Shown one piece after another: positions 1-64,000 of a DNA stretch of 64,000 nucleotides (its first letter is position 1; the number at the start of each line of letters is the position of its first letter). Position numbers and translations under genes: made by a program. The notes under the pieces are model-generated. The model had not been told where the DNA came from, ran no database searches, and saw only the letters and a program-made list of their open reading frames with translations. The stretch covers positions 1-64,000 of the forward strand of contig NZ_AULG01000028.1 of NCBI RefSeq assembly GCF_000425165.1, given 5' to 3'. This DNA is from Photobacterium halotolerans DSM 18316 (GTDB taxonomy: Bacteria; Pseudomonadota; Gammaproteobacteria; Enterobacterales; Vibrionaceae).

Positions 1-233
1 CGGCCTCTCGTTGAACTTTCCAGACCTTCGATACCGCACTCTGTGTACCATCGAACCCACCTGTTTACAGAAGACCGAGCTGCAGCAAGTGTATTGGATA
101 CAGCAGCAACAGTCTGGCCTTCAGCGAGAAGCAAAATGGCAGTCAAACGTCGGCAGTGATCCTTATCTTTGGTTTTATGTATATTTTTAATGAGGCGACG
201 TCGCTCTGCCCGGTCGGGTAATGTTAGAATCAT
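1..233 (-). CDS. IS630-type transposase, N-terminal part (runs off the window edge)
   Basis: Reading leftward from an ATG at 233, about 77 codons stay open to the window edge. The peptide starts MILTLPDRAERRRLIK and contains RRLTAILLLAEGQTVAAVS followed by RWVRWYTECGIEGL. This is the helix-turn-helix N-terminus of IS630/Tc1-mariner-type transposases, which bind the element ends and cut and paste DNA. The DDE catalytic part lies outside the window, so I cannot tell whether the gene is intact. The element end should fall between about 234 and 330, but I could not identify a convincing terminal inverted repeat with only one end visible. Confidence 0.7.
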   Translation of the reverse strand, partial: MILTLPDRAERRRLIKNIHKTKDKDHCRRLTAILLLAEGQTVAAVSNTLAAARSSVNRWVRWYTECGIEGLESSTRG

Positions 234-775
234 GGCACTCGGTACTGTTTTGTGAGTTTTGGATGTTTGGCGACTGATCAGATCGCACAAACGCTACCGA
301 GTTCCCTTCAATTTCTACTTATCAGTGATCTACATTTAGGAACAGTTATTTAGTCGGGGCTTTTTTTATTGGACTGCAGATGATGTTTTCCGGGATTTGA
401 AAATCCCTCTATACCTTGTTCTGGTTCCGCCACATTCGAAGAAACCGCTGAACTGTCAGCGGTTTTTTTTCGCCTGAACCTTTGCAAAATGAGAGAGCAA
501 GATGAGACAGGGTGAAGAAGCCTGGACGGGGCGGACGGCCAGTCTTCAGCCGAGCCTATTCAGGCACAGGCTAGCCCCGAGGTCGCAATCCTGTACTTCG
601 TCTCAAGTAAGGGACAACACCGCCACCCGTGAATGGGTTTTACTCTATAGATAGGTTGATTTGATTACACGGGACCTGTTCCGGGTCGCCGTGGTGCGCC
701 TGCGCCATAAACCATAGTTGGCTGAGCGAGCACTCTGTGCGTGTGGTCCAGGTAATGAATGACGCGGAGGCGGGT
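234..775. other. Intergenic region without a recognisable gene
   Basis: About 540 bases between the transposase fragment and the oxidoreductase. The only clear element is a rho-independent terminator at 443-470. The bases before it (about 340-435) end in GTTCCGCCA, which resembles a tRNA 3' end, but no matching cloverleaf could be drawn. The part from 480 to 735 is G/C-richer and holds only short open frames. It may be debris between an insertion sequence and its old target. Confidence 0.5.
443..470 (+). terminator. Rho-independent terminator
   Basis: AACCGCTG (443-450) pairs with CAGCGGTT (455-462) across a short loop, and the stem is followed by an unbroken T run to 470. It would end a rightward transcript, yet no rightward gene is recognisable upstream, which suggests a gene or RNA was lost when the insertion sequence arrived. 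Confidence 0.8.
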
Positions 776-2161
776 ATGAGCCAGCTAGAGGCTGCATCTA
801 TTGATAGATTCAGGGTGCATTTTCAGGGGAAGGTGATAGTCCCCAAAGATGATGAATATGATGAGGTCCGGCAGATCTGGAACGCGATGATTGACCGTAA
901 ACCGGCTCTCATTGCTCGTTGTACTTCGGCGGAATGTGTTCTCCAGGCGGTGAATTTTGCCCGTGAACATGACCTTCTGTTGTCTGTGCGCGGCGGTGGA
1001 CACAATATTGCCGGTAACGCGGTTTGCGATGACGGGATCATGATCGACCTGTCATTGATGAAGGCGGTGCATGTGAACCCGAATACCCGCAAGGTGATGG
1101 TGGAACCTGGCTGTACGCTGGGCGATGTGGATGCCGCGGTACAAAAATACGGCCTTGCTACTCCTTTCGGCATTAACTCAACCACAGGTGTGGCAGGTTT
1201 GACTCTGGGAGGCGGCTTCGGCTGGTTGAGCCGTCTGTATGGCATGACGGTCGATAACTTACTTTCAGCGCATGTAGTCACTGCCAAAGGCACACAGGTA
1301 AAAGCCAGCGACACTGAAAACGCCGATTTATTCTGGGGACTACGGGGCGGCGGCGGTAATTTCGGTATTGTCACCAGCTTTGAATTTCAGTTGCACCCTG
1401 TGGGCCCGGATGTGCTTAGCGGGCTGATCGTTTTTCCGTTTGAGCAGGCAAAATCCATTTTGACGCAATTTGCCCGCTTTACCGAATCCATGCCAGACGC
1501 GCTGAATGTCTGGATGGTGACACGCAAAGCACCGCCCTTACCATTTTTACCGGAAACGGTTCATGGCAAAGAAATGATCGCGCTGGCCTTGTGTTATTTT
1601 GGCGATCCCGAAGAAGGTGAAAAACTGATTGCGCCACTGCGCAGTTTCGGTACACCGTACGGTGAGCATGTCGGCGTACAACCTTATGTCGCCTGGCAGC
1701 AGGCATTTGATCCTTTATTGGCCCAAGGCGCCCGGAATTACTGGAAGTCGCACAACTTTACCCATTTATCGGATGAGGTATTGGATATCCTGATCGCATT
1801 TGCCGGAAAATTGCCGTCACCCCAGTGCGAGATATTTATCGGCACCATTGGCGGTCAGACAGAAAACGTATCACCGGATGCCATGGCATACGCCAGCCGT
1901 GATGCACGCTATGTCATGAATGTACACGGCCGCTGGGACACTGCAGAGGAAGATGAAGCCTGCATCGCCTGGGCACGGGAATTCTTCGCTAAATCCCAAC
2001 CATTTGCCAGTGCCGGGGCATACATTAATTTTCTGACTCAGGACGAAGGTGATCGTGTGGCCTTCGCGTACGGGGAGGCCTACACGCGCTTGGTCGCACT
2101 GAAGAAAAAATACGATCCCCACAACCTGTTCAGGATGAATCAGAATATCAAGCCAGAGTAG
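776..2161 (+). CDS. FAD-binding oxidoreductase (berberine-bridge/PCMH type)
   Basis: Probable flavoprotein oxidase or dehydrogenase of about 460 residues. The N-terminal PCMH-type FAD domain shows SVRGGGHNIAGNAV, whose His is the usual covalent 8-alpha-histidyl FAD site, followed by the Gly-rich stretch GVAGLTLGGGFGWLSR and RGGGGNFGIVTSFEF. The C-terminal BBE segment reads YDPHNLFRMNQNI. The family oxidises sugars, alkaloids or other secondary alcohols; the substrate cannot be read from sequence. I start it at the ATG at 776 because GGAGG lies at 766-770; an in-frame GTG at 737 has no comparable site. It is transcribed alone and followed by a hairpin at 2179-2204. Confidence 0.85.
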   Translation: MSQLEAASIDRFRVHFQGKVIVPKDDEYDEVRQIWNAMIDRKPALIARCTSAECVLQAVNFAREHDLLLSVRGGGHNIAGNAVCDDGIMIDLSLMKAVHVNPNTRKVMVEPGCTLGDVDAAVQKYGLATPFGINSTTGVAGLTLGGGFGWLSRLYGMTVDNLLSAHVVTAKGTQVKASDTENADLFWGLRGGGGNFGIVTSFEFQLHPVGPDVLSGLIVFPFEQAKSILTQFARFTESMPDALNVWMVTRKAPPLPFLPETVHGKEMIALALCYFGDPEEGEKLIAPLRSFGTPYGEHVGVQPYVAWQQAFDPLLAQGARNYWKSHNFTHLSDEVLDILIAFAGKLPSPQCEIFIGTIGGQTENVSPDAMAYASRDARYVMNVHGRWDTAEEDEACIAWAREFFAKSQPFASAGAYINFLTQDEGDRVAFAYGEAYTRLVALKKKYDPHNLFRMNQNIKPE

Positions 2162-2178
2162 AAATCGTGCATCTCAAT

Positions 2179-2204
2179 GAGACCGTCCGCAGCGGAGCGG
2201 TCTC
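2179..2204 (+). terminator. Probable terminator hairpin
   Basis: GAGACCG (2179-2185) pairs with CGGTCTC (2198-2204), enclosing a second small inverted repeat (TCCGC/GCGGA). Only a short, impure T stretch follows, so termination may be weak. It lies just after the FAD oxidoreductase stop codon. Confidence 0.55.
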
Positions 2205-2320
2205 GGTTTGCTGTCATTGGCGTTTACTTGTCCCAATCACAATGGTTTTTGTCCTGAACGAGTAAGACAGTCATGGCATGCACCTTTAGGGTATTAAACA
2301 TACTTATAAGGAGACATGTC

Positions 2321-4048
2321 ATGCTAAATCCCGCGAAAAAATATATTCCCTCATCAGTAATAGATTTTCCTCAACGTAGTTGGCCGTCACACAAGCTAGT
2401 TCAGGCACCTCGTTGGTGCTCTACAGATCTTCGTGATGGGAATCAGGCTTTGGTCAATCCGATGGACTTTGCTAAAAAAACACGCTTGTTTGAACATTTG
2501 ATTAAATGCGGTTTTAAAGAAATTGAAGTTGCTTTTCCGTCTGCATCAGCAATCGATTATGACTTTGTGAGGTATCTGATAGAGCAAAGCATGATACCCA
2601 AAGATGTGTGGATTCAGGTGATCACTCAGTCCCGCCCCGAGCTGATTGAAAAAACGATGAGTTCTCTGAGGGGAGCTCCCCGAGCCATTGTGCATCTGTA
2701 TAATGCAACAGCGCCTGTGTTCCGGGATATTGTGTTTAAAAAGAGCAAAGAAGAAACACTCAATTTGGCAGTAAACGGCGTGAAGCATATTCGTCAGTTA
2801 TGCGAAGAGAATACCGAGACAGACTGGGTTCTTGAATACTCTCCGGAGACCTTCTGTTTTACTGAGTTCGAGTTTGCTCTGGCTATCTGTGAAGCTGTCA
2901 GGGATGCGTGGCAACCGGATGAAAAGCGGCCTTTAATCTTAAACTTACCCACCACTGTGGAAGTGAATACGCCAAACGTGTATGCCGATCAAATCGAAAA
3001 ATTCATCCATTCTTTTTCTGATTTACGGCACGTTACAATCAGCATCCATCCTCATAATGACAGAGGCACTGGTGTTGCCGCTGCTGAATTGGCTATGCTT
3101 GCTGGTGCTCAGCGAGTCGAGGGGTGTTTATTCGGTAATGGTGAACGAACAGGAAATGTTGATATTGTCACCCTGGCGCTGAACTTGTATACACAGGGAA
3201 TTACACCTCATCTGGATTTTTCAGATATCAGAGCATCGGTAGATATTGTTGAAGAGTGTAACGATCTACCCGTTCACCCCAGGCATCCTTATGCGGGAGA
3301 AATGGTGTTTACCGCTTTTTCAGGCTCCCATCAAGATGCAATCAAAAAAGGCTTTGATGCCAGAGCAAATGAGCCATCTGAGCGATGGCAAGTGCCTTAC
3401 TTGCCGATTGATCCGAAAGATGTGGGTTGTGATTACGAAGCGGTCATCCGGGTAAACAGCCAGTCAGGAAAAAGTGGCGCTGCCTGGCTTATTGAGCAAA
3501 ATCATGGTTTGAAATTACCACGGAATCTGCAGATAGATTTTAGCCAACAGGTACAGCGTTGCAGTGAGCAACACGGACTCGAATTAAGTCTGGCGGAGAT
3601 ATGGACCTTGTTTCGCCGTCATTATGGTATGACACCCTATACATCAATGCTTTTGCTGGACTATGAGAGTAAGCCTGAGGGGGCAGAGCAAAGCATCACC
3701 GCCAGAGTTCGATATCACAACCAGGTGATAAAAGTTCAGGGAAGAAGTAATGGCTTGTTAAGTGCTCTTATTTGTGGCCTTGAAAGAATACTGGACATTC
3801 CGATAGCGATAAGGCATTACTCCGAACATACGCTGGGTAAAACAACCCGCAGCCGTGCGGTTTCATATATTGAATGTCATTCATTCCAAAGTGGGCGTTA
3901 TTTTGGTGTTGCAATTGAAAGTGATACCAGTCGAGCATCATTACAAGCGACATTGAATGCGGTATCCAATCTTCTGGTTGAAGAGGAGATTCAGGTTTTT
4001 CCGACCGGGGAAACAGAGCATTTAAATGTTACTGAAGGCGATAAGTAA
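2321..4048 (+). CDS. leuA: 2-isopropylmalate synthase, long actinobacterial-type LeuA
   Basis: Condenses acetyl-CoA with 2-oxoisovalerate to 2-isopropylmalate, the first committed step of leucine synthesis. The TIM-barrel start CSTDLRDGNQALVNPM carries the metal-binding Asp and catalytic Arg. HPHNDRGTGVAAAELAM supplies the metal-binding His pair, and GCLFGNGERTGNVD follows. The C-terminal 130 residues form the allosteric LeuA dimerisation domain. The N-terminal lead-in before the barrel and the sequence style are of the long type known from Corynebacterium and Mycobacterium rather than the E. coli type. ATG 2321 is preferred because AAGGAG lies at 2308-2313; an upstream in-frame start at 2273 lacks one. 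No leuB, leuC or leuD is adjacent. Its base composition looks more A/T-rich than its left neighbour. Confidence 0.9.
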   Translation: MLNPAKKYIPSSVIDFPQRSWPSHKLVQAPRWCSTDLRDGNQALVNPMDFAKKTRLFEHLIKCGFKEIEVAFPSASAIDYDFVRYLIEQSMIPKDVWIQVITQSRPELIEKTMSSLRGAPRAIVHLYNATAPVFRDIVFKKSKEETLNLAVNGVKHIRQLCEENTETDWVLEYSPETFCFTEFEFALAICEAVRDAWQPDEKRPLILNLPTTVEVNTPNVYADQIEKFIHSFSDLRHVTISIHPHNDRGTGVAAAELAMLAGAQRVEGCLFGNGERTGNVDIVTLALNLYTQGITPHLDFSDIRASVDIVEECNDLPVHPRHPYAGEMVFTAFSGSHQDAIKKGFDARANEPSERWQVPYLPIDPKDVGCDYEAVIRVNSQSGKSGAAWLIEQNHGLKLPRNLQIDFSQQVQRCSEQHGLELSLAEIWTLFRRHYGMTPYTSMLLLDYESKPEGAEQSITARVRYHNQVIKVQGRSNGLLSALICGLERILDIPIAIRHYSEHTLGKTTRSRAVSYIECHSFQSGRYFGVAIESDTSRASLQATLNAVSNLLVEEEIQVFPTGETEHLNVTEGDK

Positions 4049-4105
4049 TCTTGTGATGTCGTCTGTCAGGCAGTCAGGGTTTGAGAGTAAATAGAGGTGG
4101 TCATT

Positions 4106-4873
4106 ATGTATTTCCAGTTTGAGTCAATGCCTGGTGGATTGAAAGCGCTGGCGCATTGTTACTTTCATGGTGATACCGAACCACCTCATTCTCATACAAC
4201 GGCCCAACTGCTTCATACACTGCATGGTTTACTACGAATAGAAACGGAAAAAGGGAGCTGGATAGTACCACCTGGGCGGGGATTGTGGATTCCAGCCGGA
4301 ATGACGCACAGTTTAAGGGCTAATGGTACGGTGCAGGTGAAAACGCTATTTATTGATCCCTTAGCTCGTGCGGATTTACCGAATGAGTGTCAGGTGCTGG
4401 AGGTGACTCCCTTACTACGAGAGTTAATTCTTGCAGCTATCAATATCCCTCAACAGTACCCAAAAGGTGGAAAAGAAGAGCGGATTGTTGAGCTTATACT
4501 AGATGAGCTCAGAGAAATTTCCGCATTGGATTTTTACGTACCTGTACCCCACGAGGATTCAGGCTTAAAAGTGATTTGCGAGAAAATATCCTCCCGGTTG
4601 GAACATCCATGGTCGCTCACTGATGCTGCTAAAATGTTAGGGATCTCTGAACGCAGTGTGTCCAGAAAATACCATCTGCATTTGGGGTTGAGTTTTGGTG
4701 AATGGCTTCGCAGACAGCGGTTATCTCGTAGCCTGGAGTTATTGTCCAGCGGTTTGAATGTCATGGACACATCACTTGCGGTAGGTTATGACAGCCCTGG
4801 TGCGTTCAGCACAATGTTTAAAAGCCGCGTGGGCCTTTCTCCGACAGACTATGTGCTGTTATCCAGAGACTAA
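4106..4873 (+). CDS. AraC-family transcriptional regulator with N-terminal cupin
   Basis: About 255 residues. The N-terminal half is an AraC-type cupin sensor (EPPHSHTTAQLLHTLHG, then VPPGRGLWIPAGMTHSL). The C-terminal 100 residues hold two helix-turn-helix units: LTDAAKMLGISERSVSRKY and DTSLAVGYDSPGAFSTMFK, ending in the usual GLSPTDY. Such proteins usually activate a neighbouring operon on binding a small ligand. It follows leuA by 57 bases on the same strand and may be cotranscribed with it, so leuA is the obvious candidate target; that is inference. ATG 4106 is favoured with GAGG at 4094-4097; a GTG at 4097 is in frame. Confidence 0.88.
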   Translation: MYFQFESMPGGLKALAHCYFHGDTEPPHSHTTAQLLHTLHGLLRIETEKGSWIVPPGRGLWIPAGMTHSLRANGTVQVKTLFIDPLARADLPNECQVLEVTPLLRELILAAINIPQQYPKGGKEERIVELILDELREISALDFYVPVPHEDSGLKVICEKISSRLEHPWSLTDAAKMLGISERSVSRKYHLHLGLSFGEWLRRQRLSRSLELLSSGLNVMDTSLAVGYDSPGAFSTMFKSRVGLSPTDYVLLSRD

Positions 4874-4908
4874 AAATATCCTTCATCTGTTACCAGTTTT
4901 GGGGCCTT

Positions 4909-5355
4909 TCAGCTCAAGATCACCACTCCATGCAGGACAATCACGCCTGCAGTCAGTCTGCCACGTAAAGTCTGATACCCTTTGGGGTTCACTTCACCTT
5001 CTGTTTGCCGGATGAGTTTCTCTGCAAACCAGACGGCTGCATAACCCAGTGCCAGTAAACCTGTTGCGATAAGGTCATGTTTATGACCTTGCAGTATGGC
5101 TGCCCAGGCAAGCAGCACAAACAGATTGCTCAATATAAGGGCATTGCGGCTGAGTTTATGGGAAATATGATCAATGGCATTTCCCCACAGGATCCCGGAT
5201 AAAAAGCTCAGGATAACCGCACTGTAAGCGATGAACATTTGTTGCCCGGACAGGTTAAAAAGGCTGATGTCAGCAACAGCAAGCAGGGCGGTGATGACAA
5301 AAGGGACCAGCCCTAAATACCCGAGTTGTTTCATGATAGTGTTGGGTTCTTGCAT
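4909..5355 (-). CDS. DUF3429 inner-membrane protein
   Basis: A small integral membrane protein of about 148 residues with roughly five hydrophobic segments, for example LGYLGLVPFVITALLAVADI near the start and FIAYSAVILSFLSGILWG in the middle. The pattern GYLGLVPF and SGILWG matches DUF3429 proteins of marine gammaproteobacteria, whose function is not known. The start at 5355 is chosen because AGGA precedes it at a good distance; an in-frame ATG at 5379 would add eight residues. It converges on the AraC gene with only 35 bases between the stops. Confidence 0.75.
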   Translation of the reverse strand: MQEPNTIMKQLGYLGLVPFVITALLAVADISLFNLSGQQMFIAYSAVILSFLSGILWGNAIDHISHKLSRNALILSNLFVLLAWAAILQGHKHDLIATGLLALGYAAVWFAEKLIRQTEGEVNPKGYQTLRGRLTAGVIVLHGVVILS

Positions 5356-5487
5356 GAGCCAATCCTGTGTGACAAACATTGAGTTAATCGCTTACTTTGT
5401 TGTATTGACTATAGCTTCTGTAAATATCTCCCGCCAAACGCTGTTATGTCTTCTGTAGCGAGAGCCAGAACCTGCCAGGCAATGCCC

Positions 5488-5508
5488 GGTATTTGATTTT
5501 CAAATACC
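5488..5508. repeat. Perfect 8-bp inverted repeat upstream of the deaminase gene
   Basis: GGTATTTG (5488-5495) and CAAATACC (5501-5508) are exact inverse copies around five bases. The repeat lies about 110 bases before the nucleoside deaminase start, in the divergent space shared with the DUF3429 gene. It could be an operator or a hairpin; no specific regulator can be named. Confidence 0.5.
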
Positions 5509-5614
5509 TGCCAGTGAATCATTTAATTTCAGAGTACTCAGGACAAAACGTATAGTGTCGGATTATCCTGATTAATGAATTCCGAAATAGTCACACGTAA
5601 GTAAAAGGCGCAGT

Positions 5615-6097
5615 ATGAATCCATTTTTATCGCAAGCTATCTCATTGGCTGAAAGTAACGTCAAACAAGGCGGACGCCCGTTTGGTGCAGTGGTTGTGAA
5701 AGACGAGAAAGTGATCGCGACAGGGGTAAACCGGATGCAGGCCGAGTGTGATCCTACGGCTCATGCTGAGTTGCTGGCATTACGTGAGGCCGGTAAGGCG
5801 CTCAAATCCCCCCGGCTGGATGGCTGTAAAGTGTATGCCAGCGGTCAGCCCTGTCCTATGTGCCTGGCCGCGATGCGAATGTCCGGCGTTACAGAGATAG
5901 TGTTTGCTTACTCTAATGAACAGGCGGAAGCTTTTGGCTTATCTACCGCCGCGATTGCACGCGAGTTGTCTGTGCCTGTTGAACAACAAAGCTGGGCGGT
6001 GATAACACATCAGCCTGACCCGTCAGCGGTGGAGGCTGAGCACCATCTGTATGAAAAGTGGCAGGTGGCAAATGCACTTTCTGACACTCAGTCATGA
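5615..6097 (+). CDS. Nucleoside/guanine deaminase, CDA-fold zinc enzyme
   Basis: Cytoplasmic hydrolytic deaminase of 160 residues. It has the zinc and proton-shuttle motif HAELLALREA and the second zinc motif PCPMCLAAM, the hallmarks of the cytidine-deaminase-like superfamily. Overall length and the N-terminal segment (GGRPFGAVVV) fit the guanine deaminase / TadA-like branch, so the substrate is probably a free purine or nucleoside rather than tRNA. The next gene, a transporter, starts inside its last codons (ATGA overlap at 6094-6097). That coupling suggests the transporter moves the substrate or product. Confidence 0.85.
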   Translation: MNPFLSQAISLAESNVKQGGRPFGAVVVKDEKVIATGVNRMQAECDPTAHAELLALREAGKALKSPRLDGCKVYASGQPCPMCLAAMRMSGVTEIVFAYSNEQAEAFGLSTAAIARELSVPVEQQSWAVITHQPDPSAVEAEHHLYEKWQVANALSDTQS

Positions 6098-7305
6098 TAC
6101 CGGCTGCCAAGTATGCTCAGCCTCGCTCAGGCTGGATGATACTCGTACTGATTGTATTAATCGGGCTTAACCTCAGACCTTTCCTGGTTGCTCCCGGACC
6201 CATTTTAAATACCATCATGCCCGAGTTAGGCATGACGGTGTATTCGGCATCTTTACTGACCCTGTTACCTATGCTGCTGATGGGAGTCGGTGCGTTTGTT
6301 TCTCCCGGGCTTCAGGCCGCCTGGGGAACCCGGAAAGGGATGTTAATTGCCCTGGCAATCCTGTTACTGGGTACGTTATTGCGATTTTGGGTGCAGGATG
6401 GGGTGACTTTCATCTTTACGGCTGTGTTGTGCGGGGTGGGCGTGGCATTTGTTCAGTCAGCCATGCCCGGCTTGATTAAATCCTCGTTTCCCCGGCAGGT
6501 TGCACCCATCACGGGGGTGTATTCGGCCTGTCTGATGGTGGGCGGTGCGCTGGGTGCTTACAGCATTCCGCATCTCATGGACGCTGGATTGAGCTGGCGT
6601 CAATCGTTAGGGCTGCTGGCTGTACCTGTCTTTATCGCGATGCTGGTTGGCTGGCGGTATTTAACAGGAGTTCCGGCAAAGCGGCCGAATATGTCGCAGG
6701 TGCAGACTTTGTTGCATCGCCCTCGCACCTGGTCTTTGATGGCTGCATTTGGCTTGGTCAATGGCGGTTATTCTACGCTGGTCGCCTGGCTTGCACCTTA
6801 TTATCAGTCACTGGGCTGGGAGCGCTCTGACAGCGCAACGCTGATTGTTGTGATGTCTGTCTGTCAGGCAATCAGCGCCGTGGGATTGCCGGTATTGGCA
6901 AGAAAACAAACGGACAGGCGGCTGTGGTTAATGCTGACGCTTGTTATGCAGTCGCTCGGCTTTTGTGGGCTGGCACTCTGGCCGGCCGGAACGGCTATGC
7001 TATGGGTCGGGATGTGTGGCGCAGGGCTGGGAGGCAGTTTCTCATTAATCATTGTTACTGCATTGGACCACAGCAAAGCTCCCGAAGAGGCGGGCACACT
7101 GGCCGCTCTGATGCAAGGAGGCGGGTTTATTATTGCCGGCCTGGCCCCCTGGGTGATCGCCTTACTGAATGATCTTACGGGTTCGTTTGTGTCTGGCTGG
7201 CTGCTGCATTTGGGTCTGGTGGCGATCACCGCCTGTCTCTACTGGCGATTCAATCCGCGTTATTACGATCAGGTGATGCAGCCTGTGGCTGCGGGTAGCC
7301 GATGA
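6094..7305 (+). CDS. CynX/NimT-family MFS transporter
   Basis: A 12-helix major facilitator protein of 403 residues. The first segment contains VLIGLNLRPFLVAPGPIL, the typical opening of the CynX/NimT group (cyanate, 2-nitroimidazole and related compounds), and PMLLMGVGAFVSPGLQ follows. It overlaps the upstream deaminase by four bases, so the two are translationally coupled and probably act on the same compound class. Substrate and direction of transport cannot be told from the sequence. Confidence 0.85.
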   Translation: MIPAAKYAQPRSGWMILVLIVLIGLNLRPFLVAPGPILNTIMPELGMTVYSASLLTLLPMLLMGVGAFVSPGLQAAWGTRKGMLIALAILLLGTLLRFWVQDGVTFIFTAVLCGVGVAFVQSAMPGLIKSSFPRQVAPITGVYSACLMVGGALGAYSIPHLMDAGLSWRQSLGLLAVPVFIAMLVGWRYLTGVPAKRPNMSQVQTLLHRPRTWSLMAAFGLVNGGYSTLVAWLAPYYQSLGWERSDSATLIVVMSVCQAISAVGLPVLARKQTDRRLWLMLTLVMQSLGFCGLALWPAGTAMLWVGMCGAGLGGSFSLIIVTALDHSKAPEEAGTLAALMQGGGFIIAGLAPWVIALLNDLTGSFVSGWLLHLGLVAITACLYWRFNPRYYDQVMQPVAAGSR

Positions 7306-7510
7306 TCACAGTGCCGGGGTCAGGCGCAAAACCGGTAATTGGGGCACTGAGCAAACGTCATTTCTCAGAGACTCAGCTACAGTTATTTCTACAGAAGAAT
7401 TTGGCGGTTCAGGCAATGGGAGAGAGGCCAGGCATAGTCCTGAATAATCTTTCCTGAAGGATGTGTTCTACCGTCATTGAACTATCGCATTCACTAAATG
7501 GAGAAAAGTA

Positions 7511-7933
7511 ATGAAAGTTCTGTATTCAACAAAAGCAACATCTACTGGCGGCCGTGACGGAGCATCGGAGTCAGCGGACGGTAAACTGAAAGTGAAACTC
7601 AGCACGCCAACTGAGCTGGGGGGCCAGGGAGGAGAAGGCACTAACCCGGAGCAGTTATTTGCGGCAGGGTATTCCGCCTGTTTTATCGGAGCCATGAAAT
7701 TTGTTGCGGCTCAGGACAGTATCAAACTACCTGGCGAGCCGAGTGTGACAGCGCAAGTAGGCATTGGTGAAAATCCTGCCGGTGTTGGTTTTGCTATTGA
7801 TGTTGAACTGCACATTTCACTGCCGGGGCTGGATCGCGAGGCTGCCACTCAACTGGCTGAGAAAGCACATCAGGTTTGCCCTTATTCGAATGCAACGCGC
7901 GGAAACGTACGAGTCGAGCTGGTCGTCGAATAA
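7511..7933 (+). CDS. ohr: Organic hydroperoxide resistance protein Ohr
   Basis: Thiol peroxidase of the OsmC/Ohr superfamily, 140 residues, which reduces organic and fatty-acid hydroperoxides using two cysteines. Both are visible: GYSACFIGAM holds the peroxidatic Cys and HQVCPYSNATRGN the resolving Cys. The start VLYSTKATSTGGRDG is typical of Ohr rather than OsmC. A good ribosome site (GGAG) precedes ATG 7511. No ohrR repressor gene lies next to it, so regulation must be remote or different. A strong terminator follows at 7959-7982. Confidence 0.92.
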   Translation: MKVLYSTKATSTGGRDGASESADGKLKVKLSTPTELGGQGGEGTNPEQLFAAGYSACFIGAMKFVAAQDSIKLPGEPSVTAQVGIGENPAGVGFAIDVELHISLPGLDREAATQLAEKAHQVCPYSNATRGNVRVELVVE

Positions 7934-7958
7934 CATTCATCCTATTGATGCGAATTTT

Positions 7959-7982
7959 AAAGGGCTTAAATAGCCCTTTTTT
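7959..7982 (+). terminator. Rho-independent terminator of ohr
   Basis: AAGGGCT, a five-base loop TAAAT, then AGCCCTT running into a T stretch to 7982. It separates ohr from the T6SS locus. Confidence 0.9.
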
Positions 7983-8432
7983 CGTTGGCCTTCATAGCAC
8001 GATACAATTAATGCGCTATCTGTCAGCAAACCTGAATCAGATTTGTACTGAGATACTAATAAAAACAACTATGCTCAGTGAAAAGGCCTGTTAAAGAAGC
8101 AAGAGCAGAGCGTTGTGAACAGTAAAATGGTACCAACATAAACGACCATATTGTCACTTTAATTAAGTGGTGATGAACATTCATTGATTATTTCACTCCC
8201 CACGCTTTTATCAACGGGAAAAATTATTTGGGATCAATATCAACATCCCATTATTGCGGGTATTTTTGTCTGCGCAAAAGCTACTCATCGCCCTGTTTCA
8301 TTATGAGCTTTTTTATAGTGAAAATGACTTTCTTGACTATCAAAAAGTCGGAATGTTATTCGCCTATTGAAATGCTTAATAAGACAACTCTAAACTCTCG
8401 CCATCTATTGGTTTTATGGCTGGTTTTTCCCT
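7983..8432. promoter_or_regulatory. A/T-rich upstream region of the T6SS kinase operon
   Basis: About 450 bases between the ohr terminator and the first T6SS gene. It is clearly more A/T-rich than the flanks and holds no recognisable gene; a 70-codon frame at 8228-8440 has no family resemblance and overlaps the kinase start. The promoter of the rightward T6SS operon must lie here, but I could not pick a single convincing -35/-10 or -24/-12 pair. Confidence 0.45.
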
Positions 8433-10415
8433 TTGTCTGAATCTGGCAATCAAAAGGTGTCTGCGATTGATGATGTTATTAATCGCGCGCTGATAAAGAA
8501 AAAGAAACGTCAAAAGGAATTGGATCTTGCGAGCAGACCTTCTCTTGAAGAAAGCTTGCGGGCGAAGTTCGATATTCTCGACACGATTACCAAGCCGGGT
8601 CGTGGCACTGTGCTGTATAAATTAGCCGATAAAGATGAACCCAATAAAATCATTTGCTGTAAGTCGGTATTAGAGCGAGGCAATGAAGCCACCGAAAATG
8701 CACTACTGAGCGAGGCAACCAAACTCGAAGTGTGTCAGCACCCCAATGTTGTGAAGTACATAAAAGTCGGGCATGAGTTTTCCACACCATACTTCTTCAT
8801 GGAATGGGTGAGCGGGGAGAATCTGGCACAGAAAGTCAGTCGTCATAATCACGGTGGTTTTCGTGCCGACCATATTGCCTGGCTGATTTACCAACTGGCC
8901 GGTGCGCTGGACTATGCGCACACACAAGGTGTGTGCCACCTTGATGTCAAACCCTCTAATGTGCTGATAGGCGCTGATGATGCCGTTCGTCTGGTGGATT
9001 TTGGCGCTGCACAATATACCGGTGAAACGAACACCTATGCGGAAGCCAGCCTGAATTACGCGTCACCAGACTATATCCGCTCCGGAATCGGGCAGCCTGA
9101 AGATGATGTGTACTCCCTTGCTGTTATGGCGTATTGCCTGTTTCTGGGGGTAGCGGCAAGCCCGGAGATTGGGGTGGTGATAACCGGCCAGAAGCGGCCT
9201 GTGGTCATTCCGCCACATGCCTGGAAAGCCATTAAAACAGTGATCGGTAAACCGCGCAGCCATGGTTTCTCACCGATTCATTTTGCGCAGATCCTGGGTC
9301 AGATTGACACAGATACACCGCTGTCTAATGCACCTATTTTTAACAATATGCGTAATGCCGATCTGTTATTAAGCAGAAGAAAGCACGATCTGATACATGC
9401 CATTGATGGCTGGCGCTCGTTGGAAATTACTCTGATTTGCGCCACGTTAGTGCTGGTGGCGTTTCTGGTGCTCCGCCATGCTTACTTTTTTGCCATGGAT
9501 AACTATCAAACCAGTTCGCCGGCCAGTTTTGCTTATGACGGCAAGGTTTTTCAGCCTGATGATACCTCGTGGTACAGCTACCAGTTTCTGAATGAATTCA
9601 CCTCAGAAACTCCTGAGTTATCAAAAACAGCGGTATCTGTGGTTGAAGAATATGACCGCAGAAAATCAGCGCAGGAGAAGCAGATTTATCAGCAGATGAG
9701 TCCGGTGTTTGAGCAGGAAAGAGCAACCAATGCCGAACGCCGCGATCAATTGCAGGCCGTAAAGAATGAATTAATCGTCATGCGCCGATTAATGCAGGGT
9801 GGTAAAGACAGTGACAAAGTTCACATTGAAAAACAGCTGTCGAGTGCGCAGGCGAGAATTAATGCCCTGTTGCAAAACGCAAGTTTATACAGTGAAAACG
9901 CAGTGACACCAGAAGAAGCCTTGAATTTACTGGAGTTGGGCGATGTGATGTTTGCCCGTAAAGCGTTTGAAGCGTCATGGAAAAAAGCAACGGCAAACGC
10001 ATATTACTATTCTCACGAAGTCCGGTACCAGACTGTCACCAAAATTCTTGCCCGCGTGTCACAGCTTATGGATAAAGCGCAATTTAAAGATGCGGCCGGC
10101 CTGATCGAAAGTGCCCAGCAGGTGTTTCCCGAAAGTAAGGACATCCGCAGCATGGGCGCCTTACTGTATGCCCGCCGCGGTGAATACATACTCCGTCAGT
10201 CTCTGCAGTCCGATCTGGTGGTAGAAAAAAATATTATTCAGCAGGCCTATCAGGATGTGAAAACCTTTGCGCCTGACAGAGTAGATACCATCAAAGCCCT
10301 GCTTAAACAGGATATTGAAGCAAGCCATGCAACCCGCTTTAAAGCCGGGGCACTCAGTATCAATGCCAATAATGTTACCTCTGTTGTTTTGCCTGACTGG
10401 GAGTGGGATACATGA
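8433..10415 (+). CDS. T6SS-associated membrane Ser/Thr protein kinase (PpkA-like)
   Basis: About 660 residues. The N-terminal eukaryotic-type kinase domain (roughly 40-300) shows the ATP-site Lys in IICCKSVLE, a catalytic loop HLDVKPSNVLI (HLD in place of HRD) and the metal motif VDFGAA. One transmembrane helix (LICATLVLVAFLVLRHAYFF, near 330-350) leads to a helical, coiled-coil-rich C-terminal part. In other species such kinases post-translationally switch on T6SS firing, with the FHA protein as target; an FHA gene is present at 23832. No ATG starts this frame: TTG 8433 is the best start available, with a poor ribosome site. The gene overlaps tssA by ATGA. A PppA-type phosphatase is not seen. 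Confidence 0.85.
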   Translation: MSESGNQKVSAIDDVINRALIKKKKRQKELDLASRPSLEESLRAKFDILDTITKPGRGTVLYKLADKDEPNKIICCKSVLERGNEATENALLSEATKLEVCQHPNVVKYIKVGHEFSTPYFFMEWVSGENLAQKVSRHNHGGFRADHIAWLIYQLAGALDYAHTQGVCHLDVKPSNVLIGADDAVRLVDFGAAQYTGETNTYAEASLNYASPDYIRSGIGQPEDDVYSLAVMAYCLFLGVAASPEIGVVITGQKRPVVIPPHAWKAIKTVIGKPRSHGFSPIHFAQILGQIDTDTPLSNAPIFNNMRNADLLLSRRKHDLIHAIDGWRSLEITLICATLVLVAFLVLRHAYFFAMDNYQTSSPASFAYDGKVFQPDDTSWYSYQFLNEFTSETPELSKTAVSVVEEYDRRKSAQEKQIYQQMSPVFEQERATNAERRDQLQAVKNELIVMRRLMQGGKDSDKVHIEKQLSSAQARINALLQNASLYSENAVTPEEALNLLELGDVMFARKAFEASWKKATANAYYYSHEVRYQTVTKILARVSQLMDKAQFKDAAGLIESAQQVFPESKDIRSMGALLYARRGEYILRQSLQSDLVVEKNIIQQAYQDVKTFAPDRVDTIKALLKQDIEASHATRFKAGALSINANNVTSVVLPDWEWDT

Positions 10416-11956
10416 GCGAACTCAATACCCGATTAGATAAGCTGTTGTCACCGATAGGTGCCGGGCTTCCGGTCGGAGAAGATGCCCGTTATGAACTGTG
10501 CTATGAGCTGATGGAAGCGGAAGTCAAAAAGTTCGGCTCATTGTTTGGTGAAACGGTGGACTGGCAAATCGTTGAGCTGCAGGCTGAAACCGTACTGCTA
10601 CAGCACAGTAAAGATCTGAAAGCCATGGCTTACATGGCTCGGGCTTGGGCTGAGCATTATGGCAGCGACGGGCTGAAAGCCGGACTCACTTTGCTGAAAT
10701 CGGCGCTGGAACAGTATGGCAGTTCATTGTACCCGGCAAGAGCGCGAGGCCGGGATGGCGCGATAGAATGGCTGGATAATCAAATTGAGCTGATTGCAGC
10801 CAAACTGAGTAATCCTGTTCAGTCTGATCTGCAAGCCTGTGCGGCCTTATGTCAGGACATCAGTTTTGCGATGGGCGAAGTCTTTGAAGGCTCAGAGGCA
10901 TCTTTGATCAATGCGCGCAATGCGTTGACTACCAGCAGCAATTCTCTTGGAGAACTGCCTGCATCACCACAATCCGGAGTGGAACCAGACAAAGGCCAGA
11001 TGGCAGACGGGCCGTCATTTGTGGCTGAGCCCAAAGCGGTTGCGGCCCCTGAACCTGCGTCTGCCTCCGCTGTGACGACGCCAAAAGTAACCCCGTCAGC
11101 TCCTGTGGCAAAGACAAGTGTATTGAGTGGCGAGGCGGATAAAAAATCCCTGGAGCAGATGGCAGAACATTTACTGCATCAGAGCCCTGAAATGCCACTT
11201 GCCTATCAGGTTGGACGATTTGTGACCTGGATGGCAATTGATGAATTACCCCCTCACGATGCCGAAGGTAAAACACCACTCAGGCTACCGGTGAACAAAG
11301 ATACCTTGTCCGATTATGAGTCGGCACTGGTAAACCAGTCTGCCTCTGAGCATTACCGCCGGCTTGAAAAAAGCCTGCGCAATACTCCGTTCTGGCTGAC
11401 CGGTCAGCGCCTGATGCATGACATGCTCAAACAGCTGGGATTTAGCCAGGCTGCGGAGTCCGTGCGCGAAGAGACGCGGCGTTTTACCACACGATTAGCC
11501 GGTATCGAGGCGCTGAAGTTTGACGATGACACCCCGTTTGCTGACGAGGCTACCCGCCAATGGCTGGCTGCACAGTCAGCCACTTCCGGCTCATCAGGCC
11601 ATGAAGGGCTCGCTGAGCTGCTGGGTGACAGCGGCGATGACATTCTTGAAGGTGCTGAACTGGGACAGCTTCTGGTGTCAGCGTCTTCGTTACTGGATGA
11701 TGCCCAATCAGGGCGATCACGATTTCTCTTGCATCTGCAATTGGCCAGGTTGCTGCACCACAACGGGCTGCACAGTATTGCGCTGCCGCATCTGGAAGTG
11801 ATCTGGCCAGAAAGAGAACGCATTAATTTGAGTTACTGGGAACCGACTCTGGATGCCGAACTGGAGCAGTTACTGTCTTTAACGCTGACTCAAATTTATT
11901 CACGGGAAGATGCGTTTCCCGCTAAGTACAGAGAATGGCTCGCGGCCGTTCATTAA
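10412..11956 (+). CDS. tssA: T6SS baseplate/cap protein TssA (ImpA family)
   Basis: About 514 residues. The ImpA N-terminal domain begins with the typical LLSPIGAGLPVGEDARYELCYELMEAEV, followed by an Ala/Pro/Ser-rich linker (about residues 190-250) and a VasJ-type C-terminal domain. TssA primes baseplate and sheath assembly. The ATG at 10412 overlaps the kinase stop as ATGA; a frame start at 10403 lacks support. The locus also encodes a second ImpA-domain protein at 21203. Confidence 0.88.
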   Translation: MSELNTRLDKLLSPIGAGLPVGEDARYELCYELMEAEVKKFGSLFGETVDWQIVELQAETVLLQHSKDLKAMAYMARAWAEHYGSDGLKAGLTLLKSALEQYGSSLYPARARGRDGAIEWLDNQIELIAAKLSNPVQSDLQACAALCQDISFAMGEVFEGSEASLINARNALTTSSNSLGELPASPQSGVEPDKGQMADGPSFVAEPKAVAAPEPASASAVTTPKVTPSAPVAKTSVLSGEADKKSLEQMAEHLLHQSPEMPLAYQVGRFVTWMAIDELPPHDAEGKTPLRLPVNKDTLSDYESALVNQSASEHYRRLEKSLRNTPFWLTGQRLMHDMLKQLGFSQAAESVREETRRFTTRLAGIEALKFDDDTPFADEATRQWLAAQSATSGSSGHEGLAELLGDSGDDILEGAELGQLLVSASSLLDDAQSGRSRFLLHLQLARLLHHNGLHSIALPHLEVIWPERERINLSYWEPTLDAELEQLLSLTLTQIYSREDAFPAKYREWLAAVH

Positions 11957-11982
11957 CATATAGCTGCTAAGAAGGACAAGTT

Positions 11983-12480
11983 ATGTCTAAAGATGGTTCA
12001 GTCGCTCCTAAAGAGCGAATTAATATCCGATATGTTCCTGCTACAGGTGATGCTCAGGAAGAAGTAGAACTGCCCCTGAGCATGATGGTGATTGGTGATT
12101 TCACCGGTCGTGATAACGAGACTCCTATTGAGGATCGTGATCCGATAAACATTGATAAAGATAACTTTAATGATGTGCTGAGTGCCTATGCACCGAATGT
12201 CAAAGTCAACGTTGATAACCGTTTAAGCGGCGAAGAAGGCGCACAGATGGGCGTTGATCTGACTTTTAAAAATATCAAAGACTTTTCACCGGAAGCCGTT
12301 GCCCGCCAGGTGCCTGAATTGAGCAGCCTGCTGGAGCTGCGTGAAGCGCTGGTTGCACTGAAAGGTCCTCTGGGTAACGTGCCTGCATTCCGCAAACGTA
12401 TCGCCCAGGTGCTGCAGGATGATGAAGCACGCAGCAAGCTGCTCAGTGAACTGAGCATCAATTCTAATAACGAAGAATAA
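11983..12480 (+). CDS. tssB: T6SS sheath small subunit TssB (VipA)
   Basis: 165 residues with the family pattern ERINIRYVPATGDAQEEVELPLSMMVIGDFTGR and the conserved C-terminal helix that binds TssC. TssB and TssC polymerise into the contractile cytoplasmic sheath that drives the Hcp tube outward. Clear AAGGA-type ribosome site; tssC starts 11 bases after its stop. Confidence 0.95.
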   Translation: MSKDGSVAPKERINIRYVPATGDAQEEVELPLSMMVIGDFTGRDNETPIEDRDPINIDKDNFNDVLSAYAPNVKVNVDNRLSGEEGAQMGVDLTFKNIKDFSPEAVARQVPELSSLLELREALVALKGPLGNVPAFRKRIAQVLQDDEARSKLLSELSINSNNEE

Positions 12481-12491
12481 ACAGGTGGCAC

Positions 12492-13970
12492 ATGACAACT
12501 GAAGCTATGACTCCGGAGCAGGATGCACAATTGGCTGAATCCGGTTCACTGTTAGACAGTATTTTGAACGAAACCCGGCTCAAGCCATCTGATGAAGGTT
12601 TTGATGTTGCAAAGCGTGGCGTTGAAGCGTTCATTTCGGAACTGCTGAGCAAAAATGTATCCGATAAAGTAGATCAGTCGCTGGTTGATCTGATGATTTC
12701 TGAAATCGACCAGAAAATGTCGGCTCAGGTCGATGCCATTTTGCACTCGCCAGAAATTCAGGCCATTGAATCTTCCTGGCGTGGACTGAAGTACCTGGTT
12801 GATCAGACTGATTTTCGCGAAAATATTCAGATCGAAGTGATTTCAGCGAAGAAAAATGAAGTGCTTGATGATTTTGATGATGCCCCGGAAGTGGTGAAAT
12901 CGGGTCTGTATAAGCAAATCTATACCCGTGAATACGGCCAGTTTGGTGGTAAGCCAGTGGGTGCGGTGATCTGTGACTTTAAGATGTCGTCAACCTCACC
13001 GGATATTAAACTGATGGAATATATGGCGAATGTGGGTGCCATGTCTCATGCACCTTTCATTACCTCTGCCGGGCCACAGTTCTTCGGTGTAGACAGCTAC
13101 GAGGAACTGCCAAATCTGAAAGATTTGAAATCAGTGTTTGAAGGCCCTCAGTACACTAAATGGCGTGGTCTGCGTGAACATGAAGATTCCCGTTATCTGG
13201 GCCTGTGTACTACAGGTTTCATGCTGCGTGCGCCGTATTCTGTTGCAGACAACCCGATTAAGGCGTTTGACTACAACGAAAATGTGTCAGGCAGCCATGA
13301 TCATTATCTGTGGGGTAACTCTGCCTACGCTCTGGCTTCCCGTATTTCCGATTCCTTCGCGAATTTTCGCTGGTGTCCGAACATTATCGGTCCGCAAAGC
13401 GGCGGTACGGTGAATGATCTGCCGGTGCACAACTTTGAGTCGATGGGCCGCATTGAAACCAAAATTCCGACAGAAGTCCTGGTGTCTGATCGCCGTGAAT
13501 TTGAACTGGCTGAAGAAGGCTTCATCGCACTGACGATGCGTAAAGGCTCTGACAATGCCGCATTCTTCTCAGCAAACTCTGTGCAGAAGCCAAAATTCTT
13601 TGGTAACTCACCAGAAGGCAAAGCTGCTGAAACCAACTACAAGTTAGGTACTCAGCTGCCTTATATGTTCATTATCAACCGCCTGGCGCATTACCTGAAA
13701 GTGCTGCAGCGTGAGCAGATCGGATCGTGGAAAGAGCGTACTGATCTTGAAATTGAACTCAACAAGTGGATTCGTCAGTACGTTTCTGATCAGGAAAATC
13801 CGCCGGCAGAAGTACGTGGCCGTCGTCCGTTACGTGCAGCGCGGGTTGAAGTCTCAGATGTTGAAGGCGATCCGGGCTGGTACCGTGTGTCTCTTGCTGT
13901 GCGTCCGCACTTCAAGTACATGGGCGCCAGTTTTGAATTGTCTCTGGTCGGTAAACTGGACCAAAACTAA
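12492..13970 (+). CDS. tssC: T6SS sheath large subunit TssC (VipB)
   Basis: 492 residues, the normal VipB/EvpB length. Family landmarks include IESSWRGLKYLVDQTDF, FGGKPVGAVICDF, WRGLREHEDSRYLGL and the C-terminal ARVEVSDVEGDPGWYRVSLAVRPHFKYMGA. With TssB it forms the contractile sheath. In most T6SS the sheath is recycled by ClpV; no clpV gene is present in this window, so it must be encoded elsewhere. Confidence 0.96.
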   Translation: MTTEAMTPEQDAQLAESGSLLDSILNETRLKPSDEGFDVAKRGVEAFISELLSKNVSDKVDQSLVDLMISEIDQKMSAQVDAILHSPEIQAIESSWRGLKYLVDQTDFRENIQIEVISAKKNEVLDDFDDAPEVVKSGLYKQIYTREYGQFGGKPVGAVICDFKMSSTSPDIKLMEYMANVGAMSHAPFITSAGPQFFGVDSYEELPNLKDLKSVFEGPQYTKWRGLREHEDSRYLGLCTTGFMLRAPYSVADNPIKAFDYNENVSGSHDHYLWGNSAYALASRISDSFANFRWCPNIIGPQSGGTVNDLPVHNFESMGRIETKIPTEVLVSDRREFELAEEGFIALTMRKGSDNAAFFSANSVQKPKFFGNSPEGKAAETNYKLGTQLPYMFIINRLAHYLKVLQREQIGSWKERTDLEIELNKWIRQYVSDQENPPAEVRGRRPLRAARVEVSDVEGDPGWYRVSLAVRPHFKYMGASFELSLVGKLDQN

Positions 13971-13990
13971 GTAAAGGCGAACGGCAGCTA

Positions 13991-14449
13991 TTGTCAGGGC
14001 GAGTGACTCTGAAGTGGTCTGCCGTTCGAAATTTGTCTATGGATAAAGGTTACCGATTACTCGAGCGCATTGAGATGGGCGAAACCAAGAACAGCTATGA
14101 TGCGGTGGAGTCGACCCAGTATCTGATTGAGTCGATTCACCATCATCTGGCTGATTTGCTCAATACTCATGCGGGCAATGCCATGATAGCGAAAGATTAT
14201 GGTCTGCCTGATTTTAATGATGTTCTGGCCGATAAATCCAATATCGTCCGGGAAATCAGAAACAGTGTGAAAGCCACCATTGAAAAGTTTGAGCCAAGAT
14301 TAGCAGGCGTAGTGGTGAGGTATGTCCCTCACACTGATGATCCGCTCCAGCTCCGGTTTGCCGTCAATGGCGAAGTTTTTCATAACAATAAGAAAACCAG
14401 AATGAACATTGATCTGTCTGTTGGTGTAGACGGTAAATTTTCAGTGTAG
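13991..14449 (+). CDS. tssE: T6SS baseplate protein TssE (gp25-like)
   Basis: About 150 residues of the gp25/lysozyme-like family; the core RLLERIEMGE, STQYLIESIHHHLADLLNTHAG and DYGLPDFNDV is typical. It is a wedge component of the baseplate at the base of the sheath. The start is uncertain: TTG 13991 gives the longest product and has GGCGA about ten bases upstream, whereas ATG 14039 begins closer to the conserved core but has no ribosome site. Confidence 0.9.
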   Translation: MSGRVTLKWSAVRNLSMDKGYRLLERIEMGETKNSYDAVESTQYLIESIHHHLADLLNTHAGNAMIAKDYGLPDFNDVLADKSNIVREIRNSVKATIEKFEPRLAGVVVRYVPHTDDPLQLRFAVNGEVFHNNKKTRMNIDLSVGVDGKFSV

Positions 14450-14460
14450 AGACGACGAAC

Positions 14461-16209
14461 ATGACTTATAGCAAGTATTTTCAGGATGAGCTCTCGTTTC
14501 TTAAAGAAGCGGGTTCTGAGTTTTCGAAAAGCCACCCTCAGCTGACTAAGTTTCTGTCGGAAAGCAGTAATGATCCCGATGTGGAGCGCTTACTGGAAGG
14601 CTTTGCATTTCTGAACGGCAAATTACGTCAGAAGCTGGATGATGAGCTTCCTGAACTGACCCAATCCCTGATATCTCTGTTGTGGCCGCATTATTTACGC
14701 TCTGTGCCTTCAATGTGTATTGCTCAGATGATCCCTTATACGGGGAGTGTGTCGCAGAAAAGCACAGTGACGCGTGGTCATGAAATGGCCAGCGAAAAAG
14801 TCGATGAGACACAGTGCCATTTTCGGACCTGTTACGATGTCGATTTGTATCCACTGTCTATCACTTCTGTGGCTCAGCAGAATACACGCTCGAACAGTCA
14901 TCTCAATGTCACCTTATCAACCGACACAGGGGTAGAGTTATCACGCATTGGGTTAGATAAATTACGTTTTCATATTCACGGTGAATTGCATATCTCCCGC
15001 ATACTTTATCTGTGGCTATTTCGTTATTTAGACAGTGTTGATGTCAAGCTTGCGGGAGGTGGAAGTCAGCGCTTACCTGCTTCATGTATAAAGAAAGTGG
15101 GTTTTTCTGAAGATGAAGCATTATTGCCCTACGGGCCAAATTCTTTTTCCGGCTATCGATTGATCCAGGAATATTTTTCGATGCCGGACAAATTTATGTT
15201 CTTTGATGTCGATGGTCTGGAATGGCTCAAAGGGGTACCCAGCCAGAGTACCATGAGCCTGGTATTCAATTTTTCACGCTCTTTGCCGTCAGAAGTGACG
15301 ATAAGAGAGAAAAATTTGCGGCTTTTCTGCACGCCGATAGCTAACGTGTTTGAGCTGGATGCCGATCCGATCCGCTTGGATCATAAGCGAACTGAATACC
15401 GGGTGCGTCCGCAAACAACCCGGCAAAATAACTTCGAAGTGTATTCGGTCAACCAGGTACGAGGCTGGAGTAATGAAAACCGTCGTCAGGTTGATTATTT
15501 ACCTTTTGAGTCCTTTGAGCATCAGTTAGGTATTGATAACAATCGCCATTACTACAATGTAAAAGTCACGGAACATGTCTCAGGGAAAGGCTTGTCGCAT
15601 TATATTTCCTTTTTTGATCACAATGCCGGTGTCGCCAATCTTGAGACTGAAACGGTGTTGATTAAGTTAACCTGTACTAACGGTAAACTCCCGCAACGGT
15701 TGGCACCCGGAGACATTACATTTACGACCCATAAGTCACCGAAGCAGGCCGATTTCACTAACCTGACAAAGCCGACAGTTTCTGTCAGCCCGCAAATTGA
15801 CAGTAGTCTGCATTGGCAATTGATTGCCAATATGTCACTTAACTATTTGTCGTTAATTGATACTGATGTGCTGAAAATGATGCTGAGTATTTACGACTTT
15901 CATTCACGCAGTGACAGACAGTCTCAGCGCGCGTCGGCTAACCGCCTGAACGGTATTAAAGCGATTAACATGAAGCCCATTGAACGTATATTCCGTGGTT
16001 TACCTATCCGGGGTAACCAGATTGTACTGCAAATGGATTCATCCATGTTTGCCAATGAAGGGGACATGTACCTGCTGGTATCTATCCTGAATGAGTTTTT
16101 CTCTTTGTATTCCAGCATTAACTCATTCTCAGAACTGGAAGTGATTGATGTAAAAACCGGTGAGGTGTATCGGTGGGATGGCAATCAGGGTAAACAGGCG
16201 GTGATATGA
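14461..16209 (+). CDS. tssF: T6SS baseplate protein TssF
   Basis: 582 residues. The opening is the TssF hallmark: YSKYFQDELSFLKEAGSEFSKSHPQLTKFL, then DPDVERLLEGFAFLNGKLRQKLDDELPEL. TssF, with TssG, TssE and TssK, forms the baseplate wedge. Its stop overlaps the tssG start by four bases (16206-16209), indicating coupled translation. Confidence 0.95.
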   Translation: MTYSKYFQDELSFLKEAGSEFSKSHPQLTKFLSESSNDPDVERLLEGFAFLNGKLRQKLDDELPELTQSLISLLWPHYLRSVPSMCIAQMIPYTGSVSQKSTVTRGHEMASEKVDETQCHFRTCYDVDLYPLSITSVAQQNTRSNSHLNVTLSTDTGVELSRIGLDKLRFHIHGELHISRILYLWLFRYLDSVDVKLAGGGSQRLPASCIKKVGFSEDEALLPYGPNSFSGYRLIQEYFSMPDKFMFFDVDGLEWLKGVPSQSTMSLVFNFSRSLPSEVTIREKNLRLFCTPIANVFELDADPIRLDHKRTEYRVRPQTTRQNNFEVYSVNQVRGWSNENRRQVDYLPFESFEHQLGIDNNRHYYNVKVTEHVSGKGLSHYISFFDHNAGVANLETETVLIKLTCTNGKLPQRLAPGDITFTTHKSPKQADFTNLTKPTVSVSPQIDSSLHWQLIANMSLNYLSLIDTDVLKMMLSIYDFHSRSDRQSQRASANRLNGIKAINMKPIERIFRGLPIRGNQIVLQMDSSMFANEGDMYLLVSILNEFFSLYSSINSFSELEVIDVKTGEVYRWDGNQGKQAVI

Positions 16210-17204
16210 TAGATAAGATTCACCAGTCCAGCCATGAGTATGCTTTTTTTCAGGCGGTTTATTTACTGGAGGCTGCCGAGAAAAAGAAAACATCCGTGCA
16301 ATTTGCCTCTGTAGGACAGGCGAAAACACCGCAGCAGGAATTTCTGCGGTTTCGTATTTCACCTGAGTTGGGTTTTCCCCGCTCTGATATCTCGCAGTTT
16401 GAGACTGTGTCATGGGATAACAGGGATGTTCCCAGTCTGACAGTGAATTTCGGTGGCCTGCACGGTACTGGCTCACCTTTACCTACCGCATATACAGAAA
16501 AGCTGGCAGGTCGGGAGGGTGATGATAATCCGGTAAAAGATTTTTTCGATTTCTTTCACCACAGGTACCTCTCACATTTGTACAGGATATGGAAAAAATA
16601 CAGATACCATGTCCGTTACGAATCCGGGGCCGTTGATCCGTTGTCCCGTAATCTGTTTAACCTGGTTGGTATTTCTTCTGATCTCAGCGAAGACAGTGAC
16701 TTTAACTTCGACAGAGCAAAACTGCTTTCTTATATTGGCCAGTTATCTTCAAGAACGCGTTCTCCGAACCTAGTGTCAGGCATTGTGGCCCACTGTTTTA
16801 ACCTGACAAAAGTCAGTATTGAACAGTGGGTACCCCGCAGGGTGAAAATTGCTCCTTCGCAGCTCAACAGCTTAGGACATGTTAACTGTGTGCTTGGCCA
16901 GGATTACCACTTGGGTGATCACCTCACCGACATCACAGGTAAATTTAATTTGGTCTTTCATGAATTGGACTATGAGCAATACTGCCATTTCTTGCCTGGT
17001 GAACAGGGTTATGGGCTGCTCAAAGAGTTGATGCGTTTTGTGTTGCGCGATCCTATGGCCTGGGACCTGAAACTGGAAGTGAAAACAGATGGACTACCAG
17101 CCAGTATTCTGGGCTCGAAGGAAGCGAACCGGCTTGGACAGGTCAGCTGGTTGGGTAAGGTGCAAGGTGATAAACAGACAGTGGTGATCATCGGTGCTGT
17201 CTAG
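16206..17204 (+). CDS. tssG: T6SS baseplate protein TssG
   Basis: 332 residues. The sequence shows the TssG pattern HEYAFFQAVYLLEA near the start, RFRISPELGFPRSDI, and NFGGLHGTGSPLPTAYTEKL. It pairs with TssF in the baseplate. It is the last gene of the first rightward T6SS operon; a hairpin at 17213-17259 follows immediately. Confidence 0.94.
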   Translation: MIDKIHQSSHEYAFFQAVYLLEAAEKKKTSVQFASVGQAKTPQQEFLRFRISPELGFPRSDISQFETVSWDNRDVPSLTVNFGGLHGTGSPLPTAYTEKLAGREGDDNPVKDFFDFFHHRYLSHLYRIWKKYRYHVRYESGAVDPLSRNLFNLVGISSDLSEDSDFNFDRAKLLSYIGQLSSRTRSPNLVSGIVAHCFNLTKVSIEQWVPRRVKIAPSQLNSLGHVNCVLGQDYHLGDHLTDITGKFNLVFHELDYEQYCHFLPGEQGYGLLKELMRFVLRDPMAWDLKLEVKTDGLPASILGSKEANRLGQVSWLGKVQGDKQTVVIIGAV

Positions 17205-17212
17205 AAATAGTG

Positions 17213-17259
17213 CCTGGCACTCTGCTACTGCAGTATTGGCTGCATCGCTGAGTGCCAGG
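17213..17259. terminator. Hairpin between convergent tssG and the Lrp gene
   Basis: CCTGGCACTC (17213-17222) and GAGTGCCAGG (17250-17259) form a ten-pair stem around a loop that itself contains CTGCAG. There is no T run, so it may act as a transcript end or stabiliser rather than a classical terminator. It lies between the converging tssG and Lrp-type genes. Confidence 0.55.
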
Positions 17260-17294
17260 TGGGTAAATAAAGCGGCTAAGGGTGACCCCGGCGC

Positions 17295-17750
17295 TTAACG
17301 GCAAATAGGGCTATGGAAAACAACTGTGGTATGCAGCTCCTTGATACCGACAATGTTTTCTGCTTCATCACACAGTTCATTCATCAGGTGTAATGAAGCC
17401 GCCTCCAGTAAAGTGATGATGTCAAATCCACCACCGACAACACTGATGGATTTAATCTCCGGAATTTCTCTCAGGCTGTCGCACACTTTTTTCTTCCAAC
17501 CATTTTCGCATTTGATCAGCAGGTAACAGCTGGTCATGGTTGCGCTTTTTTGGGTCCCGATTTTGGCCGTGTAACCCTCGATCACCCCAGACTTCTCCAT
17601 TCGCGTAATCCGCTCAGCGACGGCTGTTCTGGAAAGGCCCACATTGCGGGCCATATTTGCGATCGATTCACGTCCGTTAACCAGCAGGTTTGACAATATC
17701 TTCCTATCAATTCGGTCAATGCTGTTGCTGTGTAAAGTATTCATTATCAT
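17295..17750 (-). CDS. Lrp/AsnC-family transcriptional regulator
   Basis: 151 residues. The N-terminal winged helix-turn-helix (IDRKILSNLLVNGRESIANMARNVGLSRTAVAERITRM) is classic Lrp/AsnC, and the C-terminal half is the ligand-binding RAM domain (ISVVGGGFDIITLLEA). It sits inside the T6SS locus between tssG and tssM, 33 bases before the tssM stop on the same strand, so it can be the last gene of the tagA-tssM transcript or have its own promoter. As I recall, the V. parahaemolyticus T6SS1 locus has a LacI-type regulator at the equivalent spot. A role in T6SS control by amino-acid status is inference. Confidence 0.9.
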   Translation of the reverse strand: MIMNTLHSNSIDRIDRKILSNLLVNGRESIANMARNVGLSRTAVAERITRMEKSGVIEGYTAKIGTQKSATMTSCYLLIKCENGWKKKVCDSLREIPEIKSISVVGGGFDIITLLEAASLHLMNELCDEAENIVGIKELHTTVVFHSPICR

Positions 17751-17783
17751 TATTCTCGACTTTGATTAACCTAAGCTACCAAC

Positions 17784-20700
17784 TTATTGGATATCTCTTG
17801 GAACAGAGAAGTTATACAGTTCTTGTAAAAGGAACGGATTATTAGAGTTAGACGGTTTGATTTTTACCGTCATATGTCGCCCTGAAACAAGAATGTCCGC
17901 GTTGAATCCACCATCCGATGTCGGTTCGAGTTGTGACTCATTTAATAGTCGGAAAATGGACCAAAAACCTTCCTTTGCTTTTCTGTGTTGTTCACCGCTG
18001 GAGGTGATGTCCTGAATGTTGACGTTCACGAAAAACTCGTTACTTTCCGGTGGCCACACAAACTGCTTACTCTTTGCCGGGCCATGGTAATAATCCAGAC
18101 TTTCACCACCGAAGTTCAGGCTGGCGCGTATTGCGCTGGAATCCAGATCGATAAAGCGTGAACTGAAATCAATGTTGAACTTGTTCGATGTGGGATCGAA
18201 AAGCACATTCTTGATCATGGTGTAGTTCTTCATCTGGGTGATCATTTCTTGCGATAGCTGCAATGTTTCGCCATCAACACGTTTGGCCTGCCACAAATTC
18301 GTGTCATAGAAAGGCGAAAGCGTGTCATCAATGAAGCTGTCCAGAGTGCCTTGCGCAGCAAAAAATTCTTCGAAATCGGTCAGTGAAATCTCAGTTTCAG
18401 CATGCTTGGTGAACGGATACTTGTTCTGACCTACAAGTTCAAATTTACTGTAGACATTACTGGTCCATAACTCCTGGATACCCAATTGGGATTCTGCCAG
18501 CAAGACAGACCACGCCTGATGGGCGATTTCATTTAACCAGCTTTTCACAGGCTCCGGTGCTTTTTGGGCAACCTGCTTCAAACGAACAATGGGATCAGCC
18601 GCGGTTTCACGCATTCTGGCTTTGGCGGCGATCAAAGCCGCTTGCTGTACATTTGGCGCATCGGTGATCTGCTTCAGATACGCTCGCAGGTTGCTGAGCG
18701 AACTGATCACCTGATCCCAGGGGGCTTGTGAGTTTTCTGTTTCACTGGTTTGCAGGGTATTAATTACCGCAAAGGCTTTCTCGACCCTTTTCATCAGCTC
18801 GTAATCAGGTTCGATCACTTTCTCTGCCGAGTCTTTTAACAGATCTACCGCTTGATTAAGGCGTTCATCCTTCAGTGGTATCTGAGCCAGCGCACCAGCT
18901 TCTGGCGAATATTTGGTGTTGGTATACAACAAATTCAGTATGGTACTTAACGGTGATGTCGGGCCTGACAGAGTGTCAATCGCATTGGTTATTTCAACTA
19001 TGTTGTCATACCGCTTAAAGCGTAAATCGCTGATGGCAGTACGCCAGACATTGATATAGTCGTCAGTATATTTACGACGCACCTTGGCCTGAAAGGCTTT
19101 AAGCTCTTCGTCAGACGGCAGAGTGTTATTGGATAAACCCAACACCCAGTTGTCGGCAATCAAATCGTGCGATAAAGACTCCGATAAAGGACGATAGAAA
19201 GTGGTAAAGCCGGTCGCGGTATAAATTTTGTTGATATTCAGTTCATTAAGATTGCTTTTTTCATTATCAAAAATTTCACCAAAATTGAAACCTATTGCAC
19301 GTGGAATACTGAGCTGGCCGAGATCGGCATCTCTGCCACTGTTGAGAATCTGGCTGTAGGCAATCTCCACTTTGGATTGGGACAGCAGGTCACGCCTGGT
19401 AGTACGAACCAGATCCCAGTTGATCTCAATGGGTGGGAAATTGGTTTTGAAGTACACCGCCAGATATTGAGGTATGCTGGCATACGCCCCCTCAGAGCCC
19501 AAATCACCAGTGAGCAGACGTGAAATTGACTTCAGAAGAAAACTGTAATCGCGTTTGTCAGCTTCATTCAGCATCAGATAAATTTTCAGTAAATGGAGCT
19601 TTTCTTGATGTGACAGGCTGCTTTTTGCCAGCTTCAGTTGGATATGCTTTTCTACTAGCGGCAACAGTTGCAGGTGAATGCTGTCCAGTAAATGCTGATA
19701 GGCAATCTGCGTTGTCTGATCCAGTTTGTCGACATTAATATCGATCAGCTTTTCGTCCAGAAGATGGCTGGCGTTGGTCCAGGCCTGATAAAGAGGCAAA
19801 ATACCGTTTGATGTGACGGCAAACTGGCTCTTCAGGTCGGCGTATTCGTGATCTTCGCTTTTATTATTAGCGACTTCCAGAAGCTGGTTGATTATGGAAA
19901 TATTGCTTTGCGTAGTCGTAAAGAAATAGTAACCACTTACGCTGAGCAAAGTGACACAAGCGGCCATTGTCATGTGGCTTTTGCGGATGAGTTGTCTTAG
20001 ATGGCGCTTGTTTTCACCGGCAAAGTTTGCCTCTGGTAGCACCTGCTCATCAATAATAAAGCGAGTGAACAGAGGTGATTCTGATAACTGGTCGTGTTCG
20101 GACGCAATCATTGGAACATTGAAATAATTACTGCATCCTTTGGCAAGCAGGTTGTATTTCCGGCCACCTTGATGACTGGATGTGAAGTAAAGACCCCGCA
20201 AGTCAACAAGGTGAAACCCGTCCTTTTCCAGCCGCACTTTGTTCAGGGTATCCCGGATGATTCTATGACAAAGCTCGAACTGTTTTGGAAAAGTAACCAG
20301 TGCACTGTTGTTGACCAGTGAGCGTTCCATCGCGGCACAGTCAAGGGTGCTTTGTTCCATCTTGCTCAGAATAGCGTAAAAGCCGCTGTCAAAGACGTCA
20401 TTGAGTGTGCCTTTGGCATCTTTCAGGGAAATGGAAAGATGTTCTAGCTGCATTTTCAGCGGGCTGAGAGACACAAATTCTTTGAAGCCTTTCAGTTTGT
20501 CGATTTTTGACAGGAAAACATACACAGGCAAGGCTGTATGGGTCATCTCAGTGATGTCACTGAGACGGGTATTGATAATATCCAGTATATACTCGCGCTG
20601 AGACTCCTCCTGAGTGATCAAAAATTCAAGATCCACCACATACAGGCAGCCTGCAAATGGTTTGCGGGGCTTAACACTGACAATTTTCTCCAGAAATGCT

Positions 20701-21179
20701 TTCCAGAGAGTTTGATCTGTATTGGATGTATCCTGATAAATCAGGCGCGGAGCAGGCTTGATGTAAATCGCCTTTTCTGATTCGTGCCAGACAAAATAAT
20801 CAGTTTGCAGCGTATTTTTCTGATCTATTGGCTTGATCGCATGAGAACTGGTCAGGAGCGATGTCTTTCCTGATTTCTTGTTGCCCAGTAACAGGTAAAT
20901 AGGTTTATGACTGGAACTTTTCAACAGGGAAGACAAGAGTCCCTTCAGCGTTTCTTCTTCTGTTTCTATATCGCTGGTAGAGCGTGACTTACGCTTCTTT
21001 ATTTCGTAACCGATCAGAAGCAATATTGCTACACCAAAAATGATGACCATAGGCCCCCATGTCAGGTAATTACTGACAGGAAAAGCCATAATGAAATATG
21101 AGAATAAGCCATACAGCACCGAAAGCAGCACTGCAGAGAGCACGATAAATACTCTTGGCGTTTTGAGTTTGCTAATCAA
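17784..21179 (-). CDS. tssM: T6SS inner-membrane protein TssM (IcmF)
   Basis: 1131 residues, a normal TssM length. Two N-terminal membrane helices (VFIVLSAVLLSVLYGLFSYF and MVIIFGVAILLLIGYEI) precede a cytoplasmic NTPase-like domain with an intact Walker A, LLGNKKSGKTSLL. A third helix (TMAACVTLLSVSGYYFF, about residue 405) is followed by the long periplasmic region that binds TssJ. With TssL and TssJ it spans the envelope as the membrane complex. It is on the opposite strand to all other core genes here, and a TagA-like gene lies upstream, 23 bases away. Confidence 0.95.
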   Translation of the reverse strand: MISKLKTPRVFIVLSAVLLSVLYGLFSYFIMAFPVSNYLTWGPMVIIFGVAILLLIGYEIKKRKSRSTSDIETEEETLKGLLSSLLKSSSHKPIYLLLGNKKSGKTSLLTSSHAIKPIDQKNTLQTDYFVWHESEKAIYIKPAPRLIYQDTSNTDQTLWKAFLEKIVSVKPRKPFAGCLYVVDLEFLITQEESQREYILDIINTRLSDITEMTHTALPVYVFLSKIDKLKGFKEFVSLSPLKMQLEHLSISLKDAKGTLNDVFDSGFYAILSKMEQSTLDCAAMERSLVNNSALVTFPKQFELCHRIIRDTLNKVRLEKDGFHLVDLRGLYFTSSHQGGRKYNLLAKGCSNYFNVPMIASEHDQLSESPLFTRFIIDEQVLPEANFAGENKRHLRQLIRKSHMTMAACVTLLSVSGYYFFTTTQSNISIINQLLEVANNKSEDHEYADLKSQFAVTSNGILPLYQAWTNASHLLDEKLIDINVDKLDQTTQIAYQHLLDSIHLQLLPLVEKHIQLKLAKSSLSHQEKLHLLKIYLMLNEADKRDYSFLLKSISRLLTGDLGSEGAYASIPQYLAVYFKTNFPPIEINWDLVRTTRRDLLSQSKVEIAYSQILNSGRDADLGQLSIPRAIGFNFGEIFDNEKSNLNELNINKIYTATGFTTFYRPLSESLSHDLIADNWVLGLSNNTLPSDEELKAFQAKVRRKYTDDYINVWRTAISDLRFKRYDNIVEITNAIDTLSGPTSPLSTILNLLYTNTKYSPEAGALAQIPLKDERLNQAVDLLKDSAEKVIEPDYELMKRVEKAFAVINTLQTSETENSQAPWDQVISSLSNLRAYLKQITDAPNVQQAALIAAKARMRETAADPIVRLKQVAQKAPEPVKSWLNEIAHQAWSVLLAESQLGIQELWTSNVYSKFELVGQNKYPFTKHAETEISLTDFEEFFAAQGTLDSFIDDTLSPFYDTNLWQAKRVDGETLQLSQEMITQMKNYTMIKNVLFDPTSNKFNIDFSSRFIDLDSSAIRASLNFGGESLDYYHGPAKSKQFVWPPESNEFFVNVNIQDITSSGEQHRKAKEGFWSIFRLLNESQLEPTSDGGFNADILVSGRHMTVKIKPSNSNNPFLLQELYNFSVPRDIQ

Positions 21180-21202
21180 GATATAACCTGCCTGAATAAT
21201 TT

Positions 21203-22495
21203 TTATTGGTTTTTATTTTCGAAATTATGTGTGAGTTCCATAAGGCGATATTGATAGGCACTCAAGGTTTTTTGTGCTTTTAAAATATCGTCATGGTTTA
21301 TGTGACCTTTCTCCAAATAATCAAGGCGGCCAAGGAATGGAAAAAGGGTATTACTAAATCGGTAGGCCGCTGAAATATTCTCACTGTCATCGACAAGTGC
21401 TGCATTCGCTATGATAGTTCTGGCTCGTTTGAACTGGTCATTGATGAGCAGATAATCCTGCGCCAGCGCCGCTTTACCTGCCCGATACTGACTCACTGAC
21501 TCTTTGGCTGCAATGGAGTCGGGATAGAGCGTATTGACGTTATTGGCCAGCTCTTCCAGTGTCTGGTGCTCATATACCCGTCCGGGAAAAGCCGTCCAGT
21601 TCATCATCAGATCATGGGTTCTGGTCAGGACATCTTCTTTGAGTCTGTGTTTGAAATAGGGCTCTGCCTGGATAAGTCTGGATGTAATACTTTCCAGTTG
21701 TTCGGCAGTTGCGGTCTTAATATCACGCTGGTACAGGTATTGCCGGACTGCGACAACAGAAAAGACCAGGCAACCCAGGGTAAACACGGTGGCCAACCAG
21801 TAACACCAGGCCGGCAGAATGTGTTTTGCCGCCTGTTTTTTGACAGGTGGCTGCTCAGCAGCAGGCTGATTTGTCACTTCTGGCGACGGGGCTGGCGTGG
21901 GTAATTGACGCTGCTTTTGTTTAGCTAATTCTTTTTCGGCCTGTTCATCCAGCTGATCTTTCCATTCCGTAAACTGCCTGCGAACAGGGCCCAGCGATGG
22001 GGCTTGCTTCCCCAATTGACGATGAAGTTCCTGTTCAATATTCAGAGCAAGGTGGTGTCCGGCTTCGACTAAGGGCAGGTCCTTCAGCGACACTTTAATT
22101 TTGCTCAGTGCCAACGGCATTTGTTCTGCCACCCAGTCAAAAGACTGGATACGTGCATTGGGTTTACTGGCAGCCGGAAAAGCCGTGTGCCAATAGACGA
22201 TGGACAGATCATTGAGAACATTGAGTCCGTTAACCGCTCCCATCAATCCGTCAATACGACAGGCAGATACACAATAGTAACTGGCACAGCGAAAGTCCTT
22301 GCTGTGCTGGGTCAGGAGTGATTCTGAAACAGTATAGATCTCTTTCCATGGCGCTGGTGAGACAAGGCTGCTTAATCGATTTACGTTTCTTTTCAAGTCA
22401 GAAAAGAGATCGAGATCCCTCGGATCTTGACCAACAGGCAATTGTGCCGATATTGGTCTGAGTGCAATATCAGTGAATTTCATTGTTTTAGCCAA
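21203..22495 (-). CDS. ImpA-domain membrane protein, TagA/VasL-like
   Basis: 430 residues. The ImpA N-terminal domain opens with IALRPISAQLPVGQDPRDLD, then a charged linker (EKELAKQKQRQLPTPAPSPE), a single membrane helix (WLATVFTLGCLVFSVVAV, about 235-255) and a helical C-terminal part. This arrangement matches VasL of V. cholerae and TagA of enteroaggregative E. coli. TagA caps the far end of the growing sheath at the opposite membrane and sets its length. It is the first gene of the leftward tagA-tssM block. Assignment to TagA rather than a second TssA rests on the membrane helix and its position beside tssM. Confidence 0.8.
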   Translation of the reverse strand: MAKTMKFTDIALRPISAQLPVGQDPRDLDLFSDLKRNVNRLSSLVSPAPWKEIYTVSESLLTQHSKDFRCASYYCVSACRIDGLMGAVNGLNVLNDLSIVYWHTAFPAASKPNARIQSFDWVAEQMPLALSKIKVSLKDLPLVEAGHHLALNIEQELHRQLGKQAPSLGPVRRQFTEWKDQLDEQAEKELAKQKQRQLPTPAPSPEVTNQPAAEQPPVKKQAAKHILPAWCYWLATVFTLGCLVFSVVAVRQYLYQRDIKTATAEQLESITSRLIQAEPYFKHRLKEDVLTRTHDLMMNWTAFPGRVYEHQTLEELANNVNTLYPDSIAAKESVSQYRAGKAALAQDYLLINDQFKRARTIIANAALVDDSENISAAYRFSNTLFPFLGRLDYLEKGHINHDDILKAQKTLSAYQYRLMELTHNFENKNQ

Positions 22496-23226
22496 CGTCG
22501 AAGCTTGTAATTATGAGTAAAAGTATTTATGTGGCAGGAAGTTAATTTCTGCTCACTAACTTAATAATTAATTTATTAGTAGATGCTAAACTACAAGGCG
22601 GATCAATTTTACGCTTTGTTAACTCCTCTGCGTATTACTGTGATTATAAAATGCCACCCTAGACAATATGCCTGTTTAGGCTGTTAATTTTTATATCTGA
22701 GGAATAATTTTAACTATTCCTTACTGCATATGAACCATATTGTAATCTGAAGCGTTGTAGTAAACTAAGTGAATGCTATTTTTGCTGGATAAAGATCACA
22801 CATTGATGTCTGTCAATAATTTTTTACCCGTTTTTATTAGAACCATCCTTATGTTTTAACCGTTTTTAACATTGCTATGACAATCTTTAATCTTTGTTGT
22901 CATCGCTGATAGAAGTGATTTTAGTTCTTGATGCATGAACTTGGGAGTTTAATCACACTTATGGTCGATTAAATTAATGAATCATAAAATACATTTTTGG
23001 GACGCATGCCTCAAATTGATATTTTCAATCCAGTGACCTTAATGGTAGGCAATTAAAGATTAGCTTTGTGAGTTTAAAATTGCTGTCAATTCGCAACCTC
23101 ATACAGTGAAAATGACAGATCCAATAGGAAAAATAACTTATTTACAGATAGCGTAAATCAAGCCTTGAATTCGTATTTTTATGCGTTTATCTTTCAGGGG
23201 TTTTTAAATTAGAGAAAGCGAACATT
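22496..23226. promoter_or_regulatory. Long A/T-rich divergent promoter region of the T6SS locus
   Basis: 731 bases without a gene between the leftward tagA-tssM block and the rightward outer-membrane protein-tssL operon. The sequence is strikingly A/T-rich against its coding flanks, with repeated TTAAT/ATTAA tracts (for example near 22560-22580). This is the kind of DNA bound by H-NS-like silencers, so silencing with relief by a specific activator is plausible. No convincing -24/-12 sigma-54 site was found on either strand. Confidence 0.6.
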
Positions 23227-23823
23227 ATGCCTCGTCTTCTTACAGTAGCCTGTATAGCTTATTGTTTAATTCATGCTTCCTTTGCCTCTGCCAAAGGTGA
23301 ACGTTTTGGTGTCACTGGCGCATATTATGATTTTACGTCGACTGCTGAGGAAGGTGAGTCGGGCGAAAACCAAAGTATTCGCTGGGGACTGGTACATACA
23401 CGGCCTATCGATGATAACAGTGCCCGCTGGCGCTGGTGGTTTGGTCTGAATTATTTCGCGGACAGTATTCCTGCACCTCAGAATGGTGTTTACCAGGAAG
23501 TTACCAATTATGAGTTTCGTGTACTGCCTCAGTATGCCGTACCCGTGGCGAGCTGGCTGACACCTTACCTTGGCGCGGGTATATCACTGGCCTATAGCCA
23601 GTACAGCGAGCGGTGGCATGTTGATGCCGATGAATTCAAGTACGGTACTCAGTTACCTGATAACAATGCGTTTGAAGCCAGTTTACTGCTTAATGCAGGC
23701 ATGGTGATAAAAATGGGCAGTAATCCCGATGCGCATTTACAGATTGCTCCTCAGGCGACGCTGATCGTGCCGGTCAATGATGGTCTTGGCGGCGTAGAAT
23801 TTTCCTTATCGTTTCTATTCTAA
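23227..23823 (+). CDS. T6SS-linked outer-membrane beta-barrel protein
   Basis: 198 residues with a signal peptide ending in IHASFASAKG. The rest alternates aromatic/hydrophobic and polar residues and ends in FSLSFLF, a C-terminal Phe signature of outer-membrane barrels; an eight-strand barrel fits the size. I do not recognise a named family. It is the first gene of the second rightward T6SS operon and its stop lies nine bases before tagH, so an envelope role tied to the secretion system is a reasonable inference. Confidence 0.65.
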   Translation: MPRLLTVACIAYCLIHASFASAKGERFGVTGAYYDFTSTAEEGESGENQSIRWGLVHTRPIDDNSARWRWWFGLNYFADSIPAPQNGVYQEVTNYEFRVLPQYAVPVASWLTPYLGAGISLAYSQYSERWHVDADEFKYGTQLPDNNAFEASLLLNAGMVIKMGSNPDAHLQIAPQATLIVPVNDGLGGVEFSLSFLF

Positions 23824-23831
23824 GATCGTTT

Positions 23832-25181
23832 ATGACGCACAAAACCCTCATTCTCAAAGTGAACAGTGCCCCGGAAGAATATGTCGGGGCAAAGCAAATG
23901 GAATTTGACAGTCAGGGCGGGACAATCGGCCGTAGTGCTCAGAGTGTCTTTCATCTTGAAGACCAGAATAAGTATCTATCGGCGACACATGCTCTGATCA
24001 CCTGTTATAACGGTGAGTATTATCTCAATGATATCAGCACCAATGGTACCTTTATCAATGGTAAGCGTGCGCTGAAGAGTCAGCCGACAGTGCTGCAGGA
24101 AGGCGATTCTATTTCGATGGGCCGCTATGAATTCAGTGCAGGATTTGAGAATGAGGTGCAGCATATTAATCTGGCAGAAGACATTATGCCGGATATGAAA
24201 AGCAATGATCCCGTCGACAGTTTGAACCTGATCCTTCCTCCTGAATCTGAAATGTTAGGGGAGGGAACGATAGAAGAGCTGTTCCTGCCACAAGATGATA
24301 AAGGGGATTCTACTGAACCGCTTTCTTATCTTCAGGAAGTGAATGAAGAAGCTGAATCTCTGATTGAAGATGACGAGCCCAAACAGTTTGTTGATTACAA
24401 CGCAACACAACGACAAATCCTTGACGATAGTGAAAGCATTCATTCTGAAATGGATGTTCCCAGCCTGATTCCGGAAGACTGGAATGTTGAAGATGGCAGT
24501 TTTCCTGCTTCGGAAAAAGCGGAGACCTTTTCATCACCACGGGATAAATTCACTCAACGAGCTGCACCTGTCAGGCGTGCAACATCACACACCCAGCCTT
24601 CAGTAACAGAACAACCCACTCAGTCCAGAGCAGTGAGTACTGCCAAGAAGCGTTCTGAAACATCAGATATGCAACCGGAACAGGCGTTTTTGCAAGGGTT
24701 AGGCATTCCCTCCGAGTTGCAACACCTTTGTGACGAGCACTGGTTTCGTCAAATGGGGCTGAGCTTAAAAGGGTGCCTTGATGCACTGAGCGCAGAGTTG
24801 CATCTTTCTCTGGAGATGGCTGGTGACTCCGAGTCAGCCAAACCGCACTTACTGGACAGTATGATGTCGCTGTACCAGCAGTCGATTCTTGAGCCTTATG
24901 AGTTGATAGAACATATCCAGGAAGAGCTGGATGCGCACCGCTCCCGATTACTTCAGGCACGAGAAGGTATTTTCCAGCAACAGCTGGAAGCTTTGTCACC
25001 GTCAACATTTGAAGCCAGACAAAAGGCCGGCGGGGGCTGGCTGAAGAGCCAACGCAACTGGAAAGCGTATCAGGCGTACTTTTCTGAGCAGCAGTCAAAT
25101 TGGCGGACCGAGGAAAAACATAGCTTTGATGCAAGCTTAGAATCAAAGTACAGAGAATTGTTACAGGAGCAAAATGCGTAA
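23832..25181 (+). CDS. tagH: T6SS FHA-domain protein TagH
   Basis: 449 residues. The N-terminal FHA phosphothreonine-binding domain (about 28-95) shows IGRSAQSVFHL, ATHALI and ISTNGTFING. An acidic, poorly conserved middle (about 120-280) leads to a C-terminal helical domain shared by T6SS FHA proteins. In Pseudomonas the FHA protein is phosphorylated by the kinase PpkA and triggers assembly; here the candidate kinase is at 8433. tssJ begins eight bases before its stop. Confidence 0.88.
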   Translation: MTHKTLILKVNSAPEEYVGAKQMEFDSQGGTIGRSAQSVFHLEDQNKYLSATHALITCYNGEYYLNDISTNGTFINGKRALKSQPTVLQEGDSISMGRYEFSAGFENEVQHINLAEDIMPDMKSNDPVDSLNLILPPESEMLGEGTIEELFLPQDDKGDSTEPLSYLQEVNEEAESLIEDDEPKQFVDYNATQRQILDDSESIHSEMDVPSLIPEDWNVEDGSFPASEKAETFSSPRDKFTQRAAPVRRATSHTQPSVTEQPTQSRAVSTAKKRSETSDMQPEQAFLQGLGIPSELQHLCDEHWFRQMGLSLKGCLDALSAELHLSLEMAGDSESAKPHLLDSMMSLYQQSILEPYELIEHIQEELDAHRSRLLQAREGIFQQQLEALSPSTFEARQKAGGGWLKSQRNWKAYQAYFSEQQSNWRTEEKHSFDASLESKYRELLQEQNA

Positions 25182-25677
25182 TTATTTTTTGGCATTGATT
25201 GCCGCACTGTCACTGTCAGGGTGCGCAGTTTGGGAGCAGTTTAAAGATACTACCGGGCTTATCCCTGAAACTGCGGAAGTAGAAGTGCATATTATGACAG
25301 ATAAGAGTCTGAATCTTCGTCCTAACGGGTCATCATCACCGGCCATTCTGCGCATTTATGAGCTGTCTTCACCTGTGCTGTTTCGCAGCTTGGATTTCTT
25401 CTCATTATTTGAAAACGACAAAGCTGCACTGGGTGATGAATATATTAAGCGGTATGAGTACCAGCTAGAACCCGATCAGGAACTCACGGAATTCTTGAAA
25501 CTTCAGCCAGAAACACGCGCCGTCGGATTTGCAGTTGCTTTCCGGGATATTAACGGGACAAGTTGGCGGACTATACACACTATCGAAGAGCGGGAGAGTT
25601 ATTATCTGGACGTGAATCTGGCGAATAACGTGTTGTCTGTTGAACGTACACAAGGCGTAGAACAGATTTATTTCTAA
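25174..25677 (+). CDS. tssJ: T6SS outer-membrane lipoprotein TssJ
   Basis: 167 residues with a type II signal peptide: LALIAALSLSGCAVWEQF contains the lipobox LSGC. The mature part is the TssJ transthyretin-like fold with the pattern VEVHIMTDKSLNLRPNGSSSPAILRIYEL. It is anchored in the outer membrane and holds the periplasmic end of TssM. CAGGAG lies before the ATG, inside the end of tagH. Confidence 0.94.
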   Translation: MRNYFLALIAALSLSGCAVWEQFKDTTGLIPETAEVEVHIMTDKSLNLRPNGSSSPAILRIYELSSPVLFRSLDFFSLFENDKAALGDEYIKRYEYQLEPDQELTEFLKLQPETRAVGFAVAFRDINGTSWRTIHTIEERESYYLDVNLANNVLSVERTQGVEQIYF

Positions 25678-25686
25678 GGAAGCATT

Positions 25687-27012
25687 ATGTCATTGCATAA
25701 CCCGGTTGTCTGGCAAGACGGCATGTTCATGAAACCACAGCATTTTCAGCAGTTGGACCGTTTTCACTCTCAGCAAGTGAGTTTGTACACAGCTTTCAGC
25801 TCGCCATTAAATTGGGGGATTAGTCGCTTAGAGATTAATGCTGAACTGCTGAAAATGGGCAAAATCGGCGTCACGGTTGCTGAGGGGATATTACAGGATC
25901 GCACACCGTTTGCTTTTCCTTCTGAAGCCATGGCGCCGGCTATGTTGGAGGTGGACTCATCGACGGTAGATAAAGTGGTGTATTTATGCTGTCCTTTACC
26001 GTCAGAGCAGGGAGAGCTGTATACCAATGCGGGGGACGGTGCACGCTATCGTCTTCAGGAGCAGCAAGTGGTCGACTGTTTGTACGACAGTGAAGATACC
26101 ACAACCATTCATGTCGGCAGCCTGAATTTCCGGTTGATGTTAGAGACGGAAGATCGTTCGGCTTTTACGTCGATCCCAATTCTGAAAATTTCGGAAGTGA
26201 AAAGTGATGGCACTGTCTTGCTTGATGACAAGTTCATTCCTACTTGTCTTGATATTAAAGCATCCGCTGTACTGACAAAGTTTGTTACCGAATTTGCTTC
26301 TCTGCTAAAACATCGCGCTGAGTCAATTGTTAGCCGGCTTGGTGTGGTTGACCAGCAAGGCGTATCGTCGGTTGCGGATTTCATGCTATTGCAGGTGGTG
26401 AACAAGCTGGAGCCGGTTTTCTGGCATTTAGCGGGTTTGGAGGGTGTTCACCCTGAAGCACTGTACCGTGTGTTGCTGCAGGCCGAAGGAGAACTGGCGA
26501 CATTATGTACATCATCCCGTCGTCCTGAGACTTTCTCGCCCTATAATCACGGTGATCTGACCGACTGTATGTGGTCTCTGATCAGCCGGAACCGCAATAG
26601 TCTGACAGTAATGTCAGAACAGCGTGCAATCCCACTGGTGTTGAAAGAGCAAGGCTATGGTGTACGTGTCGCCAATATTGCTGATCGCGAGATTATCCAG
26701 ACGACGACCTTTATCCTTGCCGTGAAAGCCGATGTCACACTGGATGTACTTCATACCCGCTTTGTATCCCAGGTTAAAGTGGGCAGCCTTGAGAATATTC
26801 GTGATCTGGTGAACTTCCAGCTCCCTGGTATCGCCATTAAAGCAATGCCGGTTGTACCTCGTCAGCTACCTTACCATGCGGGCTTTACCTATTTTGAGCT
26901 GGATAAGGCGTCTGATGAATGGAAGGCATTGTCTTCTTCATCCGGTATTGCCATGCATGTGTCCGGCGATTTCCCCAATATTGAACTACAAATGTGGGCT
27001 GTCAGATTATGA
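25687..27012 (+). CDS. tssK: T6SS baseplate-membrane connector TssK
   Basis: 441 residues. The start NPVVWQDGMFMKPQHFQQLDR is the TssK signature. TssK trimers link the TssEFG wedges to TssL in the inner membrane. AAGGA precedes the start, and its stop overlaps the tssL start as ATGA, so TssK and TssL production is coupled. Confidence 0.96.
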   Translation: MSLHNPVVWQDGMFMKPQHFQQLDRFHSQQVSLYTAFSSPLNWGISRLEINAELLKMGKIGVTVAEGILQDRTPFAFPSEAMAPAMLEVDSSTVDKVVYLCCPLPSEQGELYTNAGDGARYRLQEQQVVDCLYDSEDTTTIHVGSLNFRLMLETEDRSAFTSIPILKISEVKSDGTVLLDDKFIPTCLDIKASAVLTKFVTEFASLLKHRAESIVSRLGVVDQQGVSSVADFMLLQVVNKLEPVFWHLAGLEGVHPEALYRVLLQAEGELATLCTSSRRPETFSPYNHGDLTDCMWSLISRNRNSLTVMSEQRAIPLVLKEQGYGVRVANIADREIIQTTTFILAVKADVTLDVLHTRFVSQVKVGSLENIRDLVNFQLPGIAIKAMPVVPRQLPYHAGFTYFELDKASDEWKALSSSSGIAMHVSGDFPNIELQMWAVRL

Positions 27013-27791
27013 GTCAGTTCGATGATGACATAACCGTCGTTCTGTTTCAGCCTGAGCCCGGCAAACCTATGGAGGTCATGCCGGCTCCTGAGGTACCACG
27101 TAATATTGCGGTAAAGCAGCTGGAAATCAAAAAACTGGGTATTAACCAGTTGGTTGACGAGTTTACCTGGGTACTGGCCTGTCTGACGTGTATTCCATCA
27201 ATTCCCTGGTTGGATGATCCTACCTTGCTGCGTGAGAAAATCAGCAGGGAAATTCAAGACGCCGAGAAGCGGCTGCTACTCGCAAACACAGACAGAGCAT
27301 CGCTGCTGGTGATGCGTTATTGTGTCTGTGCTGCTGTTGACGAAGCGGTTTACAGTCAGGAATGGGGAGAGAAAAGTAATTGGAGCACGCATAGCCTGCT
27401 TGCTGAGTTTCATAATGAAACATCAGGTGGTGATAAATTCTATACCATTCTGGACAGGCTCAGACAAGATCCCAAACGTTACAGGCAACTTATCGAATTT
27501 TTATACTTTCTGCTACAGGTGGGTTTTAAAGGGAAATTCGGTCGTGTTGAACGTGGTAACGAAAAAATCGCTGATATTGCGGAAACCATTTACCAGCTGA
27601 TAAAAGAAGACAGACTGCAGGAGCAGGAAAAGCTTCAGTTAGTGAATTTAAAGGCCGCGGTTATTAGCCGGCCTCTGAGGCGTGTGATTTCTCCCAAATT
27701 GATTATTGGCTTTACAGTGGCTCTGCTGGCAGCCATGTATTCAGCGACGTATTGGGTTATCGATTTTAAATTTAATCAACTGATTGGCTGA
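27009..27791 (+). CDS. tssL: T6SS inner-membrane protein TssL (DotU)
   Basis: About 260 residues. The cytoplasmic helical DotU domain shows YCVCAAVDEAVYSQEWGEKSNW and FLYFLLQVGFKGKFG. One C-terminal membrane helix (KLIIGFTVALLAAMYSATYWV) anchors it. There is no peptidoglycan-binding OmpA extension, so this is the short form. It interacts with TssM and TssK. ATG 27009, overlapping the tssK stop, is preferred to an in-frame TTG at 26994. A terminator at 27828 closes the operon. Confidence 0.94.
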   Translation: MSQFDDDITVVLFQPEPGKPMEVMPAPEVPRNIAVKQLEIKKLGINQLVDEFTWVLACLTCIPSIPWLDDPTLLREKISREIQDAEKRLLLANTDRASLLVMRYCVCAAVDEAVYSQEWGEKSNWSTHSLLAEFHNETSGGDKFYTILDRLRQDPKRYRQLIEFLYFLLQVGFKGKFGRVERGNEKIADIAETIYQLIKEDRLQEQEKLQLVNLKAAVISRPLRRVISPKLIIGFTVALLAAMYSATYWVIDFKFNQLIG

Positions 27792-27827
27792 GTTGTTAAA
27801 TTTATTTTGTATTCACTGAATTATTCA

Positions 27828-27851
27828 AGCGCGATGAACTCGCGCTTTTTT
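27828..27851 (+). terminator. Rho-independent terminator of the tssL operon
   Basis: AGCGCG (27828-27833) pairs with CGCGCT (27841-27846) and is followed by a T run to 27851. Confidence 0.88.
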
Positions 27852-27917
27852 GATCTCTCTCCCCCTCACTGCCGCTATGATGAGACAGTCTAAACTGGCG
27901 TTTTCAGCCACATATCA

Positions 27918-28442
27918 TCACGATATCACTGGCCGCTTGGCGGCGAGCATTGCCCGACGTTTACGCCTGAACAATAAGCTAAAAGGCAGAGTAAGCAGGA
28001 TATTGGCGGCTAACCCCAGGATGGCACCAAACATCAGACCGTTGAGCGAGAGTGGGATGCCGGGTTTGAAGTGGGTGAGGGTTTTTTCTAATGCGTCAAA
28101 GCGTGCAGGTGTGAACATGTACACTGATTTCTCAATCAATGTCCCTTGCTCAAAAACGGCTAGGCCGGCTTTCAGGTCTTGATAGTGGCTCAGGGTTGCT
28201 TGTTTTTGTAAGGCGTCCGCTCTGACACTGGCTTCCTGATTGTCCAGATGTTGTTCAATCATTGCATTCACGTCAGGGTAACCGTATTGTCTGGCGGTGT
28301 TTTCGTAGCCTTTGACCTGCCACTGTGTGGCTTCAAATAATCCTGCCAGATATTGCTGATAGTGATCGGCCAGTAACGGAACCTGAAGCGCCGCGATGAG
28401 CATGACGCCAAACAGCAATTTATCAACAATTCTTCCTACCAA
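27918..28442 (-). CDS. DUF2937 membrane protein
   Basis: 174 residues with an N-terminal membrane helix (DKLLFGVMLIAALQVPLLAD) and a second near the C-terminus (GLMFGAILGLAANILLTLPF) followed by a basic tail (RRKRRAM). Between them is a charged, probably periplasmic helical part. The layout and the N-terminal pattern match DUF2937, a family of unknown function. It starts with TTG 28442, supported by AAGGAAAG just upstream. It converges on the T6SS tssL operon. Confidence 0.75.
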   Translation of the reverse strand: MVGRIVDKLLFGVMLIAALQVPLLADHYQQYLAGLFEATQWQVKGYENTARQYGYPDVNAMIEQHLDNQEASVRADALQKQATLSHYQDLKAGLAVFEQGTLIEKSVYMFTPARFDALEKTLTHFKPGIPLSLNGLMFGAILGLAANILLTLPFSLLFRRKRRAMLAAKRPVIS

Positions 28443-28575
28443 GGGACTTTCCTTTTCCGTTTAAAGTGTCGCAAAGCGACATTCGGTTAATGTAACCTGT
28501 TCCAGCCTTGTATGTTATAGCTGATCAACAGGAGGCTGTTCAAAGTAAAGTCTGCGCTGTGCTTATCGTCACAGG

Positions 28576-29037
28576 TCAGCCCGGACCGGCATTTACTGGT
28601 TTTTTAATGACAAACCCGCGCTCAATACCCGACTGAAACCCGACTTTCTCATAAAGGTGATGCGCTTCTGGCCGGTTTTCTCCTGACAGCAACATAACTT
28701 TGTAGCATCCCATGTCCCAGGCGAGTGAGAGGGCTTTCTCAATGACTTTCTGGCTCAGTCCCCGCCGCCTGTATTTTGCCGAGGTAATAACATGTTCGAT
28801 GATGGCAAAGGGCTGACCTCCGTTCGTCATGGTGGGCACCAGGCCAAGCTGGCAGGTGGATGCCAGCACCCCGTCAATATCAGCAACAATGATGTTTGTG
28901 TGCGGGCTGCTGAGTATGTCCTGCCAGCATTTCGTAGCCTGCAGATCCGATAAAACGGGGTCATGAGGGCGCAGTTCTGCGTAGAGTTCGCGCACACCAG
29001 CTAAATCGCTGGTCTGGCAGCACCGGATGATTTCCAC
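28576..29037 (-). CDS. GNAT-family N-acetyltransferase
   Basis: 153 residues of the GNAT fold. HVITSAKYRRRGLSQKVIEKAL contains the acetyl-CoA pyrophosphate loop (RRRGLS), and LLSGENRPEAHHLYEKVGF is the usual C-terminal strand-helix of the family. Substrate unknown. The start is GTG 29037 with AGGAG eight bases upstream. Confidence 0.85.
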   Translation of the reverse strand: MEIIRCCQTSDLAGVRELYAELRPHDPVLSDLQATKCWQDILSSPHTNIIVADIDGVLASTCQLGLVPTMTNGGQPFAIIEHVITSAKYRRRGLSQKVIEKALSLAWDMGCYKVMLLSGENRPEAHHLYEKVGFQSGIERGFVIKKPVNAGPG

Positions 29038-29088
29038 TGGGTTCTCCTATACCTGAAAGAGGATCGCTGAGGTTACCGTCAACTAGGG

Positions 29089-29673
29089 CTAAGAGGTGCA
29101 ATGGGAATGCACCGCGCACAGTCCTTTCCAGTCTTCAAGATCTTGATCTGGTTTTTCTTTTCTGAATTGTGCGTAAAGTGCAATACCTTGTTTATCTTCC
29201 AGAATATCGACCTGAATCCCTTTTTCCCGCAACAGCTCTTCGTTTCCTGAGGCATTGGTGATATCGCCGACGACAACCCGCTTGAATCCGCGCATGTACA
29301 GGAGCGTCGCGCAGACATCGCAAGGACTCAGGCTGGTAAACAAGGTGGTCTGGCTGAAATCTATCCGGCCTGCATCGCGAATGGCGGAGGTCTCACCGTG
29401 GTTGTACGGGTGATCTTCCTGAACCAGCGTATTGTGGCCTTTGCCAACTATTTGTCCGGTCTGGTTATTGATGATCACCGCACCAATCGGACAACCGCCT
29501 TCGTGGTAACTTTTTTGCGCCAGCAGAACAGCAATGCGCATGTAATCAGCATCGGATAATTTGCTTGTGAAGTCATGGCCCATCAATACCGGTAAGCTGG
29601 TCGTTGGCATATGGGCGATAGCGCGAAGGGCGGCTTCATTGATGTCTGAATGCGTATCCAGCAGGGTCGTCAT
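29089..29673 (-). CDS. Cytosine/nucleoside deaminase-like zinc enzyme
   Basis: 194 residues. It has the zinc motif HGETSAIRDAG and the second motif SPCDVCATLL, as in yeast-type cytosine deaminases and related CDA-fold enzymes. YHEGGCPIGAVII matches the substrate-pocket strand of that branch. It is only distantly similar to the deaminase at 5615, so it probably handles a different base or nucleoside. An ATG at 29673 with GAGAGA upstream fits as start. The GNAT gene follows with 51 bases between. Confidence 0.82.
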   Translation of the reverse strand: MTTLLDTHSDINEAALRAIAHMPTTSLPVLMGHDFTSKLSDADYMRIAVLLAQKSYHEGGCPIGAVIINNQTGQIVGKGHNTLVQEDHPYNHGETSAIRDAGRIDFSQTTLFTSLSPCDVCATLLYMRGFKRVVVGDITNASGNEELLREKGIQVDILEDKQGIALYAQFRKEKPDQDLEDWKGLCAVHSHCTS

Positions 29674-29801
29674 AAGGTTCTCTCTGTTCCCGGTAATCTG
29701 GTAACAGAAGTATAACGCCTGATTTTGTTGATCATTTCACTTCGGCAGTTTGCCATCCGTCATGGCTCACATTCTTGTCCGAAAATAATGCAAATAATGA
29801 A

Positions 29802-29823
29802 GAAAAAGCCCTCTGCCGGCTTT
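29802..29823 (-). terminator. Terminator of the 29837-30223 gene
   Basis: Read leftward, AAAGCC, a seven-base loop and GGCTTT are followed by T residues (AAAGCC at 29805-29810 and GGCTTT at 29818-29823 on the plus strand, preceded by A residues). It lies directly after the stop codon of the small membrane protein. Confidence 0.7.
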
Positions 29824-29836
29824 ATCGATTGCCCCA

Positions 29837-30223
29837 TCAGGCAATCTGTTGCTTCAGCTGATCGGCCTGCTCTGAAAAGATCGCCATGTCGGCTGGTTTA
29901 TTACCTTTTACGACGGTAATCCACTGCAGCCCGGTTTCGTCAGTGTGCTCGAACTCAATCTGTAGTTCATATTTACGTGCCGTGACTAAAGCGCTCAGCG
30001 CGCCAGTGATAAACCCGAACGGCGCGAAGATTAAAGCCATTCCTTCCGGATCGATGAACCAAATAACACTGGAAACAATCATGCCGATAATAAATACCCT
30101 GAGCAGGTGGTCTTTCAGCGTATTTACTTTTACTCTCGCATTTTTAATTCTTGATAATCTGTATTCATCTGCTTTGTAGATGAAATACTGGCGACTGACT
30201 GCAAAATCTTGGGCGGAGGCCAT
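29837..30223 (-). CDS. Small membrane protein of unknown function
   Basis: 128 residues with two closely spaced hydrophobic segments: LLRVFIIGMIVSSVIWFI and GMALIFAPFGFITGALSALV. They are flanked by a basic N-terminal part (YRLSRIKNARVKVNTLKDHL) and a soluble C-terminal part of about 50 residues. I do not recognise a family. It looks like a single-gene transcript with its own terminator. Confidence 0.6.
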   Translation of the reverse strand: MASAQDFAVSRQYFIYKADEYRLSRIKNARVKVNTLKDHLLRVFIIGMIVSSVIWFIDPEGMALIFAPFGFITGALSALVTARKYELQIEFEHTDETGLQWITVVKGNKPADMAIFSEQADQLKQQIA

Positions 30224-30391
30224 ATACGTTTTTCCCTTATTGTTGATTTTTTAACGGGGCAGTAAAGAAACCCTGACTGCAGTAACTGTACATCCATTAC
30301 TTATTTAAACTCAGCCATTGACGTGAATGAGCACAGCAATAGTAAGGGCAAGCCCGGCTGTCAGGGATTTGAATAGTAAACGACCTCCAAC

Positions 30392-30733
30392 TCACCCCAA
30401 ACGGTGCGCCCATTTGCCCTTGTTCTCTCGTTCGCAATTCTCTTCGGTGTCATACGTGATGTGGGCAGACGGTCTGTTCAGGCGGACGCCAACCGCTGCC
30501 AGTTTTTTGACTATCAAGGCTTCAAGTACAGGGTTTCCCGCATCATCATAAAAGTGTGACAGATTCGCATTGGTATCGAACACACAAACCACTTTCAAAC
30601 TGTCAGGAAAGTGCGAGTAATCAACCAGATGGGTCAGCCACTGAAAGCCGGGGTAAGTGCCCAGCGCATGGTCACACACTTCTGTCAGTACTATTCTGAT
30701 TTGATTGTCCGTTTTTTTATCTGTCTTTCGCAT
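30392..30733 (-). CDS. Conserved hypothetical protein, about 113 residues
   Basis: The product begins MRKTDKKTDNQIRIVLTEVC and has no membrane segment or signal. The stretches GFQWLTHLVDYSHFPDSLKVVCVFDT and ITYDTEENCERENKGKWAHRL look like a conserved gammaproteobacterial family I have seen as uncharacterised in Vibrio and Shewanella relatives. The start at 30733 is chosen because GAGA stands six bases upstream; the frame stays open for 29 more codons without a good ribosome site. Confidence 0.65.
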   Translation of the reverse strand: MRKTDKKTDNQIRIVLTEVCDHALGTYPGFQWLTHLVDYSHFPDSLKVVCVFDTNANLSHFYDDAGNPVLEALIVKKLAAVGVRLNRPSAHITYDTEENCERENKGKWAHRLG

Positions 30734-30840
30734 GTTTGTCTCGCTGAGGGCGGTAAGCTTGATGTTTTGCTTACCGCACTGTTTGCCGGAAGGACGATAC
30801 GGTAACGTTTTGGACTGCACAATAAAAGTGTCTGTGTGGT

Positions 30841-31149
30841 TTAGCTGTCTGGTTTCTCGTAACTGGCGATGAGGGTGGTGGCCCGAACCGACGGTGTAAA
30901 ATAATGCTGTTTTACTGCCATATACTCTTTGTCATTAAAGAATTGATTTTTCATGTCTTCGCTGGGAAAGCGAACAGAGAAAACACGGTTGATGGGTGCA
31001 GACACCTGTGAAATCAATACTTCAGAAACTTTGAAATCATAGCCAAAGCTGCCGTTATAGCGGGATAAAATGGGGGTCATTTCGCGTCTGTATTGTGCGT
31101 ATATTTCATCGTCCGCAACATCAAGCGCGACCAGCATTTCAAAAGACAT
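30841..31149 (-). CDS. DUF1330-family protein
   Basis: 102 residues with a ferredoxin-like dimeric alpha/beta-barrel pattern: FEMLVALDVADDEIYAQYRREMTPIL, then INRVFSVRFPSEDMKNQFFNDKEYMAVKQHYF. These match the DUF1330 group, whose function is not established. Good ribosome site (GGGAAG) before ATG 31149. Confidence 0.7.
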   Translation of the reverse strand: MSFEMLVALDVADDEIYAQYRREMTPILSRYNGSFGYDFKVSEVLISQVSAPINRVFSVRFPSEDMKNQFFNDKEYMAVKQHYFTPSVRATTLIASYEKPDS

Positions 31150-31271
31150 AGTTACTTCCCTATTCTGTGTTTGTCTGAAACCCTAGGGTAATCCTTCGGG
31201 AAAACATAGCCAGTTGAGTGAAGATTCAGAGTTTGCTCAAGAAATGCGTTGATAATTATCTACAACCCTGT

Positions 31272-31311
31272 CAGGAGCAGCACTTTAGCGATAAAAAAAG
31301 TGCCTGTCCTG
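31272..31311. repeat. Two-part inverted repeat in the patatin promoter region
   Basis: CAGGA (31272-31276) with TCCTG (31307-31311), and GCACTTT (31280-31286) with AAAGTGC (31297-31303), form one stem with a three-base internal mismatch. It lies about 130 bases before the patatin gene and after the start of the leftward DUF1330 gene, so it could be an operator or an mRNA hairpin. Confidence 0.5.
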
Positions 31312-31443
31312 CTAAGATCTGTTGCTAAGTACCTGCTGTGCTTCCATAGCTTGCTCCTATCTGAACAATCCGTGATTTCAATTACCCAGCCAGACCGACT
31401 TTAGGTAATATTTATTTAATTTAAATCAGTTGGTTAGCAATTT

Positions 31444-32319
31444 ATGAAGAAGACAACAGCATTAGTGGTGGAAGGCGGTGCCATGCGCGGTATTTTTGCC
31501 AGCGGGGTACTGGATGCTTTTATGGACGATAGCTATAACCCTTTTGATCTGGCCATCGGCGTTTCAGCGGGCGCATCGAACTTGTTGGGGTATCTGGCGA
31601 ACCAGCCTAAACGGAGTTATCGCGTTATCACGCAGTTAGCGACGGATAAACGGTTTTACAATCCTGCTCGTTTCCTGAAAGGAGGCAACCTGGTTGATGT
31701 GCGGTGGCTCATCGATGAATCATTGCGGCTCTATCCGCTGGATCAGCACAAACTGTTCGGGAAAACCGCACTGATTGCCGCAGCCACCAATATCAACACG
31801 GGCACGGCTGATTATTACAACGTAAGTCCATCTAACGTCAGCGATGTCATGGAAGCCACCAGTGCGCTGCCGATTGCTTATAAAGCAACACCTTGTTTTG
31901 CCGGCGGCTGTTATACCGATGGTGGCGTGGCAGATTCGATTCCGGTGCGGGAAGCCTATCGCCGCGGTGCAAGGGATATCACAGTGATTTTGTCACATCC
32001 GCTCAGCTATCAGATGAAACCGGCAAAATATCCCTGGATGATGAAAAAAGTCTTCGCCCGTCAGCCGCAGATAGCCAGTGCCATGATCAAACGTGCTGAT
32101 AACTATAACGCGTCGCTGGAGTTCATCCGTCAACCGCCGCAAGATGCCACAATCCGGGTCATCGCCCCGCCAGAAAGCTTCAGCGTGAAGCGTTTAACGA
32201 TGCGTAAATCTACTCTGGATGAAGGTTATAAGATGGGGCTGAAGGAAGGCATGCTGCATATACATCGCCGACAGTCTCTGAATGGCTCCCATGATGAAAA
32301 CTGTCAGTTTTGTCTGTGA
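31444..32319 (+). CDS. Patatin-like phospholipase (YjjU-like)
   Basis: 291 residues. All catalytic landmarks of patatin-like lipases are present: oxyanion loop EGGAMRGIFASGVLDAF, nucleophile elbow GVSAGASN, and the Asp motif CYTDGGVADSIPV. It probably hydrolyses phospholipid or other acyl esters in the cytoplasm. There is no signal peptide. The C-terminus ends in NCQFCL, two closely spaced cysteines. It stands alone, with an A/T-rich promoter region upstream. Confidence 0.88.
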   Translation: MKKTTALVVEGGAMRGIFASGVLDAFMDDSYNPFDLAIGVSAGASNLLGYLANQPKRSYRVITQLATDKRFYNPARFLKGGNLVDVRWLIDESLRLYPLDQHKLFGKTALIAAATNINTGTADYYNVSPSNVSDVMEATSALPIAYKATPCFAGGCYTDGGVADSIPVREAYRRGARDITVILSHPLSYQMKPAKYPWMMKKVFARQPQIASAMIKRADNYNASLEFIRQPPQDATIRVIAPPESFSVKRLTMRKSTLDEGYKMGLKEGMLHIHRRQSLNGSHDENCQFCL

Positions 32320-32446
32320 GAAACACTTTCCTCACAATAAGGGCTAAAAATCAGTGTAACTGTCATTTATCTATCGCCTTTTTCAGCATGATGATTTCAA
32401 ATTGAGTGCAAATTACTCAATACCGGGTTTACCTGAGGGGGAAATG

Positions 32447-33274
32447 ATGAGTGTGTTAGTGTCCACATCCTGGCTGGAACGCCATAGTGGGTTGTCTAAA
32501 GTGGTTATCGTCGATGCCACCATGCAGAGTGTGGCTGGCGACAATACCGACCTGGACACACGGCAGTATATCCCCGGCGCTATGGTGTTTGATCTCGAGC
32601 GACAGTTTTCTGATGCTTCTTCTTTGTTGCCTCACATCGCACCGAAATATAAGGCATTTCAGCGAGAAGTATCCAAACTGGGCATTGAGACGGATTCTGT
32701 GATTGTCATTTACGATGCAAAAGGTATCTACTCAGCGCCGCGCGTCTGGTGGTTGTTTAAGCTGATGGGGCACGAGCAGGTCTTTGTGCTGGACGGCGGT
32801 TTGCCTAAATGGATCGCAGAAGGTAGGGCTGTCGTCGCTTCTCCCGTCATTCCTGAGAGCGGCAACGGGTGGCAGGGTGAGTATCGCACAGCGTGGATTG
32901 CTGACTGGCGAGAACTGGCAGAAAAAGCCGGTCTGCCGGGGCATCATGTTATAGATGTACGCAGTGCCGGGCGGTTTTCTGGCCTGCAACCGGAGCCTCG
33001 ACCAGAGCTGAGAAGCGGGCATATTCCCCATGCGATAAACCTTCCCTTCACCTCTTTTATTGAAGACGGCCAGTATAAAAATCCAGACAAACTGCAGGCG
33101 TTGTTCGCAGAGCAGCAGGTGATCGGCGACGAAAAACTGTATTTCAGCTGCGGCTCCGGCGTGACCGCCTGCATCGGACTGCTGGCGGCTTATCAGTGCG
33201 GGTACAGAAACCTGTCGGTTTATGATGGTTCCTGGGCGGAGTGGGGGCAGCGAACCGATTTACCGGTTGTTTGA
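32447..33274 (+). CDS. sseA: 3-mercaptopyruvate sulfurtransferase
   Basis: About 276 residues in two rhodanese domains. The C-terminal active-site loop is SCGSGVTAC, the 3-mercaptopyruvate-specific CGSGVTA type; the N-terminal domain is inactive, as usual. It moves sulfur from 3-mercaptopyruvate to thiols or cyanide. GAGGGGG at 32435-32441 favours ATG 32447 (or the ATG just before it at 32444) over a TTG at 32402. Confidence 0.88.
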   Translation: MSVLVSTSWLERHSGLSKVVIVDATMQSVAGDNTDLDTRQYIPGAMVFDLERQFSDASSLLPHIAPKYKAFQREVSKLGIETDSVIVIYDAKGIYSAPRVWWLFKLMGHEQVFVLDGGLPKWIAEGRAVVASPVIPESGNGWQGEYRTAWIADWRELAEKAGLPGHHVIDVRSAGRFSGLQPEPRPELRSGHIPHAINLPFTSFIEDGQYKNPDKLQALFAEQQVIGDEKLYFSCGSGVTACIGLLAAYQCGYRNLSVYDGSWAEWGQRTDLPVV

Positions 33275-33303
33275 GGTCATCGGTTCGCTGCTGATTATGG
33301 TGG

Positions 33304-34545
33304 TTAAGACACTATCTGATAAGCCTGAATCTTAGGCAGTTTCAGGGAGATCAGGGTGGTGAGGGCGAGAAAGACGAAAGAGACCCACAGGCAGGCGGAA
33401 AGGCCTGCAACCTGGAAGATCCAGCCTGACAGCACTGTGCCAATTAAGCGGCCCATGGCATTGGCCATGTAGTAGAAGCCGACATCCAGTGATACGCCAT
33501 CGTCTTTGGCGTAGCTGACAATCAGGTAGGAGTGCAGTGACGAGTTAATCGCAAAGATGGCGCCAAAGAGCATCAGCCCACCGACGATCACCAGTTCAGG
33601 CTGCCATTGAATCTGCACCCCGTAAGCGATACCCGCGGTAATGACAGCCAGCAGCAGTGCCCAGCGTGTGGCGGCTTGCCCGTCCGGCACTTTGCCCTGC
33701 GCTTTCCCTGTCAGTCTTGGTGCAAAGCCCTGCACAAATCCATACGCCATTACCCAGGCTGCCATGAAGCCGCCGACGGCACTGTGATTCCAGCCGAACA
33801 CCGAACCGAGATACACAGGCAGAGTAACCACAAACCAGACATCTCGCGCTCCGAACAGGAACATGCGGGCAGCTGACAGGATATTCACACTTTCAGATTT
33901 GGAGAACATCTCGGCGAATTTGGGCTTATTTTTCGCTTTGCCCATGTCGGCTTTCAGCGTCACGATACTGCTGATGAACACCAGCGCCAGCACCCCAGCC
34001 ATTGTCAGCACCGCATTCTGGAACCCTATAACGCTGAGTAACAGACCACCGAGAAAGAAACCGGCACCTTTGAGAGTGTTTTTTGACCCCGTCATCAGTG
34101 CGACCCACTGGTACAGCGCACTTTGTTTGTTGTCCGGCACCAGGGTTTTGATGGCGCTCTTGGCACTCATTTTGTTGAGATCTTTGGCGATCCCGGATAA
34201 CGCCTGTGCAGCCATGACCCAGGGAATGGTCAGCATGGGGTTGGGTACGGCCAGCATCAGCAGGGCAACAATTTGCATGCCAAGGCCAATGTTCATGGTC
34301 CGGTTCAGACCCAGTCTGGCGCCCAGCCAGCCCCCGACCAGGTTGGTGATCACGCCGAAAAATTCATAGAACAGAAAGAGGGAGGCGATAGCGAGGGTGG
34401 AGTAACCCAGCTCGTAAAAATAGAGTACGACTAACATGCGAAGCGCGCCGTCAGTCACAGTGAAATTCCAGTAGTTGAAGGTCACCAGCATATACTGGCG
34501 AACCGGCTGGCTGAATTGTGAGAAATATTTAGCAAACATAGACAC
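33304..34545 (-). CDS. arsJ: Organoarsenical efflux MFS transporter ArsJ
   Basis: 413 residues with about 12 membrane helices. The opening YMLVTFNYWNFTVTDGALRMLVVLYFYELGY is characteristic of ArsJ. ArsJ exports 1-arseno-3-phosphoglycerate, which then breaks down outside the cell and releases arsenate. The partner GAPDH gene is two genes upstream in the same leftward operon, which strongly supports the call. An 86-base gap separates it from the phosphatase gene. Confidence 0.93.
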   Translation of the reverse strand: MSMFAKYFSQFSQPVRQYMLVTFNYWNFTVTDGALRMLVVLYFYELGYSTLAIASLFLFYEFFGVITNLVGGWLGARLGLNRTMNIGLGMQIVALLMLAVPNPMLTIPWVMAAQALSGIAKDLNKMSAKSAIKTLVPDNKQSALYQWVALMTGSKNTLKGAGFFLGGLLLSVIGFQNAVLTMAGVLALVFISSIVTLKADMGKAKNKPKFAEMFSKSESVNILSAARMFLFGARDVWFVVTLPVYLGSVFGWNHSAVGGFMAAWVMAYGFVQGFAPRLTGKAQGKVPDGQAATRWALLLAVITAGIAYGVQIQWQPELVIVGGLMLFGAIFAINSSLHSYLIVSYAKDDGVSLDVGFYYMANAMGRLIGTVLSGWIFQVAGLSACLWVSFVFLALTTLISLKLPKIQAYQIVS

Positions 34546-34631
34546 GACACTCGTATTGTTCGCCGTTTCGGCTGCTGGTTGTGATGTAACACAAAAGCAT
34601 CAGCAGGCATGAAACGGCGAAGCACTGTTTA

Positions 34632-35126
34632 TTATTGTGACGCTACCTGACGGATATAATCCACCTGTACCGGTTTGGTAAAGGCCCCGGGACGTAGCGC
34701 CTGGACGTCTTCGATAATGCGTGACAACGGCCAGCCCATTTCCAGCAACAGATGTGCGGCGAGTAAACCGGTACGGCCGGAACCGCCCATGCAATGCAGA
34801 GCGATGTTGCCCCCTTCTGCCATAATTTTATGCAATTGCGGGCTGGCTGCCTGCCATTGTGCCGCAAATTCGCTATCAGGCGCGGCATCGTCTTCGATCG
34901 GAGTGTGTGCCCACAACATGCCCGACTGTTCAACCAGCTGGCCTAAGTCAGCGACCTCTTTGTCTGCCATTTCCTGCTGATTGATGGCGGTGACGACAGC
35001 GCGTACCCCTTGCGCTTTCAACTGCGCCAGACTGTCTGACAGAGCAACGCCTTTGGTGCCGGGGCAGGGGGTCAGTACCAGTGCGCTGGTATCGGTAACG
35101 GGTAAAGTCCAGGTTGGATGTGTCAT
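34632..35126 (-). CDS. Dual-specificity/CDKN3-type phosphatase in the arsJ operon
   Basis: About 165 residues. The cysteine-phosphatase P-loop is visible as HCMGGSGRTG (HC-x5-R), with the general acid Asp likely in TPIEDDAAPD. The fold is the dual-specificity or cyclin-dependent-kinase-inhibitor-3 type, not the low-molecular-weight phosphatase type of classical ArsC. It lies 13 bases after the GAPDH stop and upstream of arsJ. Possible roles are arsenate reduction (as in CDC25-like Acr2) or hydrolysis of an arseno- or phospho-ester; neither is shown by the sequence. ATG 35126 is preferred for the GGGAG spacing. Confidence 0.85.
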   Translation of the reverse strand: MTHPTWTLPVTDTSALVLTPCPGTKGVALSDSLAQLKAQGVRAVVTAINQQEMADKEVADLGQLVEQSGMLWAHTPIEDDAAPDSEFAAQWQAASPQLHKIMAEGGNIALHCMGGSGRTGLLAAHLLLEMGWPLSRIIEDVQALRPGAFTKPVQVDYIRQVASQ

Positions 35127-35139
35127 TGTCATTGCTCCC

Positions 35140-36141
35140 TTAAGCCTGTCCCACTTTGCGGACCAGTTCTGCAGTGCGGGTGGCGTAACCCATTTCGTTG
35201 TCATACCAGGCATAGATTTTCACCATACGCTTGCCTACCACCATAGTTGATAGAGCATCCACTATGGTGGAGCGCTGATCGCCTTTATAGTCGATAGACA
35301 CCAGCGGGCGATCCTCGTAACCCAAAATGCCCTGCAGTTCGCCCTGCGAAGCGTCTTTCAGCAGTTGGTTGACTTCTTCGGCTGTGGTGTCGCGTTTGAC
35401 GTCGAAAATGATGTCGGTCAGTGAAGCGTTGGCCAGCGGGACACGCACGGCATGGCCGTTGATTTTGCCTTTCAGCTCCGGGAAGATCTCGACAATCGCC
35501 GAGGCCGATCCTGTGGTGGTCGGGATCAGGCTCATGCCACAGGCCCGGGCGCGGCGTAAATCTTTGTGCGGTGCATCCAGAATGGTTTGTGTATTGGTTA
35601 AATCGTGAATCGTGGTAAATGCAGACTGCTCAATCCCCAGTTTTTCATGGATCACTTTGACCACTGGTGCAATGCAGTTGGTGGTGCAGGACGCTGCCGT
35701 GACAATGCGGTGGTGTTCAGGATTAAAGATATGATCGTTAACGCCCACCACGATATTGGCGATGCCTTCTTCTTTCACCGGTGCTGACACGACGACACGC
35801 TGCACACCCTGTGCCAGATACTGATTCAGGAATTCGGTTTTGCGATGCTTACCTGTGGCTTCAATCACCACGTCACAGCCAGACCAGTCAACGGCATCAA
35901 TTTCTTTTTCCTGTGTGGCAAGGATGGATTTGCCATTAATAACAATGTGGTTGCCTTTCGCTGCCACTTCATGGTGCCAGCGACCCTGTACGGAGTCGAA
36001 TTCCAGCAGGTGGGCCAGCGTTGCGGCATCACCGGCAACATCATTAATCTGTACAAATTCCAGTTCGGGCCAGTCAAACGCTGCGCGCAGTGCCAGGCGG
36101 CCAATGCGGCCAAAACCATTGATACCTACTTTGATTGTCAT
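35140..36141 (-). CDS. ArsJ-associated glyceraldehyde-3-phosphate dehydrogenase
   Basis: 333 residues of the GapA family. NAD-binding start [19 protein letters not shown]; catalytic Cys in [17 protein letters not shown]-terminal [16 protein letters not shown]. In arsenate operons of this kind the enzyme uses arsenate in place of phosphate to make 1-arseno-3-phosphoglycerate for export by ArsJ. The operon position between arsR and arsJ supports a dedicated resistance enzyme rather than the glycolytic copy. The gap to arsR is only 16 bases. Confidence 0.92.
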
Positions 36142-36157
36142 ACTTAATATTCCTACA

Positions 36158-36511
36158 TTATTGGCAACAAACAGGGCGTTGTTTCATTACCATGAGTCGT
36201 TCACTGTCCTGCTGGTACTCCTGCTCTAAACAGTTTGAATCCACCAGGCCGTAAATTTGTTTGCGCATCCAGCCGGGCATATCTTCGGTTAACCGGTAGA
36301 ACACCCACTGGCCTTGCCTGACATCAATCAATAACCCGCTGGCGCGCATTACAGCCAGGTGGCGTGACATTTTTGGCTGGCTGACCTGCAGCGCTTCGGT
36401 CAGCTCGGCCACACACAGGCATTGCTCTTTCACGATTAACCGTAAGCAACGCACACGGGTTTCATCTGCCAGCAGTTTAAAAAATTGATGTGGGAGCATG
36501 CTTATAACCAT
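36158..36511 (-). CDS. arsR: ArsR/SmtB-family arsenic-responsive repressor
   Basis: 117 residues. The winged helix ([25 protein letters not shown]) is preceded by CLCVAEL, a variant of the ELCVCDL As(III)-binding motif with a Cys-x-Cys pair; VRCLRL provides another Cys nearby, and a CC pair sits at the extreme C-terminus. It should repress the arsR-gapdh-phosphatase-arsJ operon until trivalent arsenic binds. That creates a question, since the operon handles arsenate: some reduction to arsenite is needed to induce it. Confidence 0.9.
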
Positions 36512-36685
36512 ATTCGAATTTCCGTATATCTTAGTCTGATGAAGCGTGTGGTCAATCCCTGTGAAGCCGATGTCATCAAATCTTCATATTGGAATATTGG
36601 GCGGTCTTTAGCGGGACAGGTCTTCAGGGGGTGGGGGCGAGTTAGCGGGGCTGCGCTGGTGGAATCATGCCGGATGTTGGCTGAT
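36512..36685 (-). promoter_or_regulatory. ars operon promoter/operator region
   Basis: Noncoding space upstream of arsR. It contains two A/T-rich near-palindromes, ATATTCGAAT at about 36510-36519 and CATATTGGAATATTGG at about 36586-36601, either of which could be an ArsR operator. Neither matches a defined consensus closely enough for a firm call. Confidence 0.4.
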
Positions 36686-36713
36686 AAAAAGAGCCCGCTG
36701 GCTACAGCGGGCT
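36686..36713 (-). terminator. Rho-independent terminator after the Ig-domain lipoprotein gene
   Basis: On the leftward strand AGCCCGCTG, a four-base loop and CAGCGGGCT form a nine-pair stem followed by TTTTT. It ends the OmpA/Ig-lipoprotein operon ten bases after its last stop codon. Confidence 0.92.
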
Positions 36714-36722
36714 GAAGTGGTG

Positions 36723-39056
36723 TTACATTTCTAAATCGCTTTTCTCGACAGAGTTGACTGTACAGACCGAGAGCACACCTGGCACGGTTGCCAGGCAATT
36801 GATGATGATGGCATTCTCGCTATCTACATCGGTGCCTGACATATCGGCGGTGGAAGTAATCAGTACATCAGTCAGTACGCCCGCCAGTAAGCTGACCACG
36901 CCATCGGTGCTGACCGCCAGCAATGACGCCGCAGAGACGTGATAGGTCACGCTGCTGTTATCAACCTGCTGTTTAGTACCGTCAGAATAGTAGGCGTGGG
37001 TTGCGACAGTGAAAATCTCTGAACCAAGCAACTCAACGGCCAGCTCACCAGAGTAATCTGACTCGATCCGAACACGTAGCAACTCAGCAGGACCAACCGT
37101 CAGGGCTGCTGTCGCCGAGCTGCCCTCATAGTTCGCAGTAATGGTCGCTGAACCAACGGATACGCCCTGCGCCAGACCGTCTGCTGTGATAGTCGCGACA
37201 CTGGTATCACTGCTTTGCCAGCTCACCAGTTCCGTGACATCCTGAGTGGACGTATCCGTGAAGGTGGCTGTGGCCGTGAACTGCTGGGTCAAACCGTTGG
37301 CGATAGTTGCCGTTGGCGGCGTCACTGTCAGTGACGTTACCGTTGCAGCCGTGACTTCCAGGATTACGGCCGGACTGGTTTGCCCCTGATAGCTGGCAGT
37401 CATCTCTGTCGTCCCCATTGCCAGCGATTGTGCCAGGCCTGAGGTGTTGATACTGGCGACACTGGTGTCCGAGCTGACCCAACTGACCAGATGGGTGACA
37501 TCCTGATCCGGGCCGCTGGTAAAGCTTGCCGTGGCGGTGAACTGCTGAGTGGTGCCGTTAGCAATACTGGCGGCGCCTGGACTTACAGTAATCGCGCTTA
37601 TTTCCGCCGGTGTAACTGAAAGTGGAATGTCGGCGCTGGTGACACCCTGATAGTGGGCGGTCACGACTGTATTGCCTTCATTCAGGCCGTGGGCTAAACC
37701 TGTGGCAGAAATAGTTGCGACACTGGTATCGTCGCTTTTCCAGCTCACCAGATCGGTCACATCCAGGGTGCTGCCGTCGGAGAATTTGGCGGTGGCGGTA
37801 AACTGCTGGGTGGTGCCGTTAGCAATACTGGCCGATTCCGGTGTAATGGTGACAGACAGCACGGTTGCTGCGGTCACAGTCAGGTTCGCGTTGTTGCTGA
37901 CGGTCCCGCCAAAGCTGGCCGTGATCACGGCAGATCCCGTCGCGAGTGTACTGACAACCCCGGTTCCGGACACAGTCGCGACAGCGGTATCGCTGCTGTG
38001 CCATGTCGCTTGCGCACTGACATCCTGCGAGGTGCTGTTATTAAAATGCGCGATGGCCGTGTAGGCATGGCTGGTGCCTTTGGCTAAGCTCAGAGTGCCG
38101 GGTGTGACTTGCACTGAATCAACTGCGGCAGCCGTAACGGTGAGATTCACAGGATCGCTGGGTAGGGTACCGAAACTGGCGGTGATGTTGGCCGTTCCTG
38201 CACTTTCGGCATCGACCAAACCCGTTGTTGAAACTGTCGCGGCAGTTGTATTGTCGCTGTTCCAGGTGACCTGAGAGGTTAAGTCTTGTGTCGAGCCATC
38301 GGAGAACTGACCTGTGGCAGTAAACTGCTGTTGTGTGCCAGCGACCAATGACGCCGTAGCGGGTGAGAGGTGAATGGAATCCAGTGTAGCCGTTGTCACC
38401 GTCATCACCGCCTGATTACTGCTCACGCCTTCAAATTGCCCGGTGACCGTTGCTGACCCTGACGCCTTGGCGAAGACCATGCCGCCGGTGCCCACCTCAA
38501 CGGTACTGGCATCCGTGGTATTCCAGATGGTCTGGCTGGTGACATCTTCACGGCTGCCATCGTGATAGTAAGCCAGTGCGGTAAACTGCACCTGCGTCCC
38601 AGCGGCGGCTGACACCTGTCCGGGAGTGATTTGCAGCTGACTGACTGTGTGGCCGCCCGTTACCGTAATCACAACGCCGCCGCCACTGACACCGGCATAG
38701 CTGCAGGAAATGGTGGCTTCGCCGGCTGCAACGGCCTGGATCACGCCTTGGTCACTGACGGTGGCAACCGATTCATCGCTGCTGGTACATTGCGCGTTCT
38801 GGGTGACATCTTTTTTATCTTTGTTAGCGTAAATGGCATTTACTTTAAAAGTAAGGGAGCTACCTGCTTCCGCTGTGTTCGCGCTGGGGATGATTTCCAG
38901 GTTACGAACCGTTTTGCCGCCCTTATCTACGGCACTGGTGTCGTTGTCTTTCTGGCTGGGCAAACCGCTACCTTCTCCGCCGCAACCTGCCAGGGTCAGC
39001 GTCATGAGAAAAATACCCAGCCAGAGTGTTAAATACCGGCAAATGTTGTTCTTCAT
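36723..39056 (-). CDS. Lipoprotein of tandem bacterial Ig-like (Big_2) domains
   Basis: 777 residues. A type II signal peptide ends in TLTLAGCGGEGS, so the mature protein is a lipoprotein. From about residue 48 to 650 there are seven consecutive Big_2 units of about 87 residues, each with the pattern VxSLxVTPxxASIANGTTQQFTA, a D-V-T-x-LVSW strand, and SDTSVATI. A divergent eighth unit closes the chain. Units 5-7 are the most alike, which suggests recent duplication. Big_2 domains are typical of intimin-like adhesins, but here no barrel is attached: the barrel is a separate protein encoded just upstream, whose stop overlaps this start by four bases. Likely surface or periplasmic adhesion role; unproven. 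Confidence 0.85.
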   Translation of the reverse strand: MKNNICRYLTLWLGIFLMTLTLAGCGGEGSGLPSQKDNDTSAVDKGGKTVRNLEIIPSANTAEAGSSLTFKVNAIYANKDKKDVTQNAQCTSSDESVATVSDQGVIQAVAAGEATISCSYAGVSGGGVVITVTGGHTVSQLQITPGQVSAAAGTQVQFTALAYYHDGSREDVTSQTIWNTTDASTVEVGTGGMVFAKASGSATVTGQFEGVSSNQAVMTVTTATLDSIHLSPATASLVAGTQQQFTATGQFSDGSTQDLTSQVTWNSDNTTAATVSTTGLVDAESAGTANITASFGTLPSDPVNLTVTAAAVDSVQVTPGTLSLAKGTSHAYTAIAHFNNSTSQDVSAQATWHSSDTAVATVSGTGVVSTLATGSAVITASFGGTVSNNANLTVTAATVLSVTITPESASIANGTTQQFTATAKFSDGSTLDVTDLVSWKSDDTSVATISATGLAHGLNEGNTVVTAHYQGVTSADIPLSVTPAEISAITVSPGAASIANGTTQQFTATASFTSGPDQDVTHLVSWVSSDTSVASINTSGLAQSLAMGTTEMTASYQGQTSPAVILEVTAATVTSLTVTPPTATIANGLTQQFTATATFTDTSTQDVTELVSWQSSDTSVATITADGLAQGVSVGSATITANYEGSSATAALTVGPAELLRVRIESDYSGELAVELLGSEIFTVATHAYYSDGTKQQVDNSSVTYHVSAASLLAVSTDGVVSLLAGVLTDVLITSTADMSGTDVDSENAIIINCLATVPGVLSVCTVNSVEKSDLEM

Positions 39057-40093
39057 TGGATTGCCTTCCTTGTAAACTGAGGTGAAGTCAGCACGACGCG
39101 TCGGTTCATTGCTCGGTTAGCCGGGGTGTCATTACTGACCAGCGGCTTGGTTTCGCCAAACGCTTCGTAGCTGATACGGTCAGGGGTAATACCCTGTTGT
39201 TCAAAATACAGCACAACACTTTGCGCCCTGCGTTGAGACAGCTTCATGTTGTAGTCTTCCGAGCCGACATCGTCGGTATGGGTTTCAACCCGCAGCATGG
39301 CTTCCGGATACTGATTCAGGTGATTCAGCATCGGCTGGAATGTGGATGTCATATCGGGGCGGAGCTTGGCAGAATTGAATTCAAAGATGGCATTGGACTG
39401 AGTGCCGTCCACCTGCATCGTAAAGGCTTCCTGAGTGACAGGTTGCGGCGCGGGTTCTGGCTCGGGCTCAACCACCGCGACAGGCTGCGGGTCATTACCC
39501 GAGAACCGGTAGCTGATGCCCAGCATCAGAGTATGGAGATCGGCGCCAGCCGTGCTATCGTCACCGACATTATTGGCAAACTGGTAGCTGAGTCCGGTTC
39601 GCCAGCGCGGTGTAAAGTCCCAGTCTACGCCGACACCGACAAGGGGGGAGAAGCCATCTTCGTCGTTAGATACAGTGCCGGCAATTTCTTTACCGTCGCT
39701 GGAGACATGCCAGGCCATCACGCCGGCCTTGCCCACCAGAGACACCACATCCGATACCGGATAGCGATAGCCCAGAGAGGCTGACAGACCTAACACATCT
39801 CCTTCATAATCGGCACCCACCGAAGGGTCATCCAGCGCCGGGTAAGTCGCATCGAACTGGCCGTAATAGTCATAGGCCACTTCCAGCTCCCAGCGCGGAG
39901 TCCAGGCGTAGTTATAGAAAATCCCCGCACCTGGCGCATCATCATCACAGCTGATGTTCTGGCTTTCACAGGCATCATCAGCAAATGTGTAACTGGCGCG
40001 TAGCCCGGCCCGGTGCTCAGAAGCATTGGCGAGAGAGATGCATAAAGTGCTCAGTACAAAACATGAAAGGGAAAACCTTGTGCTCTGATTCAT
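39053..40093 (-). CDS. OmpA-family outer-membrane protein
   Basis: 346 residues. A signal peptide ends in LCISLANASEHRA. An eight-strand OmpA-type barrel (about 25-205) is followed by an acidic Pro-rich linker (EPEPEPAPQP) and a C-terminal OmpA peptidoglycan-binding domain, with FNSAKLRPDM, HTDDVGSEDYNMKLSQRRAQSV and GETKPLVSNDTPANRAMNRRV. It anchors the outer membrane to the cell wall. It has no Ig repeats itself; the Ig lipoprotein gene follows with an ATGA overlap, so the two should be made in fixed ratio. Confidence 0.92.
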   Translation of the reverse strand: MNQSTRFSLSCFVLSTLCISLANASEHRAGLRASYTFADDACESQNISCDDDAPGAGIFYNYAWTPRWELEVAYDYYGQFDATYPALDDPSVGADYEGDVLGLSASLGYRYPVSDVVSLVGKAGVMAWHVSSDGKEIAGTVSNDEDGFSPLVGVGVDWDFTPRWRTGLSYQFANNVGDDSTAGADLHTLMLGISYRFSGNDPQPVAVVEPEPEPAPQPVTQEAFTMQVDGTQSNAIFEFNSAKLRPDMTSTFQPMLNHLNQYPEAMLRVETHTDDVGSEDYNMKLSQRRAQSVVLYFEQQGITPDRISYEAFGETKPLVSNDTPANRAMNRRVVLTSPQFTRKAIQ

Positions 40094-40338
40094 TACAGTT
40101 CCATCCTCAGTCCTTGAAAACGCTATGAAGAGCTACCCAGCTTAGGAACTTCTTGTCATCCAGGTATGCTTTAAGTCAAATTAGTACATAGATCACAAAA
40201 TAGCGAAATAAGTTGCACGGATATCATTACTTGATGGGATGGATTTTTAGTCTTGGTCGTTCATTCTGGAGGGAGAGGTGACAAATCGGGCTTAAGGAAT
40301 GATTTATGCAGGGTACCAGAATGCATTCGGGCGCAGAT
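40094..40338. other. Noncoding gap upstream of the OmpA operon
   Basis: Region between the OmpA start and the terminator of the copper chaperone gene. It is A/T-rich near 40160-40260 and must hold the leftward promoter of the OmpA/Ig-lipoprotein operon. No gene or clear operator is visible. Confidence 0.5.
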
Positions 40339-40374
40339 ATAAAAACACCCCGCCAGGTGAACCCGCGGGGTGTT
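40339..40374 (-). terminator. Rho-independent terminator of the copper chaperone gene
   Basis: AACACCCCGC (40344-40353) and GCGGGGTGTT (40365-40374) form a ten-pair stem; on the leftward strand the stem runs into T residues. Confidence 0.9.
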
Positions 40375-40412
40375 GGAGGTATTGATGCCTGATGCCTATG
40401 CCTGATGGCGAA

Positions 40413-40946
40413 TCAGTGCATGCTGTCGTGGTTCATACCGTCATGATCCATGCCTTGATGGTCCATTTGGCTGTGGTCCATGTTTTGTCCGGTGCTCATC
40501 ATGTAGTCGGCTTTTTCTACTTTCACTTTCACTTCCACCTTACCGGCGTTCTGAAAATAAAGCGTCAGCGGAAAACTGTCACCCAGTTCAGGTACTGAGG
40601 TCAGGTTAAACATCATAATGTGGTAACCGCCGGGCTGCAGCAGCTGGGTGTCATGGGCAGGGATCTGAATGTCGTCCACTTTGCGCATTTTCATCATGCC
40701 GTTTTCATGTGCGTGTTCATGAAGTTCGACTTTTTCAGCAATCGGCGATTCTGCACGCAGCAGGACATCCGCCTGATCGCCGTGGTTATCCACTGAGAAA
40801 AAAGCCGCTGCGACTGAAGACATAGGCGGGACTTCTTTGGACCAGGGATGATCAATGTGCAGCTCGCCAGACTCAAATTCGTGGGCCATTGCCAGGCCGG
40901 AGGTGAAGACAGAAGCGGCCAGCAGCAAAGCGTGTAATGGTTTCAT
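40413..40946 (-). CDS. Periplasmic copper chaperone PCu(A)C
   Basis: About 177 residues with a signal peptide ending in GLAMAHEFESG. The PCu(A)C fold shows the copper ligands in HEHAHENGMMKMRKV and GGYHIMMFNL, the H(M)x10Mx21HxM-type arrangement. A C-terminal tail very rich in Met, His and Asp (after residue 150) offers further copper sites. Such proteins deliver Cu(I) to cytochrome oxidase. ATG 40946 follows GGAGA at a good distance; an in-frame TTG at 40958 overlaps that site. Confidence 0.9.
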   Translation of the reverse strand: MKPLHALLLAASVFTSGLAMAHEFESGELHIDHPWSKEVPPMSSVAAAFFSVDNHGDQADVLLRAESPIAEKVELHEHAHENGMMKMRKVDDIQIPAHDTQLLQPGGYHIMMFNLTSVPELGDSFPLTLYFQNAGKVEVKVKVEKADYMMSTGQNMDHSQMDHQGMDHDGMNHDSMH

Positions 40947-40981
40947 TGTGTTCTCCAATGGGTTTTAAGCAATCAAAAATG

Positions 40982-41419
40982 TCAAAAGGAATGTGATGAT
41001 GTGCTTATCGGCGGAGGAGAATGTTTTGGCCCAAACAGTTCATACAGTTTGTTGTTAGCCCTAAGCCAGAACATACGGCGCAGGCCGGAATAAATCGCAA
41101 CGGATACCAGAATAAGCGGCTGAAGATAACTGGTGTCGTAATGGATAGGCTGTAATGGCGTGAGCAGCGGGCAGTGGTTTTGCCATTGTCCGTGCGGCGA
41201 CCTGTCATGCTGATTAACCAGATCGGCGACCGAGACCCATTGCAGGCCATGCACGGTACAGATCAGAATTTTATCCCCGGTCAAGCCGCTCGGAGTACCC
41301 TGATGGAAGGCCGGATTGATCACCACGACAGCCGACAACACATTCAGCCATAACAATGACACCAGAATGATAGTTATCATTCCGGCACGATTGCGGGTTG
41401 AAGTAAAAGTCGCGGTCAT
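40982..41419 (-). CDS. Small membrane-anchored DUF2946-like protein
   Basis: 145 residues with an N-terminal membrane helix (GMITIILVSLLWLNVLSAVVVI) and a second hydrophobic stretch (YLQPLILVSVAIYSGL). Between them lie CTVHGLQWV and HCPLL, reminiscent of the CPLC-type pattern in DUF2946 proteins often found beside copper genes. It lies 35 bases upstream of the PCu(A)C gene on the same strand, supporting a copper or oxidase-assembly role. The family call is tentative. Confidence 0.55.
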   Translation of the reverse strand: MTATFTSTRNRAGMITIILVSLLWLNVLSAVVVINPAFHQGTPSGLTGDKILICTVHGLQWVSVADLVNQHDRSPHGQWQNHCPLLTPLQPIHYDTSYLQPLILVSVAIYSGLRRMFWLRANNKLYELFGPKHSPPPISTSSHSF

Positions 41420-41622
41420 GGTGTTTTGTCTGATTCTGGGAAGCTGGAATCATAGCAGATGAGAATAACATTCGGTAACAGATTACCGGTAAGTGCTTGA
41501 AAAAATCCGACTGAATACAGGTTTTCCGTGTGTTTATCCGGCTGACAGCGTCTTGAGTATCAGGTTGTTTTTTCATGAGAAGAGTGCTTGAATATCGGCA
41601 CTTACCCACCGGAGGCAAAGGA

Positions 41623-41715
41623 ATGAAGGTTGCTATTCTGGACGATTATCAGGATGTTGTCCGTCCTGCCGGTCTTGCGAATGCCGCGGTATTGAGCACT
41701 GAACCTCATCAATAA
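41623..41715 (+). pseudogene. Remnant of a D-2-hydroxyacid dehydrogenase gene
   Basis: A 30-codon frame with a good ribosome site (GGAGG at 41611) begins MKVAILDDYQDVVR, the typical N-terminus of a D-2-hydroxyacid dehydrogenase subfamily. It then passes into PAGLANAAVLSTEPHQ and stops, where about 300 further codons would be expected. This looks like a gene that lost nearly all its interior by deletion. The SDR gene follows 24 bases later and could be read from the same promoter. Confidence 0.6.
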
Positions 41716-41739
41716 CTATGGAATGAAAAGGAATCGAAG

Positions 41740-42492
41740 ATGCCTAAAGAGCGGGTAGTATTGATTACCGGATCCAGCCGGGGAATTGGCGCGGCTACAG
41801 CGATTCAGCTGGCCTCTCAGGGGGTGAGTGTCTGCGTGAATTATCGTTCTGAGCACGAAGCGGCAGAGCAGATTGTGCACCGGGCGCGTAAATATGGCGT
41901 GAATGCCATAGCGGTACAGGCGGATGTGTCTCAGGAACAGGAGGTGATGCGACTGTTTGCCACACTGGATAATGAACTGGGGCCGATAACCGGGCTGGTG
42001 AATAACGCCGGTATTCTGATGCAACAGATGCCGGTGTTACACATGACAGCAGAGCGGATCAATGCCGTGATGCACACCAATGTCACCAGTTGCTTTTTAT
42101 GCTGCCGGGAAGCGATCCGGCGCATGGCCTATTCGCAAGGCGGTCAGGGCGGCTCGATTGTCAATGTCTCTTCGGCAGCGTCCCGTACCGGCGCGCCTTT
42201 TGAATATGTCGATTATGCGGCGTCGAAAGGGGCGATGGATACCATGACCCGCGGCCTGTCACTGGAAGTGGCCAGTGAAGGCATTCGTGTCAACGGCGTT
42301 CGTCCCGGCTTTATTTACACCGATATGCACGCCTCAGGTGGCGAGCCGAATCGGATTGAACGGCTGAAATCAGCGATACCTATGCAGCGCGGCGGCACTG
42401 CCGAAGAAGTATCCGAAGCAATCTGCTGGTTATTGTCGGATCAGGCCTCTTATTCGACCGGATCGTTTATCGATCTGGCAGGCGGCCGCTAA
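41740..42492 (+). CDS. SDR-family NAD(P)-dependent oxidoreductase
   Basis: 250 residues, a classical short-chain dehydrogenase. Cofactor motif TGSSRGIGAATA, structural NNAGIL, catalytic Ser in VNVSSAASR and the YxxxK pair in YVDYAASKGAMD. The C-terminal GSFIDLAGGR is typical of the glucose-dehydrogenase / 3-oxoacyl-reductase-like group. Substrate unknown. It lies directly after the hydroxyacid dehydrogenase remnant. Confidence 0.88.
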   Translation: MPKERVVLITGSSRGIGAATAIQLASQGVSVCVNYRSEHEAAEQIVHRARKYGVNAIAVQADVSQEQEVMRLFATLDNELGPITGLVNNAGILMQQMPVLHMTAERINAVMHTNVTSCFLCCREAIRRMAYSQGGQGGSIVNVSSAASRTGAPFEYVDYAASKGAMDTMTRGLSLEVASEGIRVNGVRPGFIYTDMHASGGEPNRIERLKSAIPMQRGGTAEEVSEAICWLLSDQASYSTGSFIDLAGGR

Positions 42493-42547
42493 GCACAGTC
42501 ATGACTGGCCGATGCCCGTTATCAGCGGGACTGGCCGCAGCCAGCTG

Positions 42548-43258
42548 TTATGGCTGACTGCGGTACTTACGCTCCGGGCGGCCGACACTGCCGTATGAGA
42601 CTTCGGCGCTCAGCTCATCAGTACTGACCAGATACTCAAGGTATCGGCGGGCAGTGGTTCTGCTGGCGCCGATTTCCTGACCGACCTGCTCGGCGTTGAG
42701 ATTAATGTTCGGCTCGGTGAAGACACTGCGGATTTTATCCAGCGTCAGGCCGTCAATGCCTTTCGGCAACCGTGAGGCCGTGGCGGGCGGTGTTTGCGGC
42801 GCAGGTTGATCCGTGGCGGAAGTGGGCTGCAGCAGGCCATCAACATCGCTTTGCACCAGCGAGTGCATATCAGACAACTTGTCCAGATGAGCGCTGAAAT
42901 TGAACAGCGCCGATTGCAGTCTTTCAAACACCACGGGTTTTAAAATGTAATCAAATATCCCGCTGCGCATCGCGGTGCGCAGGGTATCGACTTCAGTGGC
43001 CGCCGTAACCAGAATCACGTCGGTATGGCAGCTTTCAGCACGCAGTTCCCTGAGCAATTCCAGCCCGGTGCCGGTCGGGAACTGATTATCCAGTAACAGT
43101 AACTGAGGCTGGAACACGTCGATCAAATCTCTGGCTTCATCCAGGCCATGGGCTATGCCTATAACCTGAAAGCCCGGTGTTTTTTCGACGAAGCGGCGCT
43201 GTATTTCCGCATTTTGCGGATCATCTTCTGCAATGACGACAGTAATGGGTGCTGTCAT
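42548..43258 (-). CDS. CitB/DpiA-family response regulator
   Basis: 236 residues. The receiver domain has the acidic pair in IAEDDPQ, the phosphoacceptor Asp in LLLLDNQFP and the Lys in ILKPV. The C-terminal domain (GLTLDKIRSVF, EVGQEIGASRTTARRYLEYL) is the CitB-type helix-turn-helix. It overlaps its sensor kinase gene by four bases. The tctCBA operon diverges about 1.9 kb away, past the kinase, making it the obvious target for tricarboxylate uptake control. Confidence 0.9.
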   Translation of the reverse strand: MTAPITVVIAEDDPQNAEIQRRFVEKTPGFQVIGIAHGLDEARDLIDVFQPQLLLLDNQFPTGTGLELLRELRAESCHTDVILVTAATEVDTLRTAMRSGIFDYILKPVVFERLQSALFNFSAHLDKLSDMHSLVQSDVDGLLQPTSATDQPAPQTPPATASRLPKGIDGLTLDKIRSVFTEPNINLNAEQVGQEIGASRTTARRYLEYLVSTDELSAEVSYGSVGRPERKYRSQP

Positions 43259-44916
43259 TGTTGTTCCTCTTGTCCATGTCTTGTTGCATTGTCTGAACGA
43301 CGCAGTGATTTGGGAATGTACACAGTAAAACGACTGCCGGAAGGTTCAGCGGGTTCGACGGTAATGATGCCGCCGAGATGTTCTGTCAGCTGTTTGACTA
43401 AATGCAGTCCGATGCCGTGTCCTTCAACGTCCTTGGTGGTGTAACCACGGGTAAAAATTTTATCTTGTTCCCCTTCGGCAATGCCAGGCCCCTGATCATT
43501 GACCTCGAATATCAGCTCTTTGCCTAAGTCGCTCATACTGAGCAGCACCATGCCGCCTGGGCCATGGTGCCTGAGCGTCGCTTCCAGTGCATTGTCTATC
43601 AAATTGCCCAGTATGCTGACTAATTGCTCGCGGGGCAGAGAGGCGGGAATGTCCGACATCTGGCTGTCGTCGTCAATGGCCAGCTCCAGGTTCAGCTCTC
43701 TGGCCCGGTTGTATTTACCGAGCAGGCAACCGGCCAGAATACTGTCTGAGGTTGCTTTCATTATGGTCTGAATAAAACTCTGATGGCTGGATGTTTCCTG
43801 CCCGATCACCTTCAGCGCCTGCTCAATCGCACCAATCTGAATCAGACCGGCGATGGTGTGCAGCTTATTGTTGTACTCATGGGACTGGCTGCGCAGGCTA
43901 TCGGCATATTGCTGAATACGGGTCAGCTTACGGCTGACCAGATCGACTTCATTCTTCAGCCGGAAACTCGATACTACCCCTGTGACTACCCCGTCCTGCA
44001 CCATGGGAAAACGGTTGGCGATCAGGTTACGGTCATGCAGCCAGATTTCCTGATCAAAATGGTGCTCGCCGCTTTGCAGGACATCCAGCATCCCGTTGTC
44101 GGGCAAGACATCATGGATATGGCGGCCAATGTAATTCTCGTCAGCAGGCAGTTGCAGCGTTTTGATGGCGGCATGGTTAAAGGTGGTGATGATACCGTGC
44201 TGATTAATGGCCACTATACCTTCACGCACGGTTTCCAGCGTGGCATTGCGTTCATGAAACAGCCGGCCAATTTGCTCAGGCTCCAAATCAAAAATGGCTT
44301 TGCGGAAGTGATTGGCAAACCAGAGTGCCATGATCACGCTGAACAGAAAGGCCAGCGTACTGGCGACAATCATGGAAAGCTGGTGGCGGCTGACAATCGC
44401 ATCGACTTCGGTCAGCAAATAGCCGACTGAAACTATGCCGATGATCTGAGCACCATCGGTGCTGAAAATAGGGGCTTTGCCACGCATCGACCAGCCGATG
44501 CTGCCTTTATCCAGCGCGACATACGCCTGGCCGTGAATCAGCGCCTGGCTGTTATCGTCACTGTCATCATCCGACATGGATTTACCGATACGCTGCGGGT
44601 TGAGGTGGGCGAGCCGAATGCCCTGGCTGTCGCCAATAACGACAAATCTTGCCTGAGCGGCCTGGGCCATTTTCAGGCTGAGCGGCTGCAGAAATGCGGT
44701 ATCTCTGTCTGATACGGCGCGAATCACATCGGGTGAAGCCGCAATGGTTTTCGCGACTCGTATCGCCTGCTGACCAATTTGTTCATGTAACACACTGTCG
44801 AGATAGCGAATGGTAAAGTGGCCGAGCGCGCCTGTTTGCAGGATCGCGATAAAACCCAGAATTAAAACCATCCGGGTTTTGAGTCGAAAATGACGTAAAG
44901 ACAACAGCTTAGTCAT
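43255..44916 (-). CDS. CitA/DpiB/DcuS-family sensor histidine kinase
   Basis: 553 residues. Two membrane helices (RMVLILGFIAILQTGALGHF and SMIVASTLAFLFSVIMALWF) enclose a periplasmic PAS-like (CACHE) sensor domain of about 140 residues, the usual citrate/dicarboxylate binding unit. A cytoplasmic PAS domain, the phospho-accepting His in SQSHEYNNKLHTIAGLIQIG, and ATP-binding motifs NLIDNALEA, DQGPGI and GHGIGLHLVK follow. Likely ligand citrate or a related tricarboxylate, inferred from the adjacent transporter. In many bacteria tctCBA is instead controlled by an OmpR-type TctD/TctE pair. Confidence 0.92.
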   Translation of the reverse strand: MTKLLSLRHFRLKTRMVLILGFIAILQTGALGHFTIRYLDSVLHEQIGQQAIRVAKTIAASPDVIRAVSDRDTAFLQPLSLKMAQAAQARFVVIGDSQGIRLAHLNPQRIGKSMSDDDSDDNSQALIHGQAYVALDKGSIGWSMRGKAPIFSTDGAQIIGIVSVGYLLTEVDAIVSRHQLSMIVASTLAFLFSVIMALWFANHFRKAIFDLEPEQIGRLFHERNATLETVREGIVAINQHGIITTFNHAAIKTLQLPADENYIGRHIHDVLPDNGMLDVLQSGEHHFDQEIWLHDRNLIANRFPMVQDGVVTGVVSSFRLKNEVDLVSRKLTRIQQYADSLRSQSHEYNNKLHTIAGLIQIGAIEQALKVIGQETSSHQSFIQTIMKATSDSILAGCLLGKYNRARELNLELAIDDDSQMSDIPASLPREQLVSILGNLIDNALEATLRHHGPGGMVLLSMSDLGKELIFEVNDQGPGIAEGEQDKIFTRGYTTKDVEGHGIGLHLVKQLTEHLGGIITVEPAEPSGSRFTVYIPKSLRRSDNATRHGQEEQQ

Positions 44917-45184
44917 GTTGGGAAGGCGTTCCGTCTACCTTTGTAACATCTGTGAAACAGTGTACCGTCAGTGGCATCGAAATGCTGTGAACAATATGAA
45001 CTTAATGCATTTTACGCCCGGTATTCACATTATTTTTACAATCTTTTCATATTTATGATCGTGGCATACCTTGATTTTGACGTTAAGCAATAACAGAACC
45101 TGAACCGCAGACAGACATAAAGCTCCAGTCACAGCGGCAAATCAGGTCGGGCAATGGACCCCTATCTAATAACGAGGAAAAGGT
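44917..45184. promoter_or_regulatory. Divergent promoter region, sensor kinase / tctCBA
   Basis: 268 bases between the leftward two-component genes and the rightward transporter genes. The central part (about 45010-45085) is A/T-rich with repeated TTTTCAT/ATTTATG-type tracts, as expected for the binding region of a CitB-type regulator, but no exact repeat could be fixed. Confidence 0.45.
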
Positions 45185-46165
45185 ATGCTTACTCAGTTAA
45201 TGACCCGCAAACGTGTCTCCGTACTTGCTGCAATCATGGCTTCTGCATTGAGCGTCAGCGCTCAGGCAAAAGTGGATTCCATTCACTTTCTGGTGCCGGG
45301 TGGTGCGGGTGGCGGCTGGGACAGCACTGCACGTGGTACCGGCGAAGTATTGAAAAAGTCTGAACTGGTTGACACCATTTCTTACGAGAACATGTCCGGT
45401 GGCGGCGGTGGTAAAGCCATTGCGTACCTGATTAAAACCGCTGAGCAATCCACAGACACACTTATGGTTAACTCTACTCCTATTGTGATTCGCTCACTGT
45501 CTAAAGTGTTCCCCCAGTCGTTCCGCGATCTGACCCCGGTAGCCGCCACTGTGGGTGACTACGCCGCGTTTGTGGTATCGGCCAAATCCAAATACACCAG
45601 CTTCACCGACATAGTGAACGATTACAATAAAGATCCCAGCAGTATCACAGTGGCGGGTGGCTCTGCACGCGGCAGCATGGATCACCTGGTTGCCGCCTTG
45701 GCGTTCAAAGCCGGTGGTGGCGAGCCGCGTCGTCTGAAATACCTGGCGTATGATGCCGGTGGTAAAGCCATGGCCGGTTTGCTGTCGGGTGAAACCACAC
45801 TGCTGTCAACCGGCCTGAGTGAAGCGCTGACGCTGGCAGATGCCGGTGAAATCCGCATCCTGGCGATGACGGGTGATCAGCGTTCTCCTTCAGCGCCGGA
45901 AGTACCGACTCTGCAGGAGCTGGGCTATAACGCGACCTTCGTTAACTGGCGTGGATTCTTTGCCGCACCGGATATCAGCGATGAAAAAGCCGATGAATTC
46001 GCCGAAGTACTGGGTGAGATGTACAACACAGATCAGTGGAAAACCGTACGTGACCGCTACGGCTGGACTGAAATCTACAAGCCTCGCAAAGAGTTCGTTG
46101 CCTTCCTGTCACAGCAGGAAAAAGAAATCGGCGATCTGATGCGTGAACTGGGCTTCCTGAAGTAA
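45185..46165 (+). CDS. tctC: Tripartite tricarboxylate transporter, substrate-binding protein TctC
   Basis: 326 residues with a signal peptide ending in ALSVSAQAKV. The mature protein opens with IHFLVPGGAGGGWDSTARGTGE, the TctC pattern for the carboxylate-binding loop. It binds citrate or a similar carboxylate in the periplasm and hands it to the TctAB membrane complex. The ribosome site GAGG precedes ATG 45185. Confidence 0.93.
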   Translation: MLTQLMTRKRVSVLAAIMASALSVSAQAKVDSIHFLVPGGAGGGWDSTARGTGEVLKKSELVDTISYENMSGGGGGKAIAYLIKTAEQSTDTLMVNSTPIVIRSLSKVFPQSFRDLTPVAATVGDYAAFVVSAKSKYTSFTDIVNDYNKDPSSITVAGGSARGSMDHLVAALAFKAGGGEPRRLKYLAYDAGGKAMAGLLSGETTLLSTGLSEALTLADAGEIRILAMTGDQRSPSAPEVPTLQELGYNATFVNWRGFFAAPDISDEKADEFAEVLGEMYNTDQWKTVRDRYGWTEIYKPRKEFVAFLSQQEKEIGDLMRELGFLK

Positions 46166-46270
46166 TCCTGTCTGCATGACATATTGCGCACCGCCTGGCT
46201 GGGTGGTGCGCGTAGTAACAAACCGGCCTGAGTCTGGGGCCGGGTCAAACCGATAGTGGTGAGGATGACC

Positions 46271-46744
46271 ATGACAATTACAAAAGATCATATCGGTGGA
46301 CTGGTGTTTCTGTGCTTTTCCATCGTTTACGGTTACTACGGCAGCGGAATTGAGATGTTCCCCGGCGATGAATATCAGCCCTTCAATGCGAAATCTTTGC
46401 CACTGACATTAGCTGGTCTCGGTATCGTGCTGGCCTTGTGTCAGCTGGCTACGGCCAGCCGCAGTCAGGATGACAAGCTGGACTTACGGGGATTGGATTT
46501 TGTTCTGATCACCAAACTGCTGCTGCTGATGCTGATTTTTGCCGCTTCCCTCGAATGGATTGGCTTCATGTTATCGACCGTGGTCTTTCTGATGGGCGGT
46601 TACTGGTTGCTGGGTGAACGTCGTCCTAAGGTTCTGCTGGTGGCGTCTGTGCCATTTGCCGTGTGTTTCTGGTTCTTGCTGACACAGTTGCTTGATATCT
46701 ATCTGGCCCCTGGCCGACTGATCACAAGTATTCTCGGGGGTTAA
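46271..46744 (+). CDS. tctB: Tripartite tricarboxylate transporter, small membrane subunit TctB
   Basis: About 157 residues with four membrane helices, e.g. HIGGLVFLCFSIVYGYYGSGI near the start and MLSTVVFLMGGYWLLG later. This is the small, poorly conserved membrane subunit of TTT transporters. The ATG at 46271 is favoured because GAGG lies at 46261-46264; two further starts lie just upstream. tctA begins two bases after the stop. Confidence 0.88.
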   Translation: MTITKDHIGGLVFLCFSIVYGYYGSGIEMFPGDEYQPFNAKSLPLTLAGLGIVLALCQLATASRSQDDKLDLRGLDFVLITKLLLLMLIFAASLEWIGFMLSTVVFLMGGYWLLGERRPKVLLVASVPFAVCFWFLLTQLLDIYLAPGRLITSILGG

Positions 46745-46746
46745 TT

Positions 46747-48276
46747 ATGTTCGATGGAATGATGACTGGATTGTCGACGGCAATTATGCCCTTCAATCTG
46801 ATGATGGTGGTGGTTGGCTGTTTTGCCGGGACATTCATTGGCATGTTGCCGGGTCTGGGCCCGATTTCTGCCATCGCACTGATGATCCCTATTACTTATG
46901 GTCTGGATCCGTCTTCAGGCATTATCCTGATGGCCGGTGTGTACTACGGTGCTGTTTTTGGCGGGTCAACCTCATCAATACTGATTAATGCGCCGGGCTG
47001 TTCAAGCACAGTGGTGACAGCCTTTGACGGTTTCCCGCTGGCGCAGAAAAATCAGGCGGGTAAAGCGCTGGCACTGGCCGCGTATTCCTCTTTCACTGGC
47101 GGCACAGTCGGTGCCATCATTTTGCTGTTTGCAGCGCCCGCTCTGGCCAAAGTTTCACTGAGTTTCCAGTCCAGCGACTATTTTGCGCTGATGATTCTGG
47201 GCCTGACGGCGGTGGCCGCTTTCTCCGGCAAAGGCCAGGTGCTCAAAGCCCTGATGATGACAGTCTTCGGCCTGATGATTTCGACCGTCGGTAACGATGT
47301 CATGACAGGCGTGCCGCGCTTTACTTTTAATAATGTCGATTTGATTGACGGTATCAGCTTCCTGCTGCTGGCGATGGCAACTTTCGCACTGACAGAAGTA
47401 GTGATGACGGTTCTGCGGGGTGAGCACCGGCAGGAAGATGCGCAGATGGACATGAATAATCTGGGCAGCATGAAACTCAGCAAGGAAGAAGTGAAGCATG
47501 TGGCACCGACGGTCGCGCGTTCTTCCGTCTTTGGTTTCCTGGTTGGTGTATTGCCAGGCGCCGGGGCGACCATTGCCTCTTTCCTGAGCTACGGCATGGA
47601 GCGTAATCTGGCGCCGAAAGAAGAGAAAGAAAAATTCGGTAAAGGCGCGTTACGGGGCCTGGCTGCGCCTGAATCTGCGAACAACGCAGCGTCTACCGGC
47701 TCTTTCGTTCCTTTGCTGACACTGGGTATTCCCGGCTCGGGCACAACCGCCATTATGCTGGGGGCGCTGATTGCGTATGGTATTCAGCCTGGTCCGCGTC
47801 TGTTTATTGATAATCCGGATGTCTTCTGGTCGGTGATCATCTCGATGTACTTCGGGAATCTGGTGCTGCTGATTCTGAACCTGCCGTTGATTCCGTATAT
47901 CTCCAAACTGTTGGTGATTCCGCGTCCGATCCTGATCCCGCTGATTCTGTTCTTCTCCATCACAGGGGTATATCTGGTGAGTTTCAATGCCTTTGATATC
48001 CAGATGATGGTGTTGATCACAGTGATTGCGACCTTCCTGAAATTGCTCAACTTCCCTATGGCACCTATGCTGCTGGGATTCATACTGGGCGACATACTGG
48101 AGAAAAACCTCAGCCGCTCGCTGACGCTGTCTGATGGGTCATTTGCTTTCCTGGTGGAACGTCCACTGACATTAACCATCATGGTGCTGGCAGTGCTGGC
48201 GCTGTTGATGCCACTGTTCAGCACCTGGCGTGATAAGCGCAAAGCCGTGGCAAAAGGGCAGACACAACAGGTATAA
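46747..48276 (+). CDS. tctA: Tripartite tricarboxylate transporter, large membrane subunit TctA
   Basis: 509 residues with about 12 membrane segments. Landmarks of TctA are GTFIGMLPGLGPISAIALMIP, GSTSSILINAPG and NNAASTGSFVPLLTLGIPGSGTTAIML. It forms the sodium- or proton-coupled channel for tricarboxylates. A strong terminator follows at 48318-48355. Confidence 0.95.
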   Translation: MFDGMMTGLSTAIMPFNLMMVVVGCFAGTFIGMLPGLGPISAIALMIPITYGLDPSSGIILMAGVYYGAVFGGSTSSILINAPGCSSTVVTAFDGFPLAQKNQAGKALALAAYSSFTGGTVGAIILLFAAPALAKVSLSFQSSDYFALMILGLTAVAAFSGKGQVLKALMMTVFGLMISTVGNDVMTGVPRFTFNNVDLIDGISFLLLAMATFALTEVVMTVLRGEHRQEDAQMDMNNLGSMKLSKEEVKHVAPTVARSSVFGFLVGVLPGAGATIASFLSYGMERNLAPKEEKEKFGKGALRGLAAPESANNAASTGSFVPLLTLGIPGSGTTAIMLGALIAYGIQPGPRLFIDNPDVFWSVIISMYFGNLVLLILNLPLIPYISKLLVIPRPILIPLILFFSITGVYLVSFNAFDIQMMVLITVIATFLKLLNFPMAPMLLGFILGDILEKNLSRSLTLSDGSFAFLVERPLTLTIMVLAVLALLMPLFSTWRDKRKAVAKGQTQQV

Positions 48277-48317
48277 GCTGAAGCCGGACAGATGACCGGC
48301 TAAATGAGAGTGAAGAA

Positions 48318-48355
48318 AAAGCCGCACGTTCTTTGAACCGTGCGGCTTTCTTTTT
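48318..48355. terminator. Bidirectional rho-independent terminator, tctA / TonB receptor
   Basis: AAAGCCGCACG (48318-48328) and CGTGCGGCTTT (48339-48349) form an eleven-pair stem with A residues before and T residues after, so it can stop transcripts from both sides. Confidence 0.92.
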
Positions 48356-48382
48356 ATGGCTTATGACGTCTGGCCAGCATTG

Positions 48383-50506
48383 TCAGAAACTGAATGCGAC
48401 CTTGGCTTCCACTGAACGCTCGGCGCCCAACCAGCAGTTGCTCTGATCGAAACAGGTGTAGTATTCCTTGTCGAACAGGTTTGAGGCACTGACGGTGGCG
48501 CTCACATTGTTCAGGCTGGCGCTCAGCTCGCCTAAATCATAGCGGGCAGACAGATCAAACAAGGTGTAGTCAGGGACTTTGGCGGTGTTTTGCGCATCGA
48601 TTTCAGACTCGCCGACATAACGCACACCGGCACCTAACACAGTACCGCTTAACAGGCCGTTGTAGATGTAATAGTTAGCCCACAGCGACGCCATCTGCTC
48701 AGGGATCCACACCGGGGTTTTGCCTTCGATGCCGGTATTGTCCTGCGTCACTTCCGCATCGGTATAGGTGTAGTTCAGCGCAATATCCAGATTGTCAGTC
48801 AGCAGCCAGAAGCTTTCAAACTCCAGTCCACGGGTACGGATCTCGCCCGTTTGGATCTTGTCATAGGCACTGCCATTGGGGTCTCGGGTCACTACGTTTT
48901 GTTTAGTCAGCTGGTAGGCCGCGAGACTGGCGGACTGGGTCTTATCTTCAGACTGGTATTTCACCCCGGCTTCCCATTGCTGGCCTTCAGAAGGGTCGAA
49001 CACTTTACCGAACCTGTCCTGCCCGGCTACCGGCTCAAAGCTTTCCGAATAGCTGATATAGGGTGCAAAACCGTAGGCCAGATTGTAGAGCGCGCCGATT
49101 CGGCCCGAGAAGCTGTCTTGCTCAATATCGCCGGATATTACACCGTCGGTTTTCTGGTCAAGCTCGTAATGATCATAACGCCCGCCTGCCAGCAAAATAA
49201 GCTTATTCCAGCGGATCTGATCCTGCAGATACACACCCAGCTGAGAGGTATTGATGTTGTACCTGGCTCTGTAGTTAAAGCCAGGGTTGTTCGGGTCAAT
49301 CTGATCATTATCCGGATTGAACATATCAATGCTCGGTGCACTGAAGTCCAGTGTGTCCTGGTACACCACAGAAGAGTCCATGTGCTGGTAGTCCAGGCCC
49401 ATCAGAACATTATGCTCGGCAGCGCCCCAGTGGAGTTTGCCTGTGAGCTGGTTGTCCATGGTCAGGAATCCCAACTCCTCATCGGTCTGATAGGCATTAC
49501 GGCTGAGTGTCCGGTTATCTGTGGCGAGCGCACCATTGTAGGTGTTTGTCTGATGCAGGCTGGCGTCGCTGTATCTCAGGTTATGCAGTAACGTCCAGTC
49601 ATCATTAAAATCATGCAGCACTTTATAGCCAAGCATCAGCACTTCACGTTCGAAATCATTCCAGTTTTTATCGCCCGTGAACGTGTCAGGCGACAGCTGG
49701 CCTTCCGGGTTAGGCAGTACAGAGCCCTTTGCCGGCACTGTAGTGTAAATACCTGCACTCGGGTCGTTCTGATAATACAGGTTGAGGTTGATCAGGGTGT
49801 CATCAGAGGCTTGCCAGTCAATGGAAGGGGCAATCATGTAACGCTCATCCTCGGCAGTCTTTGCCTGACTGTCCCTTTGCCGCGCCAGGGCGATAAGGCG
49901 ATAGCTGACATCGCTGTTCTCCAACTGACCCGTGGTATCAATATTGGCTTGCATCAGGTTGTGGGTACCTGTACTGATTTCGATATCCGTTTGCCGGGTT
50001 TTCTGTGGTGTTTTGGCAATCAGGTTCACCATACCGCCCGGCGGGATATTGCCGTACAGCACAGAGGTTGGTCCTTTAAAGACTTCAACTTGCTCCACGG
50101 CAAAGGCGTCTACCTGGCCTTGCAGGTTCCAGCCACTGAGGTAGGGCAACTGCAGGCCGTCATAGAAATTCTGATAGTTGATGAAACCCCGGATATTGAA
50201 CAGGTCCAGCCGGGTGACCGCCCCGCCGCGCAGTTCAGTATTGACCCCAGACATATAGCGTAATGCTTCGCTCACTGAGCTGGCGCCGCGCAGATCGAGT
50301 GTTTCACGGTCGATAACCGAGATAGCCTGCGGGGTTTCTTCGGCGGTCAGTGCGGTTTTGGTGGCAGTGTTGCGATAGGTCTCACCTAACACTGTAATGG
50401 TGTCATCTACCCGGGTTGTCTGGGTGTCTGTCTGGGCAATAGCCGATACGCTGAAGGATGAGGCAATGGAAATTGCCAGCCATGAAGGAGCGAAAGTGCG
50501 ATACAT
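48383..50506 (-). CDS. TonB-dependent siderophore receptor
   Basis: About 707 residues. A signal peptide ends near SVSAIAQTDTQT. The TonB-box/plug region shows DTITVLGE, TPQAISVIDRETLDLRGASSVSEALRYMSGV and VEVFKGPTSVLYGNIPPGGMVNLIAK, and the 22-strand barrel ends in AKVAFSF with the terminal Phe. It resembles hydroxamate receptors (FhuE/FoxA/FpvA type). It imports a ferric siderophore across the outer membrane. A Fur-box-like palindrome lies just upstream (50534-50558). No siderophore ABC transporter genes are adjacent. ATG 50506 follows AGAGG; a longer frame to 50557 would overlap that operator. Confidence 0.92.
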   Translation of the reverse strand: MYRTFAPSWLAISIASSFSVSAIAQTDTQTTRVDDTITVLGETYRNTATKTALTAEETPQAISVIDRETLDLRGASSVSEALRYMSGVNTELRGGAVTRLDLFNIRGFINYQNFYDGLQLPYLSGWNLQGQVDAFAVEQVEVFKGPTSVLYGNIPPGGMVNLIAKTPQKTRQTDIEISTGTHNLMQANIDTTGQLENSDVSYRLIALARQRDSQAKTAEDERYMIAPSIDWQASDDTLINLNLYYQNDPSAGIYTTVPAKGSVLPNPEGQLSPDTFTGDKNWNDFEREVLMLGYKVLHDFNDDWTLLHNLRYSDASLHQTNTYNGALATDNRTLSRNAYQTDEELGFLTMDNQLTGKLHWGAAEHNVLMGLDYQHMDSSVVYQDTLDFSAPSIDMFNPDNDQIDPNNPGFNYRARYNINTSQLGVYLQDQIRWNKLILLAGGRYDHYELDQKTDGVISGDIEQDSFSGRIGALYNLAYGFAPYISYSESFEPVAGQDRFGKVFDPSEGQQWEAGVKYQSEDKTQSASLAAYQLTKQNVVTRDPNGSAYDKIQTGEIRTRGLEFESFWLLTDNLDIALNYTYTDAEVTQDNTGIEGKTPVWIPEQMASLWANYYIYNGLLSGTVLGAGVRYVGESEIDAQNTAKVPDYTLFDLSARYDLGELSASLNNVSATVSASNLFDKEYYTCFDQSNCWLGAERSVEAKVAFSF

Positions 50507-50533
50507 GAAAAGAAACCTCTGCTGCAATATGTG

Positions 50534-50558
50534 AATGCTAATTGTTATCAATTGCATT
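50534..50558 (-). promoter_or_regulatory. Fur-box-like palindrome
   Basis: A near-perfect palindrome with arms AATGCTAATTG and CAATTGCATT around TTAT. It resembles the iron regulator Fur operator (GATAATGAT-type repeats) and lies 28 bases upstream of the siderophore receptor start, overlapping where its promoter should be. Confidence 0.7.
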
Positions 50559-50622
50559 CTAAGGGTTTTGCAGCGGGAAAATTAACAATTTGGTGCATCT
50601 TGAGATCTGTGGTCGCGATTTT

Positions 50623-51540
50623 TCAGGCTGGCTCAACCGGCAGCCAGTACTCCATACGGTGAGATGGGTTGGCGGTATCAAATTGCGGTGGGTAAATCTC
50701 CAGTTCATAGCCATCAATGCCTTTGAAACTGGACTCAGGCAACCAGGCGGCAATAAACCAATGAAGCACTTTATCCAGCTGGTGGATAGGCCCGGAATAG
50801 GGGATCACGGCGTAAAGCTGTTCGGGAACGCTCAGACATTGAGCCTCTGCCGCGATAAGCGGCTGCACAGCAAGCGCCTGTTCGGACGGTATGCCAGCCC
50901 AGTAAATCAATGCCTCGCCCGACTGGCTCTGCGTGTCGATCACCCCTATCTGGCTGATGGTGCCTGTGGCGGTAAAGTGCTGATGAAACTGCTGCCAGAT
51001 CGCGGGGACAGTCTCCGTGTAATCGGGGTTATCGGCAAACAGGCCATGAATTTTACCGTTCACACCGTATAGCTGGAATGCCGGGCGGCGCTCAAGGCGG
51101 ATTTGTAACAGACGCTGTGAGATCTCAGGGGCTAAAGTCACCGGTCTGGTCGATTGCAAGGGGGTTCTGAGGCCTGTCAGCAGGCCGCGCTTTTTATAGC
51201 TGCCGGGCGCGCAGCCGAACATTTGCCGGAAAGCGCGGATAAAACTGATTTCGGAGTTAAAGCCGCAGGAGAGCGCGATGTCGAGAATCCTGTCATTGCC
51301 CGATAACAGCTGTTCAGCGGCCCGGCTGAGTTTCAGCTCGCGCACATACTGCGCCAGTGTCAGCCCGGTTTCGCTGTTAAACACCCGCTGAAGCTGCCAG
51401 CGCGACCAGCAACTTTGCTCCGCCAGTTCCACCACACTCAACGGCTGATCCAAATGAGAGTGGATGTAATCCAGTACCCGTTGAATACGTGTGAAATGAT
51501 GCGGTTTGGATGTCTGACTTGGGCTGGCTGGTGTTTTCAT
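50623..51540 (-). CDS. AraC-family regulator with GyrI-like effector domain (Rob/SoxS-like)
   Basis: 305 residues. The N-terminal AraC helix-turn-helix pair is clear: LSVVELAEQSCWSRWQLQRVF and ILDIALSCGFNSEISFIRAFRQMFGCAPGSYKKR. The C-terminal 150 residues form a GyrI-like small-molecule binding domain. This domain order is that of Rob and similar regulators of stress or drug response. It lies upstream of the receptor gene on the same strand and could control it or another stress gene. Confidence 0.88.
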   Translation of the reverse strand: MKTPASPSQTSKPHHFTRIQRVLDYIHSHLDQPLSVVELAEQSCWSRWQLQRVFNSETGLTLAQYVRELKLSRAAEQLLSGNDRILDIALSCGFNSEISFIRAFRQMFGCAPGSYKKRGLLTGLRTPLQSTRPVTLAPEISQRLLQIRLERRPAFQLYGVNGKIHGLFADNPDYTETVPAIWQQFHQHFTATGTISQIGVIDTQSQSGEALIYWAGIPSEQALAVQPLIAAEAQCLSVPEQLYAVIPYSGPIHQLDKVLHWFIAAWLPESSFKGIDGYELEIYPPQFDTANPSHRMEYWLPVEPA

Positions 51541-51753
51541 TACGACGGCTCAGTGTCTGTGTCATTCCATAATGGTCACAGATAGTAACACTGAAGCACT
51601 TTGCCCGGTAGTTGAGTAGATCGTCTTTACCGCCCGAAAAGGGCGCCACATCACAGCGCTGACCGTCAGGGTATTAGTGCCGGCGGTGAATTGACCTTTG
51701 ACATTCCGTTGGCAACAGCCGAAGGTGTACGAAGTAGAATGAATTCATCAATA
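51541..51753. other. Noncoding gap upstream of the PhoD-like gene
   Basis: No gene is visible between the leftward AraC/GyrI regulator and the inverted repeat at 51754. Both divergent promoters should lie here. Confidence 0.5.
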
Positions 51754-51792
51754 TATCCATCTTGCCTGAGGCTGCATCAGACAGGATGGATA
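51754..51792. repeat. 19-bp imperfect inverted repeat upstream of the PhoD-like gene
   Basis: The left arm (51754-51772) begins TATCCATC and the right arm (51774-51792) ends GATGGATA; 16 of 19 positions match inversely around one central base. It ends 38 bases before the phosphatase start codon. It could be an operator or a large mRNA hairpin close to the ribosome site. Confidence 0.7.
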
Positions 51793-51830
51793 GTCAGGGT
51801 GATATTGCAGGTAACAGGTGACACGGATAA

Positions 51831-53843
51831 ATGACAGTGAACAGCTCCGACAATGATACGCACAATACCACTCACTCACGTGAGCTGCCTTTATTCCTGA
51901 CAGGGCCGGTTTTGCGCCGCTGTAATGCCAGAGTGATTACGCTGTGGATGGTAACGTCCGCCCCGCTTGAAGGCCAGTTTCAGCTTTTTCAGGGCAAAGA
52001 GACATCGCCTTTTTTTCAGGCTGACTTTACCCGCGAGCAGCAGATCCGGATAGGGCAGTCAGCCTGGGTGGTGATGGCACAATTTTCGGGCGAATTTCCG
52101 CTGGATACTGAGCTGGCCTACGATATCACCACCCGGCAGGGTGCGCTGACCGCGCTGCTGCCTGACATCCTCTATCCCGGCGAGGAGCGGCTGACGCTGA
52201 CGATTAAATCCCATGCTGACTATATTCAGCATGGCTCCTGCCGCAATCCGCATTTTCCCGGCAAAGACAGCCTGGTCGCGGCAGATGAGAAAGTGGCGTC
52301 ACTGCCGCTGGGTGAGCGCCCGGCCTTACTGATGATGAGTGGCGATCAGATCTATGCCGATCATGTTGCCGGGCCGACGTTAGATGCGATCAGTCAGGTG
52401 ATCGACTTGCTCGGATTACCCGACGAAACCTTCACCGATGCCCCTTATGCCTCATTATCGGCATTACGCGCCAGTCATCACCAGCTCTACGGCCGGGATC
52501 AGGTTCTGCCTGTGTACGAGCCTACCGGCAACTGGCTGTCAGACACCCGCATCATGCGCTGGCTGCCGGCCAAACAGCGCCCGGTTTTTACCGCCAATGA
52601 GTGTGAAAACCACCTGATTGGCCTGAGTGAATTTCTGGCGATGTACCTGCTGGTCTGGTCGCCGAATGTCTGGCAGCTGGTGGATACCGACCGCCTGGAG
52701 AAACAGGGTTTTCAGTGTGGCGAACAAGTGCTGGCGGACAAATGGCAGCAGTTGTGGCAACAGGAAAAAACGGAGATTGAGGGATTCATCAGCGGGCTGG
52801 TTAAGGTGCAGCGGCTGGTGGCACATATTCCCACTTACATGATATTTGACGATCATGATGTCACTGACGACTGGAACCTGACTGTCGGCTGGGAACAGGC
52901 CGCATACCAGCATGCCTTTTCAAAGCGCATTATCGGCAACAGTCTGTTCGGATACTGGCTGTGCCAGGGCTGGGGCAATGACCCTGAACAGTTTGACGAC
53001 ACTTTTATGGCAAAGGCCCGCACCTATTTTTCAGCGCCGGATACCGCCTCTCATGATGCCATGATAGATCACTTGTATGATTTTGAGCACTGGCACTATC
53101 AGGTAGAGACAAAACCTAAGATGCTGGTGCTGGATACCCGAACCCGTCGCTGGCATTCAGAGTCGAAAATGAACAAGCCCTCCGGCCTGATGGACTGGGA
53201 AGCCCTGACAGAAATGCAGCAGGCGCTGATTCATGAACCGGCGGTGATCATAGTGTCGCCCGCGCCTATCTTCGGCGTGAAGTTCATAGAAACCTTGCAG
53301 CGCATCATGACATTACTCGGTAAACCTCTGGTGGTGGATGCGGAGAACTGGATGGCCCATCCAGGGGCCGCCAATACCTTGCTGAGTATCTTTACCCATA
53401 CTAAAACACCCACCCATTTCGTGATCATTTCCGGCGATGTGCATTACTCGTTTGCCTATGATGTTCAGCTGCGATTTCGCCGTAACAGTCCGAACATTTA
53501 TCAGATCACCGCCAGCGGGATTAAAAATACCTTCCCGGAGAAATTGTTACGGGTTTGTGAGCGAATGGACAGGTTGCTGTACAGCCCGCATTCTCCCCTG
53601 AACTGGTTTACCAAACGTAAACGCATGAAGATTTACAAGCGGGATCCGGACACCCCGGGACACGGCCGCTTAGTCAACAGCAGTTGTATCGGCGAGCTGT
53701 GGCTGAAGGATGACGGCCAGCCCGAGCGCATTGCGATTCTGACTGCAGAAGGGCAGTCCATCGGGTTTCCCCCGACCCGGCAGGAACAGAAACGGCACTC
53801 AGAAGCGGGTGAAAACGCAACAGCAGGGCCTGACAATAATTAG
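51831..53843 (+). CDS. PhoD-like alkaline phosphatase/phosphodiesterase
   Basis: 670 residues of the PhoD-like metallophosphatase family. Metal-site motifs: HGSCRNPH near residue 140, MSGDQIYADHVAG near 170, FDDHDVTDDWN near 340 and ISGDVHYSFAYDV near 530. There is no signal peptide, unlike secreted PhoD enzymes, so it probably works in the cytoplasm on phosphodiesters. A 19-bp inverted repeat lies just upstream. Confidence 0.82.
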   Translation: MTVNSSDNDTHNTTHSRELPLFLTGPVLRRCNARVITLWMVTSAPLEGQFQLFQGKETSPFFQADFTREQQIRIGQSAWVVMAQFSGEFPLDTELAYDITTRQGALTALLPDILYPGEERLTLTIKSHADYIQHGSCRNPHFPGKDSLVAADEKVASLPLGERPALLMMSGDQIYADHVAGPTLDAISQVIDLLGLPDETFTDAPYASLSALRASHHQLYGRDQVLPVYEPTGNWLSDTRIMRWLPAKQRPVFTANECENHLIGLSEFLAMYLLVWSPNVWQLVDTDRLEKQGFQCGEQVLADKWQQLWQQEKTEIEGFISGLVKVQRLVAHIPTYMIFDDHDVTDDWNLTVGWEQAAYQHAFSKRIIGNSLFGYWLCQGWGNDPEQFDDTFMAKARTYFSAPDTASHDAMIDHLYDFEHWHYQVETKPKMLVLDTRTRRWHSESKMNKPSGLMDWEALTEMQQALIHEPAVIIVSPAPIFGVKFIETLQRIMTLLGKPLVVDAENWMAHPGAANTLLSIFTHTKTPTHFVIISGDVHYSFAYDVQLRFRRNSPNIYQITASGIKNTFPEKLLRVCERMDRLLYSPHSPLNWFTKRKRMKIYKRDPDTPGHGRLVNSSCIGELWLKDDGQPERIAILTAEGQSIGFPPTRQEQKRHSEAGENATAGPDNN

Positions 53844-53901
53844 CCATAGTCGGGTGCTTCACATATTTTTAACACAGAGACGCGGCGCTGTTGACTTAGG
53901 T

Positions 53902-53915
53902 CAAACGTCCGTTTA
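53902..53915. promoter_or_regulatory. PsrA-like palindrome upstream of the acyl-CoA ligase
   Basis: CAAACGTCCGTTTA contains AAAC-N4-GTTT, the core of the operator of PsrA-type fatty-acid-responsive TetR regulators. A second small palindrome, TTGAC-N4-GTCAA, overlaps its left side (53891-53904). It lies about 80 bases before an acyl-CoA synthetase gene, a sensible target, but the match is short and may be chance. Confidence 0.4.
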
Positions 53916-53996
53916 ATCCTATGGTTCAAATGAAAAGACAGGCGGGAAGCTTGTCTTTATAAAACGTTGTGTAGAACTCAACACAAGGAAAACACC

Positions 53997-55550
53997 ATGT
54001 TGAACCTTGCCGCTGCCTTACAGCGTAATGCTGTGTCCAAGCCTGACAAAGTCGCTATTGTTTTTGGTGACACTCAGATCACTTATGCCCAGTTCAATGC
54101 CATTGCCAGCCAGATCGCCAATGGTTTGAAGGCCAAAGGCATACAGCCTGGTGATCGGGTTGCACTGAGCTGTCCCAATCTGCCGTTCTTTCCGCTGGTG
54201 TATTACGGCATTCAAAAAGCGGGCGCAGTCACTGTGCCGCTCAATGTCCTGTTGCGTGAGCGCGAAATTGCCTTCCATCTGGAAGATTCAGCGGCGAAAT
54301 TCTACTTCTGTTTTGAAGGCGTGGAAGGACTGCCAATGGCGCAGGCCGGTATGGCAGCCTTTAATCAGGTCGATGGCTGCGAGCACATGGTAGTGATGAC
54401 GGCCGATCAGTCTGCGATGGATTACCAGGGGCTGCCGACTCTGACAGCCTTCATGAACGATCAGTCACCTGTGTGTGATTATACACCCCGTGAAGCGGAT
54501 GATACCGCAGTCGTCCTGTATACCTCGGGCACCACGGGTAAACCGAAAGGGGCGGAGCTGACGCACAGCAATCAGTACATCAATGCACTGGCCGCGCAGA
54601 ATCTGATGGAAATGCGAGGTGACGACGTACACTTGCTGACCCTGCCGCTGTTCCATACCTTTGGTCAGACAGTCAATATGAATGCGCCCGTCAGCCTGGG
54701 CTGTACTATGGTGATGGTGGCCCGCTTTGACCCGGCAACCGTGAAGGGATTAATTGAAAAGCATAAGGTCACCCTATTTGCCGGTGTGCCGACTATGTAT
54801 ATCGGCATGAATCTGTGCCAGGCCGACAACGATGTGTCTTCATTGCGTCTGGGTGTCAGTGGCGGCGCGTCGCTGCCGGTGGAAGTGCTGCGTACCTTTG
54901 AAGAGAAATTCAACGTACCGATTCTTGAAGGTTACGGTCTGTCGGAAACCAGCCCTATCGCCAGTTTCAATCATCTGGACATGCCCCGGATTCCGGGCTC
55001 AGTCGGCCAGCCGATTCAGGGCGTTGAGGTGCGTGTGGTTGATGACAATGGCCAGCCACTGCCACAGGGTGAACCGGGCGAAATCATCATACGTGGTCAT
55101 AACATCATGAAAGGCTACCTCAACCGGCCGGAAGAGAATGAGAAAGCCCTGCGCAATGGCTGGTTCTACACCGGCGATGTCGGACGGTTTGATGACAAGG
55201 GCAATCTGTTCATTGTCGACCGGGTCAAGGATTTGATTATCCGGGGTGGCTTTAACGTCTATCCGCGTGAAATTGAAGAAGTGTTCATGACGCACGCTGA
55301 CGTGGCGATGGTCGCGGTAGTCGGTGTGCCCTGTGATCAGTATGGCGAAGAAGTGAAAGCCTTTGTGGTACTGAAAGAGGGCGCGCAGGTATCCGGAGAG
55401 GAGCTGAAAGCCTGGGGTAAAGAACAGCTTGCCGCTTATAAATACCCGCGCATGGTCGAGATCCGTCAGGCACTGCCAATGAATGCGACCGGTAAAATCC
55501 TCAAGAAAGATCTCAGGGCCGAAGTGCGGCAGGCCGCAGAAACCGCTTAA
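53997..55550 (+). CDS. Long-chain fatty acyl-CoA ligase (AMP-binding)
   Basis: About 517 residues of the ANL superfamily. ATP/AMP loop VVLYTSGTTGKPKGAEL, core motif EGYGLSETSP, YTGDVGRFDDKGN, hinge VDRVKDLIIRGGFNVYP and the catalytic Lys in MNATGKILKKDLR are all present. It activates a carboxylic acid, probably a fatty acid, to its CoA ester. FadD-like but shorter than E. coli FadD; exact chain length preference unknown. ATG 53997 follows AAGGA. Confidence 0.9.
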   Translation: MLNLAAALQRNAVSKPDKVAIVFGDTQITYAQFNAIASQIANGLKAKGIQPGDRVALSCPNLPFFPLVYYGIQKAGAVTVPLNVLLREREIAFHLEDSAAKFYFCFEGVEGLPMAQAGMAAFNQVDGCEHMVVMTADQSAMDYQGLPTLTAFMNDQSPVCDYTPREADDTAVVLYTSGTTGKPKGAELTHSNQYINALAAQNLMEMRGDDVHLLTLPLFHTFGQTVNMNAPVSLGCTMVMVARFDPATVKGLIEKHKVTLFAGVPTMYIGMNLCQADNDVSSLRLGVSGGASLPVEVLRTFEEKFNVPILEGYGLSETSPIASFNHLDMPRIPGSVGQPIQGVEVRVVDDNGQPLPQGEPGEIIIRGHNIMKGYLNRPEENEKALRNGWFYTGDVGRFDDKGNLFIVDRVKDLIIRGGFNVYPREIEEVFMTHADVAMVAVVGVPCDQYGEEVKAFVVLKEGAQVSGEELKAWGKEQLAAYKYPRMVEIRQALPMNATGKILKKDLRAEVRQAAETA

Positions 55551-55704
55551 ACCTCATCAACATCAGGCACCGGGTAATCTGCCCGGTGTTGGCATTTTCC
55601 CTGTTTATCCTAATCTCCTGTTTTCCCTTGTTACAGCTACAATTATCCAGAATATCCTTAACCTTAAGCCTGTTGTTCATTCATTAATGGCAAACGGAGG
55701 CCCT

Positions 55705-56085
55705 ATGCATACCACTCATGGATTATTGTTTGAGGTAGACAGGGATGGCGATAACTTTTTTATGGAACTGAAAGCTATCGGCAAGCTCACTCACCAGGAT
55801 TATGAACGGATCACCCCATTGATCGACGATGCCCTTGACGGTGTGGCTAATCCTAAGGTCAATGTCTATTTCGATGGCTCAGAGTTTGAGGGCTGGGAAT
55901 TACAGGCCGCATGGGATGACCTTAAACTTGGCCTGAAGCACGGTAAAAAGTTTCACCGGATTGCCATTTATGGTAATCAGCGCTGGATGGACATAGTGGC
56001 TAAAATTGGCAGCTGGTTTATCTCAGGTGAAGTGAAATGCTTCGACACCCCCTTTGACGCATTAGCCTGGTTAAGAGAAGACTGA
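55705..56085 (+). CDS. SpoIIAA-like (STAS-type) protein
   Basis: 126 residues. The pattern LTHQDYERITPLIDDAL, VYFDGSEFEGWELQAAWDDLKLGLKHGKKFHRIAIYG and WFISGEVKCFDTPFDALAWL is that of the SpoIIAA-like/DUF3478 group, small cytoplasmic proteins with a STAS-like fold. Function is not established. GGAGG at 55696-55700 fixes the start at 55705; the frame is open further upstream into the ligase gene but without a start signal. Confidence 0.8.
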   Translation: MHTTHGLLFEVDRDGDNFFMELKAIGKLTHQDYERITPLIDDALDGVANPKVNVYFDGSEFEGWELQAAWDDLKLGLKHGKKFHRIAIYGNQRWMDIVAKIGSWFISGEVKCFDTPFDALAWLRED

Positions 56086-56217
56086 AACTGACAGCTCGAT
56101 GTTTGTTGCTGTTTTTGCTGGGATTTACTCGTCTGTAAAGCAGGGAGTTGCTATGATGCAGCAGTATTCATGCTCTGGGGGAGTCCCCACTATGGCTGTT
56201 TAAACAGGGAGGCAGCT

Positions 56218-56943
56218 TTGCAGTTTCGAACCTTTTCTTTTTTACCTCTTTCTTCTGTTTTGTTATTGGGGTGTTTTACCAGTGCCGGCTCCATGGCGGC
56301 AAGCCCGTTACCGACTGCCGTTAAACCAGCGTCGGAACTGCCATCGGACCAGGCGGCCGGCCAGGAAGCAGACCAAGAAGCCAGCCGTTATTTCTTCGGC
56401 TTACGGGGCGGCGTCAGCCTGATGGGGTTAACGGACACAGCAACGATAGCCGGCGTGTCGTCATCCTCTGATGACGCTGATGCCAATGGCTTCTGGGGCG
56501 TGGATATTGGCTATTACACACCCGAAGGGCGCAGCCGGCTTTACTACAGTTTTGAACGGCATGTGGCGGAAAGCCAGTACCCGTCATCAGGGCTGAAATA
56601 TGACAATATCGCTAATCTGAACCTGCTCGGCACAGACTACTTTTTCCTGTACCACAAAGACTTTTCGCCGTATGTCGGCCTGCATTTCGGTTATGCCAGC
56701 GTCAGTTCCGATTCCGGTTATCAGGGCGACTACAAAACCAGCGGTTTTGTGATTGGTATGCAAACCGGCCTGGCGTGGCGCGTTTCATCTGACATGACAG
56801 TTGAAGCCGGTTTCAGACACACAGTGTTGCCAAGCAAGCTGAAAACCTGGCAAGGGCAGGACGAGTCGGGCAACAGCATAAACTTTGAATCTCAGCAGCG
56901 CGGTGTCAGCTCTTTGTTTCTGGCGGCGAACTACCGTTACTGA
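56218..56943 (+). CDS. Outer-membrane beta-barrel protein
   Basis: About 241 residues. A signal peptide (LPLSSVLLLGCFTSAGSMAA) is followed by a Ser/Pro/acidic stretch and a barrel with alternating residues (RYFFGLRGGVSLMGL, YFFLYHKDFSPYVGLHFGYAS) that ends in FLAANYRY with a C-terminal aromatic. LLGC could be a weak lipobox, but cleavage after SMAA looks better. The start is TTG 56218, with GGGAGG at 56207-56212 five bases away; an upstream ATG at 56170 lacks such a site. Function unknown. Confidence 0.75.
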   Translation: MQFRTFSFLPLSSVLLLGCFTSAGSMAASPLPTAVKPASELPSDQAAGQEADQEASRYFFGLRGGVSLMGLTDTATIAGVSSSSDDADANGFWGVDIGYYTPEGRSRLYYSFERHVAESQYPSSGLKYDNIANLNLLGTDYFFLYHKDFSPYVGLHFGYASVSSDSGYQGDYKTSGFVIGMQTGLAWRVSSDMTVEAGFRHTVLPSKLKTWQGQDESGNSINFESQQRGVSSLFLAANYRY

Positions 56944-56995
56944 GTGTTGTTTGCACACAGCTGGCAATGTACATGATGGTGCCGACGGCTTTGGG

Positions 56996-57023
56996 TTTAC
57001 ACCTTTGGCTGTGCGCGTATAAT
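56996..57023 (+). promoter_or_regulatory. Sigma-70 promoter for the PTPS-like gene
   Basis: TTTACA (56996-57001) and a perfect TATAAT (57018-57023) with a 16-base spacer. The -10 box covers an ATG at 57022, which therefore cannot be the translation start; this places the start at GTG 57067. Confidence 0.75.
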
Positions 57024-57066
57024 GCCCAGCTCCGAAAACGACAATCATTTCTGTAAGGACGTCAGC

Positions 57067-57945
57067 GTGAAGCTATTTGTCAGAGATCTCACCGTTATTG
57101 ATGCCTCCTACCTGTGCCCGACCAGAGGTATGGTAGGAGAAAGCTGGATTCTGGACGTGGTGATGTCTGGCGAGCTGAATGAAATGAGCATGGTGCTGGA
57201 TTTCAGCCGTGTCAAAAAGCAGATTAAACAGCTGGTGGATCAGTATGTTGATCACCGTCTGCTAGTGCCGGCTGCCAATGCATCGATCAAAATGGCCGCG
57301 ACTCAGCCGGGTTATGCGACCCTGGATCTGCTTCGTGGTGATAAAAGTATTCATCTGCATTGCCCGGAAGAAGCCTATTGCCTGGTGGATGCTGACGCCA
57401 TCACCATAGAGACAGTCACCCGGCATTTGCATCAGGTACTGTCAGGTAAGCTGCCGGACAATGTCCAGGGCCTTGAACTGGTATTACGTCACGAAAAGAT
57501 TGATGGTGCGTTTTATCACTACAGCCACGGCCTGAAAAAGCATGACGGCAACTGTCAGCGCATAGCACACGGTCACCGCTCACCGATTGAGCTGTATGTT
57601 GATGGCCAGCGTGACCCTAAACTGGAAGCAGACTGGGCGACGCGCTGGACGGATATCTATCTGGGCACTGAAGAAGATCAGGTGAGTATTTCAGAGCTGA
57701 ACCTGAGTGAGCACGCCGCTGGCGCTAGTGATGACACCCATTATGGTTTCCGCTATACCGCGCCGCAGGGTCTGTTTGAGCTTGCGATCGCCAAAAGCGA
57801 GACGGAAATGATAGGCACAGATACCACGATTGAGCTGCTGGCACACTATATTGCTGCCGCCGTAAAACCTGCTATTGGTGCGCATCAGGCGTTGGACGTC
57901 GTTGCCTATGAAGGGGTTGGTAAAGGTGCGATGGCGAGTCTGTAA
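57067..57945 (+). CDS. Tandem 6-pyruvoyl-tetrahydropterin-synthase-like protein
   Basis: About 292 residues, twice the size of QueD or PTPS. The first half has the PTPS strand-helix MVLDFSRVKKQIKQLVDQYVDHRLL but lacks the zinc-binding HGH (GESW stands there). The second half keeps FYHYSHGL and CQRIAHGHRSPIELYVDG, with the catalytic Cys and the zinc His residues. So one degenerate and one complete unit appear fused. It may make a carboxy- or pyruvoyl-pterin in the queuosine or pterin pathways; similar long proteins in Vibrio are usually annotated simply as PTPS. The GTG start has AAGGAC seven bases upstream and the promoter argument above. Confidence 0.8.
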   Translation: MKLFVRDLTVIDASYLCPTRGMVGESWILDVVMSGELNEMSMVLDFSRVKKQIKQLVDQYVDHRLLVPAANASIKMAATQPGYATLDLLRGDKSIHLHCPEEAYCLVDADAITIETVTRHLHQVLSGKLPDNVQGLELVLRHEKIDGAFYHYSHGLKKHDGNCQRIAHGHRSPIELYVDGQRDPKLEADWATRWTDIYLGTEEDQVSISELNLSEHAAGASDDTHYGFRYTAPQGLFELAIAKSETEMIGTDTTIELLAHYIAAAVKPAIGAHQALDVVAYEGVGKGAMASL

Positions 57946-58046
57946 TCGTACCGGGAAACCGGTTATTTCCCTTCAAAGCATGTCTTAAACAGCAGTGCGC
58001 CCGCGGGAACCCTAACAGCGAGCGCAATGTCTGAAGTTTAGCTTGT

Positions 58047-58215
58047 ATGTCGCGCTTGAGTCTGGTGGTTCATTTGGCATTGTCTGATGCGCGCCAGGTA
58101 CTCTTTGTTGGTGCAAAGAGTACCCAGAAAGCCCCTTTTGTTCTTTGGTGTTGTCCGGGTCGGTTGCAGGCGCTCCCGGCGCCGACAACCTGAAAATTCG
58201 TCCTGAATTTTCCCC
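58047..58215 (+). repeat. Interspersed structured repeat, copy 1
   Basis: About 170 bases starting ATGTCGCGCTTG and ending TTTTCCCC. It holds two hairpins: GGTACTCTTTG/CAAAGAGTACC (58097-58107 and 58114-58124) and GAAAATTC/GAATTTTC (58192-58199 and 58205-58212), with a conserved GGCGCTCCCGGCGCCGAC block between. Closely related copies lie at 58364 and 63882. An open frame from the shared ATG exists in this copy but is broken in copy 3, so it is unlikely to be a gene. Confidence 0.85.
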
Positions 58216-58363
58216 TGGGGGAGAGGCAAGCATCAAACTTCTCATTTCTGCTTTAAAAGTACAGCCAGAAACCCAGTTAAATTATTTATGATTCAATATA
58301 TTACCGTCATTACCATGCAGGCGGCGAGTACGGCTACGGGTTGCTGTGTCTGATTCTGATGGC

Positions 58364-58534
58364 ATGTCGCGCTTGAGTGCTGTGCTTTTCTCACCATCTT
58401 CTGATGCGCGCCAGGTACTCTTTGTGGGGGCAAAGAGTACCCAGAAAGCCCCTTTTTGTTCTCTGGTGTTGTCCGGGGCGGTTGTAGGCGCTCCCGGCGC
58501 CGACAACCTGAAAATTCGTCCTGAATTTTCCCCC
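58364..58534 (+). repeat. Interspersed structured repeat, copy 2
   Basis: Same element as at 58047, same orientation, about 150 bases further on. Hairpins at 58414-58424/58431-58441 and 58510-58517/58523-58530. After the shared first 15 bases it differs from copy 1 for about 25 bases, then matches closely to the end. The bases between the two copies (58216-58363) contain no gene. Confidence 0.85.
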
Positions 58535-58574
58535 TGCAGGAGTGGGTTTCTTGGATTTAGCCTGACTTGTTGTT

Positions 58575-59816
58575 TCAGTCCGCCTCACGCTGTTGTTGAA
58601 TCTCAGCCACTTTATCGCAAATGTAGTCGGCAATTGGCATGGCAGAGGTCGCTGCCGGTGACGGCGCGTTACACACGTGCAGGCTGCGCGGGCTGTCTGC
58701 AAACAGAAAGTCATGAACCAGCGTGCCGTCTTTCAGTACGGCCTGAGCACGAATACCTGCCGGGTAGGGCTCCAGATCGCTCAGCGTCAGGCCCGGACAG
58801 TATTTACGCACCCGTTCAAGATACCCGGCTTTCCACCAGGCATCTTTGAATTCCCGCAATCCGGTTTTCAGGTGCTTGCCGGTGACATGCCAGAAACCGG
58901 GGAAAGCCAGCATGTCCAGGCTGTCACGCAGGCTGAAATTAAATCGCCCGTAACCCTCGCGTTTAAATCCCTGTACCGCGTTCGGGCCAACCGTCACCGA
59001 GCCATCTATCATGCGTGTCAGGTGAACACCTAAAAAGGGTAGGGAAGGGTCCGGGATCGGATAGATAAGGTGACGGACAATCTGATTGTGTCTGGCGGCC
59101 AGGCGGTAATATTCTCCGCGGTAGGGGATGATCTGAAAATCGGTCTCCAACCCCATCATGTTGGTCAGGCGGTCGGCCATTAACCCGCCGCAACACACCA
59201 GAAAACGGCCTTTGACAGAAAAAGAATCCGTACTCGCTGTGTGGCTCTGGCGGCAGGTCAGTTCGATGTGATCACTGCGCTCTGCGATGGCTGTCACTTG
59301 GGTATCCAGGGCCGTTTCGCCGCCTGAGGCGGTAAAGTCACTGGCCATGTGCTCAGTCACCAGACGGTAATCCACTATGCTGGTCGCTGGGACAAACAGT
59401 GCCCCCAGCCCGCAAATGTTCGGCTCTCTTGCCTGCAGTTGCGCCTGATCCAGCGCTTCAACTTCAATCCCGTTTTCACGGCAACGTGCCAGCAGATCCT
59501 GCATCCGGCGCACTTCCGTCTCATTGGTGGCAACCAGCAATTTGCCGCAGTTGTCGACCGGAATAGCATGCTGGCGACAAAAATCCACAGTACGTTGCAC
59601 GCCTTCTTTGCAAAACCGAGCTTTCAGGCTGCCGGGCGCATAATACACACCGGCATGGATCACACCGCTGTTGTGGCCGGTCTGGTGACACGCGAGCGCG
59701 CTTTCTTTTTCAATCAGCAGAATCTTGCTGCCAGGATACCGGCGTAACAAAGCATTGGCTGTGGCGACACCCACAATGCCCCCGCCAATCACCAGATAAT
59801 CGTAATACTCATTCAT
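58575..59816 (-). CDS. lhgO: L-2-hydroxyglutarate oxidase
   Basis: 413 residues of the DAO/GlpA FAD family. FAD site YLVIGGGIVGVATANALLRR; HQTGHNSGVIHAGVYYAPGSLKA is the signature of L-2-hydroxyglutarate oxidase/dehydrogenase. FLGVHLTRMIDGSVTVGPNAV and a C-terminal SPAATSAMPIADYI complete the fold. It oxidises L-2-hydroxyglutarate to 2-oxoglutarate and feeds electrons to the membrane. AAAGGA precedes ATG 59816. Two repeat copies lie just after its stop codon. Confidence 0.93.
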   Translation of the reverse strand: MNEYYDYLVIGGGIVGVATANALLRRYPGSKILLIEKESALACHQTGHNSGVIHAGVYYAPGSLKARFCKEGVQRTVDFCRQHAIPVDNCGKLLVATNETEVRRMQDLLARCRENGIEVEALDQAQLQAREPNICGLGALFVPATSIVDYRLVTEHMASDFTASGGETALDTQVTAIAERSDHIELTCRQSHTASTDSFSVKGRFLVCCGGLMADRLTNMMGLETDFQIIPYRGEYYRLAARHNQIVRHLIYPIPDPSLPFLGVHLTRMIDGSVTVGPNAVQGFKREGYGRFNFSLRDSLDMLAFPGFWHVTGKHLKTGLREFKDAWWKAGYLERVRKYCPGLTLSDLEPYPAGIRAQAVLKDGTLVHDFLFADSPRSLHVCNAPSPAATSAMPIADYICDKVAEIQQQREAD

Positions 59817-60004
59817 CGCGGATCCTTTGCAATTGTAACTTAGGCCAGATCAGGCCGACATCATCATGATTTATAAGATATTTAAACACCAAGCAGTCAG
59901 AGTGGCAAAAGGATAAATTGTCTTTATCAGGCTTGCTTTTTTCTTATCGCATCTTGCGATACGCGCGCTCTGGTGGTTTAATAGCCGCCATCACCTCATT
60001 TGGA
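59817..60004. other. Noncoding gap upstream of lhgO
   Basis: Region between the lhgO start and the large stem-loop at 60005. It should hold the leftward lhgO promoter; no gene or exact operator is visible. Confidence 0.5.
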
Positions 60005-60084
60005 GTTAACGCCTGCATGAATCACTAACCCCTGACATCCTTTGAACTTTTTCTTTTGGATCCGCAGGGTTAGTGGGCGTTAAC
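60005..60084 (+). promoter_or_regulatory. Large stem-loop in the leader of the ABC-F gene
   Basis: GTTAACGCC (60005-60013) pairs with GGCGTTAAC (60076-60084), and CACTAACCCCTG (60023-60034) pairs, with one bulged C, with CAGGGTTAGTG (60065-60075). The loop holds a T-rich stretch. A very short reading frame, ATG AAT CAC TAA, starts at 60017 inside the left arm. It lies 130 bases before the ABC-F start. Leader attenuation is known for several ABC-F genes, so a regulatory role is plausible but not shown. Confidence 0.55.
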
Positions 60085-60214
60085 CGTCTTTGTCTGAGCA
60101 GTCACCGACTGTGAATCACCGTATTGTGATTGGTTGTGCTACTCAGATCTGTCTGCAAAAAAGCAATCTCTTCTGACGGTAATGTCTCTCCCTGCGCTTG
60201 CACCGGAGGTCTTT

Positions 60215-61792
60215 ATGACATTATTGCAAGCTCAGTCTCTGACTGTTTTACTTCCCCACGGGGAACCGCTGTTTTCTGATGTTTCACTCACTTTAGATCG
60301 TGAAACCACCGCACTGGTCGGCCGTAACGGCAGTGGCAAATCTGTGCTGGCGGCACTGTTAAGCGGAGCCCGCCAGCCGGATGAAGGCCGGGTGATCAGG
60401 CACTCAAACATCGCATACTTACCTCAGCTGACGGTGCAGAACGACTTGTCGGCGTTGGGCACTGTCGCACAAGCACTGGGTGTGGAGGGCTGTCTGCAAG
60501 CGTTGCAACGTATAGCCGCCGGCAGTTGCGATCCGGCGGATTTTGAGGCAGCAGGCGATCAATGGGATCTGCCCGATTCCCTGTCCCGCCAGCTGGCAGA
60601 GCTGGGATTACCGTCCGATCCCGGACAGTCTTGCACCAGCCTGAGCGGCGGTGAGCTGACACGGTTGCGATTATGGCTCTGCTTTCGCAGTGACGCTGAA
60701 TTGCTCATTCTTGATGAGCCGTCAAACCATCTGGATCGGCATGGAAGAGAATGGCTGTCGCAGCAAATCACCCGCTTTCAGGGCGGCATATTGCTGATCA
60801 GCCATGATCAATCCTTACTGAAAAGCGCGGATCGCATTGTCGAACTCAGCCACACAGGGTTAGCCTGCTATGGCACAGATTTTGTGCAATACCGGCAACA
60901 GAAACATCATGAAACCCAGTTACTGGCAACACGGCTGTCGAAAGCAAAACAGCAAATCAGCGCTATCAATCGCCAGCATCAGCGTAATGAAGAAAAAGCG
61001 CAGCGCCGGGCGGCGGCCGGTAAGCGGGACAGACACGCTGGCAGCCAGTCCATGCTGCTGCTCGATTATCAGAAAAACGCGGCAGAAAGCGCGGTATCAT
61101 CCAGGAAGCATCAGCAACATCAGCAGCTTGAACATGCGCAGCAGCAGTTGAAGTCGCTGCAGGAGAAAGTGGATACCGCCAAGCCGCTGAGCTTCAGTAC
61201 CGACAGTGCGAACAAGCGAAGTGCGCGTTTACTGACGGTCACTCAATTGGGCCTGCACCGGGGGCAGTTGCCTGCCATCAGCCGAACTGTCTGGTATGGC
61301 GATAAAATTCACCTGCGCGGCAGTAACGGCACAGGTAAGTCGACGTTGCTGAAAACGCTGCTGGGTGATATGCCCGTCAAATCGGGTGAGATTCACAGGC
61401 ACGGGCCGCTTTGTTATCTCGACCAGCATTTCTCCTTATTTGATTTGCAGGCCAGCCTGCTTGATAACCTGACGCGTCTGTGCCCTGCCTATACGGCCGC
61501 TGAGCTGCGAACCCTGGCAGCGTGTATAGGTTTTCGCCGTGAAAGAGTCGGGCAGCAAATGTCGACCCTGAGTGGCGGAGAACGAATGCGACTGGCGATG
61601 CTGGTGGTGAGTCATCAGCAGCAGGAAGGGGTTTTGTTGCTGGATGAGCCGGACAACCACCTTGATTTCGACGGAAAATCCATGATGGCGCAGGCATTGA
61701 GTGAGCACAGAGGCAGCTTCATTCTGGTCAGCCATGATCAGGATTTTGTTGATGCGTGCGGTGTGAATCAGCGCTGGGATCTTTCCAGATAA
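60215..61792 (+). CDS. ABC-F family ATPase
   Basis: About 525 residues with two ABC domains and no membrane segment. Walker A motifs GRNGSGKS and GSNGTGKS, signatures SLSGGELTR and TLSGGERMR, and Walker B motifs LLILDEPSNHLD and VLLLDEPDNHLD. A long Gln/Lys/Arg-rich helical linker lies between (about 230-340). ABC-F proteins bind the ribosomal E site and ease translation stalls; some give antibiotic resistance. The exact subfamily is unclear. GGAGG at 60205-60209 fixes ATG 60215. Confidence 0.9.
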   Translation: MTLLQAQSLTVLLPHGEPLFSDVSLTLDRETTALVGRNGSGKSVLAALLSGARQPDEGRVIRHSNIAYLPQLTVQNDLSALGTVAQALGVEGCLQALQRIAAGSCDPADFEAAGDQWDLPDSLSRQLAELGLPSDPGQSCTSLSGGELTRLRLWLCFRSDAELLILDEPSNHLDRHGREWLSQQITRFQGGILLISHDQSLLKSADRIVELSHTGLACYGTDFVQYRQQKHHETQLLATRLSKAKQQISAINRQHQRNEEKAQRRAAAGKRDRHAGSQSMLLLDYQKNAAESAVSSRKHQQHQQLEHAQQQLKSLQEKVDTAKPLSFSTDSANKRSARLLTVTQLGLHRGQLPAISRTVWYGDKIHLRGSNGTGKSTLLKTLLGDMPVKSGEIHRHGPLCYLDQHFSLFDLQASLLDNLTRLCPAYTAAELRTLAACIGFRRERVGQQMSTLSGGERMRLAMLVVSHQQQEGVLLLDEPDNHLDFDGKSMMAQALSEHRGSFILVSHDQDFVDACGVNQRWDLSR

Positions 61793-61833
61793 TTCGACTA
61801 TGCTATCTGAGGCTTATGGATAAGGAGAACATT

Positions 61834-62277
61834 ATGTCACAAACGCCATCGTCACAAACCTCAACGTCGCATAGCCTGAGCGGCCATTGTTTGTGCGGCA
61901 AAGTCGGGCTCAAATCAACCAGCGGCGCTTTGCATGCTGAGGCATGCCATTGCGGCATGTGCAGAAAGTGGAGCGGCGGGCCGTATTTGTCGGTAGCCGC
62001 TGGCACTGAAGTGAGCTTTACCGGCGAAGAAAACATCAGTCGGTTTTCTTCCTCTGAATGGGGGGAGAGAGGGTTCTGCAAACACTGTGGCAGCCATTTG
62101 TTTTATTTCCTCAAGCCAACAGGCCAGTACATGGTAGCGGCAGGTTTGCTTGATCAGGAAAGTCAGCTGGAGATGGATCAACAAATCTTCATCGACAAAA
62201 AACCGGCTTACTATGCGTTCAGCAACAACACCGAAAACCTGACCGAAGAAGAAGTCTTCGCCAAATTTGCCCCTTAA
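61834..62277 (+). CDS. GFA-family zinc protein
   Basis: About 147 residues of the GFA (glutathione-dependent formaldehyde-activating enzyme-like) family. Zinc ligands in GHCLCGKVGL, ACHCGMCRKWSGGPYLSV and GFCKHCGSHLFY. Most members have no proven enzymatic role. A good AAGGAG site precedes ATG 61834. It follows the ABC-F gene by 41 bases and may be cotranscribed. Confidence 0.88.
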   Translation: MSQTPSSQTSTSHSLSGHCLCGKVGLKSTSGALHAEACHCGMCRKWSGGPYLSVAAGTEVSFTGEENISRFSSSEWGERGFCKHCGSHLFYFLKPTGQYMVAAGLLDQESQLEMDQQIFIDKKPAYYAFSNNTENLTEEEVFAKFAP

Positions 62278-62286
62278 GCAACAGCC

Positions 62287-62315
62287 ATCCCGGGCCGCAA
62301 CCAGCGGCTCGGGAT
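62287..62315. terminator. Convergent hairpin, GFA gene / CI repressor
   Basis: ATCCCGGGCCGC (62287-62298) and GCGGCTCGGGAT (62304-62315) form a twelve-pair stem with one G-T pair and a five-base loop, placed exactly between two converging stop codons. The leftward side lacks a T run and the rightward side has one only 15 bases later. Confidence 0.65.
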
Positions 62316-62324
62316 AGTGTTCGC

Positions 62325-63014
62325 TCACTGTTTTTTCAAACTCACAGCCACTCGGCCGATCACTTTGATCTCGTTGTCATTCACTTCAAGGCGGGTGTGA
62401 CCAAACATCACCGCCAGCTTGTTCGGTAGCCGCTGGATAGGGTTAATCGACAGGCGCCCGTCCATGTCAATCAGGTAATCACCGCTCACGGCATCGTTCT
62501 GGCTCTTATCAATCAGGAATCGTCCTTCATGGGTTTCCACTTCAATGGTAGATGCCGCATTCAGGTTCCAGGACTGGAAAATGCGCTTAGCGTAGGGGAT
62601 CGTTCCTGTACTGAGCAATTTGCCATTGCTCAGGCTGTAGCTGGACAGGGTGACGACAGTGTCTGATGCCGCGGTAACCGTAGTCGTTTGTTGTTGTGCT
62701 TTGTAGTCATTTGAGGTTTCGGCAATGGCATCATGACCAGCAGATTGGCTGCTCGTGAACGAGTGATGCAGTGTTTCCAGCGGAAAATCCGCCGGCAAGA
62801 TCAGTTGATGAACAGGAATGCCAGTACGTAAATGCGTACGAACGACCAACTCATGAGAGGTGCGATTATGGGTATTCCAGGTGCTGAAAGTGGTTTTCGG
62901 CACGTCAAACACCGCTGCCATCTCACCAAAGGAAGCACAATGGGTTAACTCTCTCAGATTCGAAGTAAAGTCATGACCTTTCAGATAGTCAAAAATAAGG
63001 ATTTTTTTACTCAT
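62325..63014 (-). CDS. Phage CI-type repressor
   Basis: About 229 residues. The N-terminal part (NLRELTHCASFGEMAAVFDVPKTTFSTWN) is the helix-turn-helix of the phage CI repressor family found in P2-like and similar phages. The C-terminal part resembles the S24/LexA-type peptidase fold (GRFLIDKSQNDAVSGDYLIDMDGRLSINPIQRLP), here without an obvious catalytic Ser-Lys pair that I could assign. It is divergent from a small gene at 63182, the classic arrangement of a phage immunity region. No other phage genes are seen to its left. ATG 63014 is likely; a start at 63038 is possible. Confidence 0.75.
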   Translation of the reverse strand: MSKKILIFDYLKGHDFTSNLRELTHCASFGEMAAVFDVPKTTFSTWNTHNRTSHELVVRTHLRTGIPVHQLILPADFPLETLHHSFTSSQSAGHDAIAETSNDYKAQQQTTTVTAASDTVVTLSSYSLSNGKLLSTGTIPYAKRIFQSWNLNAASTIEVETHEGRFLIDKSQNDAVSGDYLIDMDGRLSINPIQRLPNKLAVMFGHTRLEVNDNEIKVIGRVAVSLKKQ

Positions 63015-63132
63015 GTACAGTCCAGTCAGTGTGATCAAACTCGAAAATGATTGTCAAAAGCCATCTTTGTTGGTTAAAATTATTGACTGCATTCGGTTGA
63101 GGACTCACACTGTACGTGTTCAACAAATTAGC

Positions 63133-63159
63133 GCAAAAATTGGCAAAAAGTGCGCAAAA
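63133..63159. promoter_or_regulatory. Three helically phased GCAAAA repeats
   Basis: GCAAAA occurs at 63133, 63143 and 63154, spaced 10 and 11 bases, so all three face the same side of the DNA. They lie between the CI-type repressor and the small rightward gene, where operator sites would be expected. Confidence 0.5.
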
Positions 63160-63181
63160 CCAACGCGTAAGGATACCACTC

Positions 63182-63400
63182 ATGGCAAGGAATCAAATAG
63201 CGATTGATGTACCCTGTATCGCAAAAGTTGAGATTCGACGACAATTTGGCGTTCACTTCCGTACTCTGATCCTGTTACAAGCCAAAGGCATACCTTTCTT
63301 CGATATCAAGCGGCCCTGTCCGCGGCTGATGACTCAGGCCATGCGGAAATGGCGATATCGAGCCAGCGCATCTTGCAACTACATGGAGGCGCGGGCATGA
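63182..63400 (+). CDS. Small protein of unknown function beside the CI repressor
   Basis: 72 residues, basic, beginning MARNQIAIDVPCIAKVEIRR and containing GIPFFDIKRPCPRLMTQAMRKW. No family recognised. Its position divergent from a CI-type repressor is that of a phage Cro/CII-like or early gene, and its basic character is compatible with nucleic-acid binding. Its stop overlaps the next start as ATGA, which supports it being real. AAGG lies about ten bases upstream. Confidence 0.55.
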   Translation: MARNQIAIDVPCIAKVEIRRQFGVHFRTLILLQAKGIPFFDIKRPCPRLMTQAMRKWRYRASASCNYMEARA

Positions 63401-63846
63401 GCAAAATCACTCTCCATGAACTGAATATTCAGTCTGCCGATTTCACCGAAATTCTGGCCGGACGAAAAACACATCAGGTGTGCCTCAATCACCGCCAATA
63501 TGCAGTCGGCGATGTGCTTATTCTGCGCGAACTCGACGAGAACGGCGAGGGCACTGGGCAGGAAATGAACTCACTCATCACCCATGTCGAGCAAGGTAAC
63601 ACGGTCGGCCTTGAAGACGGTTGGTGCGTATTATCGCTGGCAAACACCACGCCTTTGCTGGGTATTCGTCTGATTGGCTATCTGCGTGATCGCCTGAAAG
63701 AGCACTGCGATTACACAGAAACCGCGTATCCGCTGATCAAGAAAGCAGGCAGTACCGCCAGCCAGGCGAAACGGACTGTGCAGGCAGGCCGATGCTGGGT
63801 TGATGAGGCGAATCATTTTTTGAAGAAGTTTCCGGTGGAGTCGTAG
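63397..63846 (+). CDS. DUF3850 (ASCH/PUA-like) protein
   Basis: 149 residues. The N-terminal 85 residues show the DUF3850 pattern ITLHELNIQSADFTEILAGRKTHQV, YAVGDVLILRELDENGEGTG and THVEQGNTVGLEDGWCVLSL, a small ASCH/PUA-like RNA-binding fold common in phages. The C-terminal 60 residues are extra and basic. It is translationally coupled to the small gene upstream. Confidence 0.8.
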   Translation: MSKITLHELNIQSADFTEILAGRKTHQVCLNHRQYAVGDVLILRELDENGEGTGQEMNSLITHVEQGNTVGLEDGWCVLSLANTTPLLGIRLIGYLRDRLKEHCDYTETAYPLIKKAGSTASQAKRTVQAGRCWVDEANHFLKKFPVES

Positions 63847-63881
63847 TATTTTCTTTTTGTGTTAGCTCAGATTCTCAGGGT

Positions 63882-64000
63882 ATGTCGCGCTTGGGTTTGG
63901 TGGTTCATTTGGCATCTTAGTTCGCGCGTCAGGTACTCTTTGTTGGGGCAAAGAGTACCCAGAAAGCCCCTTGTTGTTCTTTGGTGTGGTCCGGGCGGTT
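63882..64000 (+). repeat. Interspersed structured repeat, copy 3 (runs off the window)
   Basis: Same element as at 58047 and 58364, same orientation, starting ATGTCGCGCTTG 35 bases after the DUF3850 stop. The first hairpin, GGTACTCTTTG/CAAAGAGTACC, lies at 63932-63942 and 63949-63959. The second half is outside the window. The frame from the shared ATG meets TAG after 12 codons here. Confidence 0.82.

Follow-up and report, generated by a model that had tools for sequence, protein, structure and literature searches.

Inward-facing arrays of a structured repeat rim accessory-gene slots, largely anti-phage, in a Photobacterium clade

A structured repeat at the end of the window

We analyzed a 64,000-nucleotide stretch of Photobacterium halotolerans DSM 18316 DNA (the window). 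Near its right end, a plus-strand gene that we take to encode a 6-pyruvoyl-tetrahydropterin synthase (57022..57945) is present in all 52 genus genomes (query 57070-57945) and forms a conserved left flank. It is followed by two complete plus-strand copies of a repeat, here called R, at 58047..58222 (a covariance-model match of 207.3 bits) and 58364..58540 (recovered by BLAST and profile matches), and then by a minus-strand gene (58575..59816) that the initial annotation named lhgO. In two relatives (G073 and G018) lhgO directly adjoins the flank gene without any R. The window ends within a third plus-strand copy (63882..64000), which on the contig extends to about 64054-64057. This copy is the first of an array that leads to a slot beyond the window, with further copies at 64163, 64444 and 65916 before the contig ends at 66659.

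Between these same-orientation arrays lie genes at 60134..63846 that, in part by the initial annotation's names, are presumably ABC-F-like, GFA-like, CI-like and DUF3850-like. Gene maps, one of them lacking its middle part, and class counts show that related species keep these genes at this site, and this interval is thus not the variable slot.

The three copies of a roughly 170-bp repeat first noticed within 6 kb are real, though two details of that description need amending. The shared orientation holds within the window but not elsewhere in the genome, where arrays face each other across slots. Copies 1 and 2 do not flank lhgO, as both lie between the 3′ end of the preceding gene (57945) and the lhgO 3′ end (58575). 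The suggested genome search returned 67 BLAST matches, far above chance, and profile matches in 16 stretches of this genome comprise 72 complete or partial copies, mostly spaced 230-320 bp apart.

R is a non-coding element with compensatory changes

R is a hairpin-rich DNA repeat of 176-178 nt (176 model positions) that starts ATGTCGCGC and ends CCCTGGG. The elements originally described (the fixed 5′ start, an ACTCTTTG/CAAAGAGT hairpin, an GGCGCTCCCGGCGCC block and an AAAATTC/GAATTTT hairpin) are all present, and our model contains 37 pairs in four helices. On the plus strand of copy 1, stem A (58048..58096; arms 58048-58055 and 58089-58096, columns 2-9 with 46-53) is almost invariant, with 98.9% of cells paired. 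Hairpin B (GGTACTCTTTG...CAAAGAGTACC, 58097..58124) carries the most compensatory changes of all stems. Hairpin D (GGTTG..GGCGC TCCC GGCGCC..CAACC, 58162..58190) is nearly invariant, with 98% of cells paired, and hairpin E (GAAAATTCG...TGAATTTTC, 58192..58212) has 99.4% of cells paired, with double changes in the column pairs 156-177 and 162-171.

The alignment contains 93 double-changed cells in the stems, against 26.1±3.9 after shuffling (0 of 500 shuffles as high) and 1-8 in slid versions of the stems, while counting the pairs that have any double change (6 versus 5.3) or the additional pair types (22 versus 21.3) shows no excess over shuffles. The fold of a single copy has a z-score of -2.28, with 2 of 200 shuffles equally good. 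As had been noted, the reading frame is broken in copy 3 by an internal TAG in frame 0; in that frame copy 1 has a stop near its end and copy 2 is open throughout. These results support a dispersed, structured, non-coding repeat family. Wobble pairs give a mixed strand signal, with columns 156-177 and 164-169 pointing to the given strand and columns 55-80 and 131-149 to the other, and we rejected them as a guide to the strand of action.

R arrays face inward and keep their site and side

The main feature of R is invisible within the window: paired rims that face inward around largely defensive cargo. An R array stands on either side of a slot, with the 3′ ends of its copies pointing toward the cargo. 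Among neighboring copies 1-15 kb apart in four related species, 39 pairs are convergent, 3 divergent and 40 same-way. The 39:3 ratio would give p=6e-9 for independent copies, which these are not; G062 alone gives 11:1 (p=0.006) and, together with a hand count of 6:1 in G192 from another genus, 17:2 (p=0.0007).

The rims hold their site and side between species. For 117 of 151 copies the best match in another species occupies the corresponding site and side (expected about 7%), and for 6 of 151 it lies on the other side of that site (expected about 6%). Left and right rims of one site are 0.845 alike, hardly more than rims at different sites within genomes (0.829), against 0.90 for same-side copies. 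At the ten sites examined, the left and right rims have evolved independently of each other. At the sites compared, the core flanks are homologous between species as far as R, where the homology stops; in the pairs at S8, S11 and S12, the flanks match at about 86-99% up to the outermost copy.

This arrangement is found in some Photobacterium species that look like one clade. In G062 it is mostly on the second chromosome (61 of 65 R matches on the smaller chromosome; 12 of 13 sites, p=3e-6). The bias is not general: of the eight matches listed for G035 (11 in all), four are on its larger contig, and contig C1 of G069 carries at least three. Relatives of R occur in another genus, in another family and on plasmids. 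The other genus has the same layout, with dGTPase and OLD genes between convergent copies. In the other family, 10 of 11 fetched loci have a single intergenic copy and one has a divergent pair, and no bracketing of cargo was seen at these 11 loci.

Slot content differs between species and is largely defensive

Cargo differs between species within the fixed rims. A same-site counterpart in other species was found for 26 of 131 ORFs between convergent copies, compared with 72 of 94 between same-way copies (a Fic gene in this class is thus not slot cargo) and 232 of 277 in the flanks. PADLOC matched 25 of 30 Photobacterium slot proteins at E<=1e-10, these being large ORFs picked non-randomly; among 10 flank proteins it matched two, a WYL regulator and a GlgB-like model.

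Three sites illustrate the turnover. By species, S8 holds Gabija, a type II restriction set (Vsr, MTase and REase), Lamassu, or PDC-S06 with PDC-S73; S11 holds PDC-S06, Schlafen-AlbA, Gabija or Lamassu; and S12 holds Shango, Gabija or type I-E CRISPR in three of the four species. The CRISPR locus at S12 in G069 lacks a right rim. Part of the slot-internal DNA occurs in more than one species at S2, S3, S4, S11, S13 and S14, and many slots contain hypothetical genes, toxin-antitoxin genes or integron-type cassettes. Defence genes are also found outside slots: of 12 OLD-TOPRIM matches in five genomes, 4 lie in slots, five look like one conserved non-slot gene and three are elsewhere or unplaced. 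No gene is common to all island centers except ORFs overlying the repeats.

Few genes have moved from one site to another, if insertion sequences and ORFs that overlie repeats are left aside. A MesX/MetE pair occurs at S1 and S9, different R sites in different species, and a 175-aa gene likewise occurs at S3 and S4.

With conserved flanks and variable, defence-rich content, these sites are defence hot spots, an assignment that rests partly on the non-random PADLOC sample. The closest known hot-spot systems similarly combine conserved flanks with fast-changing content, many without recognizable mobile elements. They differ from the present case in that here a structured, inward-facing repeat separates the core from the cargo, and does so at many sites per genome.

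R differs from known repeat classes

The initial annotation had proposed a mobile palindromic element of the REP, ERIC or MITE kind or a small RNA family. A MITE does not fit as far as the data go, since the ends ATGTCGCGCTTG and CCCTGGGGGAG are not mutually inverted and so provide no terminal inverted repeats. In G073 and G018, where the window site has a counterpart that lacks R, inspection by eye noticed no target duplication, the intergenic DNA being too different to read the join. R may be a small RNA, which would have its own promoter, though its wobble pairs do not single out one strand. A search of 57900-64000 against Rfam gave no matches at E<=5, and a cspA element was the sole match at gathering score across nine further loci. 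Phage origin was rejected, as neither an exact-pattern search of viral contigs nor a search of phage records gave a match.

RU-1, an enterobacterial repeat, is also known as ERIC. RU-1 (127 bp) and RU-2 (168 bp) resemble R in size range, intergenic position and structure (PMC2759123), while R differs in forming convergent rims of gene slots; this comparison is by description rather than by sequence. REP elements are 20-40 bp palindromes (PMC3733652). R is not a REP in this strict sense, given its 176 model positions and the lack of a RAYT (Y1) transposase (PF01797) in five of seven carrier genomes (G000, G018, which is 81% complete, G031, G069 and G073); carriers G062 and G035 have PF01797. 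With REP/BIME elements, which have a RAYT transposase and REP-targeting insertion sequences (PMC3733652, PMC2817692, PMC1525189), R has in common its dispersed, intergenic, structured copies and its targeting by an IS110-type element; it differs in its 177 nt, four conserved stems, lack of RAYT in five of seven carriers and position at the rims of gene slots. In the titles and abstract openings of the open-access papers that our searches listed, we found no account of R or of rims of this kind.

Proposed exchange of cargo between fixed rims

We favor, with a probability of about one half, a reading in which R copies are the fixed inner rims of accessory-gene slots, largely anti-phage, whose cargo is swapped by homologous recombination. 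Strains would exchange cargo using flank plus rim as arms, with incoming cargo arriving by DNA uptake or other transfer. Recombination between R copies may alter array length and could delete DNA between same-way copies, whereas inverted rims would be unable to delete the cargo they enclose. With one genome per species, exchange within species is outside what these data display, and recombination at the rims is what we infer. Against this reading, the covariation points to a structure under selection, something that simple recombination arms could do without, and homologous exchange alone gives no explanation for convergent over divergent polarity. Inward polarity implies a directional role for R, for which polar blocking and a preference for landing 3′ of the repeat are candidates.

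Such a preference is the core of a tentative alternative, in which R would serve as a docking site, polar and recognized by its structure, for a kind of cargo exchange that has not been described, with defence modules inserted or replaced on its 3′ side. Chromosomal integrons carry anti-phage cassettes; their attC sites end in RYYYAAC...GTTRRRY and are acted on by IntI. Xer/pdif modules have 28-bp XerC/XerD sites at their ends. A version that we consider doubtful has a recombinase inserting cargo at a polar attachment platform that is an integron remnant or relative. Docking would account for inward polarity, and inner slot edges often carry a short motif ending GTTA(G) or an attI-like element of about 280 bp, which starts TAACATTTTATT and lies on one rim of several islands. 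Truncated intI genes adjoin R in two G000 islands, and two G062 slots contain 120-bp sequences that are attC-like by generally known features.

The strict tail pattern (AACTCGTTaTTG...GTTAG) is present in 25 of 72 slot-facing copies but missing in 47, and 4-8 kb, the size of the multi-gene systems, is large for a cassette. R itself, with its ATGTCGCGC start and CCCTGGG end, is not an attC, and in none of the seven carrier genomes did we find an intact IntI or one over the family cut-off as a single match (G073 has one split over two frames). Set beside chromosomal integrons (PMC12409362, PMC12444791), the likeness lies in Vibrionaceae hosts, defence cargo and, in some islands, attC-like sites with intI relics; the difference lies in many sites rather than one array, cargo bracketed on both sides, and the absence of attC in R and of intact IntI. 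A serine resolvase beside one island is 76-100% identical in exactly the seven carriers of 52 genomes. Its 42-50% homologues in five non-carriers, and carriers that look like one clade, confound the association by descent, and we rejected it as the enzyme. If docking were true, R would be a set of sockets along one chromosome, common to other Vibrionaceae with diverged sequence.

It is unlikely that R is instead a transcription insulator or terminator, kept inward-facing and shielding slot and core from mutual read-through. Its structure is conserved, a T-rich spacer often lies 3′ of tandem copies, copy 2 ends within a terminator-like site (58533-58546), and the two relatives that lack R at the window site have, between the convergent genes, a hairpin and T-run in the place of the R arrays of carriers. 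Yet 57900-58640 contains two terminator-like sites against 1.3±1.2 in shuffles, and no orientation rule was seen at the 11 loci in the other family. Gene direction was rejected as the cause of polarity, with core neighbors reading into the slot in 51 cases and away in 36 (p=0.13) and cargo edge genes split 39:39.

Passive REP-like repeats that accumulate in hot spots under little constraint, their polarity being a matter of history, seem a comparably poor explanation. Single dispersed relatives occur elsewhere, and an IS110-type element adjoins R at one R position in all seven copies seen. R is in this respect like the REP targets of insertion sequences (PMC1525189). Against this stand the separate evolution of rims on the two sides of a site and the second genus with the same inward polarity. 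That each island is one large transposon, with R as its terminal inverted repeats, is very improbable: inverted R copies with the same outer end (ATGTCGCGC) do lie at both ends, but the rims are side-specific, arrays occupy constant sites across four species whose cargo differs, and target duplications were not noticed by eye.

Implications

On the reading of R as fixed rims, the repeat would be a sequence tag for places of defence-system exchange, through which slots and candidate defence genes can be found in these genomes. Slots with mainly unknown genes (for example L048, L050, L128 and L131) are candidates for new defence systems. How the borders of hot spots without a resident recombinase are kept becomes testable through R, as does a directional signal within a structured repeat.

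R is a structured repeat family

The initial annotation had described three same-strand copies of a repeat in the window, and all three, here called R (~177 nt), lie on the forward strand: copies 1 (start 58047) and 2 (start 58364) stand where two convergent genes face each other with their 3' ends, while copy 3 starts at 63882, follows a gene ending at 63846 and runs past the window end to about position 64057 of contig C20. The reported broken frame in copy 3 is borne out by a stop in frame 0, and R keeps no reading frame. BLAST against the whole genome (4.69 Mb, 53 contigs), a check that had been proposed, gave 67 matches, and searching 16 stretches of this genome with a profile gave 72 copies, complete or partial. 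Arrays of R have a start-to-start spacing of mostly 230-320 bp. Separately, a 143-nt unit occurs three times in tandem at positions 37168-37832 of the window, one copy every 261 bp, with 66-72% similarity to the reference copy.

We aligned 77 copies from this genome and a second carrier genome (G062), hand-thinned from 98 non-redundant sequences among 109 near-complete ones. R has four stems with 37 pairs, which are 96.7% paired. Compensatory changes, for which a test had been proposed at the outset, were found: 93 cells are changed on both sides, whereas 500 shuffles gave 26.1±3.9 and sliding the partner gave 1 to 8. Across these 77 copies, the number of pairs with two-sided change (6 versus 5.3 in shuffles) and of further pair types (22 versus 21.3) was not above shuffles; covariation support thus comes from a few well-populated positions, in hairpin B, the stem with most compensatory changes, and hairpin E, the AAAATTC hairpin near the 3' end (columns 55-80, 56-79, 64-71, 156-177 and 162-171). 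Wobble pairs in R favoured no strand, and Rfam held no match to R. A cspA thermoregulator (RF01766, 87.7 bits) lies at L135:2986-3392 (-) in one fetched stretch. R is a real, structured family.

Distribution among genomes, chromosomes and plasmids

R was found by BLAST in seven of 52 genomes of the genus: the window's own (G000), Photobacterium arenosum CAU 1568 (G031), Photobacterium sp. GJ3 (G035), P. salinisoli LAM9072 (G069), G018, G062 and G073. By a gene common to all 52, the window's species is closest to the six other carriers (84-96% identity, the rest at most 79%), so the seven look like one clade. A serine resolvase gene (L047:194-796, -) has 76-100% orthologues in exactly these seven of the 52, a co-occurrence confounded by the carriers' common descent. 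Within the order, a covariance model of R matched 11 of 148 genomes, a lower bound given the strict filters. The matches include the window's genome, a genome of another genus in the same family (G192) and seven from a single genus of a second family (mostly about 212 nt, 25-54 bits); two of the 11 match only part of the R 3' half.

The smaller of the two contigs of G062 (3.37 and 1.35 Mb) carries 61 of 65 R matches and 12 of 13 R sites (p=3e-6 for the sites), and all G073 matches among those listed (best 8 of 10) fall on one contig, C2. The larger contig of G035, by comparison, has 4 of 8 among the matches listed (8 of 11), and at least 3 of 60 matches in P. salinisoli lie on C1. Chromosome bias is thus strong in some genomes but does not extend to all.

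Apart from the Photobacterium record, nine plasmid records also hold relatives of R. Three of them were examined and come from V. furnissii, Providencia and V. fluvialis (stretches L205-L207; NZ_CP089604.1, NZ_CP120542.1, NZ_AP028130.1); each has a single R in 14 kb, without a bracket, adjoining a Qnr-family gene. On the 3' side of R lies the candidate defence protein PDC-S68 (ATPase) in the V. fluvialis plasmid and a hypothetical protein in the other two.

R arrays form inward-facing rims around slots

Where islands hold both orientations, left copies are + and right copies -, which places ATGTCGCGC on the outer side and the AAAATTC hairpin on the side of the cargo; at some sites just one orientation occurs. 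In the four species compared (72, 69, 65 and 60 copies), R neighbours at distances below 1 kb are 128 same-way, 1 convergent and 0 divergent. Those 1-15 kb apart are 39 convergent, 3 divergent and 40 same-way, the 39 and 3 not being 42 independent cases because sites are common to the four species. G062 alone gives a convergent:divergent ratio of 11:1 (p=0.006) and a hand count in G192 gives 6:1, together 17:2 (p=0.0007). The 39 convergent slots measure 1.7-10.3 kb (median 4.6 kb).

Slot cargo turns over between species

We paired sites across G000, G062, G031 and G069 by flank genes and scored ORFs of at least 150 aa at sites in at least two species, a counterpart being at least 60% identical at the same site. 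Counterparts exist for 232 of 277 flank ORFs versus only 26 of 131 ORFs between convergent R (p=2e-36, ORFs treated as independent). The figures are 72/94 between same-way R, 8/8 between divergent R and 34/62 at open contig ends. At sites S8, S11 and S12, DNA homology of ~86-99% reaches the outermost R and ends there. Part of the slot DNA is common to species at S2, S3, S4 and S14, often ~280-400 bp of edge sequence; S3 has two such genes inside the slot, and S11 and S13 one short edge match each.

Thirty slot ORFs from these four genomes, chosen with preference for large ones and hence non-random (26 from sites of the 131 convergent-slot ORFs, 4 from single-genome sites), gave 25 PADLOC matches at E<=1e-10: 8/10 in G000, 7/10 in G062, where one UvrD/PD-DEXK protein may be a cross-match, and 10/10 in G031 and G069. 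Flank genes gave 2/10, and neither of the two models, a WYL regulator and a GlgB-like one, denotes a defence effector alone. Among ten ORFs near R in G192, a dGTPase and OLD matched strongly and one ORF weakly; the two strong matches stand between convergent copies.

Site S8 carries Gabija in the window's genome, a type II restriction set (Vsr, methylase, endonuclease) in G062, Lamassu in P. arenosum and PDC-S06+PDC-S73 in P. salinisoli. Across species, S11 holds PDC-S06, a Schlafen-AlbA protein, Gabija or Lamassu. S12 holds Shango, Gabija or, in P. salinisoli, type I-E CRISPR-Cas (Cas1e, Cas6e, Cas5e; four CRISPR repeats seen); P. arenosum contigs break there. S9 holds a retron I-B in P. arenosum; in G000 it has an integron-like set whose intI is cut. 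Other slots contain Borvo (BovA) with a TIR-TPR protein, AbiO/Nhi, a pPIWI-associated nuclease, a ParE toxin with Phd/YefM antitoxin, and genes of no assigned kind. Two integron integrase genes of G000 are cut short at R (L055:8251-8937 and L057:5782-6057).

Rims persist at their sites

The best cross-species match of 151 R copies from ten sites lay at the same site and side for 117 (6.7% expected), at the same site on the other side for 6 (5.9% expected) and at another site for 28. Slot-facing (40/49) and outermost (48/58) copies are equally site-bound. Within genomes, the two rims of a site share on average 0.845 identity, hardly more than the 0.829 between copies of different sites. This pattern of matches and the unlikeness of left and right indicate that the arrays are old residents tied to core neighbours, and that the two sides of a site exchange sequence rarely. 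Site- and side-bound matches speak against R as ends arriving with cargo.

In G073 and G018, the left flank gene at the window site directly adjoins lhgO (58575-59816, -), with a hairpin and T-run and no R between, so R either entered ordinary intergenic space in the four-species lineage or was lost in the others. Site C13a has one R and no cargo in G000 and R, cargo and an opposite R in G062. In G000 the join falls within 33 bp that match the 3' end of R from either side, as would be expected after a deletion between R ends of the same orientation; the reverse of such a deletion is possible.

An IS110-type element (~1.33 kb) abuts R near 70/71, a position within hairpin B's 3' arm, in 7/7 copies in fetched stretches (L068:12527-14026, L164:3576-5091, L078:11906-13261 and the ends of G000 contigs C1, C9, C16 and C24), with both R halves visible in two. 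This fixed position is reminiscent of REP-targeting insertion sequences (PMC1525189, PMC11208160 and PMC11187229). Inside islands, a ~235-bp repeat (L047:13223-17498, L049:644-846, L061, L062 and G062 islands) has a CTAACGAATGAC end, after which it looks by eye like an IS110-type transposase beginning; the opposite end of this repeat immediately precedes R in 10/247 copies (one pattern).

Inward polarity and a proposed cargo exchange

Inverted rims would shield cargo from deletion between them; divergent rims would do so equally, so the inward polarity must have some other origin, which gene directions do not provide. The R 3' side could possibly be a docking site for cargo: 25 of 72 slot-facing copies run on into a tail with AACTCGTTATTG...GTTAG (strict pattern) and others into an attI-like edge element, but IntI exceeded the cut-off in 0/7 carrier genomes, G073 having one split across two frames. 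An edge element of ~280 bp, which starts with TAACATTTTATT and has ACGACATNATGTCGT palindromes, occupies one rim of many islands (L048:3108-3386, L049:2613-2893, L050:11777-12061, L060:405-732, L062:432-704 and several G062 islands), and is maybe a former attI. That R is an intrinsic terminator is not supported by a simple scan (2 sites versus 1.3±1.2 expected). One of these sites, however, overlaps the 3' end of R copy 2, and R copies in arrays are often followed by a T-rich spacer, so R may still act as a terminator.

The anatomy of R rims around slots is well supported, and a cause of their inward polarity is something that we infer. Titles and abstract openings of the open-access papers found in literature searches gave no account of R as inward-facing rims of defence slots. 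Allelic exchange through flank recombination is the model proposed for hot spots without mobile elements (PMC5635113), and our data fit it. We infer a mechanism in which cargo alleles would be swapped between strains by homologous recombination, with flank and rim as the arms.
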